Assembly: GCA_027491335.1 (NCBI GenBank) | Contig: JAIXWJ010000010.1 | Location: 1-38,868 of the forward strand | Reading direction: 5' to 3' | Origin: Actinomycetes bacterium | GTDB taxonomy: Bacteria > Actinomycetota > Acidimicrobiia > Acidimicrobiales > Ilumatobacteraceae | DNA: 38,868 nt | Shown: in pieces, positions 1 to 38,868 of the stretch | How the letters are laid out: each line of letters starts with the position of its first letter | Numbering within the stretch: position 1 is the first letter of the stretch | Position numbers and translations under genes: made by a program | The notes under the pieces: generated by a model | What the model was told of the DNA's origin: nothing | What the model saw: only the letters and a program-made list of their open reading frames with translations | The model's database searches: none

Positions 1-716
1 GCCTCGTGGGAGCAATGGCTTTGTCCGCGTGTGGTTCGGAATCGTCCACCACGGTGTCGACCGTTGCCCGCGATTCCGAGGACTCGGTCGTGGTTGATTC
101 GACGATTACGGACTCTCTCCCGGAAGATTCGTCGCCGGATGGTTCGACGGAGGCTCCGATTGGTTTGCCGGACACGTTCGAATTGCCCGTGGCCAACCTT
201 CCGCCATGCGAGATTCCGCCCACGTTGGCGGTGGACTCGACGGGCAGGGCCTATCAGATTTCCGAACCGTCGTGTGCCGGTGGTTGGATGTTCGCCTACT
301 CCACGGAATGTGAGTACGAATGCGAATCGTCGCTGGCAATCGAGTCGGTGAACGGTCAGTGGCAGCTGCGCGGATGGGTGTACAACATGTGCTACGAAGG
401 AGCCGCGGGTTCGTTCGGTCTCCCCAAGGTAGTGGCTTTGTGGCACATCCGCTGGTCGTGCGAAGGTGACTCGGAAGACGATGTGTACCGGCCGGTTGCC
501 GAACCCGCTGTTGGATCACTGAGCCTGGGTGACTATGGACCTCGCGTGGCGGAGTTGGATCGAGCGTTGAGTGCCGGCGGTTTCCTCGTGGAGGCACCGA
601 ACGATGCATTCGACTTCGGCACATTGAAGGCCGTGCTCGATCTGCAGTTCCAATTGAGTCTCGATGTCGACGGTTACGCAGGGCCGATGACGTTGGGTGC
701 TCTCGGTTTGGCCTGA
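1..716 (+). CDS. Putative lipoprotein with C-terminal peptidoglycan-binding-like domain (5' partial)
   Basis: The frame is open to the left edge, so the true start probably lies outside the window; the first visible start is GTG at 6. Just after it comes LSAC followed by GSESS, which looks like a lipobox and suggests export and lipidation. A Ser/Thr/Asp-rich, low-complexity linker of about 40 residues follows, then a Cys-containing globular region (several Cys between about residues 65 and 155, possibly disulfide bonded). The last 70 residues (from about GSLSLGDYGPRVAELDRAL to GYAGPMTLGALGLA) resemble a PG_binding_1 repeat, with its G..V..L...L.. pattern and a D-G-x-x-G-P-x-T turn. The role is probably at the cell envelope; the central part is not recognised. 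It converges with the VTC gene, leaving one base between the stops. Confidence 0.7.
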   Translation, partial: LVGAMALSACGSESSTTVSTVARDSEDSVVVDSTITDSLPEDSSPDGSTEAPIGLPDTFELPVANLPPCEIPPTLAVDSTGRAYQISEPSCAGGWMFAYSTECEYECESSLAIESVNGQWQLRGWVYNMCYEGAAGSFGLPKVVALWHIRWSCEGDSEDDVYRPVAEPAVGSLSLGDYGPRVAELDRALSAGGFLVEAPNDAFDFGTLKAVLDLQFQLSLDVDGYAGPMTLGALGLA

Positions 717-717
717 A

Positions 718-1479
718 TCATTCGCCCACACCGACGTGCAGTGCACGTTCGGCATCGACGCGGATGCGGGGATGCACCGACGCATCCACCACCGACAGTC
801 CGGCGCAGTACTTGCTGAACGAGACCGTGCGAATGTCGAGGTCGGACAGCAGGTGTGACGCCCGGCTACGGAACGTCTCCGACTTCGTCTCGATCACCAC
901 ACCGCCGGCGAGCAGGGGAGCCCAGTCGCCGTTCAGGACCACCGCCAGCGAGTGATCGATGGTGACGCGCTCTTTGTGCGTTGGCGAGTGAAGTGTGATC
1001 CGCCGACAGTCGACCGACAAACTCCGACGCAGGGTTCGGGTGTCGAAGCCGGGAAGAAGCGAACTCAACCATGCGTGCTCGGCTTCGGTGAGCACCGGAG
1101 TCGTCTCGGTGGCGCGGGGGATTCTCGACTTGTCGGTCTGACCGCGTCCGGTCTTCAGCTTCACCTCGAGGAACGAGGTGCCGTCCTGGTAGGTGCGTGA
1201 GCGAACCTTGAATCGTGGGCGTCGTCCCTGCACGTGATCGCGATATGTGCGTCGAAGCACATCATCGAAGTAGACGGTGTGGTATCTCGGGGAGCGTTCG
1301 ACACCGAATCGCAGCGCGCACCACTGGTCGTCGAGGGAGGCGATGAATTCGTCGGCGCGGGAATCCGTGGTGACGTACTTGTGGTCGTAGCGACGCATCA
1401 ACGGCGCTTCGACGGAGATCTCCTCCAGCGACACGGAGCCCAAACGATCGAGTGATCGTTCGAACATTCCCCCTGTCAC
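718..1479 (-). CDS. VTC-domain (polyphosphate polymerase-like) protein
   Basis: A 253-residue protein of the VTC family, whose fungal members make polyphosphate from ATP inside a tunnel lined with basic residues. The family pattern is visible: RRYDHKYVTT near the N-terminus, a YHTVYFD strand, the basic strand RFKVRSR, and FLEVKLK with acidic and basic side chains alternating along the tunnel wall. No membrane helix is visible, so it is presumably cytosolic or peripheral. The start is taken as the GTG one base after the upstream DUF4956 stop; an in-frame ATG four codons later lies directly after GGGGGA and is an alternative. It forms a two-gene unit with the DUF4956 membrane protein, divergent from the CotH-kinase gene. 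This trio recurs in actinobacteria, but its substrate there is not established. Polyphosphate synthesis is inferred from the family only. Confidence 0.85.
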   Translation of the reverse strand: MTGGMFERSLDRLGSVSLEEISVEAPLMRRYDHKYVTTDSRADEFIASLDDQWCALRFGVERSPRYHTVYFDDVLRRTYRDHVQGRRPRFKVRSRTYQDGTSFLEVKLKTGRGQTDKSRIPRATETTPVLTEAEHAWLSSLLPGFDTRTLRRSLSVDCRRITLHSPTHKERVTIDHSLAVVLNGDWAPLLAGGVVIETKSETFRSRASHLLSDLDIRTVSFSKYCAGLSVVDASVHPRIRVDAERALHVGVGE

Positions 1480-1480
1480 G

Positions 1481-2053
1481 TCAGGACTCGGTGTGAAAGA
1501 CGACGTCGAGGGTCATGGTGTCGCGAACCATGTCGACGGACCGCAGCGACACCGACTTCACGGCCTTGCCGAACGTCGATCGCAGGTGATCGTGCAAGGC
1601 CTCTTCCTCGTGGATGATGCGATCCAACTCCACCTTCACCCGCGCGTACCGATAGCGCCGACCGATCGCGCCCATGTCGACCAGGAACATGGAAATCACC
1701 AGTAGGGCGGCGAAGAGGACCTTGATTCCGAACTCCATGCCGGGAAGTCCGGCCATGAGCCCCAACACGAGCGCCACCATCGTGAAGCCGATCTCGATCT
1801 GCCCGGACTCGTCCGAACGCAGACGCACCACGCTGAGCACCGCGAACAACCCGAATCCGACTCCGACGTTCACGGGGCCGGACGAGCCGAGGGCGGCCGA
1901 CACGGTGAACAGGCTGATGTTGAAGGCCACGTAGCCGACCACTTGGTCCCATCGGCGGTGGCGTCGGAAGTAGATGACGTAGACGAGCAAGAAGATGGAG
2001 ACGAGGTTCAACGCCAGATCCCGTATCAGTTCCGCCGTGTCGAGATTGCCCAT
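1481..2053 (-). CDS. DUF4956 family membrane protein
   Basis: A 190-residue protein with about four hydrophobic segments: LNLVSIFLLVYVIYF near residue 20, a second around 40-60, then segments around VGFGLFAVLSVV and VALVLGLMAGL, followed by VLFAALLVISMFLV. A charged C-terminal cytosolic-type domain follows. The order is typical of DUF4956. ATG at 2053 is chosen because GGGGG lies about 6 bases upstream; the open frame continues far upstream through the antisense of the CotH gene, which is not a real extension. The stop lies one base before the GTG of the VTC gene, so translation is probably coupled. Co-occurrence with VTC and CotH suggests a membrane partner of the VTC protein. The molecular function is unknown. 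Confidence 0.85.
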   Translation of the reverse strand: MGNLDTAELIRDLALNLVSIFLLVYVIYFRRHRRWDQVVGYVAFNISLFTVSAALGSSGPVNVGVGFGLFAVLSVVRLRSDESGQIEIGFTMVALVLGLMAGLPGMEFGIKVLFAALLVISMFLVDMGAIGRRYRYARVKVELDRIIHEEEALHDHLRSTFGKAVKSVSLRSVDMVRDTMTLDVVFHTES

Positions 2054-2054
2054 G

Positions 2055-2083
2055 TTCACCCCCGGTTCACTCAGTGTATAGAT
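2055..2083. promoter_or_regulatory. Candidate divergent promoter between DUF4956 and CotH genes
   Basis: The 57-base gap between two divergent genes contains TGTATAGAT at 2075-2083. On the plus strand TATAGA (2077-2082) fits a -10, with TTCACC (2055-2060) as a -35 at a 16-base spacing. On the minus strand the same bases read TATACA/TACACT, a -10 for the DUF4956-VTC unit. The two -10 elements overlap. This is motif matching only. Confidence 0.4.
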
Positions 2084-2110
2084 GCGTGCAGGGACTTCTA
2101 GAGTGATCGG

Positions 2111-4870
2111 GTGCCCGTCATTCGTCATCGATTCGCTCGCCACGCGTCGTTCGCTCTGGTGTCGACGATCATGGCGACGACGATCGTGGCGTGCTCGTCC
2201 GGCGGAGGGAACGAGATCGTCGGGGGGACATCGTCGCCCGGCACCTCGGACGCGGCGACGGCGTTGACGGTGGACGTTCGCATTTCCGAGGTCCACTACC
2301 ACGCACCGGCCGACCGCGAGGACGATGAATTCGTGGAGTTGGTGAACCTCGGGGGAGCCGACCTGCAACTTCAGGGTTGGTGCATCGAGGGCATCAAGTA
2401 CTGCGTCGAGGAGTCGACCGTTCTGGCCCCTGGCGCGTTGCTGGTCATCGGTCGACCTTCCTTCCCCGGTTCGTTGTCGAACAAGGCCGACGAGTTGAGC
2501 GTGGTCGATCCTCTCGGTCAGATCTTCGACACAGTGGCCTACACCGATCGCGAACCGTGGTCGGAATTGGCCGACGGCGGGGGACACTCCTTGCAGCGCG
2601 TCGATTTCACGCGCGACGGGTCCGACCCCACCGCGTGGTCGTCGGCGCCGCCCACGCCGGGTGAGGCGTTCGTGGCGGCCGACCGAGCGACGGTCGGCGA
2701 CGTCGTGATCACCGAGATCAACTACCACCCCGAGGACGACGACCCGGCCGCTCGTTACATCGAACTGTCGAACACCACGAACGCTCCGATCGATCTGAAC
2801 GGTTGGTGCATCGAGGGCATCGGGTGGTGCTGGATCACGTCCACGATCGTCGCGGCCGGTGCCACTCAGGTTCTCGCCGACGTCGCGGGGCTCTCTCGTC
2901 TGGCACGCAACAGCGATCGACTTCGACTCGTGTCGGCGGATGGCGTGGTGCACGACGTCGTTCGCTTCGAGGATCGACAACCGTGGCCGGCCATGGCGGA
3001 CGGACACGGAGAGACTCTGCATCGCCGTGATCCCCGCGAGTCCGGGCTCGAGCCGGGCAACTGGGAGTCGCGGGTCGCCAGTGCGGGAACGTCCGAAGCC
3101 ACCACGGGGGTCGGGCTCGTGCCGATCGTGGAGGAGGTCGAGTTCGCTCTGTCCCCGGCACCCGGTGAACCCTTGGAGGTGGCCGCGATCAGTCGATTCG
3201 AGGCGAACGCGGCGACCTTGTACTACCGAGTTGGATTCGCCGAGGAGATCGCGATCGAGATGTCGATCACCGCGTCCGGCGACGGTGCGAACCTGTCGGC
3301 CACGATTCCCGGACAGCAAGCGGGAGACCTCGTGCGCTTCCGTATCGAGTTGTCCGACGATGTCGCGACCGGCCGTTACCCGAGGGCCGGAGATGGCGCG
3401 GAGTACACCGGAACCGTGGTGGCCAGTGAGCCCGACGCTCCGTCTCCGTTGACCCGATTCCAGTGGTTCATCCCCGACGACGTGTACGACCTGGCGCGGG
3501 TGGAGACCACCTTGCACGGAGACGATGGTTTTCCGGCGGTCTTCGCCGTGAACGGCGAGATCATGGACAACGTCACCATTCGGATCAAGGGAAACCAAGC
3601 GCGCTCGAACAAGAAGCGCAAGTGGAAGGTGATGTTGCCTGCCGGCCATCAGTGGGACATGGGCGGTCTGCTCGACGCGCCGGTCGACGAGTTCGATCTG
3701 CTGCCCGCCGCCACCGACAAGTCCTACTCGCGCGAGATCCTCACGTCCGACATGCAAGCGATGTCGGGTGGGGTGTCCCAACAGGTGTTCCCGATTCGCT
3801 TGGAGAAGAACAAGGAGTTCTTCGGTCTGTACATGTACGGCGAGTCGGCTGACGCCGATTGGCGCGACAAGATCGGCTTGTCGGCTGAATCATTGGTCTA
3901 TAAGGCCGAGAGGGTGTCCAAGCTCAACCTCGGGAACCTCGATCTTCCGCGCGACGTTTTCCAAACGCATTACGAACGATTCTCGCGGACCTATTCGGAC
4001 GACGATGACCAAGAGCTGCGCGACCTCATCGAGACTCTCGGGACTCTGAAGGGTGACGATCTCATTCGGTTCGCGTACGAGCACGTCGACGTTCCTCAGG
4101 TGATCGAAGCGATCGCGACCATGCGCGTCGTTCAGCATCCGGAATGGCAACACAAGAACTACTTCGTGATCCTCGATCCCGAGGACGAGAGATGGCGTCT
4201 GTTGCCGATCGACTTCGACCTGAACTTCGGACGTCGCTACGCCAGTCCGTGCAACGCTCGTTGTGACGAGGTGAAAGCCGATCCGTGGATGGAATATCCG
4301 GGAGGGAATCGTTTGGCCGGCATCTTCCTGAACAACGATCACTTCAGGACGCTCGTCGATCGTCGAACCCGAACGCTGGCGGATCAATTCCTCGCCCCGG
4401 GATTCCTGGAACAACGAGTGGCGGATCTATTCGCACTGATGGCCGGCGATGCCGAACTGGACCGCCGTAAGTGGGGCCAGTACGGATCCAGCCAATCCCT
4501 GGAACAAGCCCAGCGCATCCTGATGGAGCAGTACGTCGTTCCGAAGCGGAAGTACTACTTGGAGTCCGACAAGTACCTGCCACCGTCCCAGGCTCCGGAC
4601 CCCGAGGTGTCGATCGACATCATCGAACAAGACGAATCCGGTCGAGTGATGCGGGCAACCATCACCAATCCATCGGCCGTCGCGGTGGACGTGTCGGGTC
4701 GGGTGTTCGAAGACATCGGAGCGCGCTTGCCGGCCGGTGTGGTGATTCCGGCCTCGGGTTCCATCGAGGTGATCTTCGACAAGGTGCCGGTCGATGTCGA
4801 CCCCACTGCACCAATCGACACCCTGCGGCTCACCGTGACCGCGGATCGCTGGTCACCGGAAGACGAGTGA
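2111..4870 (+). CDS. CotH kinase-family lipoprotein with two lamin-tail domains
   Basis: A 919-residue exported protein starting at GTG. A basic n-region (RHRFARH) and a hydrophobic stretch end in IVAC at residues 25-28, a lipobox. Two lamin-tail domains follow (about 55-165 and 195-310); each has VRISEVHY/VVITEINY, FVELVNLG/YIELSNTT, then L-x-G-W-C-I-E-G. A beta-rich linker leads to a CotH kinase-like domain (about 450-820): IRIKGNQARSNKKRKWKV, FDLLPAATDKSYSREIL, GLYMYGESADADW and the metal-site-like LPIDFDLNFGRR. CotH proteins are Fam20-like kinases that phosphorylate Ser on secreted proteins, so an extracytoplasmic protein kinase role is inferred. The C-terminus (about 830-919) is a further beta domain. 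It is divergent from the VTC/DUF4956 pair. The stop codon is created by a tandem 15-base duplication (see the repeat entry). Confidence 0.85.
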   Translation: MPVIRHRFARHASFALVSTIMATTIVACSSGGGNEIVGGTSSPGTSDAATALTVDVRISEVHYHAPADREDDEFVELVNLGGADLQLQGWCIEGIKYCVEESTVLAPGALLVIGRPSFPGSLSNKADELSVVDPLGQIFDTVAYTDREPWSELADGGGHSLQRVDFTRDGSDPTAWSSAPPTPGEAFVAADRATVGDVVITEINYHPEDDDPAARYIELSNTTNAPIDLNGWCIEGIGWCWITSTIVAAGATQVLADVAGLSRLARNSDRLRLVSADGVVHDVVRFEDRQPWPAMADGHGETLHRRDPRESGLEPGNWESRVASAGTSEATTGVGLVPIVEEVEFALSPAPGEPLEVAAISRFEANAATLYYRVGFAEEIAIEMSITASGDGANLSATIPGQQAGDLVRFRIELSDDVATGRYPRAGDGAEYTGTVVASEPDAPSPLTRFQWFIPDDVYDLARVETTLHGDDGFPAVFAVNGEIMDNVTIRIKGNQARSNKKRKWKVMLPAGHQWDMGGLLDAPVDEFDLLPAATDKSYSREILTSDMQAMSGGVSQQVFPIRLEKNKEFFGLYMYGESADADWRDKIGLSAESLVYKAERVSKLNLGNLDLPRDVFQTHYERFSRTYSDDDDQELRDLIETLGTLKGDDLIRFAYEHVDVPQVIEAIATMRVVQHPEWQHKNYFVILDPEDERWRLLPIDFDLNFGRRYASPCNARCDEVKADPWMEYPGGNRLAGIFLNNDHFRTLVDRRTRTLADQFLAPGFLEQRVADLFALMAGDAELDRRKWGQYGSSQSLEQAQRILMEQYVVPKRKYYLESDKYLPPSQAPDPEVSIDIIEQDESGRVMRATITNPSAVAVDVSGRVFEDIGARLPAGVVIPASGSIEVIFDKVPVDVDPTAPIDTLRLTVTADRWSPEDE

Positions 4871-4884
4871 CCGGAAGACGAGTG
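4855..4884. repeat. 15-bp perfect tandem duplication across the CotH stop codon
   Basis: ACCGGAAGACGAGTG occurs at 4855-4869 and again at 4870-4884. The junction G-TGA supplies the stop codon at 4868-4870. With a single copy the frame would read on through W-P-E-A-D to a TGA shortly after, so the duplication shortens the protein by a few residues. Confidence 0.85.
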
Positions 4885-4930
4885 GCCAGAAGCTGACTGA
4901 CAGGCCGCCAGTGATTCGGCGGGGAAACGA

Positions 4931-4960
4931 AACACCCCGCCGCTCGCGCGACGGGGTGTT
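4931..4960 (-). terminator. Hairpin terminator downstream of hupB
   Basis: AACACCCCG (4931-4939) pairs perfectly with CGGGGTGTT (4952-4960) around a 12-base GC-rich loop. Read on the minus strand the stem is followed by TTTCGTTT-like T-rich sequence, fitting intrinsic termination of the HU gene. On the plus strand it is followed by a weaker T-rich stretch, so it could also serve the CotH gene. Confidence 0.65.
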
Positions 4961-4991
4961 CGACATTTCTTTCAGCGCCGAAGCGCCTCGG

Positions 4992-5435
4992 TCAGCGACG
5001 CTTGGCCGGGGCCTTCTTGGCAACTGCCTTCTTCTTGGCCGGAGCGGCCTTCTTGGCGGGAGCAGCCTTCTTGGCAACTGCCTTCTTCTTGGCCGGAGCG
5101 GCCTTCTTGGCGGGAGCGGCCTTGGCGGCGCCAGCCTTGTTCAGCTTGGGGGCCGGAGCAGCGCCGAGGGCGATGTCCTTGAATCCCTTGAGCGCAGTGA
5201 TCTTGGCCACGGTCTTCGCCGCAATCTTGATCGTCTCGCCGGTGGCTGGGTTGCGACCCATACGCGCCGGACGCTTGATCTTGGCGAACTTGGCGAACCC
5301 GGAGATGTTCACGATTTCACCCTTGGCCACGTTGGCCAGGATGACGTCGATCGTTCCCTCGACGGCCGCGGTGGCCGTCTTCTTGTCGAGTCCGGTGTGG
5401 TCAGATACTGCTTGGATGAGTTCACGTTTCTTCAT
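4992..5435 (-). CDS. hupB: Histone-like DNA-binding protein HU with Lys/Ala-rich tail (HupB type)
   Basis: A 147-residue protein. Residues 1-90 form a complete HU fold: MKKRELIQAVSDHTGLDKKT, then GEIVNISGFAKFAKIKRPAR and the DNA-binding arm with R-x-G-R-N-P-A-T-G-E-T at its tip. Residues from about 100 to the end are a PAKK/AAKK tail like that of actinobacterial HupB, which adds non-specific DNA contacts and compacts the nucleoid. The ATG at 5435 gives the standard HU N-terminus; an in-frame GTG 27 bases upstream would add nine atypical residues. The tail is encoded by two nearly identical 54-base units. It is transcribed alone, with a strong hairpin after it. Confidence 0.95.
   Translation of the reverse strand: MKKRELIQAVSDHTGLDKKTATAAVEGTIDVILANVAKGEIVNISGFAKFAKIKRPARMGRNPATGETIKIAAKTVAKITALKGFKDIALGAAPAPKLNKAGAAKAAPAKKAAPAKKKAVAKKAAPAKKAAPAKKKAVAKKAPAKRR
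5011..5118 (-). repeat. Two 54-bp tandem units encoding the HupB tail
   Basis: Bases 5011-5064 and 5065-5118 are identical except for the final base. Each unit encodes 18 residues of the Ala/Pro/Lys tail, with the blocks APAKKAAPAKKKAVAKK. The near identity suggests a recent in-frame duplication, and tail length may vary between strains. Confidence 0.85.
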
Positions 5436-5484
5436 GAATGCGAACTTATTACAAGGATTCACGCCGATCGCGGATTTCCGAGCG

Positions 5485-5505
5485 ATTTTTCACATCATTT
5501 TTCAC
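5485..5505. promoter_or_regulatory. Direct repeat ATTTTTCAC upstream of hupB and the OYE gene
   Basis: ATTTTTCAC occurs at 5485-5493 and 5497-5505, with a 12-base period, in the 202-base gap between two divergent genes. It is AT-rich against a GC-rich background. It may be a protein-binding site or part of the hupB promoter region. No clear -35/-10 pair was found, and no regulator can be named. A small GGCCC/GGGCC hairpin lies beside it at 5517-5530. Confidence 0.3.
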
Positions 5506-5637
5506 GCCATTTTCTTGGCCCCCAAGGGCCGAAACAGCCGGTTTTCCGAGTGATTTCGGCTCGGCGTCCACGGCCCGGTTCCCGGTTCGTTCTCGATGGA
5601 TTCGCTGGTCGCTCGAACCACTTGTCAGGCTGTGGAG

Positions 5638-6729
5638 ATGTCGTCTCTCTTCGATCCGGTCTCCTTCGCCCACGGTCCCGCGATGCCGAATCGTTTCATG
5701 CTGGCTCCACTCACGAACATGCAGAGTCACGCCGACGGCAGTCTCTCCGACGAGGAGCATCACTGGCTGACGATGAGAGCGCGTGGTGGATTCGGATTGA
5801 CCATGACGTGTGCCGCGCACGTGCAACGGGTCGGTCAAGGTTTCCCGGGTCAATTGGGAACGTTCTCCGACGACCACGTGCCGGGGCTCGCCCGTTTGGC
5901 TCGCGACATCGCGGTCGGTGACGGTTCGGGCAAGGGCAGTGTGGCGATCGTTCAGCTTCATCACGCCGGCAATCGTTCGCCCAAGGAGTTGATCGGCACC
6001 GAACCCGTGTGCCCGTCCGACGACTCCGCCACCGGAGCGCGCGCGTTGTCCACCGCGGAAGTGGAACAGCTGGCCGAGGATTTCGTGGCCGCGGCGGTGC
6101 GTTGTCGCGACGCCGGGTTTCATGGCGTCGAACTGCACGGCGCCCACGGATACATGATCTGCCAGTTCCTGTCGGCGGAACTCAATCGTCGCGAGGACGC
6201 CTACGGAGGGTCGCTCGCCAATCGGGCTCGGTTGCTCCTCGACGTGATCGATGGAATCCGCGCGCGGTGCGGAGAGGACTTCCAGATCGGCGTTCGTTTG
6301 TCGCCCGAGAGATTCGGAATGGTGATCGACGAAATCCGCGAGGTTTTCGGATGGTTGGTCGATGGCGGCAAGGTCGACATGATCGACATGTCGTTGTGGG
6401 ACTGCTTCGCTCACGCCCACGACGCGGCATGGGCCGATCGCCGTTTGATCGACGTGTTCGCCGAATTACCACGCGGGAACGTGCGACTCGCGGTGGCGGG
6501 CAAGTTGTACGGCGGACCCGACATCACCCGCGCGATCGATGCCGGGGCCGACATCGTGGCCCTCGGGCGGGCCGCGATCCTTCACCACGATTTCCCGAGA
6601 ATGGTGGCGGCCGATCCGAACGTCGTGATGCGTTCGCTTCCGGTCACCGCCGATGAACTGCGCGCCGAGGGCTTGAGCGACGGTTTCGTTGGCTACATGC
6701 GTTCGTGGCCGGGTTTCGTCGCCGAATGA
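5638..6729 (+). CDS. Old yellow enzyme family NADH:flavin oxidoreductase
   Basis: A 363-residue FMN-binding TIM-barrel oxidoreductase of the OYE type, which reduces activated C=C bonds with NAD(P)H. Visible motifs: LFDPVSF and NRFMLAPLTNMQ at the N-terminus (Thr at the position where YqjM-type enzymes have Cys), IVQLHHAGNRS, and the H-G-A-H pair in ELHGAHGYMICQFLS that holds the substrate. NRREDAYGGSLANRARLL and a C-terminal phosphate-binding stretch (GADIVALGRAAI) follow. There is no 4Fe-4S C-terminal extension, so it is the short form. ATG at 5638 gives the usual family N-terminus; an upstream ATG at 5596 would add 14 atypical residues. It stops 10 bases before the ABC-F gene. The substrate is unknown. 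Confidence 0.9.
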   Translation: MSSLFDPVSFAHGPAMPNRFMLAPLTNMQSHADGSLSDEEHHWLTMRARGGFGLTMTCAAHVQRVGQGFPGQLGTFSDDHVPGLARLARDIAVGDGSGKGSVAIVQLHHAGNRSPKELIGTEPVCPSDDSATGARALSTAEVEQLAEDFVAAAVRCRDAGFHGVELHGAHGYMICQFLSAELNRREDAYGGSLANRARLLLDVIDGIRARCGEDFQIGVRLSPERFGMVIDEIREVFGWLVDGGKVDMIDMSLWDCFAHAHDAAWADRRLIDVFAELPRGNVRLAVAGKLYGGPDITRAIDAGADIVALGRAAILHHDFPRMVAADPNVVMRSLPVTADELRAEGLSDGFVGYMRSWPGFVAE

Positions 6730-6739
6730 GTGACACGAA

Positions 6740-8635
6740 GTGATCATCATCGATGCCCAGGGGTTGGCGGCTTCGCGTCCGAACCGACCCCTGTTCGCCG
6801 ATGTGTCGATCACGATCTCCGACGGCGACCGAGTGGGCGTGGTCGGAATCAACGGTTGCGGCAAGAGCACACTGCTGCGAATGATCAGCGGTGAGATCGA
6901 GCCCCAAGCCGGCGTGGTCCGACGTGGACGAGGATCTCGCATCGGTGTGTTGGGTCAGAATCCGGTGTTGGCGTCGGGGACCGTTCGCGAAGCGGTGATC
7001 ACCATGTCGGGTTGCGAGTCGTCCGACGTGTGGAAGGCCGAGGCGATGCTCGATCGGTTGGGCATGGCGGCCCTCATCGATCGGCCATCGGATCAGTTGT
7101 CGGGCGGCCAACGCAAGCGCGTGGCCCTGGCGGCGCTGCTGGCGGGAGAGTGGGAAGCACTGATTCTGGACGAGCCCACGAACCATCTCGACTTGGACGC
7201 GATTCGATACTTGGAGGAGTGGCTGGCGGCCTACACGGGCGGACTGTTGTTGGTCACTCACGACCGACACGTGCTCGATCGAGTCACCACCAAGGTGCTG
7301 GAAATCGATCGCGGTCACGGTTATCTGCACGTTCCCACGGGATGGAACGCCGGATCCGGTTACGCGGCGTATCTGGCTGGTCGTGTGGAACGTGAGGAGC
7401 AAGCGGCGGTGGCCGAACAGGTGCGACGGAACCTGGCCCGCACCGAATTGGCGTGGCTGCGTCGGGGAGCGCCCGCGCGCACCAGCAAGCCCAAGGCGCG
7501 CATCGCGGCGGCCACGAAGTTGATCGAGACCAAGGCCGACGGTCCGGCGCGCGAGGGTGATCTCGGTCTGAACTCGAGCGAACGTCTCGGCGCTCAGAGG
7601 CTCGGCTCCAAGGGAATCGAGATGACTGGTGTCGCATTTTCATGGCCGGGGAAAGCGCGCGTGCTCGACGCGTTCGATCTGGTGCTCGAACCGGGCGACC
7701 GCATCGGGATCGTGGGTCCGAACGGGGCGGGTAAGAGCACGATGCTCGAGTTGATCGCCGGACGTTTGGAGCCGACCGCCGGCACGATCGACGTGGGGCG
7801 AACGGTACGAATCGGTTATTACGACCAGCTCGGACGCGAACTGGACACGTCGATGAAGGTGCGCGACGCCGTGGCCGGCGACAAAGGAGCACCGTCCATC
7901 GACGACGTGACGTTGATGAAGCGATTCTGGTTCGACGGCGACGCCCAGTTCGCCGAGATCTCCACGTTGTCCGGCGGCGAGCGGCGCCGACTGCAGTTGT
8001 TGTTGACGCTTCTCGAGCAACCGAACGTGCTCTTGCTCGACGAACCCACGAACGATCTCGATCTCGACACCCTGCGCGCGTTGGAGGATTTCCTCGACGA
8101 TTGGCCCGGAATCGTGGTGGTGGTCAGTCACGACCGCGCGTTCCTCGACCGCACCGTGTCCGACGTGCTGGCTCTCGATGGTGAGGGCGACGTCCGGCCC
8201 GTGCGCGGAGGGGTGGCTGGATGGTTGGCGTCGCGAACGAACCAGCCGTCACCAACCGGTCGGGGATCCGTGTCGAATCGGACGCCGGTGAGCAAGACGC
8301 CGTCGGTCGCCGCCACGAACGCACCGGTCGTCGCGTCGACGAACGCGGCGAAATCCGTCCAGGCGAAATCGATCTCGGCCAAGTCGCCGAGCACCTTGAA
8401 ACGTTTGTTGGCGCAGTCCGAGAAGGCGTTGGATCTGGCGATCACCAAACGCGACGCGGCCAGCGCCGAGTTGTCGAGTGTGGCGGCAGGGAGTTCGCCC
8501 GACCACGCGCGTTTGGCGGCCTTGAGCGAACAATTGGCGGCCGCTCAAACGGCCGTCGATGTCGCCGAAGAGACCTGGATCGAGTTCGCCGCCGAGGTGG
8601 AGGCCCGAGGCATCTCGCTCGACGAACGCGACTAA
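6740..8635 (+). CDS. ABC-F family ATPase, Uup-like
   Basis: A 631-residue soluble protein with two ABC cassettes and no membrane segment. Cassette 1 has Walker A GINGCGKST (near residue 35), signature LSGGQRKRVAL and Walker B LILDEPTNHLDLD. Cassette 2 has GPNGAGKST, LSGGERRRLQL and LLLDEPTNDLDLD. An Ala/Ser/Lys-rich linker leads to a C-terminal coiled coil (about 555-628) like the Uup CTD. ABC-F proteins act on ribosomes or, for Uup, on branched DNA and ribosome assembly; the CTD favours Uup. The start is GTG at 6740: the ATG that overlaps the previous stop hits a TGA within five codons. It probably shares a transcript with the OYE gene and the following CoA-transferase-like gene. Confidence 0.9.
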   Translation: MIIIDAQGLAASRPNRPLFADVSITISDGDRVGVVGINGCGKSTLLRMISGEIEPQAGVVRRGRGSRIGVLGQNPVLASGTVREAVITMSGCESSDVWKAEAMLDRLGMAALIDRPSDQLSGGQRKRVALAALLAGEWEALILDEPTNHLDLDAIRYLEEWLAAYTGGLLLVTHDRHVLDRVTTKVLEIDRGHGYLHVPTGWNAGSGYAAYLAGRVEREEQAAVAEQVRRNLARTELAWLRRGAPARTSKPKARIAAATKLIETKADGPAREGDLGLNSSERLGAQRLGSKGIEMTGVAFSWPGKARVLDAFDLVLEPGDRIGIVGPNGAGKSTMLELIAGRLEPTAGTIDVGRTVRIGYYDQLGRELDTSMKVRDAVAGDKGAPSIDDVTLMKRFWFDGDAQFAEISTLSGGERRRLQLLLTLLEQPNVLLLDEPTNDLDLDTLRALEDFLDDWPGIVVVVSHDRAFLDRTVSDVLALDGEGDVRPVRGGVAGWLASRTNQPSPTGRGSVSNRTPVSKTPSVAATNAPVVASTNAAKSVQAKSISAKSPSTLKRLLAQSEKALDLAITKRDAASAELSSVAAGSSPDHARLAALSEQLAAAQTAVDVAEETWIEFAAEVEARGISLDERD

Positions 8636-8644
8636 GTTGACCGA

Positions 8645-9955
8645 ATGATCGATCGACGCATCGGTGAATTCCACGAGGCGATCGCATCGCTGCGACCGAC
8701 CGACACCTTGGCGATTCCGCTTGGTCCCGGCGTTCCCGGAGGGTTTCTGCACGCGTTGGGTGACTCGACCCCGACAGATCGTTTCGTCGACTTGAAGGTG
8801 TTCGGCGCGTTGTTGCCCGATCTCTTCTCGCTGTTCGGTCGTCCCTCCGTTCATCTGAAGAGCGGGTTCTTCGGGCCCGCCGAGCGATTCCTGCGCGACA
8901 CGGGGGCCGACGTGGACTTCGTTCCCGCGGACTTCCGGCGATTCGAGACCGTGTTGCACCGGCTGAAGCCACGGGTGGTGGCCGTGGCCGGTTCGATGCC
9001 CGTCGACGGGCGAATCTCGCTCAGCCTTCATTGTGGTGCGTTCACCGATGTCATCGCCGAGGTGATCGCCGATCCGAACCGGGTGCTCATCGTGGAATGC
9101 AGCCCGCATTTCCCGCGCACGTTCGGGGCCGGCGGATACGACCATTCCATTGCGGTGAGCGATGCCGATCACGTCGTCTTCTCGGATCGGGTCCCGCTGA
9201 ACCTCGCCGATGTGGCACCCAACGACGCCGAGCGCGTCATCGCCGAGATCGCGGTCTCGTTCATTCGTGACGGGTGCACCATCCAGACCGGTATCGGAGG
9301 CATCCCGACGCAGGTGGCCGCGCGTCTGGCCGCCGGTGACGGCGGCGACTACGGCATCCACTCGGAAATGTTCACGACGGGATTGATGCGACTCCATCAA
9401 GCGGGCAAGGTGACCAATCGCAAGGGAACCGAGTTCGACGGATTCTCGGTGACCACGTTCGCGGCCGGAGAACCGGCGTTGTACGAATGGCTGGACGGAA
9501 ATCGGGACGTTCGTTTCCTGCCGGTGGGCATCGTGAACTCGCCCGAGATCATCGCGCGTAATCGGGACATGGTCTCGATCAACGGCGCCATGGCGGTGGA
9601 CCTGTCCGGTCAGGTGGTGGCCGACAGCGTGCTGGGCAAGCAATTCTCGGGCATCGGCGGTCACGAGGACTTCGTGTCCGGTCCGGGGCTCTCGGACAAT
9701 GGGCGCAGTCTCGTGTGCCTGCCGTCTACAACGATGGTGGACGGAAAACTGGTGTCACGAATCGCGGGGCGCCTGCCCGAGGGAAGCGTGGTGACCACCC
9801 CGCGTCATCAGGTGGACGTCGTCATCACCGAGTTCGGGGCGGCCGAGATCGCTGGGCTGTCGATCAGTGAGCGGGCCCACGCGTTGGCGGCCATCAGTCA
9901 TCCGGACTTTCGCGACGAACTGAGCGCGACCGCCGACGTTTGGCCGAGTGACTGA
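8645..9955 (+). CDS. Acetyl-CoA hydrolase/transferase family protein (4-hydroxybutyrate CoA-transferase-like)
   Basis: A 436-residue member of the acetyl-CoA hydrolase/transferase family, which moves CoA between acyl groups or hydrolyses acyl-CoA through a glutamyl-CoA intermediate. Family features: TIQTGIGGIPTQVAARL, DYGIHSEMFTTGLMRL, SINGAMAVDLSGQVVADSV, then QFSGIGGHEDFVSG, and the C-terminal VVTTPRHQVDVVITEFG. The length fits the single-subunit members. The ATG lies 9 bases after the ABC-F stop, so co-transcription is likely, though no functional link between the two is apparent. Transferase versus hydrolase activity, and the acyl substrate, cannot be told from sequence. It ends 21 bases before the convergent GH130 gene. 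Confidence 0.87.
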   Translation: MIDRRIGEFHEAIASLRPTDTLAIPLGPGVPGGFLHALGDSTPTDRFVDLKVFGALLPDLFSLFGRPSVHLKSGFFGPAERFLRDTGADVDFVPADFRRFETVLHRLKPRVVAVAGSMPVDGRISLSLHCGAFTDVIAEVIADPNRVLIVECSPHFPRTFGAGGYDHSIAVSDADHVVFSDRVPLNLADVAPNDAERVIAEIAVSFIRDGCTIQTGIGGIPTQVAARLAAGDGGDYGIHSEMFTTGLMRLHQAGKVTNRKGTEFDGFSVTTFAAGEPALYEWLDGNRDVRFLPVGIVNSPEIIARNRDMVSINGAMAVDLSGQVVADSVLGKQFSGIGGHEDFVSGPGLSDNGRSLVCLPSTTMVDGKLVSRIAGRLPEGSVVTTPRHQVDVVITEFGAAEIAGLSISERAHALAAISHPDFRDELSATADVWPSD

Positions 9956-9976
9956 AAGGTATTCCGTCCGCGGATC

Positions 9977-11443
9977 TCAGCGTCCGTATTTCATGGCATC
10001 GATGACATCGCCGACCGGACCGCTCGCGAAGCCGATGGACTCATCGTTGATGCCGAAGGGGACGACCAGATTGCCGTTGTGAATCGTGGCTCCGCAGGAG
10101 TACACCACGTTGGGCACGTATCCGTCGCGTCCACCGTCGAGGGGAGCGATGAGTGGGTGCTCGAGGTGCCCGATCACACGAGTCGGATCGTCGATGTCGA
10201 GCAGGATGGCCGAGATCGTGTAGCAACGCATCGGTCCGACGGAATGAGTGAGCACCAGCCATCCGGCGTCGGTTTCCAGCGGAGAACCGCAATTGCCCAC
10301 TTGGAGCGCCTCCCACGGATGCTCGGGCGATTGCAGTCGCACCGGTTTGTCCCATGATTCGGGATGGTCGGAGAACGCGACGTAGTTGGACTCACCATCG
10401 TGTCGCGACAGTGCGACGTACTTGCCTCCGACGAGACGGGGAAACAGGGCCAAGCCCTTTCCTCGCGCGGCCATCCCGGTGACGGGGAAGACGTCGAACG
10501 ACACGAAGTCGCGGGTGTGCAACATCTGCTGCGACACGTGACGGCCGTCGAAGGCCGTGTAGGTGCCGAAGTATCCGAAGTCTCGGTCCGAGGACCGGAA
10601 CTCCACCAAACGAAGGTCCTCCATGCCTCGCCACTCGGCCGCCGAATGCGGCCACAGGATGCGCGCCGAAGGATCGGTTTCGCTGGGAAAAGCCAGGGAA
10701 TAACTTCGTTCGGCGATCATGCGAAACCGGTGAGCGGTTCCGTCGGCGTTTCGATAGGTCTCTCGATCCTTCACCAGACGCGCGATCTGGCGATCGAGGT
10801 CGGCCGAAGAGAACTGGTCGGTCAAGCCGTCGAGCACCGAGCGTGCGTCGTCGTCGAGATCTCCCAATCGGCTGAGAAGTCCGGCGAAGGTTCGCTTGTG
10901 CAGATGACCTTCGGCCTGCAGACCGGGGTTGAGGGTGTGATGCGGGGTGTCGACGTGCACCACTCCGTTGGCATCTATGCGACCCGTTCGAAACCCGATC
11001 GACGAGCGATGACCCTCGCTGATGCCGCGAACACTCATGATGAATTGCGCACTGCCATCGGTGGTGTCGCCGAAACGAACGATCGATGGGTTGGTCAGGG
11101 CGGCGCCTTCCACGGTCACCTCGTTGGTGAAGAGGGCGCCGATCAGCATCAAGCGATCGCGCGAGAGCGCCACTCGACGAGGCATGCGTCCGGCCATGCG
11201 CTCGGCGTGCACCTCGAGCCAATAGTCGAGATCCCGGTGTCGGGGTCCGAACACCTCGGTGACGGCGTCGAGCTCGGTGCGAACCTCGGCCTCGGTGAGG
11301 CGCAACGCCCGATCCATCACCGATCCGGCGCGTCCGCTCGGAGACCCGAAGTCCTCCTGTCCGGCGATGAAGAGGTGCAGCAAGGTGCGACTGGAGTCGG
11401 GTTCCAGCACGGTTGTCGAACGCGTGAGCAGTCCGTCGGTCAT
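9977..11443 (-). CDS. GH130 family glycoside hydrolase/phosphorylase-like protein
   Basis: A 488-residue protein with the five-bladed beta-propeller pattern of GH130, a family acting mostly on beta-mannosides by phosphorolysis or hydrolysis. Seen: MEDLRLVEF (family GxEDPR region), VGNCGSPLETDAGWLVLTH, AILLDIDDPTRVIGHLEHPL, and the closing GYVPNVVYSCGATIHNGNL followed by VPFGINDESIGFA. An N-terminal extension of about 170 residues precedes the propeller. ATG at 11443 is chosen because it overlaps the upstream stop as ATGA; longer versions would run antisense-like into the preceding gene. It is the last gene of a four-gene coupled operon. A role in making or trimming a mannose-containing glycan is inferred. 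No signal peptide is visible, so it is probably cytosolic. Confidence 0.85.
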   Translation of the reverse strand: MTDGLLTRSTTVLEPDSSRTLLHLFIAGQEDFGSPSGRAGSVMDRALRLTEAEVRTELDAVTEVFGPRHRDLDYWLEVHAERMAGRMPRRVALSRDRLMLIGALFTNEVTVEGAALTNPSIVRFGDTTDGSAQFIMSVRGISEGHRSSIGFRTGRIDANGVVHVDTPHHTLNPGLQAEGHLHKRTFAGLLSRLGDLDDDARSVLDGLTDQFSSADLDRQIARLVKDRETYRNADGTAHRFRMIAERSYSLAFPSETDPSARILWPHSAAEWRGMEDLRLVEFRSSDRDFGYFGTYTAFDGRHVSQQMLHTRDFVSFDVFPVTGMAARGKGLALFPRLVGGKYVALSRHDGESNYVAFSDHPESWDKPVRLQSPEHPWEALQVGNCGSPLETDAGWLVLTHSVGPMRCYTISAILLDIDDPTRVIGHLEHPLIAPLDGGRDGYVPNVVYSCGATIHNGNLVVPFGINDESIGFASGPVGDVIDAMKYGR

Positions 11444-12477
11444 GCCGACGTTCGTTCCTGAAGGGTGGAGAGCATCGCCAACGTCGATTCGGCTCCTTGA
11501 TTCAGGTTGGGCCCGCTCGAGGTGAGGCCGTCGTACCCGCCGAAGGAGGAGCGGTCGAACATCTCGACGCCGATGTCGTTGTGGCCGAGGAACCAGTTCT
11601 GACATTTGGCGTACTCGTCCAGCCATCGGGGATCGCCCGTGACGCACCACGCACGGTGAGCCGCGTCGGCGAGGGCCGCCACCTCGATGGGTTGTTGATC
11701 GAAGCCCGGTGCATAGTCACCGAACCGACGACCGCCGACAGGCGTGACGGAAAGATGTCCGTCGAAGGTCTCGGTGAGGAACAGCCAATCGAGAAGCTCC
11801 AAACCACGCGCCAGATCGCGGGGGCGGTTCAAGAGTTGGCCCGCCGCGATCAGCACTTCGGGAATGACGGCGTTGGCGTAGGTGAGAACTCGCTCGGGCC
11901 ACAACCACTTCGGTAGCCCCTCGGTGCTCGGATAGCCGAGGCGGTCCGAGACCCGGTCGGCAACGTTGGCGAGCAATGCGCGAGCGGTGGCGTTCGACGA
12001 GTCGACGCCGACGACCTCGGCCGCACCGAGCGCGGCGAAGCAGCTCGCTCGCATCCATGGTGATTCGAGACGGGCGGATCGTTCGAAGGCGGCGAAACCC
12101 CGATGACGCAACAGTGCATCTGAGCTACGAGCGGCCGCCGTTCCGAGGGACCAAACCGCGCGACCCCAGCAGTCGTCGGTCGATGGTTCGTCGGTCCAAC
12201 GGCGAGTGAACGCCATGCGATTGCGAATCCGTCCGTCGGGTTCCTGGGAATCGAGGACGAAGCGCATCGCGAGATGAGCGAGCATCTCGGATCCGCGAGT
12301 GCGCCCGGCATCACGAACCGTGAACGACAGCAAGCGAGCGTTGTCGTCGGTGCAATACCCGTGGGCGAGTCGGGGGACGGTGTGATTGGCATGTTCGAGG
12401 ATCCCGCGCGAGTCGGCCAGAGTGAACAGATGGTCGAGGCGCATCGGTTGGCGAACTTCGTTGGCGATGGCGATCAT
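11440..12477 (-). CDS. Conserved (alpha/alpha)6-toroid-like protein of a GT4-GH130 cluster
   Basis: A 345-residue all-helical protein without signal peptide. It has LDHLFTLADSRGILEHAN, HGYCTDDNARLL, FVLDSQEPDGRIRNRMA, STDDCWGRAVWSLG, and later ALADAAHRAWCVTGDPRWLD and NWFLGHND. The repeated helix pairs with D-G and W residues look like an (alpha/alpha)6 barrel as in several glycosidase and epimerase folds. Acidic pairs (TDD twice, GVEMFD) could be catalytic. I recognise this as a recurrent neighbour of GT4 and GH130 genes, but know no proven activity. The ATG at 12477 overlaps the GT4 stop (ATGA), and its own stop overlaps the GH130 start in the same way. A glycan-processing job is inferred from context. 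Confidence 0.8.
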   Translation of the reverse strand: MIAIANEVRQPMRLDHLFTLADSRGILEHANHTVPRLAHGYCTDDNARLLSFTVRDAGRTRGSEMLAHLAMRFVLDSQEPDGRIRNRMAFTRRWTDEPSTDDCWGRAVWSLGTAAARSSDALLRHRGFAAFERSARLESPWMRASCFAALGAAEVVGVDSSNATARALLANVADRVSDRLGYPSTEGLPKWLWPERVLTYANAVIPEVLIAAGQLLNRPRDLARGLELLDWLFLTETFDGHLSVTPVGGRRFGDYAPGFDQQPIEVAALADAAHRAWCVTGDPRWLDEYAKCQNWFLGHNDIGVEMFDRSSFGGYDGLTSSGPNLNQGAESTLAMLSTLQERTSA

Positions 12478-13676
12478 GACGTCAGTTGTCTCCTCGGGGC
12501 CTGACGTCCCGCACGCATCACCCGCAGGTAGGAACGCGCCACCGACTGCCACGAGTGTTGCGGTGCCAAGCGTCGGGCCGCCTGCCGCATGAACACCCGC
12601 GTCGATCGGGATCCCAGGATCTGATCGATCGAACGAGCAAGCCCCAACGAATTTCGTCGGGGGGCGACTCGGACGGCCCCACTTCGACTCAACTCGTTCG
12701 CGTGGGGGAAGTCGGTCGCCACCACGGGGCGTCCGGCGGAGACCGCGTCCACCAAGACTCCCGACGTGATTTGGTCGGGGGAGTCGTACGGCAGGACGAC
12801 CAACTCACTCTGCAGGATCAGGTCGTTCAGTTCGTCCAGGGTTCGATAACGGGGATCGAACACCACTCGATCACCGACACCGAGTTCGTGAGCCAAGTCG
12901 ATGAGGGAGTCGCGGTAGGCCTCGCCATCGCGGGCCAGCACCTTGGGATGCGTGGCTCCGGCGACGACGTACCGAATCTCGGGGTGGACGTCCTTGATGT
13001 GCGCGATGGCTTCGATGACCCACTCGATGCCCTTGCCCGGTCCGAGGAGACCCCACGTGAGGAGTTGGTATGGGCGAGGCTCGACGTGTCCGATGCCCGC
13101 CGGGATGGTGGCACCGTGGGGGATGGTGAAGACCTTGGCGGGATCGACGTCGTAGTTCTCGACCAATCGGGTGCGGGCGCTCATCGTCATCGTGATCGAT
13201 GCGGTCGAACCATCGACGACACCTTCGAGAATGCGGCGCTGGTTCGCCGTGGCGGTCAACGGAACGGTGTGCAGAGTGGTCACCGACGGAACGTCGATGC
13301 GGTCCAACAGATCGAGAACAACGTCCCCGTCGTTGGGACCGAAAATCCCGTACTCGTGTTGCAGGAACACACCGTCGAGTTGGTCGATGCGGTCCACGGT
13401 CTCGAACAGGGATCGATGATCCGCAACGTGCCACAGGTGAGTCGGGCGAGCTTCGTCGACGCCGTGACTGCCGCCGGTGGCGTCGATGTGGTTCTCGTTG
13501 GCGGGCCCGTCCATCACGCGAATTCCCTCCACCTCCACCCCCGGTCGCAGTTCGAGGCCGCGGGACAGGGCCGCGCCGAACGTGGCCAGCCCGCACGCCG
13601 TCGGTGGCAACGTGCTCACCATCGCGAAACGGCCGCCGGCGGACGAGGCGAAACCATCGGAGATGTGGGCGTTCAT
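12474..13676 (-). CDS. Family 4 glycosyltransferase
   Basis: A 400-residue GT-B glycosyltransferase. The N-terminal half has FAMVSTLPPTACGLATFGAA (glycine-rich loop) and FLQHEYGIFGPNDG. The C-terminal half has LLTWGLLGPGKGIEWVIEA and the nucleotide-sugar site region LVVLPYDSPDQITSGVLVDA, then AVSAGRPVVATDFPHANEL. This CG-x-ATF/QHEYG subtype often sits beside GH130 genes. It probably transfers a hexose (mannose would fit) from a nucleotide sugar at the cytosolic face. The start overlaps the stop of the wall-anchored protein gene by ATGA, an unusual partner for a cytosolic enzyme. The donor and acceptor are not determined. Confidence 0.9.
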   Translation of the reverse strand: MNAHISDGFASSAGGRFAMVSTLPPTACGLATFGAALSRGLELRPGVEVEGIRVMDGPANENHIDATGGSHGVDEARPTHLWHVADHRSLFETVDRIDQLDGVFLQHEYGIFGPNDGDVVLDLLDRIDVPSVTTLHTVPLTATANQRRILEGVVDGSTASITMTMSARTRLVENYDVDPAKVFTIPHGATIPAGIGHVEPRPYQLLTWGLLGPGKGIEWVIEAIAHIKDVHPEIRYVVAGATHPKVLARDGEAYRDSLIDLAHELGVGDRVVFDPRYRTLDELNDLILQSELVVLPYDSPDQITSGVLVDAVSAGRPVVATDFPHANELSRSGAVRVAPRRNSLGLARSIDQILGSRSTRVFMRQAARRLAPQHSWQSVARSYLRVMRAGRQAPRRQLTS

Positions 13677-15781
13677 GACGGATCCCGATCCGCGACCGCG
13701 CGACGCACCTGGCGGCGGGACATGATGATCAACGACGCACCGATGAGGATGATCAAGGCGATGGTCCGTCCGGACGGCTCGGTGTTTCCACCCGTGGTCG
13801 GCAGCTTTGCCGTGGTTCCCGTGGGCTGAATGGTGGGCGAGGTGGTGCTGGCGCCCGTCGGAACGATCGTGCCGGGAATCGTGGTCGGGACGACGCACGG
13901 ATCGAAAACCGTCGTGGTGGTCGAGTCGATGGCGCTCGGGTCGATCGTGCCCGGAACCGTGGTCGGGTTGATCGTGCTCGTGGGGGCCACGGTCGTCTCG
14001 GGAGTCTCACGGGGAATCGTGATGCAGGTGTCGACGATCGTCGTCGTCACCGGAATCGTGGTTGTGGTGGTTGTCGTGACTTCTTGCTCCACCACGGTGG
14101 TGGCGGTGACCGTTGTCGTGGTCTCGGGAACCGTGGTGGTGGTGGTTGTCGTGGTCTCGGGCACCGTCGTGGTGGTTGTCGTGGTCTCGGGCACCGTCGT
14201 GGTGGTTGTCGTGGTCTCGGGCACCGTGGTGGTGGTTGTCGTCGTGGTCGGAGCCACGAAGGTGACCGTGGCCACCGCCGGTGAACTCGAGATTCGACCC
14301 GCATGGGCGGTCGCGGTGTTCTTCACCGAACCACCGGTCACGTCGTCGGCGGTGACGGTGTAGTCGTGGGTGCACGAGAACGACGCCGCGACGATCAAGG
14401 TCTTGTCGGCGGCACCACAGTCGAACGCCGTTCCATCGTCGATGTGGTCGTCGGTGATCGTGAACTGGGTGGGACCGATCGGCGAATCACCGACGTTGCT
14501 GATGGTGTAGGTGTACTCGATCACGTCGCCGGCCTGGGCGTAGGTCACGGGGTCGGCGCTCTTGACGAGGTCGATGGCCGGTTGGGGATCGCGGGCGTTC
14601 GAGTAGACGCAGGTGACCAACTCGCCCTCGCGAAGATCGATGGTCACGCTGCTCCCATCGACGGTTTGTGAACCTCCGTTGGGTGCCAGAACCGAACACG
14701 CGACGTTGGTGAGCGACCAGAGGGAGGTCGACGATTCGGTGATGGTGTACGTCGTGAAATCGACGATGTCACCGAACGTGCGCGAGGCGGGTGTGGCATC
14801 GGGGTCGTCGATCGAGCCGTCGTCGACGAGATCGAAGGCGGTCAGGGGGGCGGGCGAGGCCGTGAATCCGAAACTGGTGGAGCCCTGAACGCTGGCGCTC
14901 TTCTCGATGGTGATCGAGGCCGGAACCGTCACGGCGGTCGTCGACATGGAGCGGTCCTTCTGACCCACGTTGCAATCGCGGTTCGAACACTCGAGCGAGG
15001 AGAAGTACATGTGGTAACTCGCTCCGTTCACGGCACCCGCCGAGAGTCCGATGCCCCAGTCGATCTGGGAGGCGATGTGGCCACCCCACGCCAACACGGC
15101 CGAGGTCGTCGTGGCGGTGAAGTACACGCGCATCGACGTGGTGCTGGTGGTATCCAGAGTTCCCGAGAGCGAGTAGCCCGACGGGTTCGCAGCGATGGTG
15201 CAGGTGGCGTCACCGCAGAGATCGCCGGTGTTGGCCACGGTCGCACCGGAGGAAGTGAACGTGCCGCCCCACAGCGAGAGACTTCCGCCAGCTTGCGGAA
15301 TGCCGAGACTCGAGTTGGTGGGAATGCCGATGGTGGCCGGGCTACCCGTGCAGGCGGAACCGGCACACGGGTCGGCGGACGACTCGGTGCGGTCGTAGGA
15401 GGTGATGTAGTCGAGGGTGTGGCGGCCGTTGTCGCTCGACTTCCACGAGATCGTGACCGCGTAGGTGGCACCCACGGTGAGACGATCGATCACCGATCGG
15501 TACGGCACGGACTCGCCCTCGGAGTAGTGCGAGTTCGAACCGTTGAGGTTTCCGGTTTGCCACCGCGACGCATGTGACGCATCACACGTGGAGCCGTCGT
15601 TGGCGCATTGCTCGAGATCGGCCGAGGGACCGCTCGCGGCATCGACCCGGTCACCGATGGTGGTGGTCCAGACCGTGGCCAGAATCGCCAACAGGAGCAC
15701 CGCGAACAGGGCCCCTCGGCGACTGGTGTTCGATCGGTGCCAGAAGGCCCCTCGATCGTTGATTGATGACGTGATGTTCAT
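13673..15781 (-). CDS. LPTTG cell-wall-anchored surface protein
   Basis: A 702-residue exported protein. The signal sequence has basic residues to about 22, a hydrophobic core 23-40 and a likely cut near DAA/SG (about 49). Residues 52-285 form a Cys-containing beta-rich domain of unknown type. Residues 288-398 resemble a prealbumin-like/SpaA-type domain (ITIEKSASVQGSTSFGFTAS ... GELVTCVYSNA). Residues 401-508 resemble a DUF11-type Ig-like repeat (DLVKSADPVTYAQAGDVIEY). A Thr/Pro/Val stalk of about 150 residues follows, then LPTTG at 660-664, a hydrophobic helix (about 673-688) and an RR-x-x-RR tail: a complete sortase sorting signal. A strong RBS (GGAGGGG at 15785-15791) precedes the ATG. It is the first gene of the operon with GT4, (alpha/alpha)6 and GH130 genes. 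Heavy Thr content suggests possible glycosylation of the stalk (inference). Confidence 0.9.
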   Translation of the reverse strand: MNITSSINDRGAFWHRSNTSRRGALFAVLLLAILATVWTTTIGDRVDAASGPSADLEQCANDGSTCDASHASRWQTGNLNGSNSHYSEGESVPYRSVIDRLTVGATYAVTISWKSSDNGRHTLDYITSYDRTESSADPCAGSACTGSPATIGIPTNSSLGIPQAGGSLSLWGGTFTSSGATVANTGDLCGDATCTIAANPSGYSLSGTLDTTSTTSMRVYFTATTTSAVLAWGGHIASQIDWGIGLSAGAVNGASYHMYFSSLECSNRDCNVGQKDRSMSTTAVTVPASITIEKSASVQGSTSFGFTASPAPLTAFDLVDDGSIDDPDATPASRTFGDIVDFTTYTITESSTSLWSLTNVACSVLAPNGGSQTVDGSSVTIDLREGELVTCVYSNARDPQPAIDLVKSADPVTYAQAGDVIEYTYTISNVGDSPIGPTQFTITDDHIDDGTAFDCGAADKTLIVAASFSCTHDYTVTADDVTGGSVKNTATAHAGRISSSPAVATVTFVAPTTTTTTTTVPETTTTTTTVPETTTTTTTVPETTTTTTTTVPETTTTVTATTVVEQEVTTTTTTTIPVTTTIVDTCITIPRETPETTVAPTSTINPTTVPGTIDPSAIDSTTTTVFDPCVVPTTIPGTIVPTGASTTSPTIQPTGTTAKLPTTGGNTEPSGRTIALIILIGASLIIMSRRQVRRAVADRDPS
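14131..14250 (-). repeat. 30-bp tandem repeats encoding VPETTTTTTT units
   Basis: Bases 14161-14190 and 14191-14220 are identical 30-base units; 14131-14160 and 14221-14250 are degenerate copies. They encode the ten-residue unit V-P-E-T7 in the stalk of the wall-anchored protein. Such a repeat could expand or contract and change stalk length. Confidence 0.85.
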
Positions 15782-16010
15782 GTGCCCCTCCAGTGGTCGT
15801 GGTGGGGCGCAACGTAGTTATCGAAGTCGGCGAGGGGAATGAACATATGTCTCCCATCGCATTTGGGGGAATGGCAAGGACAAAAATCCTCCTAAGATGT
15901 CCTCGGCTTTACGAGAACATGACGACGGTGGATTGCGTTTGTTCTTCTCGAGATGTGTGATTTGGTGCTACGGCGAATGCCCGAAGCATTCACGACCGAA
16001 AGGCGGTGTC

Positions 16011-16721
16011 ATGTCAATTCAAGAGCAGGAACAACAGCAGGAAGCGACGGCGAACCTCGATCAGAACAAGGTCAGAGTGCTCGTGTGCGACGACCATGCG
16101 ATCGTCCGTGAAGCGCTGTCGACCATCATCGATTCCTCGCCCAGTTTCCGGGTGCTGGCCCAAACGGAGGGCTTCGACGACACGATCGAAACCCTCGGTG
16201 CCATCGAGGTGGACGCGGTGGTGTTGGACATTCGACTGAAGGGCAGCAGCGGACTCGAACTGGCGCGGCGACTGCGCGCCGACGCACCGAGCGTGCGCAT
16301 TCTTCTGCTCACCGGTTTTCTCAGCGACGAGATTCTTCTGGAAGCCGAAGAAATCGGGGTCGACGGCATCATGGACAAGTCCTCGGAGCCCGAACTCATC
16401 CTCGAGCGACTCACCGCGGTGGTCACCGGATCCCGTCGCACCGGCTACATGGTGCCCGTCGAAGTGAAGCGACGACTCGACGAGCGTGGCGTGCTCGCGT
16501 TGCTGTCGCTGAGCCGCACCGATCTGGAGATTCTCGAACTTCTCGGCCAGGGCATGACCGACAAGCAGATCAGTCAGCGGGTGTTCCTCGGCGCACAAAC
16601 CGTGCGCAACCGGGTGTCGCGAATGTTGGCCGTTCTGGGTCGCGAGAATCGCACCCAGTTGGCGCTGTTGTTCAGCGGTCTCGATGAGTCGGCGCGATCA
16701 CTGATCTTCGCCGGCCGTTGA
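16011..16721 (+). CDS. NarL/FixJ-family response regulator
   Basis: A 236-residue two-domain regulator. The receiver domain (about 21-140) has acidic residues D27/D28, the phospho-acceptor D73 in VVLDIRLKG, T/S in LLLTGF and K123. The LuxR-type HTH spans about 165-225: LSRTDLEILELLGQGMTDKQ, then AQTVRNRVSRML. It should bind DNA when phosphorylated. ATG at 16011 is preceded by AAGGCGG at a good distance; an earlier in-frame ATG at 15897 lacks one and gives a Cys-rich non-family leader. A Gln/Glu-rich stretch (QEQEQQQEA) opens the protein. It is convergent with, and overlaps by 24 bases, the Hpt-like gene of the kinase operon. The 229-base gap upstream separates it from the divergent wall-protein gene; only a weak TAAGAT (15893-15898) was seen there as a possible -10. 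Confidence 0.92.
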   Translation: MSIQEQEQQQEATANLDQNKVRVLVCDDHAIVREALSTIIDSSPSFRVLAQTEGFDDTIETLGAIEVDAVVLDIRLKGSSGLELARRLRADAPSVRILLLTGFLSDEILLEAEEIGVDGIMDKSSEPELILERLTAVVTGSRRTGYMVPVEVKRRLDERGVLALLSLSRTDLEILELLGQGMTDKQISQRVFLGAQTVRNRVSRMLAVLGRENRTQLALLFSGLDESARSLIFAGR

Positions 16722-17048
16722 CGGTCCGCTGTGACGCTCCACCGCACGGCGTAGTTCGTCGAGCTGGTCGGCGATGATCCCGGCTTCGGTCGGGTCATCG
16801 CCGACCCGAGCCGCCTCGTCCAGCGACACCACGAGCGCGCGCAAATCGTCGAGGCGGTAGACGCCCAGGACGCCCACCAGTTGATGGATGTTCGCTCGGA
16901 GCGAGGCCCAATCCGTCGATTCATCGTGGGCAATGCGTCGAGCGATGTCGGCGGTCGACGCCACCTGTGACGCGACCTCGCTTCGCCGACTTCGCCACAT
17001 GTTCGCCAAGACTCGTCGTAGGTCGTCGCCGGACGGTTGCTCAGTCAT
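16698..17048 (-). CDS. Hpt-like phosphotransfer protein
   Basis: A 116-residue all-helical protein. The candidate phospho-acceptor is H55 in the stretch NIHQLVGVLGVYRLDDLRAL. This matches the Hpt pattern H-x-L-x-G-x-x-x-x-x-G-hydrophobic fairly well, except that the Lys/Arg usually three residues after the His is Val. A C-terminal helix (about 90-106) completes a four-helix bundle. ATG at 17048 overlaps the receiver gene stop by 8 bases, so the two are translationally coupled. It likely shuttles phosphate from the receiver protein to another receiver, perhaps the convergent NarL-type regulator. It could instead be a degenerate Hpt that only binds. Confidence 0.72.
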   Translation of the reverse strand: MTEQPSGDDLRRVLANMWRSRRSEVASQVASTADIARRIAHDESTDWASLRANIHQLVGVLGVYRLDDLRALVVSLDEAARVGDDPTEAGIIADQLDELRRAVERHSGPSTAGEDQ

Positions 17049-17418
17049 CGAGGATTCCGGCCAGACGATCGGCGATCGTGAGGGGGTCGAAGGGCTTGGT
17101 GAGCACGTCCCGCGCTCCCAGTTCCAGCAAACGCTGCACCTCCGTCGGTTGAGCCTTGGCCGTGAGAAAGACGATGGGCGTGGAGCGAGTCGCCTCCAAC
17201 TCGCGCAAAGCGGCGAGTGTCTCGGTGCCATCCATGCCGGGCATCATCACGTCGAGCAACACCACGTCGATGGGGCTCGAGTCGGCGAGTTGCAGGGCGC
17301 GTTCCCCGCTCTCGGCGGCCAGGACTCGGAATCGTCCGTCGTGTTCGAGGGCGAAGGTGGTGATGATTCGGATGTCGTCGTTGTCCTCGACGAACAAGAT
17401 GTTGCGAGGTTGGCTCAT
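17041..17418 (-). CDS. Single-domain response regulator (receiver only)
   Basis: A 125-residue CheY-like receiver without output domain. The acidic pocket is E11/D12, the acceptor D56 in VVLLDVMMPGMDG, the switch Thr in FLTAKA, and K108 in VLTKPFDP. All active residues are intact. The start overlaps the kinase stop by ATGA and the stop overlaps the Hpt-like start, so kinase, receiver and Hpt are made together. The likely role is the middle carrier of a phosphorelay, in place of the receiver domain that hybrid kinases carry fused. Confidence 0.92.
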   Translation of the reverse strand: MSQPRNILFVEDNDDIRIITTFALEHDGRFRVLAAESGERALQLADSSPIDVVLLDVMMPGMDGTETLAALRELEATRSTPIVFLTAKAQPTEVQRLLELGARDVLTKPFDPLTIADRLAGILDD

Positions 17419-19412
17419 TGCGCGTCTCCGTTCGTGGCTCGGGCCGCGGTCGACGCGGCGTTGAACGGATGAGCATCCTTGATGGGAATGCGGAATCGGA
17501 TGACCGCACCGTTTTCGATGCCACGCTCGGCCCAGATCGTTCCGCCATGGGCCTCGACGATCTCCTTGCAGATCGCCAGACCCAATCCGGAACCCGAACT
17601 GGGGCCCGAATCGGACACATCCACCTGATGGAACGGTTCGAAGATGGCTTCGATGTGGGACGCGGGGATTCCGTGCCCTTCGTCGCGAATGGTCACTGTC
17701 ATGTGCGAGTCGTCTTTCTCGGCCGCCAAACGAATGGTCGAACCGGGGTCGCTGAACTTGATGGAGTTCTGGATGAGGTTGGTGAGCACTTGCAGGATGC
17801 GATCGCGATCGACGAGCACGGACTCCCCAGGCGCGTCGTATTCGATGTGGACCGAACGAACGTCGGCGATCGGTTGCATCACCGTGACGGCGTCGTACAT
17901 CAGAACGTTGATCGGTGTCGAGGCGAGGTTCAGAACCCGGCGACCGGACTCGATGCGCTCCACATCGAGCAGGTCGTTGATGAGGCGCATCAGTCGCTCG
18001 CTGTTGTCGACGGCGATCGAAATCATCCGCTTGGCCTCCGGGCTGACCTGGCCCATCAGGCCCCCATCGATGAGGCCCAACGAGCCACGGATGGATGTGA
18101 GCGGAGTGCGAATCTCGTGGCTGACCACCGAGACGATGCGGTCCTTCATGCGGGCCAAACGGGCCCGGTCCGTGACATCGTGAAAAACCAGCACGAAGCC
18201 GGCGGCGGGGCCGTCGAGAGCGCGCACCGCCAGTTCGATGACCCGCTCCTCGCCCTCGATGTCCAACGACACCTCGTGCATCGATCGATCCGACTGGTGG
18301 AGGGCATCGAGCATGGGGCAATCGCCCGCACAGGTGGGATCGCGGTGGAATAGATCGTGGAGTCTCTCGGGAGTTTCGGATTCGCTGGGAATGGACAGGA
18401 TGTCCCGCGCCGCGTCGTTGCACAAGACGACCCGATCCTCGATGTCGACCGCCACGATTCCGTCGGCGGCGACGCCGATGATTCGATCGTTCAACAGCTG
18501 TTGGCGTTCGAGCTCCTGACTGCGGTAGTCGAGGCTGTCCGAAAGTTCATCGTTGAGGGTCGTGACGCTCTTCTTGTAGCTCTGGATACGGCCGATGAGC
18601 AGAATCACCATGATGGTGAGGATGGTCAGCGACACGATCTGGTGGGGATCATCGCGGACGTTGAGGATCTGCAGAACGCACATGGCGCCGAGGGGAAGAT
18701 ATGTGAGCGACCAGGTGTCGCTGGCGATGTTCGTCGATCGAATGTTCAAGCCGTCCGCGGTGACGAGCCGTGGAGCGAGCGCGACCAAGAGCGGACCGGC
18801 GATGAATCCCACCGAGGTCCACGAAGCGAGTCGGAAGTTGCCCTGCATGACCTCGACGGCGTAGGCCATGTCCGACGTCACGACGAAGATGACACCGAGG
18901 GCGACCAATCGGGTGGGTGTCCCCTTCAGGCGACTGGCGAAGGCGCCGAGCGTCAGTACCGACGACAGGAGAAGGAAATCGATGATGAGGTGAGTCGCGG
19001 CGATGGTGATCTTCAATGCCGTCGCGTCGTCGACCGAGAAGGTTCGTTCGGTCGCCGTGTGCCAGATCACACCGACGACCCCGACGGAGATGATGGCGGC
19101 GCTGTAGCGAAGCGACGGCGTCATGGTTCGGGATCGAAGCCGAACGGTGATGGAGGCGAAGATCGCGCTGAGGAGCATCGCGGGCAGGACGAACGCCGAG
19201 TGCCACAAGGGTTGGCCCGGACCGTCGAAAACCGCCATGTCGATGAACGTCGCCACACGACCGACGGTGAGCCAGGCGATGGCCAGAGCGATACGCCGCA
19301 ACGGGGGTGAATTCTCCACGTGGAAGCGGTTGGAGAGATCCCAGAACGACAGGGCCGCCAAACCCGTTGTGACGATCATGAGGGCCCCGAAGACGGCCTC
19401 GCTCGCGGACAT
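17415..19412 (-). CDS. Membrane PAS sensor histidine kinase
   Basis: A 665-residue kinase. Residues 1-275 contain about eight hydrophobic helices (e.g. LTILTIMVILLIGRI at 262-276), resembling a multi-helix integral sensor domain with little periplasmic sequence. A short coiled coil (about 280-305) leads to a PAS domain (about 304-418) with an unusual C361-x3-C365 pair (CAGDCP). HisKA holds H432 in VVSHEIRTPLTSIRGSL. The ATPase domain has NLIQNSIKFS, DEGHGIP and GSGLGLAI (about 545-613). A strong GAGGAGG RBS precedes the ATG. It is the first gene of a coupled trio with receiver and Hpt genes. The signal is unknown; the membrane domain and Cys pair hint at a membrane, redox or metal cue (inference). 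Confidence 0.93.
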   Translation of the reverse strand: MSASEAVFGALMIVTTGLAALSFWDLSNRFHVENSPPLRRIALAIAWLTVGRVATFIDMAVFDGPGQPLWHSAFVLPAMLLSAIFASITVRLRSRTMTPSLRYSAAIISVGVVGVIWHTATERTFSVDDATALKITIAATHLIIDFLLLSSVLTLGAFASRLKGTPTRLVALGVIFVVTSDMAYAVEVMQGNFRLASWTSVGFIAGPLLVALAPRLVTADGLNIRSTNIASDTWSLTYLPLGAMCVLQILNVRDDPHQIVSLTILTIMVILLIGRIQSYKKSVTTLNDELSDSLDYRSQELERQQLLNDRIIGVAADGIVAVDIEDRVVLCNDAARDILSIPSESETPERLHDLFHRDPTCAGDCPMLDALHQSDRSMHEVSLDIEGEERVIELAVRALDGPAAGFVLVFHDVTDRARLARMKDRIVSVVSHEIRTPLTSIRGSLGLIDGGLMGQVSPEAKRMISIAVDNSERLMRLINDLLDVERIESGRRVLNLASTPINVLMYDAVTVMQPIADVRSVHIEYDAPGESVLVDRDRILQVLTNLIQNSIKFSDPGSTIRLAAEKDDSHMTVTIRDEGHGIPASHIEAIFEPFHQVDVSDSGPSSGSGLGLAICKEIVEAHGGTIWAERGIENGAVIRFRIPIKDAHPFNAASTAARATNGDAQ

Positions 19413-19580
19413 GTGTTCCTCCTCGTTCCGGTCGCATCAGGCTAAGAGAGCCGGCACGAGGCACATGACGAGGGGGGCCGCGAATCGGCGATTCGCACAG
19501 ATCGGTAGAAATGTCACCGGGTCGGCAAGGTTCGAACGAGCCCGGAGAACCTCGGCGAAGAGACCGTTGTTAGCGGCGAC

Positions 19581-20054
19581 TCAGGATCGACGCACGGCCA
19601 CGACCGGGATGATGCGCGAGGCGACATCGGCTTTGGTCTGGTATTCGTCGTAGCCCGGCCAAATGGCGCTCATGACCCGCCAGAGATGGGCGCGTCGGGT
19701 GGCATCGGTGACCGGGTCGATGGTGGTGGCGGTGGCCCAAGTGGTCTCGGCGCCGACCTGCACCCAGACCCGGGGTTCGGCGACGAGGTTTGCGTACCAC
19801 AACGGATTCTCGGGGGCGCCGCCCTTGGAGGCGACGAGGATGATGTCGTTGGTGTCGGGGTCGACGCCGTAAATGAGAGCGCTGCGTTGCCACGTGCCCG
19901 AACGACGTCCCTTGGTGGTGAGCAGGAGGCACGGCACGCCGTTCCAGTCGTGTCCATCCGCGCCGTTGGTGGACACGTAGCGCTGGACGTGATCACGAAC
20001 CCACTCGGTGGGGCTGTCGTTGATGGGCGTGGGTGCGGGCGCGGAACTCGACAT
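19581..20054 (-). CDS. Nitroreductase/deazaflavin-dependent (Ddn/DUF385) oxidoreductase
   Basis: A 157-residue split-beta-barrel protein of the Ddn family. Motifs: LLLTTKGRRSGTWQRSALIY, ILVASKGGAPENPLWYANL, RVWVQVG and the C-terminal WPGYDEYQTKAD. These match mycobacterial F420H2-dependent reductases, so coenzyme F420 is the likely cofactor. ATG at 20054 gives the usual short leader before WVRDHVQRYV. It lies 26 bases after the thioesterase gene on the same strand and is probably co-transcribed. The substrate is not predictable. The 168 bases between this gene and the kinase start hold no gene I can support. Confidence 0.88.
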   Translation of the reverse strand: MSSSAPAPTPINDSPTEWVRDHVQRYVSTNGADGHDWNGVPCLLLTTKGRRSGTWQRSALIYGVDPDTNDIILVASKGGAPENPLWYANLVAEPRVWVQVGAETTWATATTIDPVTDATRRAHLWRVMSAIWPGYDEYQTKADVASRIIPVVAVRRS

Positions 20055-20080
20055 GGTTCGAGCGTAACCCGCGTCGAGGT

Positions 20081-20506
20081 TCAGTCGGCTCGCGGTGCCA
20101 TGTCGAGGAGCCATTGCGGCATGCGGATGGGGCGTCCCTCGGCGTTGACGCATCCGTGCATGCTTCGAGCCGTGGCGTGGATCATGCCGTCGATGGTCAA
20201 CAGATACGACATGGAGAACGAGGCCCGTGACGCGGCCGAGACCATCAGGTGAACATCGAAGACGTCGTCGAATCGCAGCGGTTTGCGGTACGTCACGTGG
20301 GCCTCGAGCACCGCGTAGTCCACTCCGTCGTCGCGCAAGCTGGAGTACGGGTGGCCGATGTGGCGCAGGTAGGCCACGCGGGCCTCTTCCAGATACGGCA
20401 GGTATCGGCTGTGGTGAACGATTCCCATGGCGTCGGTCTCGGAGAAGCGAACTCGGATTCGGTGTTGGAAGGGAAAATCGTTCGGGTCGGTGGAGGGGTC
20501 CGGCAT
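20081..20506 (-). CDS. Acyl-CoA thioesterase, hotdog fold (4HBT/YbgC-like)
   Basis: A 141-residue hotdog-fold protein. The N-terminal strand and helix carry VRFSETDAMGIVHHSRYLPY and LEEARVAYL, with the catalytic-type Asp of 4HBT enzymes. A middle segment VLEAHVTYRKPLRFDDVFDV and a C-terminal strand pair complete the fold. It hydrolyses acyl-CoA (short or aromatic acyl groups are usual in this subgroup). ATG at 20506 is chosen; an upstream ATG at 20602 would add 32 Arg/Thr-rich residues foreign to the family and use up most of the space shared with the cspA promoter. It precedes the Ddn-like gene. Confidence 0.9.
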   Translation of the reverse strand: MPDPSTDPNDFPFQHRIRVRFSETDAMGIVHHSRYLPYLEEARVAYLRHIGHPYSSLRDDGVDYAVLEAHVTYRKPLRFDDVFDVHLMVSAASRASFSMSYLLTIDGMIHATARSMHGCVNAEGRPIRMPQWLLDMAPRAD

Positions 20507-20578
20507 GTGGCGCACGCGAGAACCGTATCGCCCCGCCTCGTTCCCGTCTTGCCCCGTCTCGGTCGTGGAAGTTCGGTG

Positions 20579-20607
20579 TGTACAGCCCGAAATTCTTCGC
20601 ATAGTGT
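20579..20607 (+). promoter_or_regulatory. Candidate cspA promoter
   Basis: TGTACA (20579-20584) and TAGTGT (20602-20607) are separated by 17 bases and lie about 37 bases before the cold-shock ATG. They match the vegetative -35/-10 consensus at four and three positions. The short leader contains GAGAGA just before the start. Confidence 0.35.
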
Positions 20608-20643
20608 TTTCTCGTCGGGCACGTCGTCCGACTCGAGAGAGAA

Positions 20644-20856
20644 ATGAGTACCGCCGTGGCGATCGGCACCGTGAAGTTTTTCAACGCCGAAAAGGGTTAT
20701 GGATTCATCTCCCGTGAAGACGGTCCCGATGTGTTCGTGCACTTCTCACAGATTCAGTCCAAAGGGTTCAAAACCCTGAACGAGGGCCAGCAAGTCGAGT
20801 TCGAGATCGGTCAGGGACGCAAGGGCGACGAAGCCCAGAACGTCCGTCCCGTCTGA
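20644..20856 (+). CDS. Cold-shock protein (CspA family)
   Basis: A 70-residue single cold-shock domain. Both RNA-binding motifs are present: KGYGFI (RNP1, about residues 18-23) and VFVHF (RNP2, about 31-35), after the typical [14 protein letters not shown] opening. It binds single-stranded nucleic acid and melts mRNA structure. GAGAGAGAA directly upstream serves as RBS. It stands alone, divergent from the thioesterase gene, and ends 9 bases before the convergent YbaK-like gene. Confidence 0.96.
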
Positions 20857-20865
20857 GTTCTCGCG

Positions 20866-21408
20866 TCACGCCGAGATCGCGGCGCTGACGGCGCCCAGCA
20901 CGGTCAGCAACGCGTGCGGTGCGATCTCGATGTCGAGTCCGCGTTTGCCACCCGACACGAAGATCGTCTCGTGATCGAGTGCGCTCGCATCCACGACGGT
21001 GGGTAGCGATTTCTTTTGGCCGAACGGGCTGATACCACCCACCACGTAGCCGGTGAGTCGCTCGGCGGTTCGGGCCTCGAGCATGTCGGCCTTCTTGGCT
21101 CCGATGGCGGCGGCCATGGCTTTCAAGGACAATTGCCCTGACACCGGAACGATGGCCACGGCGTGTCGCACGGGCCCGGTGGCTTCGACGAGCAAGGTCT
21201 TGAAGACTCGTTGCTCGGACACACCTAGGGCCGCGGCGGCGGCCTTTCCGTAGCCCAATTCGCCGGGGGCGATGTCGTTGTCGAACGAGCGAACGCCGAA
21301 CTGCACTCCGGCGCGCTCGAGGGCCACGGTGGCCGGAGTCCCTCCGGACGCCGCGCCCTTTCTCGCCGCGCTCGCGGAGGTGTTTTTCGGTGTGGTCGAC
21401 CTGCTCAT
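20866..21408 (-). CDS. YbaK/EbsC-family aminoacyl-tRNA deacylase
   Basis: A 180-residue protein with the YbaK fold: TPATVALERAGVQFGVRSFD at the N-terminus, the catalytic-type Lys in VFKTLLVEA, then AIVPVSGQLSLKAMAAAIGA, the G-YVVGGISPFGQKK loop and IFVSGGKRGLDIEI. YbaK removes Cys wrongly attached to tRNA-Pro. The G-G-I-S-P-F-G segment supports YbaK rather than a ProRS INS domain. ATG at 21408 is preceded by a Ser/Lys/Ala leader of about 25 residues. It is divergent from the helicase gene with 75 bases between them. Confidence 0.9.
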   Translation of the reverse strand: MSRSTTPKNTSASAARKGAASGGTPATVALERAGVQFGVRSFDNDIAPGELGYGKAAAAALGVSEQRVFKTLLVEATGPVRHAVAIVPVSGQLSLKAMAAAIGAKKADMLEARTAERLTGYVVGGISPFGQKKSLPTVVDASALDHETIFVSGGKRGLDIEIAPHALLTVLGAVSAAISA

Positions 21409-21483
21409 GGGTGGTTGTAGAGTACCGAGACCCCATTTCTTCGGGAAACACGCAGTATCCGTCACGACAGGATTCAACGGGCG

Positions 21484-23652
21484 ATGACATCTCAGCATCC
21501 GGACTTCGACGAGGAGCAGGCCCACATCGATCACGCGTACGCGTGCCTCGAGGCCAGTCGCACCGATGCCTGGAAGATGCGGGGCCTCACCGAGTCGGGG
21601 ACCGGAGGGACGTTCCAGAATCGTTTCGAACGCAATGCCATCGACGAAGCGTTGCTGAAGCGCCTCACCGATCTGGATTTGGGCGACGCGGCGCTGGTCT
21701 TCGGTCGAATCGATCGTCTCGCCGACGAGGTGGATGGCGGGGCGGCCATCGAGATCGAGAGCTTCCACATCGGACGTTTGGCGGTGTCGGACGAGAATCG
21801 CGAGCCCGTGGTGGTGGATTGGCGCGCGCCGGTGGCCGAACCGTTCTACCGCGCCACCGGTCGCGACCCGATGGGCTTGGCACGGCGGCGACACTTCGTC
21901 GTGCAAGGACGCACGTTGCACGGCATCGAGGACGAACTGTTCGGAGTCGGCCACTTGGGTGTGGGCACCGACGACGGGCTCATCGATGATGCCGGTGCCG
22001 CGACGCAACCGGGCACCGGTCTGCGCGGATACAGCACGTTGTTGGCGTCCATCGAGCGGGGTCGATCCGGTCAACTCGGCGACATCGTGGCCACCATTCA
22101 GGCCGAGCAGGACGAGATCATTCGCTCGCCACAGGGTGGCGTGCTGGTGGTGCAAGGTGGTCCGGGCACCGGCAAGACGGTGGTGGCTCTTCATCGCGCG
22201 GCCTATCTGCTGTACACCAATCGCTTTCCTTTGGAGGATCAGGGAGTTCTGGTCATCGGACCGAATCGCGTGTTCCTTCGATACATCGAGCGCGTGCTGC
22301 CGTCACTGGGCGAGGCCGGAGTCGAGCAGGTGGTGCTGCAGGACCTGGTTCCCGACGTGCGATGGTCCACGTCGAGCGGGGGAGCGGTCGATGGTCCCCT
22401 CACCGCGCGCGTGAAGGGCGACGAACGCATGGCCGACCTCGTGCGCAAGGCGGTCAAGGATCGGCAACGACCGTTGCGCGAGGACATGCGCTTTCCGTTC
22501 CGACACGGCTACGTGCGCTTGCGGGCCGAGGAGACCGAGCGCATCATCAAGAGCGCTCGCCGTCGGTTCCATCGACACAACCCGGCTTGTCGTTGGGTGG
22601 AGAACGAGTTGTGGGAAGCGATGGCGGCGACGTGGCGCGACGGTGAGGCGTCGGGAGCACAGGTTCGCGAGGCGTTGAAGGGTGACGACGATGCGCGCGC
22701 GATGATCGATCGCATCTGGCCCAAGCTCACACCCGCGCAGTTGTTGCACGATCTTTTCGGCTCCAAGGCCCTGTTGAAGCTGGCCAACGGTGGTCGCTTC
22801 TCCGAGGACGAGATCCTGTCGTTGCATCGCGAACGATCCGAGAGCCTCGACGACGTTCGGTGGACCGTCGCCGATGCCGCGTTGTTGGACGAGGCGCGCA
22901 TGCATCTGGGGCCGCTTCCGCGGCGCAACGGAAAGGTGGACGAGGCCGACGAGATTCGCACGTACGGACACATCGTCGTGGACGAGGTGCAGGACCTGAC
23001 GCCCATGCAGTTGGCGATGGTGACCCGACGGTCACTGTCGGGTTCCTTGACGGTGGTGGGTGATCTGGCGCAGGCGACCGGAGCGCACGCGCCGTCCACC
23101 TGGAACGACGTGCTCGACCATCTGCCCGAGCGCAAACCCAGTCGGGTGATCGGCTTGTCGGTCGGCTATCGAATCCCCGGGCAGATCATGGAGTTGGCCA
23201 CCCGAGTGATGCACGCCGCGGCTCCCGGACTGGTGGCTCCCCGCGCCGTGCGCGAGGGCGTGGCTCCTCCGCGCGTCGTGGCGGTCCCGTCCGCCGATGG
23301 ACTGTTGGCGTCGGTCGCCGACGAGACGGTGTCGATGGTGGCCACCATCGGGGCGGGCAACGTGGCCGTCGTCGTTCCCGATTCCATGGCCGAGGTCACG
23401 AGCGAATACTTCGACGCACGGGGTATCGAACACGGACGAGCCGCCAGCGCCGCATTGGACTCGGGCATCACGATCGTTCCGGTCGGTTTGGTGAAGGGTC
23501 TGGAACTCGACGGAGTGATCGTGGTGGAACCGGCGCGCATCGTGCGCGCCGAGCCCCAGGGAATGCGTGCTCTGTACGTCGCGCTCACGCGTTCGACGCA
23601 ACGACTCACGGTCGTGCATGCCGAGGAGTTGCCCGCGCCGATGCGCGACTGA
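21484..23652 (+). CDS. HelD/HelR-like RNA polymerase-associated superfamily 1 ATPase
   Basis: A 722-residue UvrD-like ATPase. The N-terminal 200 residues have the HelD-type start: a helical arm (DEEQAHIDHAYACLEASR), IGRLAVSD and VVVDWRAPVAEPFYRAT. Walker A GGPGTGKT is at 225-232, Walker B HIVVDEVQDLTP at 496-507, then VVGDLAQATGAHA and GYRIPGQIMELA. The C-terminal part has VKGLELDGVIVVEP and ALYVALTRSTQRLTV. HelD proteins pull stalled RNA polymerase off DNA, and actinobacterial HelR can displace rifampicin; that role here is inferred. The start ATG is preceded by GGATTCAACGGGCG, with AGGA somewhat distant. No helicase-only genes such as uvrD partners are nearby. Confidence 0.88.
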   Translation: MTSQHPDFDEEQAHIDHAYACLEASRTDAWKMRGLTESGTGGTFQNRFERNAIDEALLKRLTDLDLGDAALVFGRIDRLADEVDGGAAIEIESFHIGRLAVSDENREPVVVDWRAPVAEPFYRATGRDPMGLARRRHFVVQGRTLHGIEDELFGVGHLGVGTDDGLIDDAGAATQPGTGLRGYSTLLASIERGRSGQLGDIVATIQAEQDEIIRSPQGGVLVVQGGPGTGKTVVALHRAAYLLYTNRFPLEDQGVLVIGPNRVFLRYIERVLPSLGEAGVEQVVLQDLVPDVRWSTSSGGAVDGPLTARVKGDERMADLVRKAVKDRQRPLREDMRFPFRHGYVRLRAEETERIIKSARRRFHRHNPACRWVENELWEAMAATWRDGEASGAQVREALKGDDDARAMIDRIWPKLTPAQLLHDLFGSKALLKLANGGRFSEDEILSLHRERSESLDDVRWTVADAALLDEARMHLGPLPRRNGKVDEADEIRTYGHIVVDEVQDLTPMQLAMVTRRSLSGSLTVVGDLAQATGAHAPSTWNDVLDHLPERKPSRVIGLSVGYRIPGQIMELATRVMHAAAPGLVAPRAVREGVAPPRVVAVPSADGLLASVADETVSMVATIGAGNVAVVVPDSMAEVTSEYFDARGIEHGRAASAALDSGITIVPVGLVKGLELDGVIVVEPARIVRAEPQGMRALYVALTRSTQRLTVVHAEELPAPMRD

Positions 23653-23668
23653 CCCTATTGATTCGTCG

Positions 23669-24100
23669 TCAGTCGAGCAGTTGGTCGATCACGGTCCCGG
23701 CGAACTTGGCGGCCTTGTCGGCGTCGGCCGGACGGTTGCGTTCGACGGCGGTGCGCGCCAGATCCACCATGCGTCCGATCGATTCGGCGGATTCGGCGCT
23801 GAGGGACGTCACCTCGGTTTCGGCGGCGGACCACAGGGCCTCGATTTCGGCGAGCACCTCGTTCTTGCCGCTCGTCGTGGAGCCACTGGCGTCCGGGCCG
23901 ATGTAGGACGACAGCGTCAGCATCGTCTGGTGAAGTCGGGGCAACAGTTCGCTGGCCGGACCGGTGGGAATGGTGGTGGTGGCCGCCACGACGGTGGTGG
24001 TGGCCGAGGTCTCGTACGTGGTCGGGGCGCAGGCGCCGAGCAGCACGACGAGAGGCACGACGAAAGCCACGGGTGCGAGGGGATTGCTTCGTGCGAACAT
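23669..24100 (-). CDS. Small hypothetical lipoprotein
   Basis: A 143-residue protein. A hydrophobic segment ends in LLGAC at about residues 20-24, a clear lipobox, followed by a Thr-rich linker (TSATTTVVAATTTIPT). The rest is helical (about 50-143) with no recognised motif, resembling a small helical bundle. The ATG shares one base with the TGA of the upstream DtxR-type regulator (TGATG), so the two are translationally coupled. This pairing suggests a metal- or envelope-related role, but no metal-binding residues stand out. It converges with the helicase gene. Confidence 0.8.
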   Translation of the reverse strand: MFARSNPLAPVAFVVPLVVLLGACAPTTYETSATTTVVAATTTIPTGPASELLPRLHQTMLTLSSYIGPDASGSTTSGKNEVLAEIEALWSAAETEVTSLSAESAESIGRMVDLARTAVERNRPADADKAAKFAGTVIDQLLD

Positions 24101-24762
24101 CAGACGGTCACCAGAATTCGCGACGATGCGAACGCGTCCACGGCCACGGTTCGACCGTCGATGACGACCGACATGGTGCCGTCGGCGGGCTTGGCGCACA
24201 CCTCGCCGGCGAACCCGGGAAGGATGCACGACTGTTGCAGGAAGTCGAGGAGTCCGGGAGTGAACTCCAGTTCCTCGGGAATGCGCGCGACGGTGAAACG
24301 ATCACCGATGCCGATCCGAGCCAAGGGAACGGCTTGGGGATCGATGTAGCTGGAGCCCGGGATGGGGTTGCCGTGCGGACAGGTGGTGGGGGCACCAAGC
24401 ACGCGATTCATGGCGGCTTCCACCTCGTCGCTCATGACGTGTTCCCACTTGCCGGCCTCGCGATGCGCGTCGGACCAACTGAGACCGAGGATGTCGGTGA
24501 GGAATCGCTCCGCCAGACGGTGGCGTCTCACCACCTGATTGGCCAACTTCAGCCCGTCGGCGGTGAGGGCGATGGTGTTGTCGGTGGACGTGACCAGACC
24601 GACCTTGGTCATCTTCTCGATCATCTGCGACACCGAGGCGCGACTGACGTTGAGGCGTTCGGCGATGCGGGCCCGGATGACCTCGAGGTCGTCCTCGTGC
24701 AACTCGAAAATGCACTCGCAGTATTCCTCGAAGGCCGGGTGTCGGTCGGAGGACGAGATCAT
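24100..24762 (-). CDS. DtxR/MntR-family metal-dependent transcriptional regulator
   Basis: A 220-residue regulator. The winged HTH (about 10-72) reads IRARIAERLNVSRASVSQMI. The dimerisation and metal domain (about 73-140) has RRHRLAERFLTDILGL and AHREAGKWEHVMSDEVE, then CPHGNPIPG. The C-terminus (about 145-220) is an SH3/FeoA-like domain. Aligned by eye with DtxR, H81, E85, H100, E107 and H108 are kept, but Met10 is replaced by E13 and Cys102 by G104. An acidic residue at the Met10 position is MntR-like, pointing to Mn2+ rather than Fe2+, although the Gly leaves one ligand missing. The gene probably starts without a leader (see promoter entry) and is coupled to a small lipoprotein. Confidence 0.9.
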   Translation of the reverse strand: MISSSDRHPAFEEYCECIFELHEDDLEVIRARIAERLNVSRASVSQMIEKMTKVGLVTSTDNTIALTADGLKLANQVVRRHRLAERFLTDILGLSWSDAHREAGKWEHVMSDEVEAAMNRVLGAPTTCPHGNPIPGSSYIDPQAVPLARIGIGDRFTVARIPEELEFTPGLLDFLQQSCILPGFAGEVCAKPADGTMSVVIDGRTVAVDAFASSRILVTV

Positions 24763-24768
24763 GGCCGA

Positions 24769-24797
24769 AGTGTACCCCTGGTCGCCGAGGGGGTCAT
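24769..24797 (-). promoter_or_regulatory. Candidate promoter giving a leaderless DtxR/MntR-family transcript
   Basis: On the minus strand ATGACC (24797-24792) and TACACT (24774-24769) are 17 bases apart and each match the -35/-10 consensus at four positions. Only six bases separate TACACT from the ATG at 24762, so the transcript would begin at or next to the start codon. No Shine-Dalgarno sequence is present, in agreement with leaderless translation. Confidence 0.5.
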
Positions 24798-24864
24798 GGG
24801 CGGGGTCGGTTCGATGCTGTGACGAATGCATCCGCCCCGCTGTCGGGGATCTTTTCGACGATTC

Positions 24865-26448
24865 CTATTCGAACACGACGCCCTGAGCGAGGGGCAGATC
24901 GTTGGAGTAGTTGATGGTTTGCGTTTGGCGACGCATGTAGGCCTTCCATGCGTCGCTGCCACTTTCGCGACCACCGCCGGTCTCCTTCTCGCCTCCGAAC
25001 GCGCCGCCGATCTCGGCGCCCGAGGGTCCGATGTTCACGTTGGCGATGCCGCAGTCGCTGCCCGCCGGACCCGTGAAGCGTTCGGCCTCGCGCAGGTCGG
25101 TGGTGAAGATGGACGACGCCAACCCTTGCGGCACGCCGTTCTGGATGGCAAGAGCTTCGTCCATCGAGTCGTAGGACATGACGTAGAGCACCGGGGCGAA
25201 GGTCTCGGTGCGCACGATCTCGCTTTGTCGGGGCATCGACACGAGAGCCGGTCTCATGTACGACGCATCGGGCGCTTCGTCGAGGAGACAGCGATCGCCT
25301 CCGACCACCAACGTGCCTCCTTCGCGTCGCGCGGACTCGATGGCCGCGGTCATGGCCGCGCCCGCGCGCGCGTCGACGAGCGGCCCCACCAACGTGTCGG
25401 CGTGAAGCGGGTTCCCCACTCGCAGTCGGGAGTACGCGCGCGACACGCGGTCGACGACCTCGTCGAGGCGCGACGAGTGAACGATCAAGCGACGCAACGT
25501 GGTGCAACGTTGGCCCGCGGTTCCGGCCGCGGCGAAGGTGACACCGCGCACGACCAGATCGAGATCGGCCGATGGAGCGATGATGGCGGCGTTGTTGCCA
25601 CCGAGTTCGAGAATGGAACGGCCGAATCGTTCGGCGACGATCGGAGCGACCAGCTTGCCCATGCGGGTGGAACCGGTGGCCGAGATCAGCGGCACTCGAT
25701 GATCGGCGACGAGTGCTCGTCCGACCTCGGCATCACCGAAGACCACCTGACACACGTCGGGGGACACGCCCGCCTCGATGGCGGCCCGACGCGCCAACAC
25801 CGTGGTGGCCAACGAACACAGGGTGGTGGCTTCGGAGGGTTTCCACACCACGGGGTCGCCACAGATCAAGGCGAGCGCGGCGTTCCACGACCAGACCGCG
25901 ACCGGGAAGTTGAACGCGCTGATGACACCGACGGGTCCGAGAGGTTGCCACGTCTCCGACAACCGGTGCCCCGGTCGTTCGGAGGCGATGGTGAGTCCGT
26001 GCAGTTGACGCGAGAGTCCCACCGCGAAGTCGCAGATGTCGATCATTTCCTGAACCTCGCCCAAGGCCTCGGAACGAATCTTGCCCACCTCGATCTGCAC
26101 GAGATCGGCGAGCGCCTCCTTGTGGCGACGAAGTTGCTCGCCGAGATGCCGCACCACTTCGCCGCGTCGCGGTGCCGGTTCGGAACGCCAACTCTCGAAC
26201 ACCGTCACCGCGCGGGCGATGGCCGCGTCGACGTCGGACTGTGCGACGTATTCGGCGTCGAGGCGCACGACCCCGAGACCACGGCCGTTGATGGGGGAGC
26301 GAACGGCGATGGTGTCGGCTCCCGAGACCGGTGCGTCCTCGAGGCGCGCGGTCACGCCCATCGTGTCGAGGGCCCGTTGCGCGAGGGCGCGCAAGGACAC
26401 GGAGTCGAACGGGCTCGATGCGAGAGGTGCGTTGGTGTTCGCGGTCAT
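24865..26448 (-). CDS. Aldehyde dehydrogenase, ALDH7-like (aminoadipate semialdehyde dehydrogenase type)
   Basis: A 527-residue NAD(P)-dependent aldehyde dehydrogenase. Seen: QPLGPVGVISAFNFPVAVW, VVWKPSEAT, ATGSTRMGKLVAP, the catalytic Glu in LELGGNNA and the catalytic Cys in GTAGQRCTTLRRLI, then ETFAPVLYVM and the C-terminal SGAEIGGAFGGEKETGGGRE with SDAWKAYMRR. GQRCTTLRR and the closing motif are typical of ALDH7/antiquitin, which oxidises alpha-aminoadipic semialdehyde in lysine breakdown. No other lysine catabolic gene is nearby, so the substrate is inferred. It follows the (alpha/alpha)6-like gene by 26 bases on the same strand and may be co-transcribed. Confidence 0.92.
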   Translation of the reverse strand: MTANTNAPLASSPFDSVSLRALAQRALDTMGVTARLEDAPVSGADTIAVRSPINGRGLGVVRLDAEYVAQSDVDAAIARAVTVFESWRSEPAPRRGEVVRHLGEQLRRHKEALADLVQIEVGKIRSEALGEVQEMIDICDFAVGLSRQLHGLTIASERPGHRLSETWQPLGPVGVISAFNFPVAVWSWNAALALICGDPVVWKPSEATTLCSLATTVLARRAAIEAGVSPDVCQVVFGDAEVGRALVADHRVPLISATGSTRMGKLVAPIVAERFGRSILELGGNNAAIIAPSADLDLVVRGVTFAAAGTAGQRCTTLRRLIVHSSRLDEVVDRVSRAYSRLRVGNPLHADTLVGPLVDARAGAAMTAAIESARREGGTLVVGGDRCLLDEAPDASYMRPALVSMPRQSEIVRTETFAPVLYVMSYDSMDEALAIQNGVPQGLASSIFTTDLREAERFTGPAGSDCGIANVNIGPSGAEIGGAFGGEKETGGGRESGSDAWKAYMRRQTQTINYSNDLPLAQGVVFE

Positions 26449-26474
26449 CGGCCCATTCTTGCCGATGAGCGCTC

Positions 26475-27503
26475 TCAGTCGACGGTGACGCCGGGAACGA
26501 ACAATCGCGAGGCGGCCGAACCACCATCGATGGCGTCGGCGGCCATGATCACCGCGGCCGCGGTGTAGGCCGTGCGTTCACCGTTCGGGAAGCGTTCCAT
26601 GGTGGGGTACACGATGCCGGTCCAGTAGCTGCCGTCGTCGTTTCGGTGGGCCCGGGTGCAATAGAGGAGTTCCATGGCGGTGTTCAGGTCACCCACGGCC
26701 ACGTGAGCCAGCGAGCATTCGGCCGTTTCGGCGGCGGTGACCCACGGCTCGTCGCTGACGCAACGGATGCCGCGTCCCTCCATGGCGAACGTTCCCCAAC
26801 TCTCGGCCAAGCGAGCCTTGGCCTGTTCGCCAACGAGGGCGTTGGTGAGCACGGGGTAGTACCAGTCCATGGCCCAACGCGCTTTGGGCTCGAACGCGTC
26901 CGGTTGAGTGGCGATCACGACGCGCAACACGTCGGCGGCTTCGCGCCATTCCGGTCGCGGGCGACCCACGAGGTCGGCCAGGTGGCTCGCGCACATCAGC
27001 GCGTGCCAGATGCTGCTGGAGCCCGTGAGCAACGCGTAGTCCCACGGCGAGGCGTGCTCCTCGCGGGCCCAGCGAATGGTGCCGTTCGGTCGACGCATCG
27101 ACATCACCCAGTCGATGGCGCGTTCAACGGTGGGAAACACGTGGTCGATGAACGCACGATCGGCGGTGGCGAGCCAGTGGTGCCACACGCCCGAGGCGAT
27201 GTAGGCGCACACGTTGGTGTCGAGTTTCGGTTCTTCGACCGTTCCGCTGGGCAGGTAGTAGTTGAACCACCAGCCGTCGGCGTGCTGGGTGTCGATCAGC
27301 CATTGGTAGGCGCGCTCGGCCTCTCGGTGGAAACCCGCCACGTCGAGGGCGATGGCGGTTTCGACGTGATTCCACGGATCGCAGTGGCCACCCTCGAACC
27401 ACGGAATCATTCCGTTGTCCAACTGCAGTGCGGCGATGGACTCGGCGGTGCGAACCACCTCGTCGGCGCTGAGCACTCCTTCGACGTGGGGCACGCGCGT
27501 CAT
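26475..27503 (-). CDS. Toroid-fold ('prenyltransferase-like') protein of a GT4-methyltransferase cluster
   Basis: A 342-residue helical protein with repeated helix pairs ending in aromatic-rich turns: IAALQLDNGMIPWFEGGHCD, DPWNHVETAIALDVAGF, LIDTQHADGWWFNYY, then DTNVCAYIASGVWHHWL and DGSYWTGIVYPTMER. These Q-x-x-DG and W-rich repeats suggest a terpenoid-cyclase/(alpha/alpha)6 toroid. Databases often call relatives 'prenyltransferase', but no DDxxD-type motif is evident, so I do not assign that activity. The ATG at 27503 overlaps the methyltransferase stop (ATGA). Its conserved place after GT4 and methyltransferase genes in actinobacteria suggests a part in modifying a glycan or glycolipid (inference). 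Confidence 0.8.
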   Translation of the reverse strand: MTRVPHVEGVLSADEVVRTAESIAALQLDNGMIPWFEGGHCDPWNHVETAIALDVAGFHREAERAYQWLIDTQHADGWWFNYYLPSGTVEEPKLDTNVCAYIASGVWHHWLATADRAFIDHVFPTVERAIDWVMSMRRPNGTIRWAREEHASPWDYALLTGSSSIWHALMCASHLADLVGRPRPEWREAADVLRVVIATQPDAFEPKARWAMDWYYPVLTNALVGEQAKARLAESWGTFAMEGRGIRCVSDEPWVTAAETAECSLAHVAVGDLNTAMELLYCTRAHRNDDGSYWTGIVYPTMERFPNGERTAYTAAAVIMAADAIDGGSAASRLFVPGVTVD

Positions 27504-28240
27504 CGGGCCACCGTCCGCGCCAGCGCGTTCTTGCGCGCGTACACGATCAGGCTCTTGCCCATCAACGGCGACAGGGCCTTCTCGGCCAACTTGACCGACT
27601 TCGGTTGTTTCATGATGTCCCACTCGAGGAATTTCTTGTAACCGTTCACCAGAGCGTGATCCTCGCGACGCGGGCCCACCGCGCACTTCAGCCACCAGTA
27701 CGGCGAGTGCAACGCGTGCGCGTGATGCGACCCCGTGACCGACAAGCCGGCCGAGCGAAGCTTGGCCTCCAGTTCGGTCTGGGAATAGATACGTACGTGT
27801 CCACCCACCGATTTGGGCGCGTGATATTCGTCGCTGAGCTTCCAGTTGATCTTCTCGGGCCACCACGACGGGACGGTGCACGCCAACGTTCCGCCGGGAC
27901 GCAGAACCCGAGCCAATTCGGAGATGGCGGCCACGTCGTTCTGGATGTGCTCGAGAACCTCGCTGGTGATGACGCGGTCGAACGTGCCGTCGGCGAAGGG
28001 CAGGCGGGTGGCGTCGCCGCGCAGGGCGCCCACGTAACTGTTCGCTTCGATCTGACCCTGCTCGATCATGGCTCCGAACGTGGCGCGCGTGGCGCGCACC
28101 TCGTCGTCGGCGTAGTCGAGAGCGACGATGCGACCACCCAAACGAGCCACCTCGTACGCGTGGCGTCCGAAGCCCGCGCCGGCATCGAGCACCAGATCGC
28201 CCGGGGTCAGACCCAAACGGGGGAAGCGAACGGTCAGCAT
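27500..28240 (-). CDS. SAM-dependent class I methyltransferase
   Basis: A 246-residue methyltransferase. Motif I is LVLDAGAGFGRHAYEVARL, motif II region IVALDYADDEV, then LRGDATRLPFADGTFDRVIT with SEVLEHIQNDVAAI and LRPGGTLACTVPSW. The C-terminal third (HVRIYSQTELEAKLRSAG onward) is typical of Methyltransf_11/25-type small-molecule or sugar methyltransferases. ATG at 28240 shares one base with the upstream GT4 stop (TGATG); its own stop overlaps the next gene by ATGA. Coupled synthesis with a glycosyltransferase suggests that it methylates a sugar or lipid-linked sugar (inference). Confidence 0.9.
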   Translation of the reverse strand: MLTVRFPRLGLTPGDLVLDAGAGFGRHAYEVARLGGRIVALDYADDEVRATRATFGAMIEQGQIEANSYVGALRGDATRLPFADGTFDRVITSEVLEHIQNDVAAISELARVLRPGGTLACTVPSWWPEKINWKLSDEYHAPKSVGGHVRIYSQTELEAKLRSAGLSVTGSHHAHALHSPYWWLKCAVGPRREDHALVNGYKKFLEWDIMKQPKSVKLAEKALSPLMGKSLIVYARKNALARTVAR

Positions 28241-29562
28241 CAGCCGATCCGTCCGTTGCGTCGCAGTTTCTCGCGGTTTGCGGGCATGGACAGCACTTCG
28301 CGGTACTGCTCGACGGTCATCTCGGCGCACTTGCGCCAGGTCCATCGTTCGACGACGCGATTGCGCCCGTTCTGTCCGACGCGGGCGCGCAATTGGGGGT
28401 CGTCCAGGCCGCGACGAATGGTCGTCGCGAGAGCCTCGGCATCACCGGCCACGCACTGCAACACGGTGTCGCCGTCGGTGCCGGTGACTTCGGGCAACGC
28501 ACCGCCGTCGGTGGCCACCAAACAGATGCCCGTGCACATCGCCTCGATGGCGGGGAGGCTGAATCCCTCGTAGAGCGAGGGGACCACGGCCATCTCGGCC
28601 TCGGCGTAGAGCTCGACGATGCGTTCGTCGGAGACACCCGACACGAACTGAATGTGCGGAGCCAGACCCAACTTGTCGATGAGATCCATGCTCTTGCCGG
28701 GCTTGGGCTTGCCGATGATGGTGAGGGTGACGTCGCGCTCGGTGCGCAGTTTGGCCACCGCTTCGAGCAGATACGAGAGACCCTTCAACGCGACGTCGGC
28801 CGAAGCGGTGGTGATGAGTCGACCGGGAATGCGCGAGACGTTCGGAAGTGGCTTGAACAGATCGGGGTCGACGCCCACGGGCACCAGTCGCATGCGGTCG
28901 TAGGACACGCCCATGTCGCCGTGAATGTCCTTGATGCTGTTCTCGCTCACCACGACGATGCGCGGCATGCGACTGGCCACGCGACCTTGCATCTTCACGA
29001 ACGAGTAGAAGCGCGACACTCCGAGTTTCTTCCACCAGTTGGGAGCATGATCCATCTCGAGTGCGCGGTCACGCGTGATGGGGTGATGCAGGGTGACGAT
29101 GGTGGGGATCATCTTCTCGAGTCCGAGGATGCCGTACCCGAGACATTGGTTGTCGTGGACCAGATCGAACTCGCCCACGCGAGTCGCGAGGTGACGCTTC
29201 ACGCGGGCGCTGAACGCCGCCGGTTCACCGAACGTGCCGGTGAGGAAGAGTCCGACTTCGTAGAGATCCTCGCGCGACTTCAACTCCCAGATGGCCGGGA
29301 AGCGGAAGGGGTAGTGGTCGTTGACGAGGTCGAGGCTCGGGAGTTTGGTGAGTGCGACGCGGTCGTCGAGAACCGGATACGGCTGACCGCCGAAGACTTC
29401 GACGGAGTGGCCGAGGTCGACCAAGGCCTTGGTGAGGTGACGGGTGTACACACCCTGACCGCCCACGTGCGGCTTGCCGCGGTAGGTGAGATAGGCGATG
29501 CGCAACGGCGAATCGGGGTCGAGGGGGTTGTGGGGTGACGCCGACCCCCGCGGTTGTGACAT
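28240..29562 (-). CDS. Family 4 glycosyltransferase (second copy type)
   Basis: A 440-residue GT-B enzyme. The N-terminal half has LRIAYLTYRGKPHVGGQGVY (G-GQGVY loop contacting the donor) and LVHDNQCLGYGILGLEKM, with LHHPITRDR. The C-terminal half has LITTASADVALKGLSYLLEA, LTIIGKPKPG, and the E-x7-E type motif PSLYEGFSLPAIEAMCTG. It differs clearly from the GT4 at 12474-13676, so the two are not recent duplicates. It leads a coupled three-gene set with a methyltransferase and a toroid-fold protein. A cytosolic hexosyl transfer to a lipid or glycan is likely; donor unknown. Confidence 0.92.
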   Translation of the reverse strand: MSQPRGSASPHNPLDPDSPLRIAYLTYRGKPHVGGQGVYTRHLTKALVDLGHSVEVFGGQPYPVLDDRVALTKLPSLDLVNDHYPFRFPAIWELKSREDLYEVGLFLTGTFGEPAAFSARVKRHLATRVGEFDLVHDNQCLGYGILGLEKMIPTIVTLHHPITRDRALEMDHAPNWWKKLGVSRFYSFVKMQGRVASRMPRIVVVSENSIKDIHGDMGVSYDRMRLVPVGVDPDLFKPLPNVSRIPGRLITTASADVALKGLSYLLEAVAKLRTERDVTLTIIGKPKPGKSMDLIDKLGLAPHIQFVSGVSDERIVELYAEAEMAVVPSLYEGFSLPAIEAMCTGICLVATDGGALPEVTGTDGDTVLQCVAGDAEALATTIRRGLDDPQLRARVGQNGRNRVVERWTWRKCAEMTVEQYREVLSMPANREKLRRNGRIG

Positions 29563-29582
29563 GGGTTGCGATGCTATCGGTG

Positions 29583-29629
29583 GGTCCGGTGGGGCTCCCC
29601 GCGAGGGGGTGGACCAGCCCGAACGGGCT
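29583..29629 (-). terminator. Possible paired hairpins after the sigma fusion gene
   Basis: CCCC-GCGA-GGGG (29597-29608) is enclosed by GGTCC/GGACC arms, and AGCCC-GAAC-GGGCT (29616-29629) follows. They lie just beyond the stop at 29640 on the minus strand. There is no T-run, so termination is uncertain. Confidence 0.3.
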
Positions 29630-29639
29630 CAGAGGCGGC

Positions 29640-31547
29640 TCAGCAGGACGACGGCCGGGTCACCTTGGTGCCCGCGGTGGTGGTCAGGCCGTTGCGGTCG
29701 GTGGCCGTCACGCTCACCGACACCGCGCTGGTCGTGCCGGGGATGTTCGTGCTCGCGCCGACCCACGAGCCCTTGCCCGAATCGGTCAGGGTGATGGTTC
29801 GGGTGGCCGGGGTCAAACCTCCGGTGAAAGTGGCGGTGGCCAGCACGCTCTTGAGCGGCGACTCGTCGGACACCGGAACCTGGATGGAGACATTGGCGCA
29901 CGAGGCCCCGCCGAACCGCAGGGCGATCGTGCCGACCTGTGGGGGGCGGCCAATCGAGCCGAGAAGTCGCAAGGTGGTGGTGGGTGCCCCGGTGGCGGTG
30001 ACGCGCGCCGCCACGTTGAAGCGTCCCTCGGGGAACGACGCGGAGTTGGAGTACGACGCGGCGACGGAACGCGCGAAGGTGACGGTGATCGTGACGGAGG
30101 CGCCCTTGGCGAGCGTGCCCGCCGACGGGCCGAACGTGAAGAACGATGGTTGTGCCGAAGCGATCTTCCACGGCACGGCCGAGGCATTGGGGTTGGTGAG
30201 TCGCAAGGTGGCCGTGGTGCCCATGGTGGAGAAGTCGAGGGCCGACGCGCTCACGCCGAGCGCGACCAGAGCCGAGGGCTTGGTGGTTGTCGCACGCGGG
30301 ATCGTTGTGGTCGCCGTTCCGGACGAGACGGCGGTCGAAGGAACGTTCGTCGGTGACACGGGGGTGGACGACACGGGGGTGGACGAATCAGGGGTTGGTG
30401 ACACGGTGGGCGGCGGAGTGGGCAATGGAGTGATGCCGGCCACGGTGGTGATCGGTGTCTCCGTTGGTGTGGTCTCTGTCGATGTCACGGGGGACCCGTC
30501 GGCGATGGTGATCGATGAGTCGTTGTTCGCAGAATCGTTGCTCGCGGGCGCCGAATCCGTGCTCGCGAGCATGATGACCGAACCGGTGGCCACCAACATC
30601 ACGACTCCGATGGCCCACCACCCACCGCGTCCGAGGATTCGTGACGCCCGCGGGAATCCGTCGCTCGGGCGCAGACGAATGCGCGAGGTATATCCGCTTC
30701 TGCCGTTCGTTCCACCGTTCGTTCCACCGTTCGTTCCACCGTGCGAACTCGGGGTCGGAATCTTCGACGTCGCCTCCAGCACGCGTTCGCGCAGTCCGAG
30801 CGGTGCGGCCAACACCGGTGCCGCGCCGAACAGCGCCAACGGAGCGACCTTGCCCTTGGTGCGCGCGCACGTTTCACAGGATTCGATGTGTCGGGCCACG
30901 CGCTTGCGGATGAGGACGTTGAACTCGCCGTCCCAGTCGCGCAGGATCTCGTCGAGCGTGGAGCAGTCACGACGACCGGCCTTGGCGACCACGAACGCAC
31001 CGAGGCTGCGATCCACGCGTTCGCGCATTCGATGGACCATCGAGTAACTCTGCTCGGGCGTGACGCTCAGCGCGTCGGCGAGGTCCGCGCCATCGAGACC
31101 CTGACGAATGGACAGCTCCAGGATGAGTTGGTCGCGCTCGTCCAACCCGGCCGCCGCCGCGCGAACGAGCGAGGCCAACTCGGCGAAAGCCACCGACGCA
31201 CCCTCGGCGCCGGGGTCAGTGGGGGCGACCACGTCGGGAACCGTCTCGGATTGGAAGTCGGTGGGCGTCGTGCGACGGCGACGCTTGGTGCGTCGGTACA
31301 CCTCGTTGCGCAGAACGGCGTACAACCACGGCTTGAGGCGTTCCGGATCGCGCAGTTGACCCAAGCGCTCGGCCGCGATGCAGAAGACGTCCTGCACCAT
31401 GTCGGCGGCATCGTGACGATCCGAGAGCATGGCCGCTGCGGTGTCGTACAGGCCCGCGGAGTAGCGGTCGTAGATGGCGGCCAGAGCGGTTCGATCGCCG
31501 GCCAGATGAGCGGCGACGAGTTCGGCGTCGGAAAGGGTCGTGGTCAT
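29640..31547 (-). CDS. Membrane-tethered ECF sigma factor fused to a zinc-finger anti-sigma motif and extracellular domains
   Basis: A single 635-residue chain with an unusual order. Residues 10-90 are sigma region 2 (LAAIYDRYSAGLYDTAAAML, DMVQDVFCIAAERL, WLYAVLRNEVYRRTKRRRR). Residues 130-185 are region 4 (LDERDQLILELSIRQGLDGA, then SYSMVHRMRERVDRSL). Residues 220-227 carry H220-x3-C224-x2-C227, the zinc anti-sigma signature. A GGTNG-repeat linker (269-282), one membrane helix (about 308-328), a Ser/Thr/Pro linker (about 330-425) and two beta-sandwich regions (about 428-518 and 525-635) follow, the last ending in Cys. The sigma part should thus face the cytosol and the C-terminus the outside. 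How sigma is freed (proteolysis or conformational change) is unknown. ATG at 31547 starts the sigma fold; an upstream start would add 23 Cys-rich residues. No separate anti-sigma gene is adjacent. Confidence 0.9.
   Translation of the reverse strand: MTTTLSDAELVAAHLAGDRTALAAIYDRYSAGLYDTAAAMLSDRHDAADMVQDVFCIAAERLGQLRDPERLKPWLYAVLRNEVYRRTKRRRRTTPTDFQSETVPDVVAPTDPGAEGASVAFAELASLVRAAAAGLDERDQLILELSIRQGLDGADLADALSVTPEQSYSMVHRMRERVDRSLGAFVVAKAGRRDCSTLDEILRDWDGEFNVLIRKRVARHIESCETCARTKGKVAPLALFGAAPVLAAPLGLRERVLEATSKIPTPSSHGGTNGGTNGGTNGRSGYTSRIRLRPSDGFPRASRILGRGGWWAIGVVMLVATGSVIMLASTDSAPASNDSANNDSSITIADGSPVTSTETTPTETPITTVAGITPLPTPPPTVSPTPDSSTPVSSTPVSPTNVPSTAVSSGTATTTIPRATTTKPSALVALGVSASALDFSTMGTTATLRLTNPNASAVPWKIASAQPSFFTFGPSAGTLAKGASVTITVTFARSVAASYSNSASFPEGRFNVAARVTATGAPTTTLRLLGSIGRPPQVGTIALRFGGASCANVSIQVPVSDESPLKSVLATATFTGGLTPATRTITLTDSGKGSWVGASTNIPGTTSAVSVSVTATDRNGLTTTAGTKVTRPSSC
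30703..30738 (-). repeat. Three 12-bp tandem repeats encoding GGTN units
   Basis: CCGTTCGTTCCA occurs three times in a row (30703-30714, 30715-30726, 30727-30738). It encodes the G-G-T-N linker between the zinc finger and membrane helix of the sigma fusion protein. Slippage could change the tether length in steps of four residues. Confidence 0.85.
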
Positions 31548-31586
31548 GTTCGTTCGGTCGCCGCACGGATTGCAGGAGGAGGACCC

Positions 31587-31600
31587 GCGAGGAACCTCGC
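31587..31600. promoter_or_regulatory. Inverted repeat upstream of the sigma fusion gene
   Basis: GCGAGG-AA-CCTCGC is a perfect 6-bp inverted repeat with a 2-base centre, 40 bases before the ATG at 31547. It contains GGAAC, the core of many ECF-type -35 elements, on the plus strand. It could be an operator or part of a self-regulated promoter, or chance in GC-rich DNA. Confidence 0.3.
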
Positions 31601-31632
31601 ACAAAGTCTGCCCCAAATCCGAGCGAGGTCGC

Positions 31633-32454
31633 TCACGATGCGAGCACCTCGACGCGGAACCAGCGACTCAAGGATTCACCCGCACGGAGGGTCACCGGAT
31701 CGTCGGAGATCTGATTCGGAGGGCCCGATTGGGGCTCCACGCAGGTGGCATGGGCGGGTTCGTCGTAGAGAACCCAATGGGAGCAATCCGACGACAGGGC
31801 GAGCGGGACCGAATCGATGCGCATCGTCAAGAGTTCGTCCGGCTCGTCGAGCCCGCCGGCGAAACGCCCGACGAAGCAATCGTCCACGGGTCCGGTCGGG
31901 CGATCGACGAGTTCGGCGGTGGCGATACCCGCGTCGTCGCGACGCAACATCGACGTCAAACCGAGTGGAGACATTTCGGGTTTGCGAAACCAAGGATGCC
32001 AACCGACCATCGCGGGCATGTCCTCGTCGGCCTCCACGGTCAACGACATCGTCACGGTTGTCCGATCGATCCACACACGATGCGTCGCTCGGCCGCGAAA
32101 GGGCCACTTCGGACCGAGATCCGTGCGCATCTCCACCGACGACGAATCGGAGGCGATCGTGCTCCATGCCCGGTCGAACGTGGTTCCATGGATGGAGTGC
32201 GGCTGCGCCGACTTCGGAAGATCGTGCTCGCGGCCGCCGAAGGAGAACCTCGCGTCACGAACTCGACCGCAATACGGAACCATGGGGTAGCAACCCCACC
32301 CCAAGGGTTCGTGCGCATCGGGGTGATCGGGACCGATCAGCAATGAGAGGCCATCGACGCTCAACCGCGCGATGCGACCCCCGCGCGCGGGGTCGATGTC
32401 GGCGACGATTCGACCATCCTTGGAACGGATGACGACGAGATCGTGATTGCCCAC
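31633..32454 (-). CDS. Aldose 1-epimerase family protein
   Basis: A 273-residue beta-sandwich protein of the galactose mutarotase fold. Seen: GGRIARLSVDGLSLLIG, GCYPMVPYCGRVRDARFSF, SIHGTTFDRAWS, the catalytic-type His in MVGWHPWFRKP and the catalytic-type Glu in ATCVEPQSGPPNQ. It interconverts alpha and beta anomers of hexoses. GTG at 32454 is preferred: it yields a normal N-terminus (GNHDLVVIRSKDG) and leaves 29 bases to the divergent dtd start, whereas the longest frame, from 32493, overlaps that gene. It ends 85 bases before the sigma fusion gene on the same strand, possibly one transcript. Confidence 0.87.
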   Translation of the reverse strand: MGNHDLVVIRSKDGRIVADIDPARGGRIARLSVDGLSLLIGPDHPDAHEPLGWGCYPMVPYCGRVRDARFSFGGREHDLPKSAQPHSIHGTTFDRAWSTIASDSSSVEMRTDLGPKWPFRGRATHRVWIDRTTVTMSLTVEADEDMPAMVGWHPWFRKPEMSPLGLTSMLRRDDAGIATAELVDRPTGPVDDCFVGRFAGGLDEPDELLTMRIDSVPLALSSDCSHWVLYDEPAHATCVEPQSGPPNQISDDPVTLRAGESLSRWFRVEVLAS

Positions 32455-32483
32455 CCGAGCATTGTTGCCCGTACGATCACCTC

Positions 32484-32933
32484 GTGCGAGCACTGGTGCA
32501 ACGAGTGAAGCGAGCCTCGGTGGACGTCATCGACGACTCGACGATCACCAGAGTGGGGGAGATCGGCCCCGGCCTGGTGGTGTTGGTGGGCGTGACGCAC
32601 ACCGATGACGAGAAGGTGGCGGCGAAGTTGGCCGACAAGATCTGGAATCTGCGGATCATGGACGACGAGAACGGAGTGATGAATCTCTCCGTGGCCGACA
32701 CGACCCGAACAGTTCTCGTCGTGAGTCAGTTCACGTTGTACGGCGACACGTCGTCGGGTCGTCGCCCGGGCTGGACGGCCGCGGCACGACCGGAACACGC
32801 CGAACCCCTGGTGGATCATGTGGTTGGTGAACTGCGGCGACTCGGGGCCCACGTGGAGACGGGTCGATTTCGCACCTACATGAACGTGGAGTTGTCGAAC
32901 GACGGACCGACGACGGTAATGATCGAACTGTGA
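32484..32933 (+). CDS. dtd: D-aminoacyl-tRNA deacylase
   Basis: A 149-residue protein matching DTD across its length: MRALVQRVKRASVDV, GEIGPGLVVLVGVTHTDD, KIWNLRIMDDENGVMNLSV, the active-site motif SQFTLYGDTSSGRRPGW, and near the C-terminus TYMNVELSNDGPTTVMIEL, which holds the Gly-cisPro motif (GP) that excludes L-amino acids. It frees D-amino acids from mischarged tRNA. The start is GTG at 32484. It is divergent from the epimerase gene and ends 14 bases before the convergent lnt gene. With the YbaK-like gene it is the second tRNA proofreading enzyme in the window. Confidence 0.95.
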   Translation: MRALVQRVKRASVDVIDDSTITRVGEIGPGLVVLVGVTHTDDEKVAAKLADKIWNLRIMDDENGVMNLSVADTTRTVLVVSQFTLYGDTSSGRRPGWTAAARPEHAEPLVDHVVGELRRLGAHVETGRFRTYMNVELSNDGPTTVMIEL

Positions 32934-32947
32934 ACGAAGTCCGGCGA

Positions 32948-34459
32948 TCAGGCTCGTCGTAACGGACGCCGCCGCGAACGTAGAACCAAGAGAAGCACCA
33001 CCGCGAGGGCGGCTATCCAGGGCTTGTCGCCGAGTTGCACGTACAAGGTGTCGCCCGTTCGCACGGTGATCTCGCGACTGATGACGGCCCGCTCGCTCAC
33101 CGCCGTGCGCGAGTGCACCTCGCCGTCGGGGCCGACGAAAGCGCTGAAGCCGGTGGGAGCGACCTGCACCACCCAACGCCCGGTTTCGATGGCCCGCAAT
33201 CGGGACGAGGCGATTTGTTGCGATTGCAACACGGTCCAGGTGTAACTGGAACCGTTGGTCGGGTTGATGATGAAGCCCGCGCCGAGAGCGACGCCCTCGC
33301 GAGCCCGTCCGCCGAAGAAGACCTCCCAAGAGATCACCACCGCCGCTCGTTCGTCCCCCTCGTCGGTGACGAAGTCGAGCACCGCGGGCGTGGTGCCGGC
33401 CACCGCGTCGCGCGGCACCTGGTCCACCGGCGCCCCCAGTGATCGCAACAGGCCGCGCATGGGCATGTATTCGCCGAACGGAACGCGTCGGACCTTGTCG
33501 TAGCGGTCGAGCACCGTTGCCGATTGGTCCACGATCACCTGTGCGTTGGTGAAGCTGGCATCGTCGACGTCCTCGGTGATACCAACGGCGAAAGGCGCGT
33601 CGAGGCGATCGGACTCGGCGGCGATCTCGTCGATTTCGACGCTGCGATCGAAGTCGAAGACGTCGATGACGTTCTCGGGCCAGACGACCAGATCCAGATC
33701 GTCCGCGTCGATGATGGCGGTGGCTTCCAGATGTCGCTCCACCACGTCGCGCGGGTTCGTGTCGATGGCTCGAGTTCCCTGCGGTCCACCACCCTGAACC
33801 GCGGCGATCGACAAGGTGCGGCCGGTGTCCTCGGTCCAGGTCATCGCGGGGAACGCAACGAACCACGCGAGGAGACAGGCGATGACGGCCCAACGGCGAC
33901 TCGATCGGACGTGGCGGTTGTCCCGGCGATGTTCGCGTGGAGCGCGGGCCAAGAGCGCTCCGATCTGCCACGTCACCCACGTGAGGGCGATGACGCCACC
34001 AAGCGACGCGATGCGGTGCAGCGGTCCGGCGACCTGAGCGATGCCCAAGGTGGCCAGGGGCACGCCACCGAAGGGAAACGCCATGCGCAACACCTCCACG
34101 AGAGTGTGAAGTGCGGGTCCGGTGATCACCGAAAACCGGTCGGCGCGACCTCTGGTCGCCATGGCGACCAGACCGTGCAACGAGGCGAAGAGAGCCACCG
34201 CGATGGGAAAGCCCGGTGCGGTGAGGAACCACATCCAGGACATGGCCGGGAGAAACCACCCAATGCCGAAAACGAAGCCGGTGGAGAAACGACGTCGCGT
34301 GGTGTCGGCTCGGTACTCGAGACTGCAATACATCGCGAGTCCGATGAACGACAAAGGCCACCATCCCCACGGGGGCATGGATGCCGCGACGAGCAGTCCG
34401 GCCAGGAGTGCTCGGGGCCACGTGCGTCGACGACCGAGGATCATTCCGATGTTCGACAC
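32948..34459 (-). CDS. lnt: Apolipoprotein N-acyltransferase-like protein with Ser at the catalytic Cys position
   Basis: A 503-residue protein with about six membrane helices in residues 15-205 and one at about 480-495, enclosing a nitrilase domain (about 215-460). Lnt adds the third acyl chain to lipoproteins using a Glu-Lys-Cys triad. Here Glu is E262 (VVWPEN) and Lys is K322 (YDKVRRVPFGEYMP), but the motif that normally reads C-[YFW]-E reads ISWEVFF, with S377 (codon TCT) in place of Cys; E379 is kept. Either the enzyme is inactive, works with Ser, or has another role. The start is GTG 34459; ATG five codons later is an alternative. It is the last gene of the hemE-to-lnt run and lies 22 bases after the sortase gene. 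Confidence 0.85.
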   Translation of the reverse strand: MSNIGMILGRRRTWPRALLAGLLVAASMPPWGWWPLSFIGLAMYCSLEYRADTTRRRFSTGFVFGIGWFLPAMSWMWFLTAPGFPIAVALFASLHGLVAMATRGRADRFSVITGPALHTLVEVLRMAFPFGGVPLATLGIAQVAGPLHRIASLGGVIALTWVTWQIGALLARAPREHRRDNRHVRSSRRWAVIACLLAWFVAFPAMTWTEDTGRTLSIAAVQGGGPQGTRAIDTNPRDVVERHLEATAIIDADDLDLVVWPENVIDVFDFDRSVEIDEIAAESDRLDAPFAVGITEDVDDASFTNAQVIVDQSATVLDRYDKVRRVPFGEYMPMRGLLRSLGAPVDQVPRDAVAGTTPAVLDFVTDEGDERAAVVISWEVFFGGRAREGVALGAGFIINPTNGSSYTWTVLQSQQIASSRLRAIETGRWVVQVAPTGFSAFVGPDGEVHSRTAVSERAVISREITVRTGDTLYVQLGDKPWIAALAVVLLLVLRSRRRPLRRA

Positions 34460-34481
34460 TCTGGGATGAAGACTTCTTGGT

Positions 34482-35123
34482 TCAGACGTCGACCTGTCGT
34501 GAATAGTTGGCGACCACGACGATGCGTTCCCGCGTGGATCCGGGGGGATGGCACGCGAAGAGTGTCAGCGTGGCGTCGGTCGTCTGGTCGATGATCCAGA
34601 CGTCGGTGGGTTCGACGATGAAGGTTCGGTCGACGACGTACACGAATTCGCCATCGGCCGACGACAAGAAGATCTCGTCGCCCGGTTGCAGTTGGTCGAT
34701 GTTGCGGAAGGGCTTCTTCTTGCTCATCCGATGCCCACCGAGAACGACGTTGCCCACCTGGCCGGGCATCGCGGTTCCGGGCCACCAACCCACTCCCTTG
34801 TCGAGAGTCGGCAAGGTGACGCCTCGATACAAGACCTGCATCACGTCGATACGCGGAATGGCAAGGGCGCCCACGATGACCTCGGGCTCGATGGCGTCCT
34901 CCGGTGGGATGTTCTCCGGCTGAGGCAACGTGCCGCCGGGCGCGAGCGTGGGCGGTCCGGAGTACACCGTGGTGGTGGTCGATGTGGATGTGGTGGTGGG
35001 GGCCGCCGTCGTGCTGGTGGCGGCCAGGGAGGTGGTGGACACCATCACTTCCTCGCCCGATGCGCAACCAACGAACAGGGCGGGGGTCAGAACGACCAGA
35101 GAAACGGCAACGGCTCGGAACAC
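34482..35123 (-). CDS. Class-E-like sortase with a lipobox
   Basis: A 213-residue sortase. The catalytic residues are H131 (VLGGHRMSKKKPF), C191 (TLTLFACHPPGSTRER) and R198; the TLxxCHP...R spacing is that of class E sortases of actinobacteria, which attach surface proteins to the wall. The N-terminus is unusual: a hydrophobic segment ends in LFVGC at residues 16-20, a plausible lipobox instead of the normal membrane anchor, followed by a Thr/Ser linker (29-53). If lipidated it would be held outside the membrane by a lipid. It starts at GTG 35123, 4 bases after the oxidase gene, and is followed by lnt. A possible substrate in the window is the LPTTG protein at 13673-15781. Confidence 0.88.
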   Translation of the reverse strand: MFRAVAVSLVVLTPALFVGCASGEEVMVSTTSLAATSTTAAPTTTSTSTTTTVYSGPPTLAPGGTLPQPENIPPEDAIEPEVIVGALAIPRIDVMQVLYRGVTLPTLDKGVGWWPGTAMPGQVGNVVLGGHRMSKKKPFRNIDQLQPGDEIFLSSADGEFVYVVDRTFIVEPTDVWIIDQTTDATLTLFACHPPGSTRERIVVVANYSRQVDV

Positions 35124-35127
35124 GGGA

Positions 35128-36567
35128 TCAGTCTCGCAGACGAGTGGTGGAATCGATGGTCGCCAGAATCGACGCGGCGGCGGTTTCGGCCTGTGTGATG
35201 CACGACGCGATGCCGATTCCGCGCATGCTGGCCCCGGCCAGGCGCACCCCGGGTGCCTCGGTGTTCACGATGGCCTCCATCGTGGCGACCCGCTCCAGGT
35301 GACCCGGCCGGTATTGCGGGAACGAGTGCTCCCAACGGGTGACGCGATGCTCGACGGGTGCGATGTCGACGCCGGTGTGGTCGCGCATTTCGTCCACCAC
35401 CTGACGCACCAGGCGCTCGTCGTCCCATTCGTGAACGAGGTCGTGCGTGGGGGCTCCGTCGCGGCCGAGCGACACCCGCATGATCATCGAGTCGTCGTCG
35501 GGTCGCCAATGGGCCCATTTGTTCGATCCGAACGATGCGGCGGTGACGCGCTTTTGGTCGGGCTTGGGCACGAGGTATCCGCTCATGCCTTCGAAGCGCG
35601 CCAGAGCCTTGCCCGTCGCTCGCACGGTGACCATCACCACCGACGCGTGTTCGGTGGGTGCGAGAAGGTCGGACAGTTCCGCCGACAACGGTCGAAGGAA
35701 CGGCGCCGACACCGCCGCTGGTGAGGCGACGATCACGAAGTCCGCATCGATGGTTGTGGAGCCCGTGTCGGTCGAATCCGTGTCGATCGAGTACGTGCTC
35801 CCGGTTCGGCGGACACTCCTGACCGTCGTGTCGGTGATGATGGTGCCGCCGCACCGTTCGATGGAAGTGGCCAGCGCGGCGGTCAATGCGCCGAGGCCCG
35901 CCCGAGGGGTCTCGAACACGGGACCCGACGCGACAGCCGCCGCTCGGCGTCGACGAGCCGTGAGCAGAACGCTGCGCCCGTGGGCGAGATCGGCGAGTTG
36001 GGGCACGGTGGCCAGGCTGAAGTTGGCGGTGTCGGCGGCGTAGATGCCACCCACGAGAGGATCGACGAGGAGTTCGTGCACCTCGCGACCGAAGCGTTGA
36101 CGGACGAAATTGCCGACCGAATCACGATGGTCGCCGCTCGACGGAAGGATCGGTTCGAGCGCGGCGCGCACCTTGCCGCGCCACGACAACAGATTGCTGC
36201 GCGCCAGTGACAGGGCTCCGGTGGGAACGCCCATCATGAGGCCGTCGGGAATTCGGTGGAGCCCGCCATGCATCACCGATGCGTGGGCGGCGGTGGGATT
36301 GGTGAGCGCGTCCGCCAATCCGACCTCGCGCGACAGTCGACCGGCCGCGGGAACGCGAGCAAGGTACGAATCGGGGCCTTCGTCCACCCCATCGACACCG
36401 GCGAAGGGAGACGTTCGGATCTTGCCGCCGATGTGCGAGGACGATTCGATCACGGTCACCCGCGACAACGGGGAGGAACCGTCGAGCGGATTCAGCAGTC
36501 GATGGGCGGCGGTGAGGCCGGTGATGCCGGCACCGACGATGACGACGTGCGCGCGAGGGTCGTTCAT
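35128..36567 (-). CDS. hemY: Copro-/protoporphyrinogen oxidase (HemY/CgoX type)
   Basis: A 479-residue flavoprotein. The FAD site is VVIVGAGITGLTAAHRL (about 9-25), with VIESSSHIGGKIRT next and VDEGPDSYL. Later motifs are VDPLVGGIYAADTANFS, SPAAVSAPFL and the C-terminal GVRLAGASMRGIGIASCITQ. HemY-type enzymes oxidise coproporphyrinogen III (the usual actinobacterial reaction, then called CgoX) or protoporphyrinogen IX. The ATG lies 16 bases after the ferrochelatase stop. The order hemE, ferrochelatase, hemY fits one haem operon; the coproporphyrin route is inferred from the lineage, not shown by sequence. Confidence 0.92.
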   Translation of the reverse strand: MNDPRAHVVIVGAGITGLTAAHRLLNPLDGSSPLSRVTVIESSSHIGGKIRTSPFAGVDGVDEGPDSYLARVPAAGRLSREVGLADALTNPTAAHASVMHGGLHRIPDGLMMGVPTGALSLARSNLLSWRGKVRAALEPILPSSGDHRDSVGNFVRQRFGREVHELLVDPLVGGIYAADTANFSLATVPQLADLAHGRSVLLTARRRRAAAVASGPVFETPRAGLGALTAALATSIERCGGTIITDTTVRSVRRTGSTYSIDTDSTDTGSTTIDADFVIVASPAAVSAPFLRPLSAELSDLLAPTEHASVVMVTVRATGKALARFEGMSGYLVPKPDQKRVTAASFGSNKWAHWRPDDDSMIMRVSLGRDGAPTHDLVHEWDDERLVRQVVDEMRDHTGVDIAPVEHRVTRWEHSFPQYRPGHLERVATMEAIVNTEAPGVRLAGASMRGIGIASCITQAETAAASILATIDSTTRLRD

Positions 36568-36583
36568 GACGTCGCGCCGACCG

Positions 36584-37507
36584 TCAGCCGTGGGCGAGTT
36601 CGGCGACTCGTCGAGCGAGCGACGCGATCACCGTCGCGTCGTCGTTGACGCAAGCGGTTCGATCGAAGGAAAGCCCCTTGGCCTCGGCGTGTTGGCGAGC
36701 CTCGATGTCGAGATCGAACAACACCTCCAGGTGGTCGGCCACGAACCCGCACGCGCACACCAAAACACCCGAAGAATTCTCGCTGGCGGCGAGATCGTCG
36801 ATGACCGCCAGGATGTCGGGTCCGATCCACGGTTCGGGGGTGCGACCGGCCGACTGCCATGCGATCGACCACGATGACCAGTCCGTGAGGCCCACGGCGG
36901 CCGCCACGGCTTCGGCGGTGGCGCGCAACTCGTTCGGATAGGGGTCGCCCGCGTCGATGATGCGCTGGGGAAGCGAGTGCGCGGTGAACAGCACCTTGGT
37001 GTTGCTCGGCATGTTCGCGAGACGAGCGCGCATATCGGCGGCGAGAAATTCGACGAATGCCGAGTCGGTGGCCCAACTCTCGACGCCCGCCACGGACATG
37101 CCGTGCGGTTCGGCGGCCGCCCGCGCGCGGTCCATGTATTGACCGATCGAGTAGGTCGAGTAATGAGGAGCCAGCACGAGACCGATGATCGACCGGAATC
37201 CGCGGTCGGCCAGTTCGTTCACGGCGGTCTCGATCTTGGGCTCGGCGTGCTTGAGTCCGAGCACCACCTCGAAACTCTCGGGAGCGATCGCGTCGAGGGC
37301 GCGTTGAAGCGCGTCGCGTTGGGCTTCGGTGCGCGCCGCCAGCGGAGAGATGCCACCGATGGCGTCGTAGCGAGCGGTGAGTTCGGCCAGTAGTTCAGGT
37401 GTCGGGGCGCGGCCCCGACGAATGTCGGTGTAGTACGGCTCGATCTCGTCGGGGGTGCGCGGAGTGCCGTAGGCCATCAGTAGTACCGCGGTCTTCGTCG
37501 TGCTCAT
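36584..37507 (-). CDS. hemH: Ferrochelatase (coproporphyrin type)
   Basis: A 307-residue chelatase inserting Fe2+ into a porphyrin. Y13 in LLMAYGTP matches the axial Tyr of Bacillus-type enzymes; EIEPYYTDIRRGR follows. The metal-site His is H177 in LFTAHSLPQRI, and Glu is E261 in FVADHLEVLFDLD. Cys residues 251 and 253 (VCACGF) lie where relatives have V-C-P; no C-terminal iron-sulphur cysteine cluster is present. ATG at 37507 is one base from the hemE stop, so translation is coupled. Coproporphyrin III is the probable substrate in an actinobacterium. Confidence 0.93.
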   Translation of the reverse strand: MSTTKTAVLLMAYGTPRTPDEIEPYYTDIRRGRAPTPELLAELTARYDAIGGISPLAARTEAQRDALQRALDAIAPESFEVVLGLKHAEPKIETAVNELADRGFRSIIGLVLAPHYSTYSIGQYMDRARAAAEPHGMSVAGVESWATDSAFVEFLAADMRARLANMPSNTKVLFTAHSLPQRIIDAGDPYPNELRATAEAVAAAVGLTDWSSWSIAWQSAGRTPEPWIGPDILAVIDDLAASENSSGVLVCACGFVADHLEVLFDLDIEARQHAEAKGLSFDRTACVNDDATVIASLARRVAELAHG

Positions 37508-37508
37508 G

Positions 37509-38579
37509 TCAGCGCCTCGTGCTTTCGTGGACGTGGGCGACGACCTCTTCGAGGATCGTCGGATCGGTGGAGGGGTCGACGCCGTGGCCGAGATTGAAGA
37601 TGTGTCCGTCGTGGCCCGCGTTGTCGGCGAGCACTCGGGCGACACCTTGGAGTGCGGGGTCACGACCGGCCAGCACGAGCGCCGGGTCCAGGTTGCCTTG
37701 CACGACGAGGTCGGAACCCATGCGGGTTCGGGCATCGGAGATGGACGTGCGCCAGTCCAGTCCGAGCACTCGCGGACCCGCGGAAAGCATCGACTCCAGC
37801 AAATGGTCGCATCCGATTCCGAAGTGAATGCCGGGCGCGTCGGGATGTTTCTCGGCGAGCACTTCGAACACCCGACGACTGTGGGGCAGAACGAACGCGT
37901 CGTAGTCGCGACGTGAGAGAGAACCGGCCCACGAATCGAACAACTGAAAGGCGCGGGCGCCGGCGGTCAACTGCGCGTCGATGAACGCGATGGCGTGCTG
38001 CGTCAGTCGCTCCATCAGTTGGTTCCAGAGGTCGGGGTCGCACGAGATGAGACGCTTGGTGTTCTGGTACGTGCGCGATGGTCGTCCTTCGACCAGGTAG
38101 CTGGCCACCGTGAACGGAGCGCCGGCGAACGCCAACAGCGGAACCGAGCTGGGGAGTTCGGCAACGAGGTTGCGAACCGTCTCGATGACGTAGGCAACGT
38201 CGGCCTCGGGTTCGAGTGGGCGGAGTCGGTCGAGGTCGGCGGCCGACCGGAACGCGCTCTCGGCCACCGGACCGGTGCCGGGCGCCACGTCGATTCCGTA
38301 GCCGACCGCGTGAGGCGGCACGACGATGTCGCTGTACAACACCGCGGCGTCCACTCCGTAGCGGCGCACGGGTTGCAGGGTGATTTCGGTGGCCAGATCC
38401 GGTCGCTTGATGGCGTCGAGGATGCTGCCCTCGCCTCGGATGGCTTTGTATTCGGGGAGGCTGCGACCGGCTTGGCGCATGAACCACACCGGCGTGTGGT
38501 GAGGGGTCGAGCCTCGAGCCGCGGCCAGGAAAGCGGCAGGGGAGGTGGCCGGAGTTGCGGAGGGCTCGGCGGGTGACAT
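37509..38579 (-). CDS. hemE: Uroporphyrinogen decarboxylase
   Basis: A 356-residue enzyme that removes four carboxyls from uroporphyrinogen III. Signatures: PVWFMRQAGRSLPEYKAIR near the N-terminus, AAVLYSDIVVPPHAVG with the catalytic-type Asp, LLAFAGAPFTVASYLVEG, FDSWAGSLS, then GIGCDHLLESM and the C-terminal FNLGHGVDPSTDP. ATG at 38579 is preferred; upstream in-frame starts would add an Arg-rich leader. It is the first gene of the haem run. The 148 bases upstream, before the M48-type gene, show no further gene. Confidence 0.93.
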   Translation of the reverse strand: MSPAEPSATPATSPAAFLAAARGSTPHHTPVWFMRQAGRSLPEYKAIRGEGSILDAIKRPDLATEITLQPVRRYGVDAAVLYSDIVVPPHAVGYGIDVAPGTGPVAESAFRSAADLDRLRPLEPEADVAYVIETVRNLVAELPSSVPLLAFAGAPFTVASYLVEGRPSRTYQNTKRLISCDPDLWNQLMERLTQHAIAFIDAQLTAGARAFQLFDSWAGSLSRRDYDAFVLPHSRRVFEVLAEKHPDAPGIHFGIGCDHLLESMLSAGPRVLGLDWRTSISDARTRMGSDLVVQGNLDPALVLAGRDPALQGVARVLADNAGHDGHIFNLGHGVDPSTDPTILEEVVAHVHESTRR

Positions 38580-38727
38580 CACCGGTGACGTTACCCGTGG
38601 TGGCCAGCGAGGTTCCCCAGCCGACCGTTGGTTTCCCCGCCGGGTGCGAACAGTCACAATGCCGAAACGGCACGTTGTCGAAACGAAACGGGTCGAAGCG
38701 TCACGGGCCGATGTCGGCGGTGGTCGC

Positions 38728-38868
38728 TCAGAGGCCGGTGGAGGGGTGACGACCCCGTCGGGGTCGAAGCACGGCCTCGATGCGCGCGATTCGCGTGCGG
38801 GCCGGTGGATGGGTCGACGATCCGGCGCCGGACGTTCGACGCAGGGCCGCGGCCAATTGGCGTCCGTA
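38728..38868 (-). CDS. C-terminal end of an M48-type metalloprotease (5' partial)
   Basis: Only the last 46 residues are visible; the gene continues past the right edge. The frame reads Y-GRQLAAALRRTSG, then SSTHPPARTRIARIEAVL and a basic tail. The T-H-P-P-x-x-x-R-I-x-x-(L/I) ending is characteristic of HtpX-like M48 peptidases, where it follows the catalytic domain. The HExxH site itself would lie outside the window, so activity cannot be judged. Confidence 0.6.
   Translation of the reverse strand, partial: YGRQLAAALRRTSGAGSSTHPPARTRIARIEAVLRPRRGRHPSTGL

Follow-up and report, generated by a model that had tools for sequence, protein, structure and literature searches.

How can a sigma factor act on transcription when it shares one chain with its own anti-sigma domain and a membrane helix, and which genes could such a protein control? 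The question is raised by a gene of the window, the whole 38,868-nucleotide stretch analysed here, from an actinomycete of the family Ilumatobacteraceae. The reading developed below, to which we give a probability of about two thirds, is that of a membrane-tethered, self-inhibited and autoregulated ECF sigma factor, which would be released by proteolysis and would control sortase-anchored and other secreted surface proteins via a shared promoter type.

Layout and fold of the one-piece sigma factor

The frame runs on the minus strand from an ATG at 31547 to a final codon reaching 29643, followed by the stop at 29642-29640 (Table 1). The plus strand of 29640-31547 is interrupted by stops, which rules out a plus-strand reading of the feature. 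The first-pass annotation gave no strand; its coordinates match the minus-strand ORF. It had described an unbroken frame in which sigma regions 2 and 4 of the ECF type are followed by a zinc anti-sigma motif, a single membrane helix, a Thr/Pro-rich linker and a pair of beta-sandwich domains, with sigma thereby tied to the membrane. Profiles, sequence and models agree with this layout, and sigma domains and membrane helix do belong to the same chain.

Table 1. Coordinates of the gene, its parts and the linked features in the window.
Feature	Position	Strand	Evidence
One-piece sigma gene, 635 aa (sigma, zinc anti-sigma, membrane helix, linker, ectodomain)	29640..31547	-	single open frame; one-frame orthologues
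Sigma region 2, residues 7-92	31272..31529	-	Pfam PF04542 1.2e-9; both models show helices over 7-92
Sigma region 4, residues 115-190	30978..31205	-	TIGR02937 to residue 179; model helices; Pfam below cut-off
Zinc anti-sigma domain with the helix after it, residues 195-259; ligands C195, H220, C224, C227	30771..30965	-	alignment, motif
Cytoplasmic GFP motif (DGFPR), residues 297-299, ~13 residues before the membrane helix	30651..30659	-	conservation
Membrane helix, residues 312-330	30558..30614	-	hydropathy 2.04 over 19 residues
Thr/Pro-rich linker, residues 331-428	30264..30557	-	sequence; pLDDT mostly <50
ASH/HYDIN-type Ig domain, residues 431-532	29952..30257	-	Pfam, model, Foldseek
Terminal Ig-like domain, residues 540-635	29643..29930	-	model, Cys positions
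Putative self-promoter CTTTGTGCGAGG-N16-CTCCTGCAA, 59 nt before the ATG	31570..31606	-	bipartite motif search, cross-family test, pattern searches
Class E-like sortase gene, candidate linked function, ~2.9 kb upstream, same direction	34482..35123	-	PF04203 1.5e-32

Regions 2 and 4 without a region 3, the hallmark of ECF sigma factors, are indicated by the TIGR02937 sigma70-ECF match (residues 21-179, E 4e-17, above cut-off), by the Pfam match to region 2 and by the model; the Pfam value for region 4 (0.029) is under cut-off. The zinc motif HIESCETC spans residues 220-227 and is completed by C195 into C-x24-H-x3-C-x2-C. Its Pfam zf-HC2 match is again under cut-off (0.35), and the Hx3Cx2C motif with an upstream ligand, together with the model helices at 196-242, corresponds to a class I zinc anti-sigma (ZAS) domain. 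All four ligands are invariant across the 120 alignment rows, taken from 127 deduplicated zinc-motif rows by leaving out seven, the window protein replacing one row. Since these rows were admitted by HxxxCxxC, with C or H allowed at the position of C195, the constancy of C195 is the sole free result of this alignment. The zinc motif is found in 124 of the 125 distinct relatives, a deduplicated set in which 16 of the 17 Streptomyces-type members had been chosen by that very motif; the one exception owes its lack to a frame that diverges from the rest within the motif. The four residues would probably bind zinc. A second hydrophobic stretch, at residues 234-252, is the conserved segment past the zinc motif.

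The full-length predicted structure is poor (pLDDT 65, pTM 0.33), and residues 312-330 are not built as a helix in it; a hydrophobic stretch (hydropathy of at least 1.5) is present in all 107 complete long relatives. Residues 1-259, predicted with a pLDDT of 81, are nearest to SigW bound to zinc-form RsiW (TM-scores by target 0.81-0.83), then to CnrH-CnrY (0.79) and RpoE-NepR (0.69-0.71), versus 0.34-0.47 for the RNA-polymerase-bound ECF sigmas in the structure list. Because of this resemblance to a sigma held by its anti-sigma, the model fits a zinc domain that may hold sigma in cis. The sigmaE-RseA, AlgU-MucA, SigK and SigE-ChrR complexes count against this argument, since they align hardly better than the polymerase-bound sigmas. 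As the first-pass annotation had stated, no other anti-sigma gene lies near the locus: the zf-HC2 matches of the host genome are confined to two other contigs, one adjoining a stand-alone sigma (C46), the other weak and below cut-off (C59).

On the cytoplasmic side of the membrane, the GFP motif is present in 37/37 complete long Ilumatobacteraceae proteins, 0/21 of the Nocardioidaceae type and 0/8 of Mycobacteriaceae. Outside, the first Ig domain has three Pfam matches, each just under cut-off (PF24507 2.1e-5, PF00635 5e-5, PF22544 3.8e-4), and its Foldseek matches include ciliary central-apparatus proteins and PapD-type pilus chaperones. C550 and C635 of the terminal domain could form a disulfide; a Cys within the final six residues is seen in 34/37 Ilumatobacteraceae and 21/21 Nocardioidaceae-type complete proteins. 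Proteins truncated at a contig end (13) and one with a frame change are not part of the helix, Cys and GFP counts. Domains of ASH/BACON-like Ig, CAP and AbfB type are found among the outer parts of the relatives.

Conservation, relatives and soluble orthologues

The relatives search was positive in 109 genomes, many of which match by sigma alone; 80 of 336 relatives were kept and 79 of these analysed, and two of 20 fetched stretches gave no zinc-motif ORF. The complete one-frame long form occurs in 14 of the 24 genomes of the genus, and family orthologues lie in a single frame on contigs of 4.8-5.0 Mb in three genomes. A frameshift, sequencing error or mis-assembly fusing a sigma and an anti-sigma gene, the outcome that had been named as fatal to the annotated layout, has therefore next to no credibility: the identical single frame recurs in many genomes, which excludes a chance or artefactual fusion. 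Nothing in the window speaks for such an artefact, and one genome (G023) offers the reverse case, a frame change within the linker.

Of note, the combination had been called uncommon, which is too strong. ECF groups with C-terminal extensions, zinc fingers or membrane helices are indeed already known, as the annotation stated (ECF48, ECF52 and ECF53; PMC8999054), as is IutY, and all 107 complete long relatives, of 125 distinct ones, bear a membrane helix. The one-piece layout is thus already known and common in the phylum. With its sigma, zinc finger, membrane helix and outer extension, the window protein is of the ECF48/52/53 kind, whose members have one or two such helices. In a FastTree phylogeny (midpoint root, long branches), 15 of 17 Streptomyces-type rows, a label given in this analysis, form one long branch and two another, both apart from the window's clade; in the same tree the window protein lies nearer to Mycolicibacterium than to these rows (support 86-87, not starred). 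Mycolicibacterium is the genus of the ECF48 example (PMC8999054), and this closeness may serve as a lead towards ECF48 or a neighbouring group. Some of the Streptomyces-type rows may be ECF52 members, judging by architecture and genome size. For the window protein, Pfam gave no carbohydrate-binding family of the sort that ECF52 carries behind its proline-rich linker; matches of the ASH/Ig type were obtained instead.

Four orthologues at the same locus lack the helix and the ectodomain, keep the zinc motif and are under purifying selection (dN/dS 0.21-0.29). These soluble forms also lack the segment past the zinc motif and the self-promoter, and the LPMTG surface protein was looked for in their four genomes and not found; they may thus have a different role. 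Loss of the sortase together with the sensor is not supported, two of these genomes (G018, G022) retaining a sortase beside the gene. Mycobacteriaceae forms end in Pro-rich tails. On the downstream side, gene order with the glycosyltransferase-methyltransferase genes is kept in most Ilumatobacteraceae loci having enough flank. Inverted repeats are seen by eye in the gap beside these genes.

A putative promoter type shared by two families

A bipartite motif, AAAnTGnnAGR-N16-CTCY, is common to Ilumatobacteraceae and Nocardioidaceae upstream of the one-piece gene. Its total score in 100 non-redundant upstream regions (146 before the redundancy filter) is 1677.6, versus 1137-1163 in ten shuffled sets searched from the same 150 starts, and the spacer is 16 nt in 79 of the 100 best sites. 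The coding-region control (2543.5) is useless because those regions are homologous. In the cross-family test, based on 75 of the 100 regions, the motif trained on Ilumatobacteraceae beats 99% of shuffles in 14/20 Nocardioidaceae/Pseudonocardiaceae regions, and the reciprocal motif does so in 13/32. With the cross-trained motifs, 0/17 Streptomyces-type and 0/6 Mycobacteriaceae regions exceed the shuffle threshold; the regulon thus does not extend across the phylum. Starts were placed at any Met or Val codon close to the aligned part, which makes some of the start distances approximate.

Pattern searches were set against reversed-pattern controls: 22 sites versus 1 for the genus pattern (24 genus genomes), 14 versus 1 for a second pattern, 27 versus 1 for Nocardioidaceae and related loci (14 genomes), and 22 versus 0 for Ilumatobacteraceae (13 genomes, one mismatch allowed). 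When one mismatch is allowed in the host genome, the genus pattern does no better than chance (5 matches, 9 in the control). The general PWM is unspecific when used alone, with four plus-strand matches scoring at least 14 in the window; a match at 8794 (18.2), inside an ORF, exceeds the self site (18.0). The idea that the same site type also drives the downstream glycosyltransferase-methyltransferase genes was dropped, no PWM site preceding that gene on its strand.

The genes behind the sites were assigned by reading the frames. The 22 genus sites precede the sigma gene (6), members of the LPMTG surface-protein family (10, in two cases a homologue whose frame, as read, shows no LPxTG tail) or no assigned target (6). 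Those of the Nocardioidaceae set precede sigma (6), sortase (7), anchored surface proteins (9) and large secreted proteins (5), whereas the 22 Ilumatobacteraceae sites are found before sigma (7), WhiB (5), secreted proteins whose C-terminus has a helix and a basic end (5) and lipoproteins or small secreted proteins (4), with one site unassigned. A same-strand sortase lies within 350 nt downstream in 12 of 20 Nocardioidaceae-type loci, the other eight having none downstream, and in several genomes of that set a separate copy of the site precedes the sortase. In the window, the sortase exceeds the TIGR01076 cut-off, class E being its best class, yet under cut-off; no self-promoter-type site was found before it by PWM scan. 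In 17/24 genus genomes a sortase shares contig and strand with the gene and lies ~3 kb upstream of it. This likely regulon is the new result: as judged from sequence, it suggests that the sigma factor turns on cell-surface proteins, the motif presumably being read by the one-piece sigma itself. Neither this motif, nor the connection with surface proteins and sortase, nor the soluble orthologues were visible to the first-pass annotation.

Activation, alternatives and known systems

In the proposed mechanism, the zinc domain would keep sigma regions 2 and 4 closed in cis in the resting state, as the fold suggests. A signal sensed by the outer Ig-like domains would trigger a first cut on the outer side and a second one inside the membrane helix. 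The freed cytoplasmic sigma-zinc fragment, trimmed or opened by analogy with IutY, would join RNA polymerase and, at AAAnTGnnAGR-N16-CTCY sites, transcribe the sigma gene itself together with a small set of surface genes. The predicted targets are sortase-anchored or secreted surface proteins, with a class F-like sortase in Nocardioidaceae and WhiB regulators in other Ilumatobacteraceae. The first-pass annotation had offered cleavage or a change in shape; cleavage appears the likeliest by analogy, being shown for IutY and proposed for ECF48/52/53 (PMC8999054). Regulated intramembrane proteolysis is possible, as the genome has two M50 site-2-protease-family genes. A more ambitious extension, which we regard as tentative, is a dedicated sortase-anchored coat loop in two far-apart lineages: the outer Ig-like part would sense the condition of coat or wall, the released sigma would make coat protein, sortase (Nocardioidaceae), WhiB (other Ilumatobacteraceae) and itself, and loss of the sensor in four genus genomes would take self-promoter and coat protein with it.

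The alternatives address different steps, and their odds need not sum to one. A shape change transmitted through the membrane helix could open the zinc domain and let the tethered sigma engage RNA polymerase uncleaved. The cytoplasmic stretch 259-311, between zinc domain and helix, is long and of low confidence in the model, and the GFP motif, kept in all complete long Ilumatobacteraceae proteins, could make a contact instead of being cut. However, linker and helix sequences are widely variable, the available literature on ECF fusions gave no precedent, and IutY, its sole worked example, is cleaved by Prc and RseP (PMC8999054); we thus hold action in place to be improbable. Slightly less so, and still doubtful, is a zinc domain acting as the sensor, with cytoplasmic oxidation or zinc loss freeing sigma as in RsrA/ChrR and the outer part a simple anchor. 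The conserved ligand set would suit it, as would the Mycobacteriaceae tails and the selected, zinc-bearing soluble orthologues. However, near clades retain the outer part with its end Cys, and the soluble forms have lost the post-zinc segment, the self-promoter and, as far as found, the surface protein; moreover, the motif occurs in about half of membrane-bound class I anti-sigmas, for which a structural role was inferred (PMC7406223).

The regulon itself could belong to another sigma, which would read the shared promoter type and control the one-piece gene along with those for surface proteins; the targets of the one-piece sigma would then lie elsewhere. Motif and sigma are linked through position and co-occurrence only, and six genus sites are without an assigned target. 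This alternative, the least unlikely of those considered, has to accommodate the persistence of the motif upstream of the one-piece gene in two distant families, the adjoining sortases of Nocardioidaceae-type loci, with their own site copies in several genomes, and an autoregulation that is described as common among ECF sigmas and suggested for SCO4117 (PMC5826349). A released, self-activating one-piece sigma remains our preferred reading.

Such a reading matters because, in the accessible literature, the one-piece actinobacterial sigmas count one studied member and have neither known signal nor agreed promoter; searches of the openly licensed literature listed no one-piece sigma to which a sortase regulon had been ascribed. 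A promoter type common to two families, with surface proteins and sortase behind it, makes the class testable in relatives that can be cultured, among them Nocardioides, Aeromicrobium and Ilumatobacter, and the regulon suggests a way in which these bacteria may control their surface coat.

The closest known systems are ECF48, ECF52 and ECF53 of Actinobacteria, which likewise combine sigma, zinc finger, membrane helix and extracytoplasmic extension in a single chain (PMC8999054). SigW-RsiW of Bacillus subtilis, the best structural match of residues 1-259, and other ECF/zinc anti-sigma pairs are made of two proteins, in contrast to the single one here. IutY (ECF243, Pseudomonas putida) also has a membrane anti-sigma fused to the sigma C-terminus and undergoes regulated proteolysis (PMC8999054); it serves iron-starvation cell-surface signalling in a Gram-negative bacterium and is likened here by its layout. 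The studied ECF52 member is SCO4117 of Streptomyces coelicolor, with a proline-rich linker and an outer domain (PMC8999054, PMC5826349). The ECF52 outer domain is described as carbohydrate-binding, whereas the window protein carries an ASH/HYDIN-type Ig domain and a terminal two-Cys Ig domain, and the published SCO4117 motif, CSGYN-17-SRHA, is not that of the window. Loss of SCO4117 lowers transcripts of chpA and of other chaplins and rodlins (PMC5826349). Long chaplins are sortase-anchored (PMC13251363), and the predicted targets of the window sigma are sortase-type surface proteins as well. The chaplin-SCO4117 link comes from expression after knockout, and that of the window from a shared promoter motif and gene neighbourhood.

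Architecture and spread of the one-piece sigma factor

The first-pass annotation had described this frame as ECF sigma regions 2 and 4 joined to a zinc anti-sigma motif, a single membrane helix, a Thr/Pro linker and two outer domains. That description was correct, and its coordinates match a minus-strand ORF (see table). The single frame is also genuine: the complete long form is found in one frame in 14 of the genus's 24 genomes, and such single-frame orthologues across genomes rule out an artefactual fusion. The other copies are interrupted by a contig end (5/24), change frame in the linker (1/24) or are short and soluble (4/24). The frame change within the Thr/Pro linker (G023; L005/L083), like an apparent one within the zinc motif of another relative (L109), may be real or an assembly error.

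Features of the sigma locus and of the putative surface-protein target
Feature	Position	Strand	Remarks
Whole one-piece sigma ORF	31547 to 29640	minus	635 aa
Sigma region 2	residues 7-92
Sigma region 4	residues 115-190
Zinc anti-sigma domain	C195 to about residue 259		ligands C195, H220, C224, C227
GFP motif (DGFPR), cytoplasmic	window 30651-30659, residues 297-299		~13 residues before membrane helix
Membrane helix, single	residues 312-330
Thr/Pro linker	up to about residue 428
ASH/HYDIN-type Ig domain	residues 431-532
Terminal Ig-like domain	residues 540-635		with C550 and C635
Putative self-promoter, CTTTGTGCGAGG-N16-CTCCTGCAA	window 31606-31570		59 nt before ATG
Window sortase gene	34482-35123	minus, as sigma gene	~3 kb upstream
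LPMTG-anchored secreted Asp/His-rich protein	G000:C52:19595-20464 (L165)		behind self-promoter-type site

Searches with the window protein gave matches in 40 of 61 near genomes and, at E 1e-12, in 109 of the 396 genomes of a phylum sample, many by sigma alone. Named genomes were scanned as well, and the best 80 of the 336 relatives detected there were retained; they belong to Ilumatobacteraceae, Nocardioides, Aeromicrobium, Mycolicibacterium, Actinophytocola and other groups. Deduplication left 125 distinct proteins, 124 of them with the zinc motif, by which the set was partly selected. They comprise 107 complete long forms (37 Ilumatobacteraceae, 21 Nocardioidaceae-type, 17 Streptomyces-type, 8 Mycobacteriaceae and 24 others), 4 soluble forms, 13 cut copies and one with a frame change. 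“Streptomyces-type” is our own label for genomes of family code f58, with architecture among its grounds. The combination of domains had been called uncommon, but a membrane helix is present in every one of the 107 complete long forms, and the layout is thus not rare. Public records titled Bifidobacterium breve (L067, L069, L078) contain genes of the window's Ilumatobacteraceae genus, and their titles look wrong.

The outer domains vary: BACON or HYDIN-type Ig domains are found in one Nocardioides and two family members, CAP, AbfB and BACON in the Streptomyces-type, and Pro-rich tails in Mycobacteriaceae. Among the complete long proteins, a cysteine lies at most 6 residues from the C-terminus in 34/37 Ilumatobacteraceae and 21/21 Nocardioidaceae-type members. 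The GFP motif is present in 37/37 Ilumatobacteraceae, 11/24 others and 2/17 Streptomyces-type proteins, and in none of the complete long Nocardioidaceae-type (0/21) or Mycobacteriaceae (0/8) proteins.

A model of residues 1-259 built from 120 relatives (mean pLDDT 81, pTM 0.76) matches best, among solved structures, SigW bound to zinc-form RsiW (E 5.6e-5; TM-score of 0.81-0.83 when normalised by target length). Further fits were obtained with CnrH-CnrY (0.79) and RpoE-NepR (0.69-0.71). The sigmaE-RseA, AlgU-MucA, SigK and SigE-ChrR complexes score 0.43-0.50, hardly above the polymerase-bound ECF sigmas among the listed matches (0.34-0.47). Given the SigW-RsiW-like fold, both sigma domains are predicted to be closed in that type of arrangement. 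Confidence is lower for the full-length model (pLDDT 65, pTM 0.33), in which both outer domains are ordered and the membrane helix is not; among solved structures it best matches ciliary central-apparatus proteins and PapD-type pilus chaperones.

A shared upstream motif and its putative targets

Removal of redundancy left 100 of the regions upstream of 146 relatives, and on these a bipartite search converged on aaAagTGt.AG and CTCt, 16 nt apart. The total score was 1677.6, whereas ten shuffled sets given the same number of starts reached 1137.1 to 1163.0; the best sites have a 16-nt spacer in 79/100 regions and score at least 15 in 62/100. Training on 32 Ilumatobacteraceae regions yields a motif that scores above 99% of shuffles in 14 of 20 Nocardioidaceae/Pseudonocardiaceae regions, and training on these 20 yields one that passes the same level in 13 of the 32. 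Neither cross-trained motif was found in 17 Streptomyces-type or 6 Mycobacteriaceae upstream regions. From its position and conservation, we infer that the window's sigma factor reads this shared motif. The general matrix alone is unspecific, with four further plus-strand matches in the window; the plus-strand match at 8794, within an ORF, scores slightly above the self-promoter site.

Sites of patterns written from the motif were counted, with the reversed pattern as control. The window's own genome has two exact sites (TTTNTGYSAGR-N16-CTC), one at the sigma gene and the other directly preceding a gene for a secreted protein with LPMTG, then a hydrophobic stretch and arginines, at its C-terminus; the LPXTG anchor domain of this protein is over the NCBIfam cut-off and below Pfam's. 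With one mismatch, matches in this genome are at chance (5 versus 9 in the control). Across the 24 genus genomes, 22 exact sites (1 reversed) precede the sigma gene (6), members of the LPMTG-protein family (10) or no assigned target (6). Of the 10 surface proteins, 7 have LPMTG in the frame, 1 is cut by the locus end and 2 (G010, G019) have no such tail. Another pattern, in which the second box is longer, gives 14 sites versus 1: 2 at sigma genes, the same 10, and 2 others. By protein search, the surface-protein family is detected in 14/24 genus genomes.

Outside the genus, 14 genomes to which Nocardioidaceae and related loci had led hold 27 sites of a local form of the motif (1 reversed), before 6 sigma genes, 7 sortases, 9 anchored Pro-rich surface proteins and 5 large secreted proteins. 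Four of the 7 sortases were run against Pfam, all over its cut-off, and two of these are nearest to class F in NCBIfam, below its cut-off. In 13 Ilumatobacteraceae genomes, one mismatch gives 22 sites versus 0: 7 at sigma genes, 5 directly before WhiB-type regulators (L245, L255, L263, L264, L265; 4 of 5 run against Pfam, all over its cut-off), 5 before secreted proteins whose C-terminus has a helix and a basic end (two having LPxTG-type motifs), 4 before lipoproteins or small secreted proteins, and 1 unassigned. Target classes are our reading of translated frames, save where Pfam or NCBIfam is named. Sigma-gene sites are expected, since the patterns were derived from self-promoters; the other targets are not so expected. 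Judged from these sequences, the shared promoter type likely marks a regulon of surface-protein genes.

Sortase neighbourhood and soluble orthologues

The gene neighbourhood agrees in part with such a regulon. Of 20 Nocardioidaceae-type loci, 12 have a sortase on the same strand within 350 nt downstream and 8 have none downstream; in both Actinophytocola loci the distance is 0.8-0.9 kb. In the genus, contig positions place a sortase about 3 kb upstream of the sigma gene, on its strand, in 17/24 genomes. The link between sortase and sigma in the window is positional only, because the matrix scan found no self-promoter-type site before this sortase, one of four sortase genes in the genome. Downstream, the order of the glycosyltransferase and methyltransferase genes (window 26475-29562) is kept, and in the nearest relative the glycosyltransferase is 98% identical versus 74% for the sigma protein. 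The gene after this pair has a match to an oligosaccharide amylase model, at a score far under the model's cut-off.

In four genomes (G020, G013, G022, G018; L027-L030), the orthologue has 249-250 aa in the same gene order and ends soon after the zinc motif, without helix and ectodomain; its region 2 has diverged, and dN/dS of 0.21-0.29 indicates purifying selection. The self-promoter is absent upstream of these four genes, one of which was scored in the motif search. The LPMTG surface protein is found in 0/4 of these genomes versus 14/20 others, which include G006 with a cut copy missed by the search; the chance of 0/4 is about 0.02 if independent, but these four genomes are incomplete and related to one another. 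The neighbouring sortase is retained in two of them (G018, G022). In three soluble-sigma genomes (loci L173, L176, L178), the motif pattern matches exactly at a nearly identical sequence, TTTTTGTGAGACC...CATCTC, which precedes no assigned ORF.

Working model and known systems

The most likely working order runs from rest through signal and cleavage to the sigma's own gene and surface genes. At rest, the zinc domain would shut sigma in cis while the helix would keep it at the membrane; an outside signal would lead to cleavage, release and opening of sigma, which would then transcribe its own gene and surface genes. Activation by cleavage is proposed by analogy with IutY of Pseudomonas putida, the worked example, cleaved by Prc and RseP (PMC8999054). 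Two M50 genes are present in the window's own genome.

The layout itself is not new, since IutY and the actinobacterial groups ECF48, ECF52 and ECF53 are already described; in these groups sigma is fused to a zinc finger and also has one to two membrane helices and a long extension, and proteolysis is their expected activation (PMC8999054). The window protein is thus a further member of an already described sigma class. In a FastTree phylogeny (forks 86-87, long branches present) it branches closer to proteins of Mycolicibacterium and Nocardioidaceae than to the Streptomyces-type, and ECF48 membership is a lead because the ECF48 example of the review comes from Mycolicibacterium (PMC8999054). 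No prior report of the interfamily promoter and of the sortase/surface-protein set behind it was found in searches of openly licensed papers.

The studied actinobacterial member is SCO4117 (ECF52) of Streptomyces coelicolor, in whose absence transcripts of chpA, of other chaplins and of rodlins are reduced (PMC5826349). Its published motif is unlike the motif described here. However, the long chaplins are sortase-anchored (PMC13251363), and the effect of SCO4117 loss on chaplins thus offers an independent parallel to the putative surface-protein regulon.
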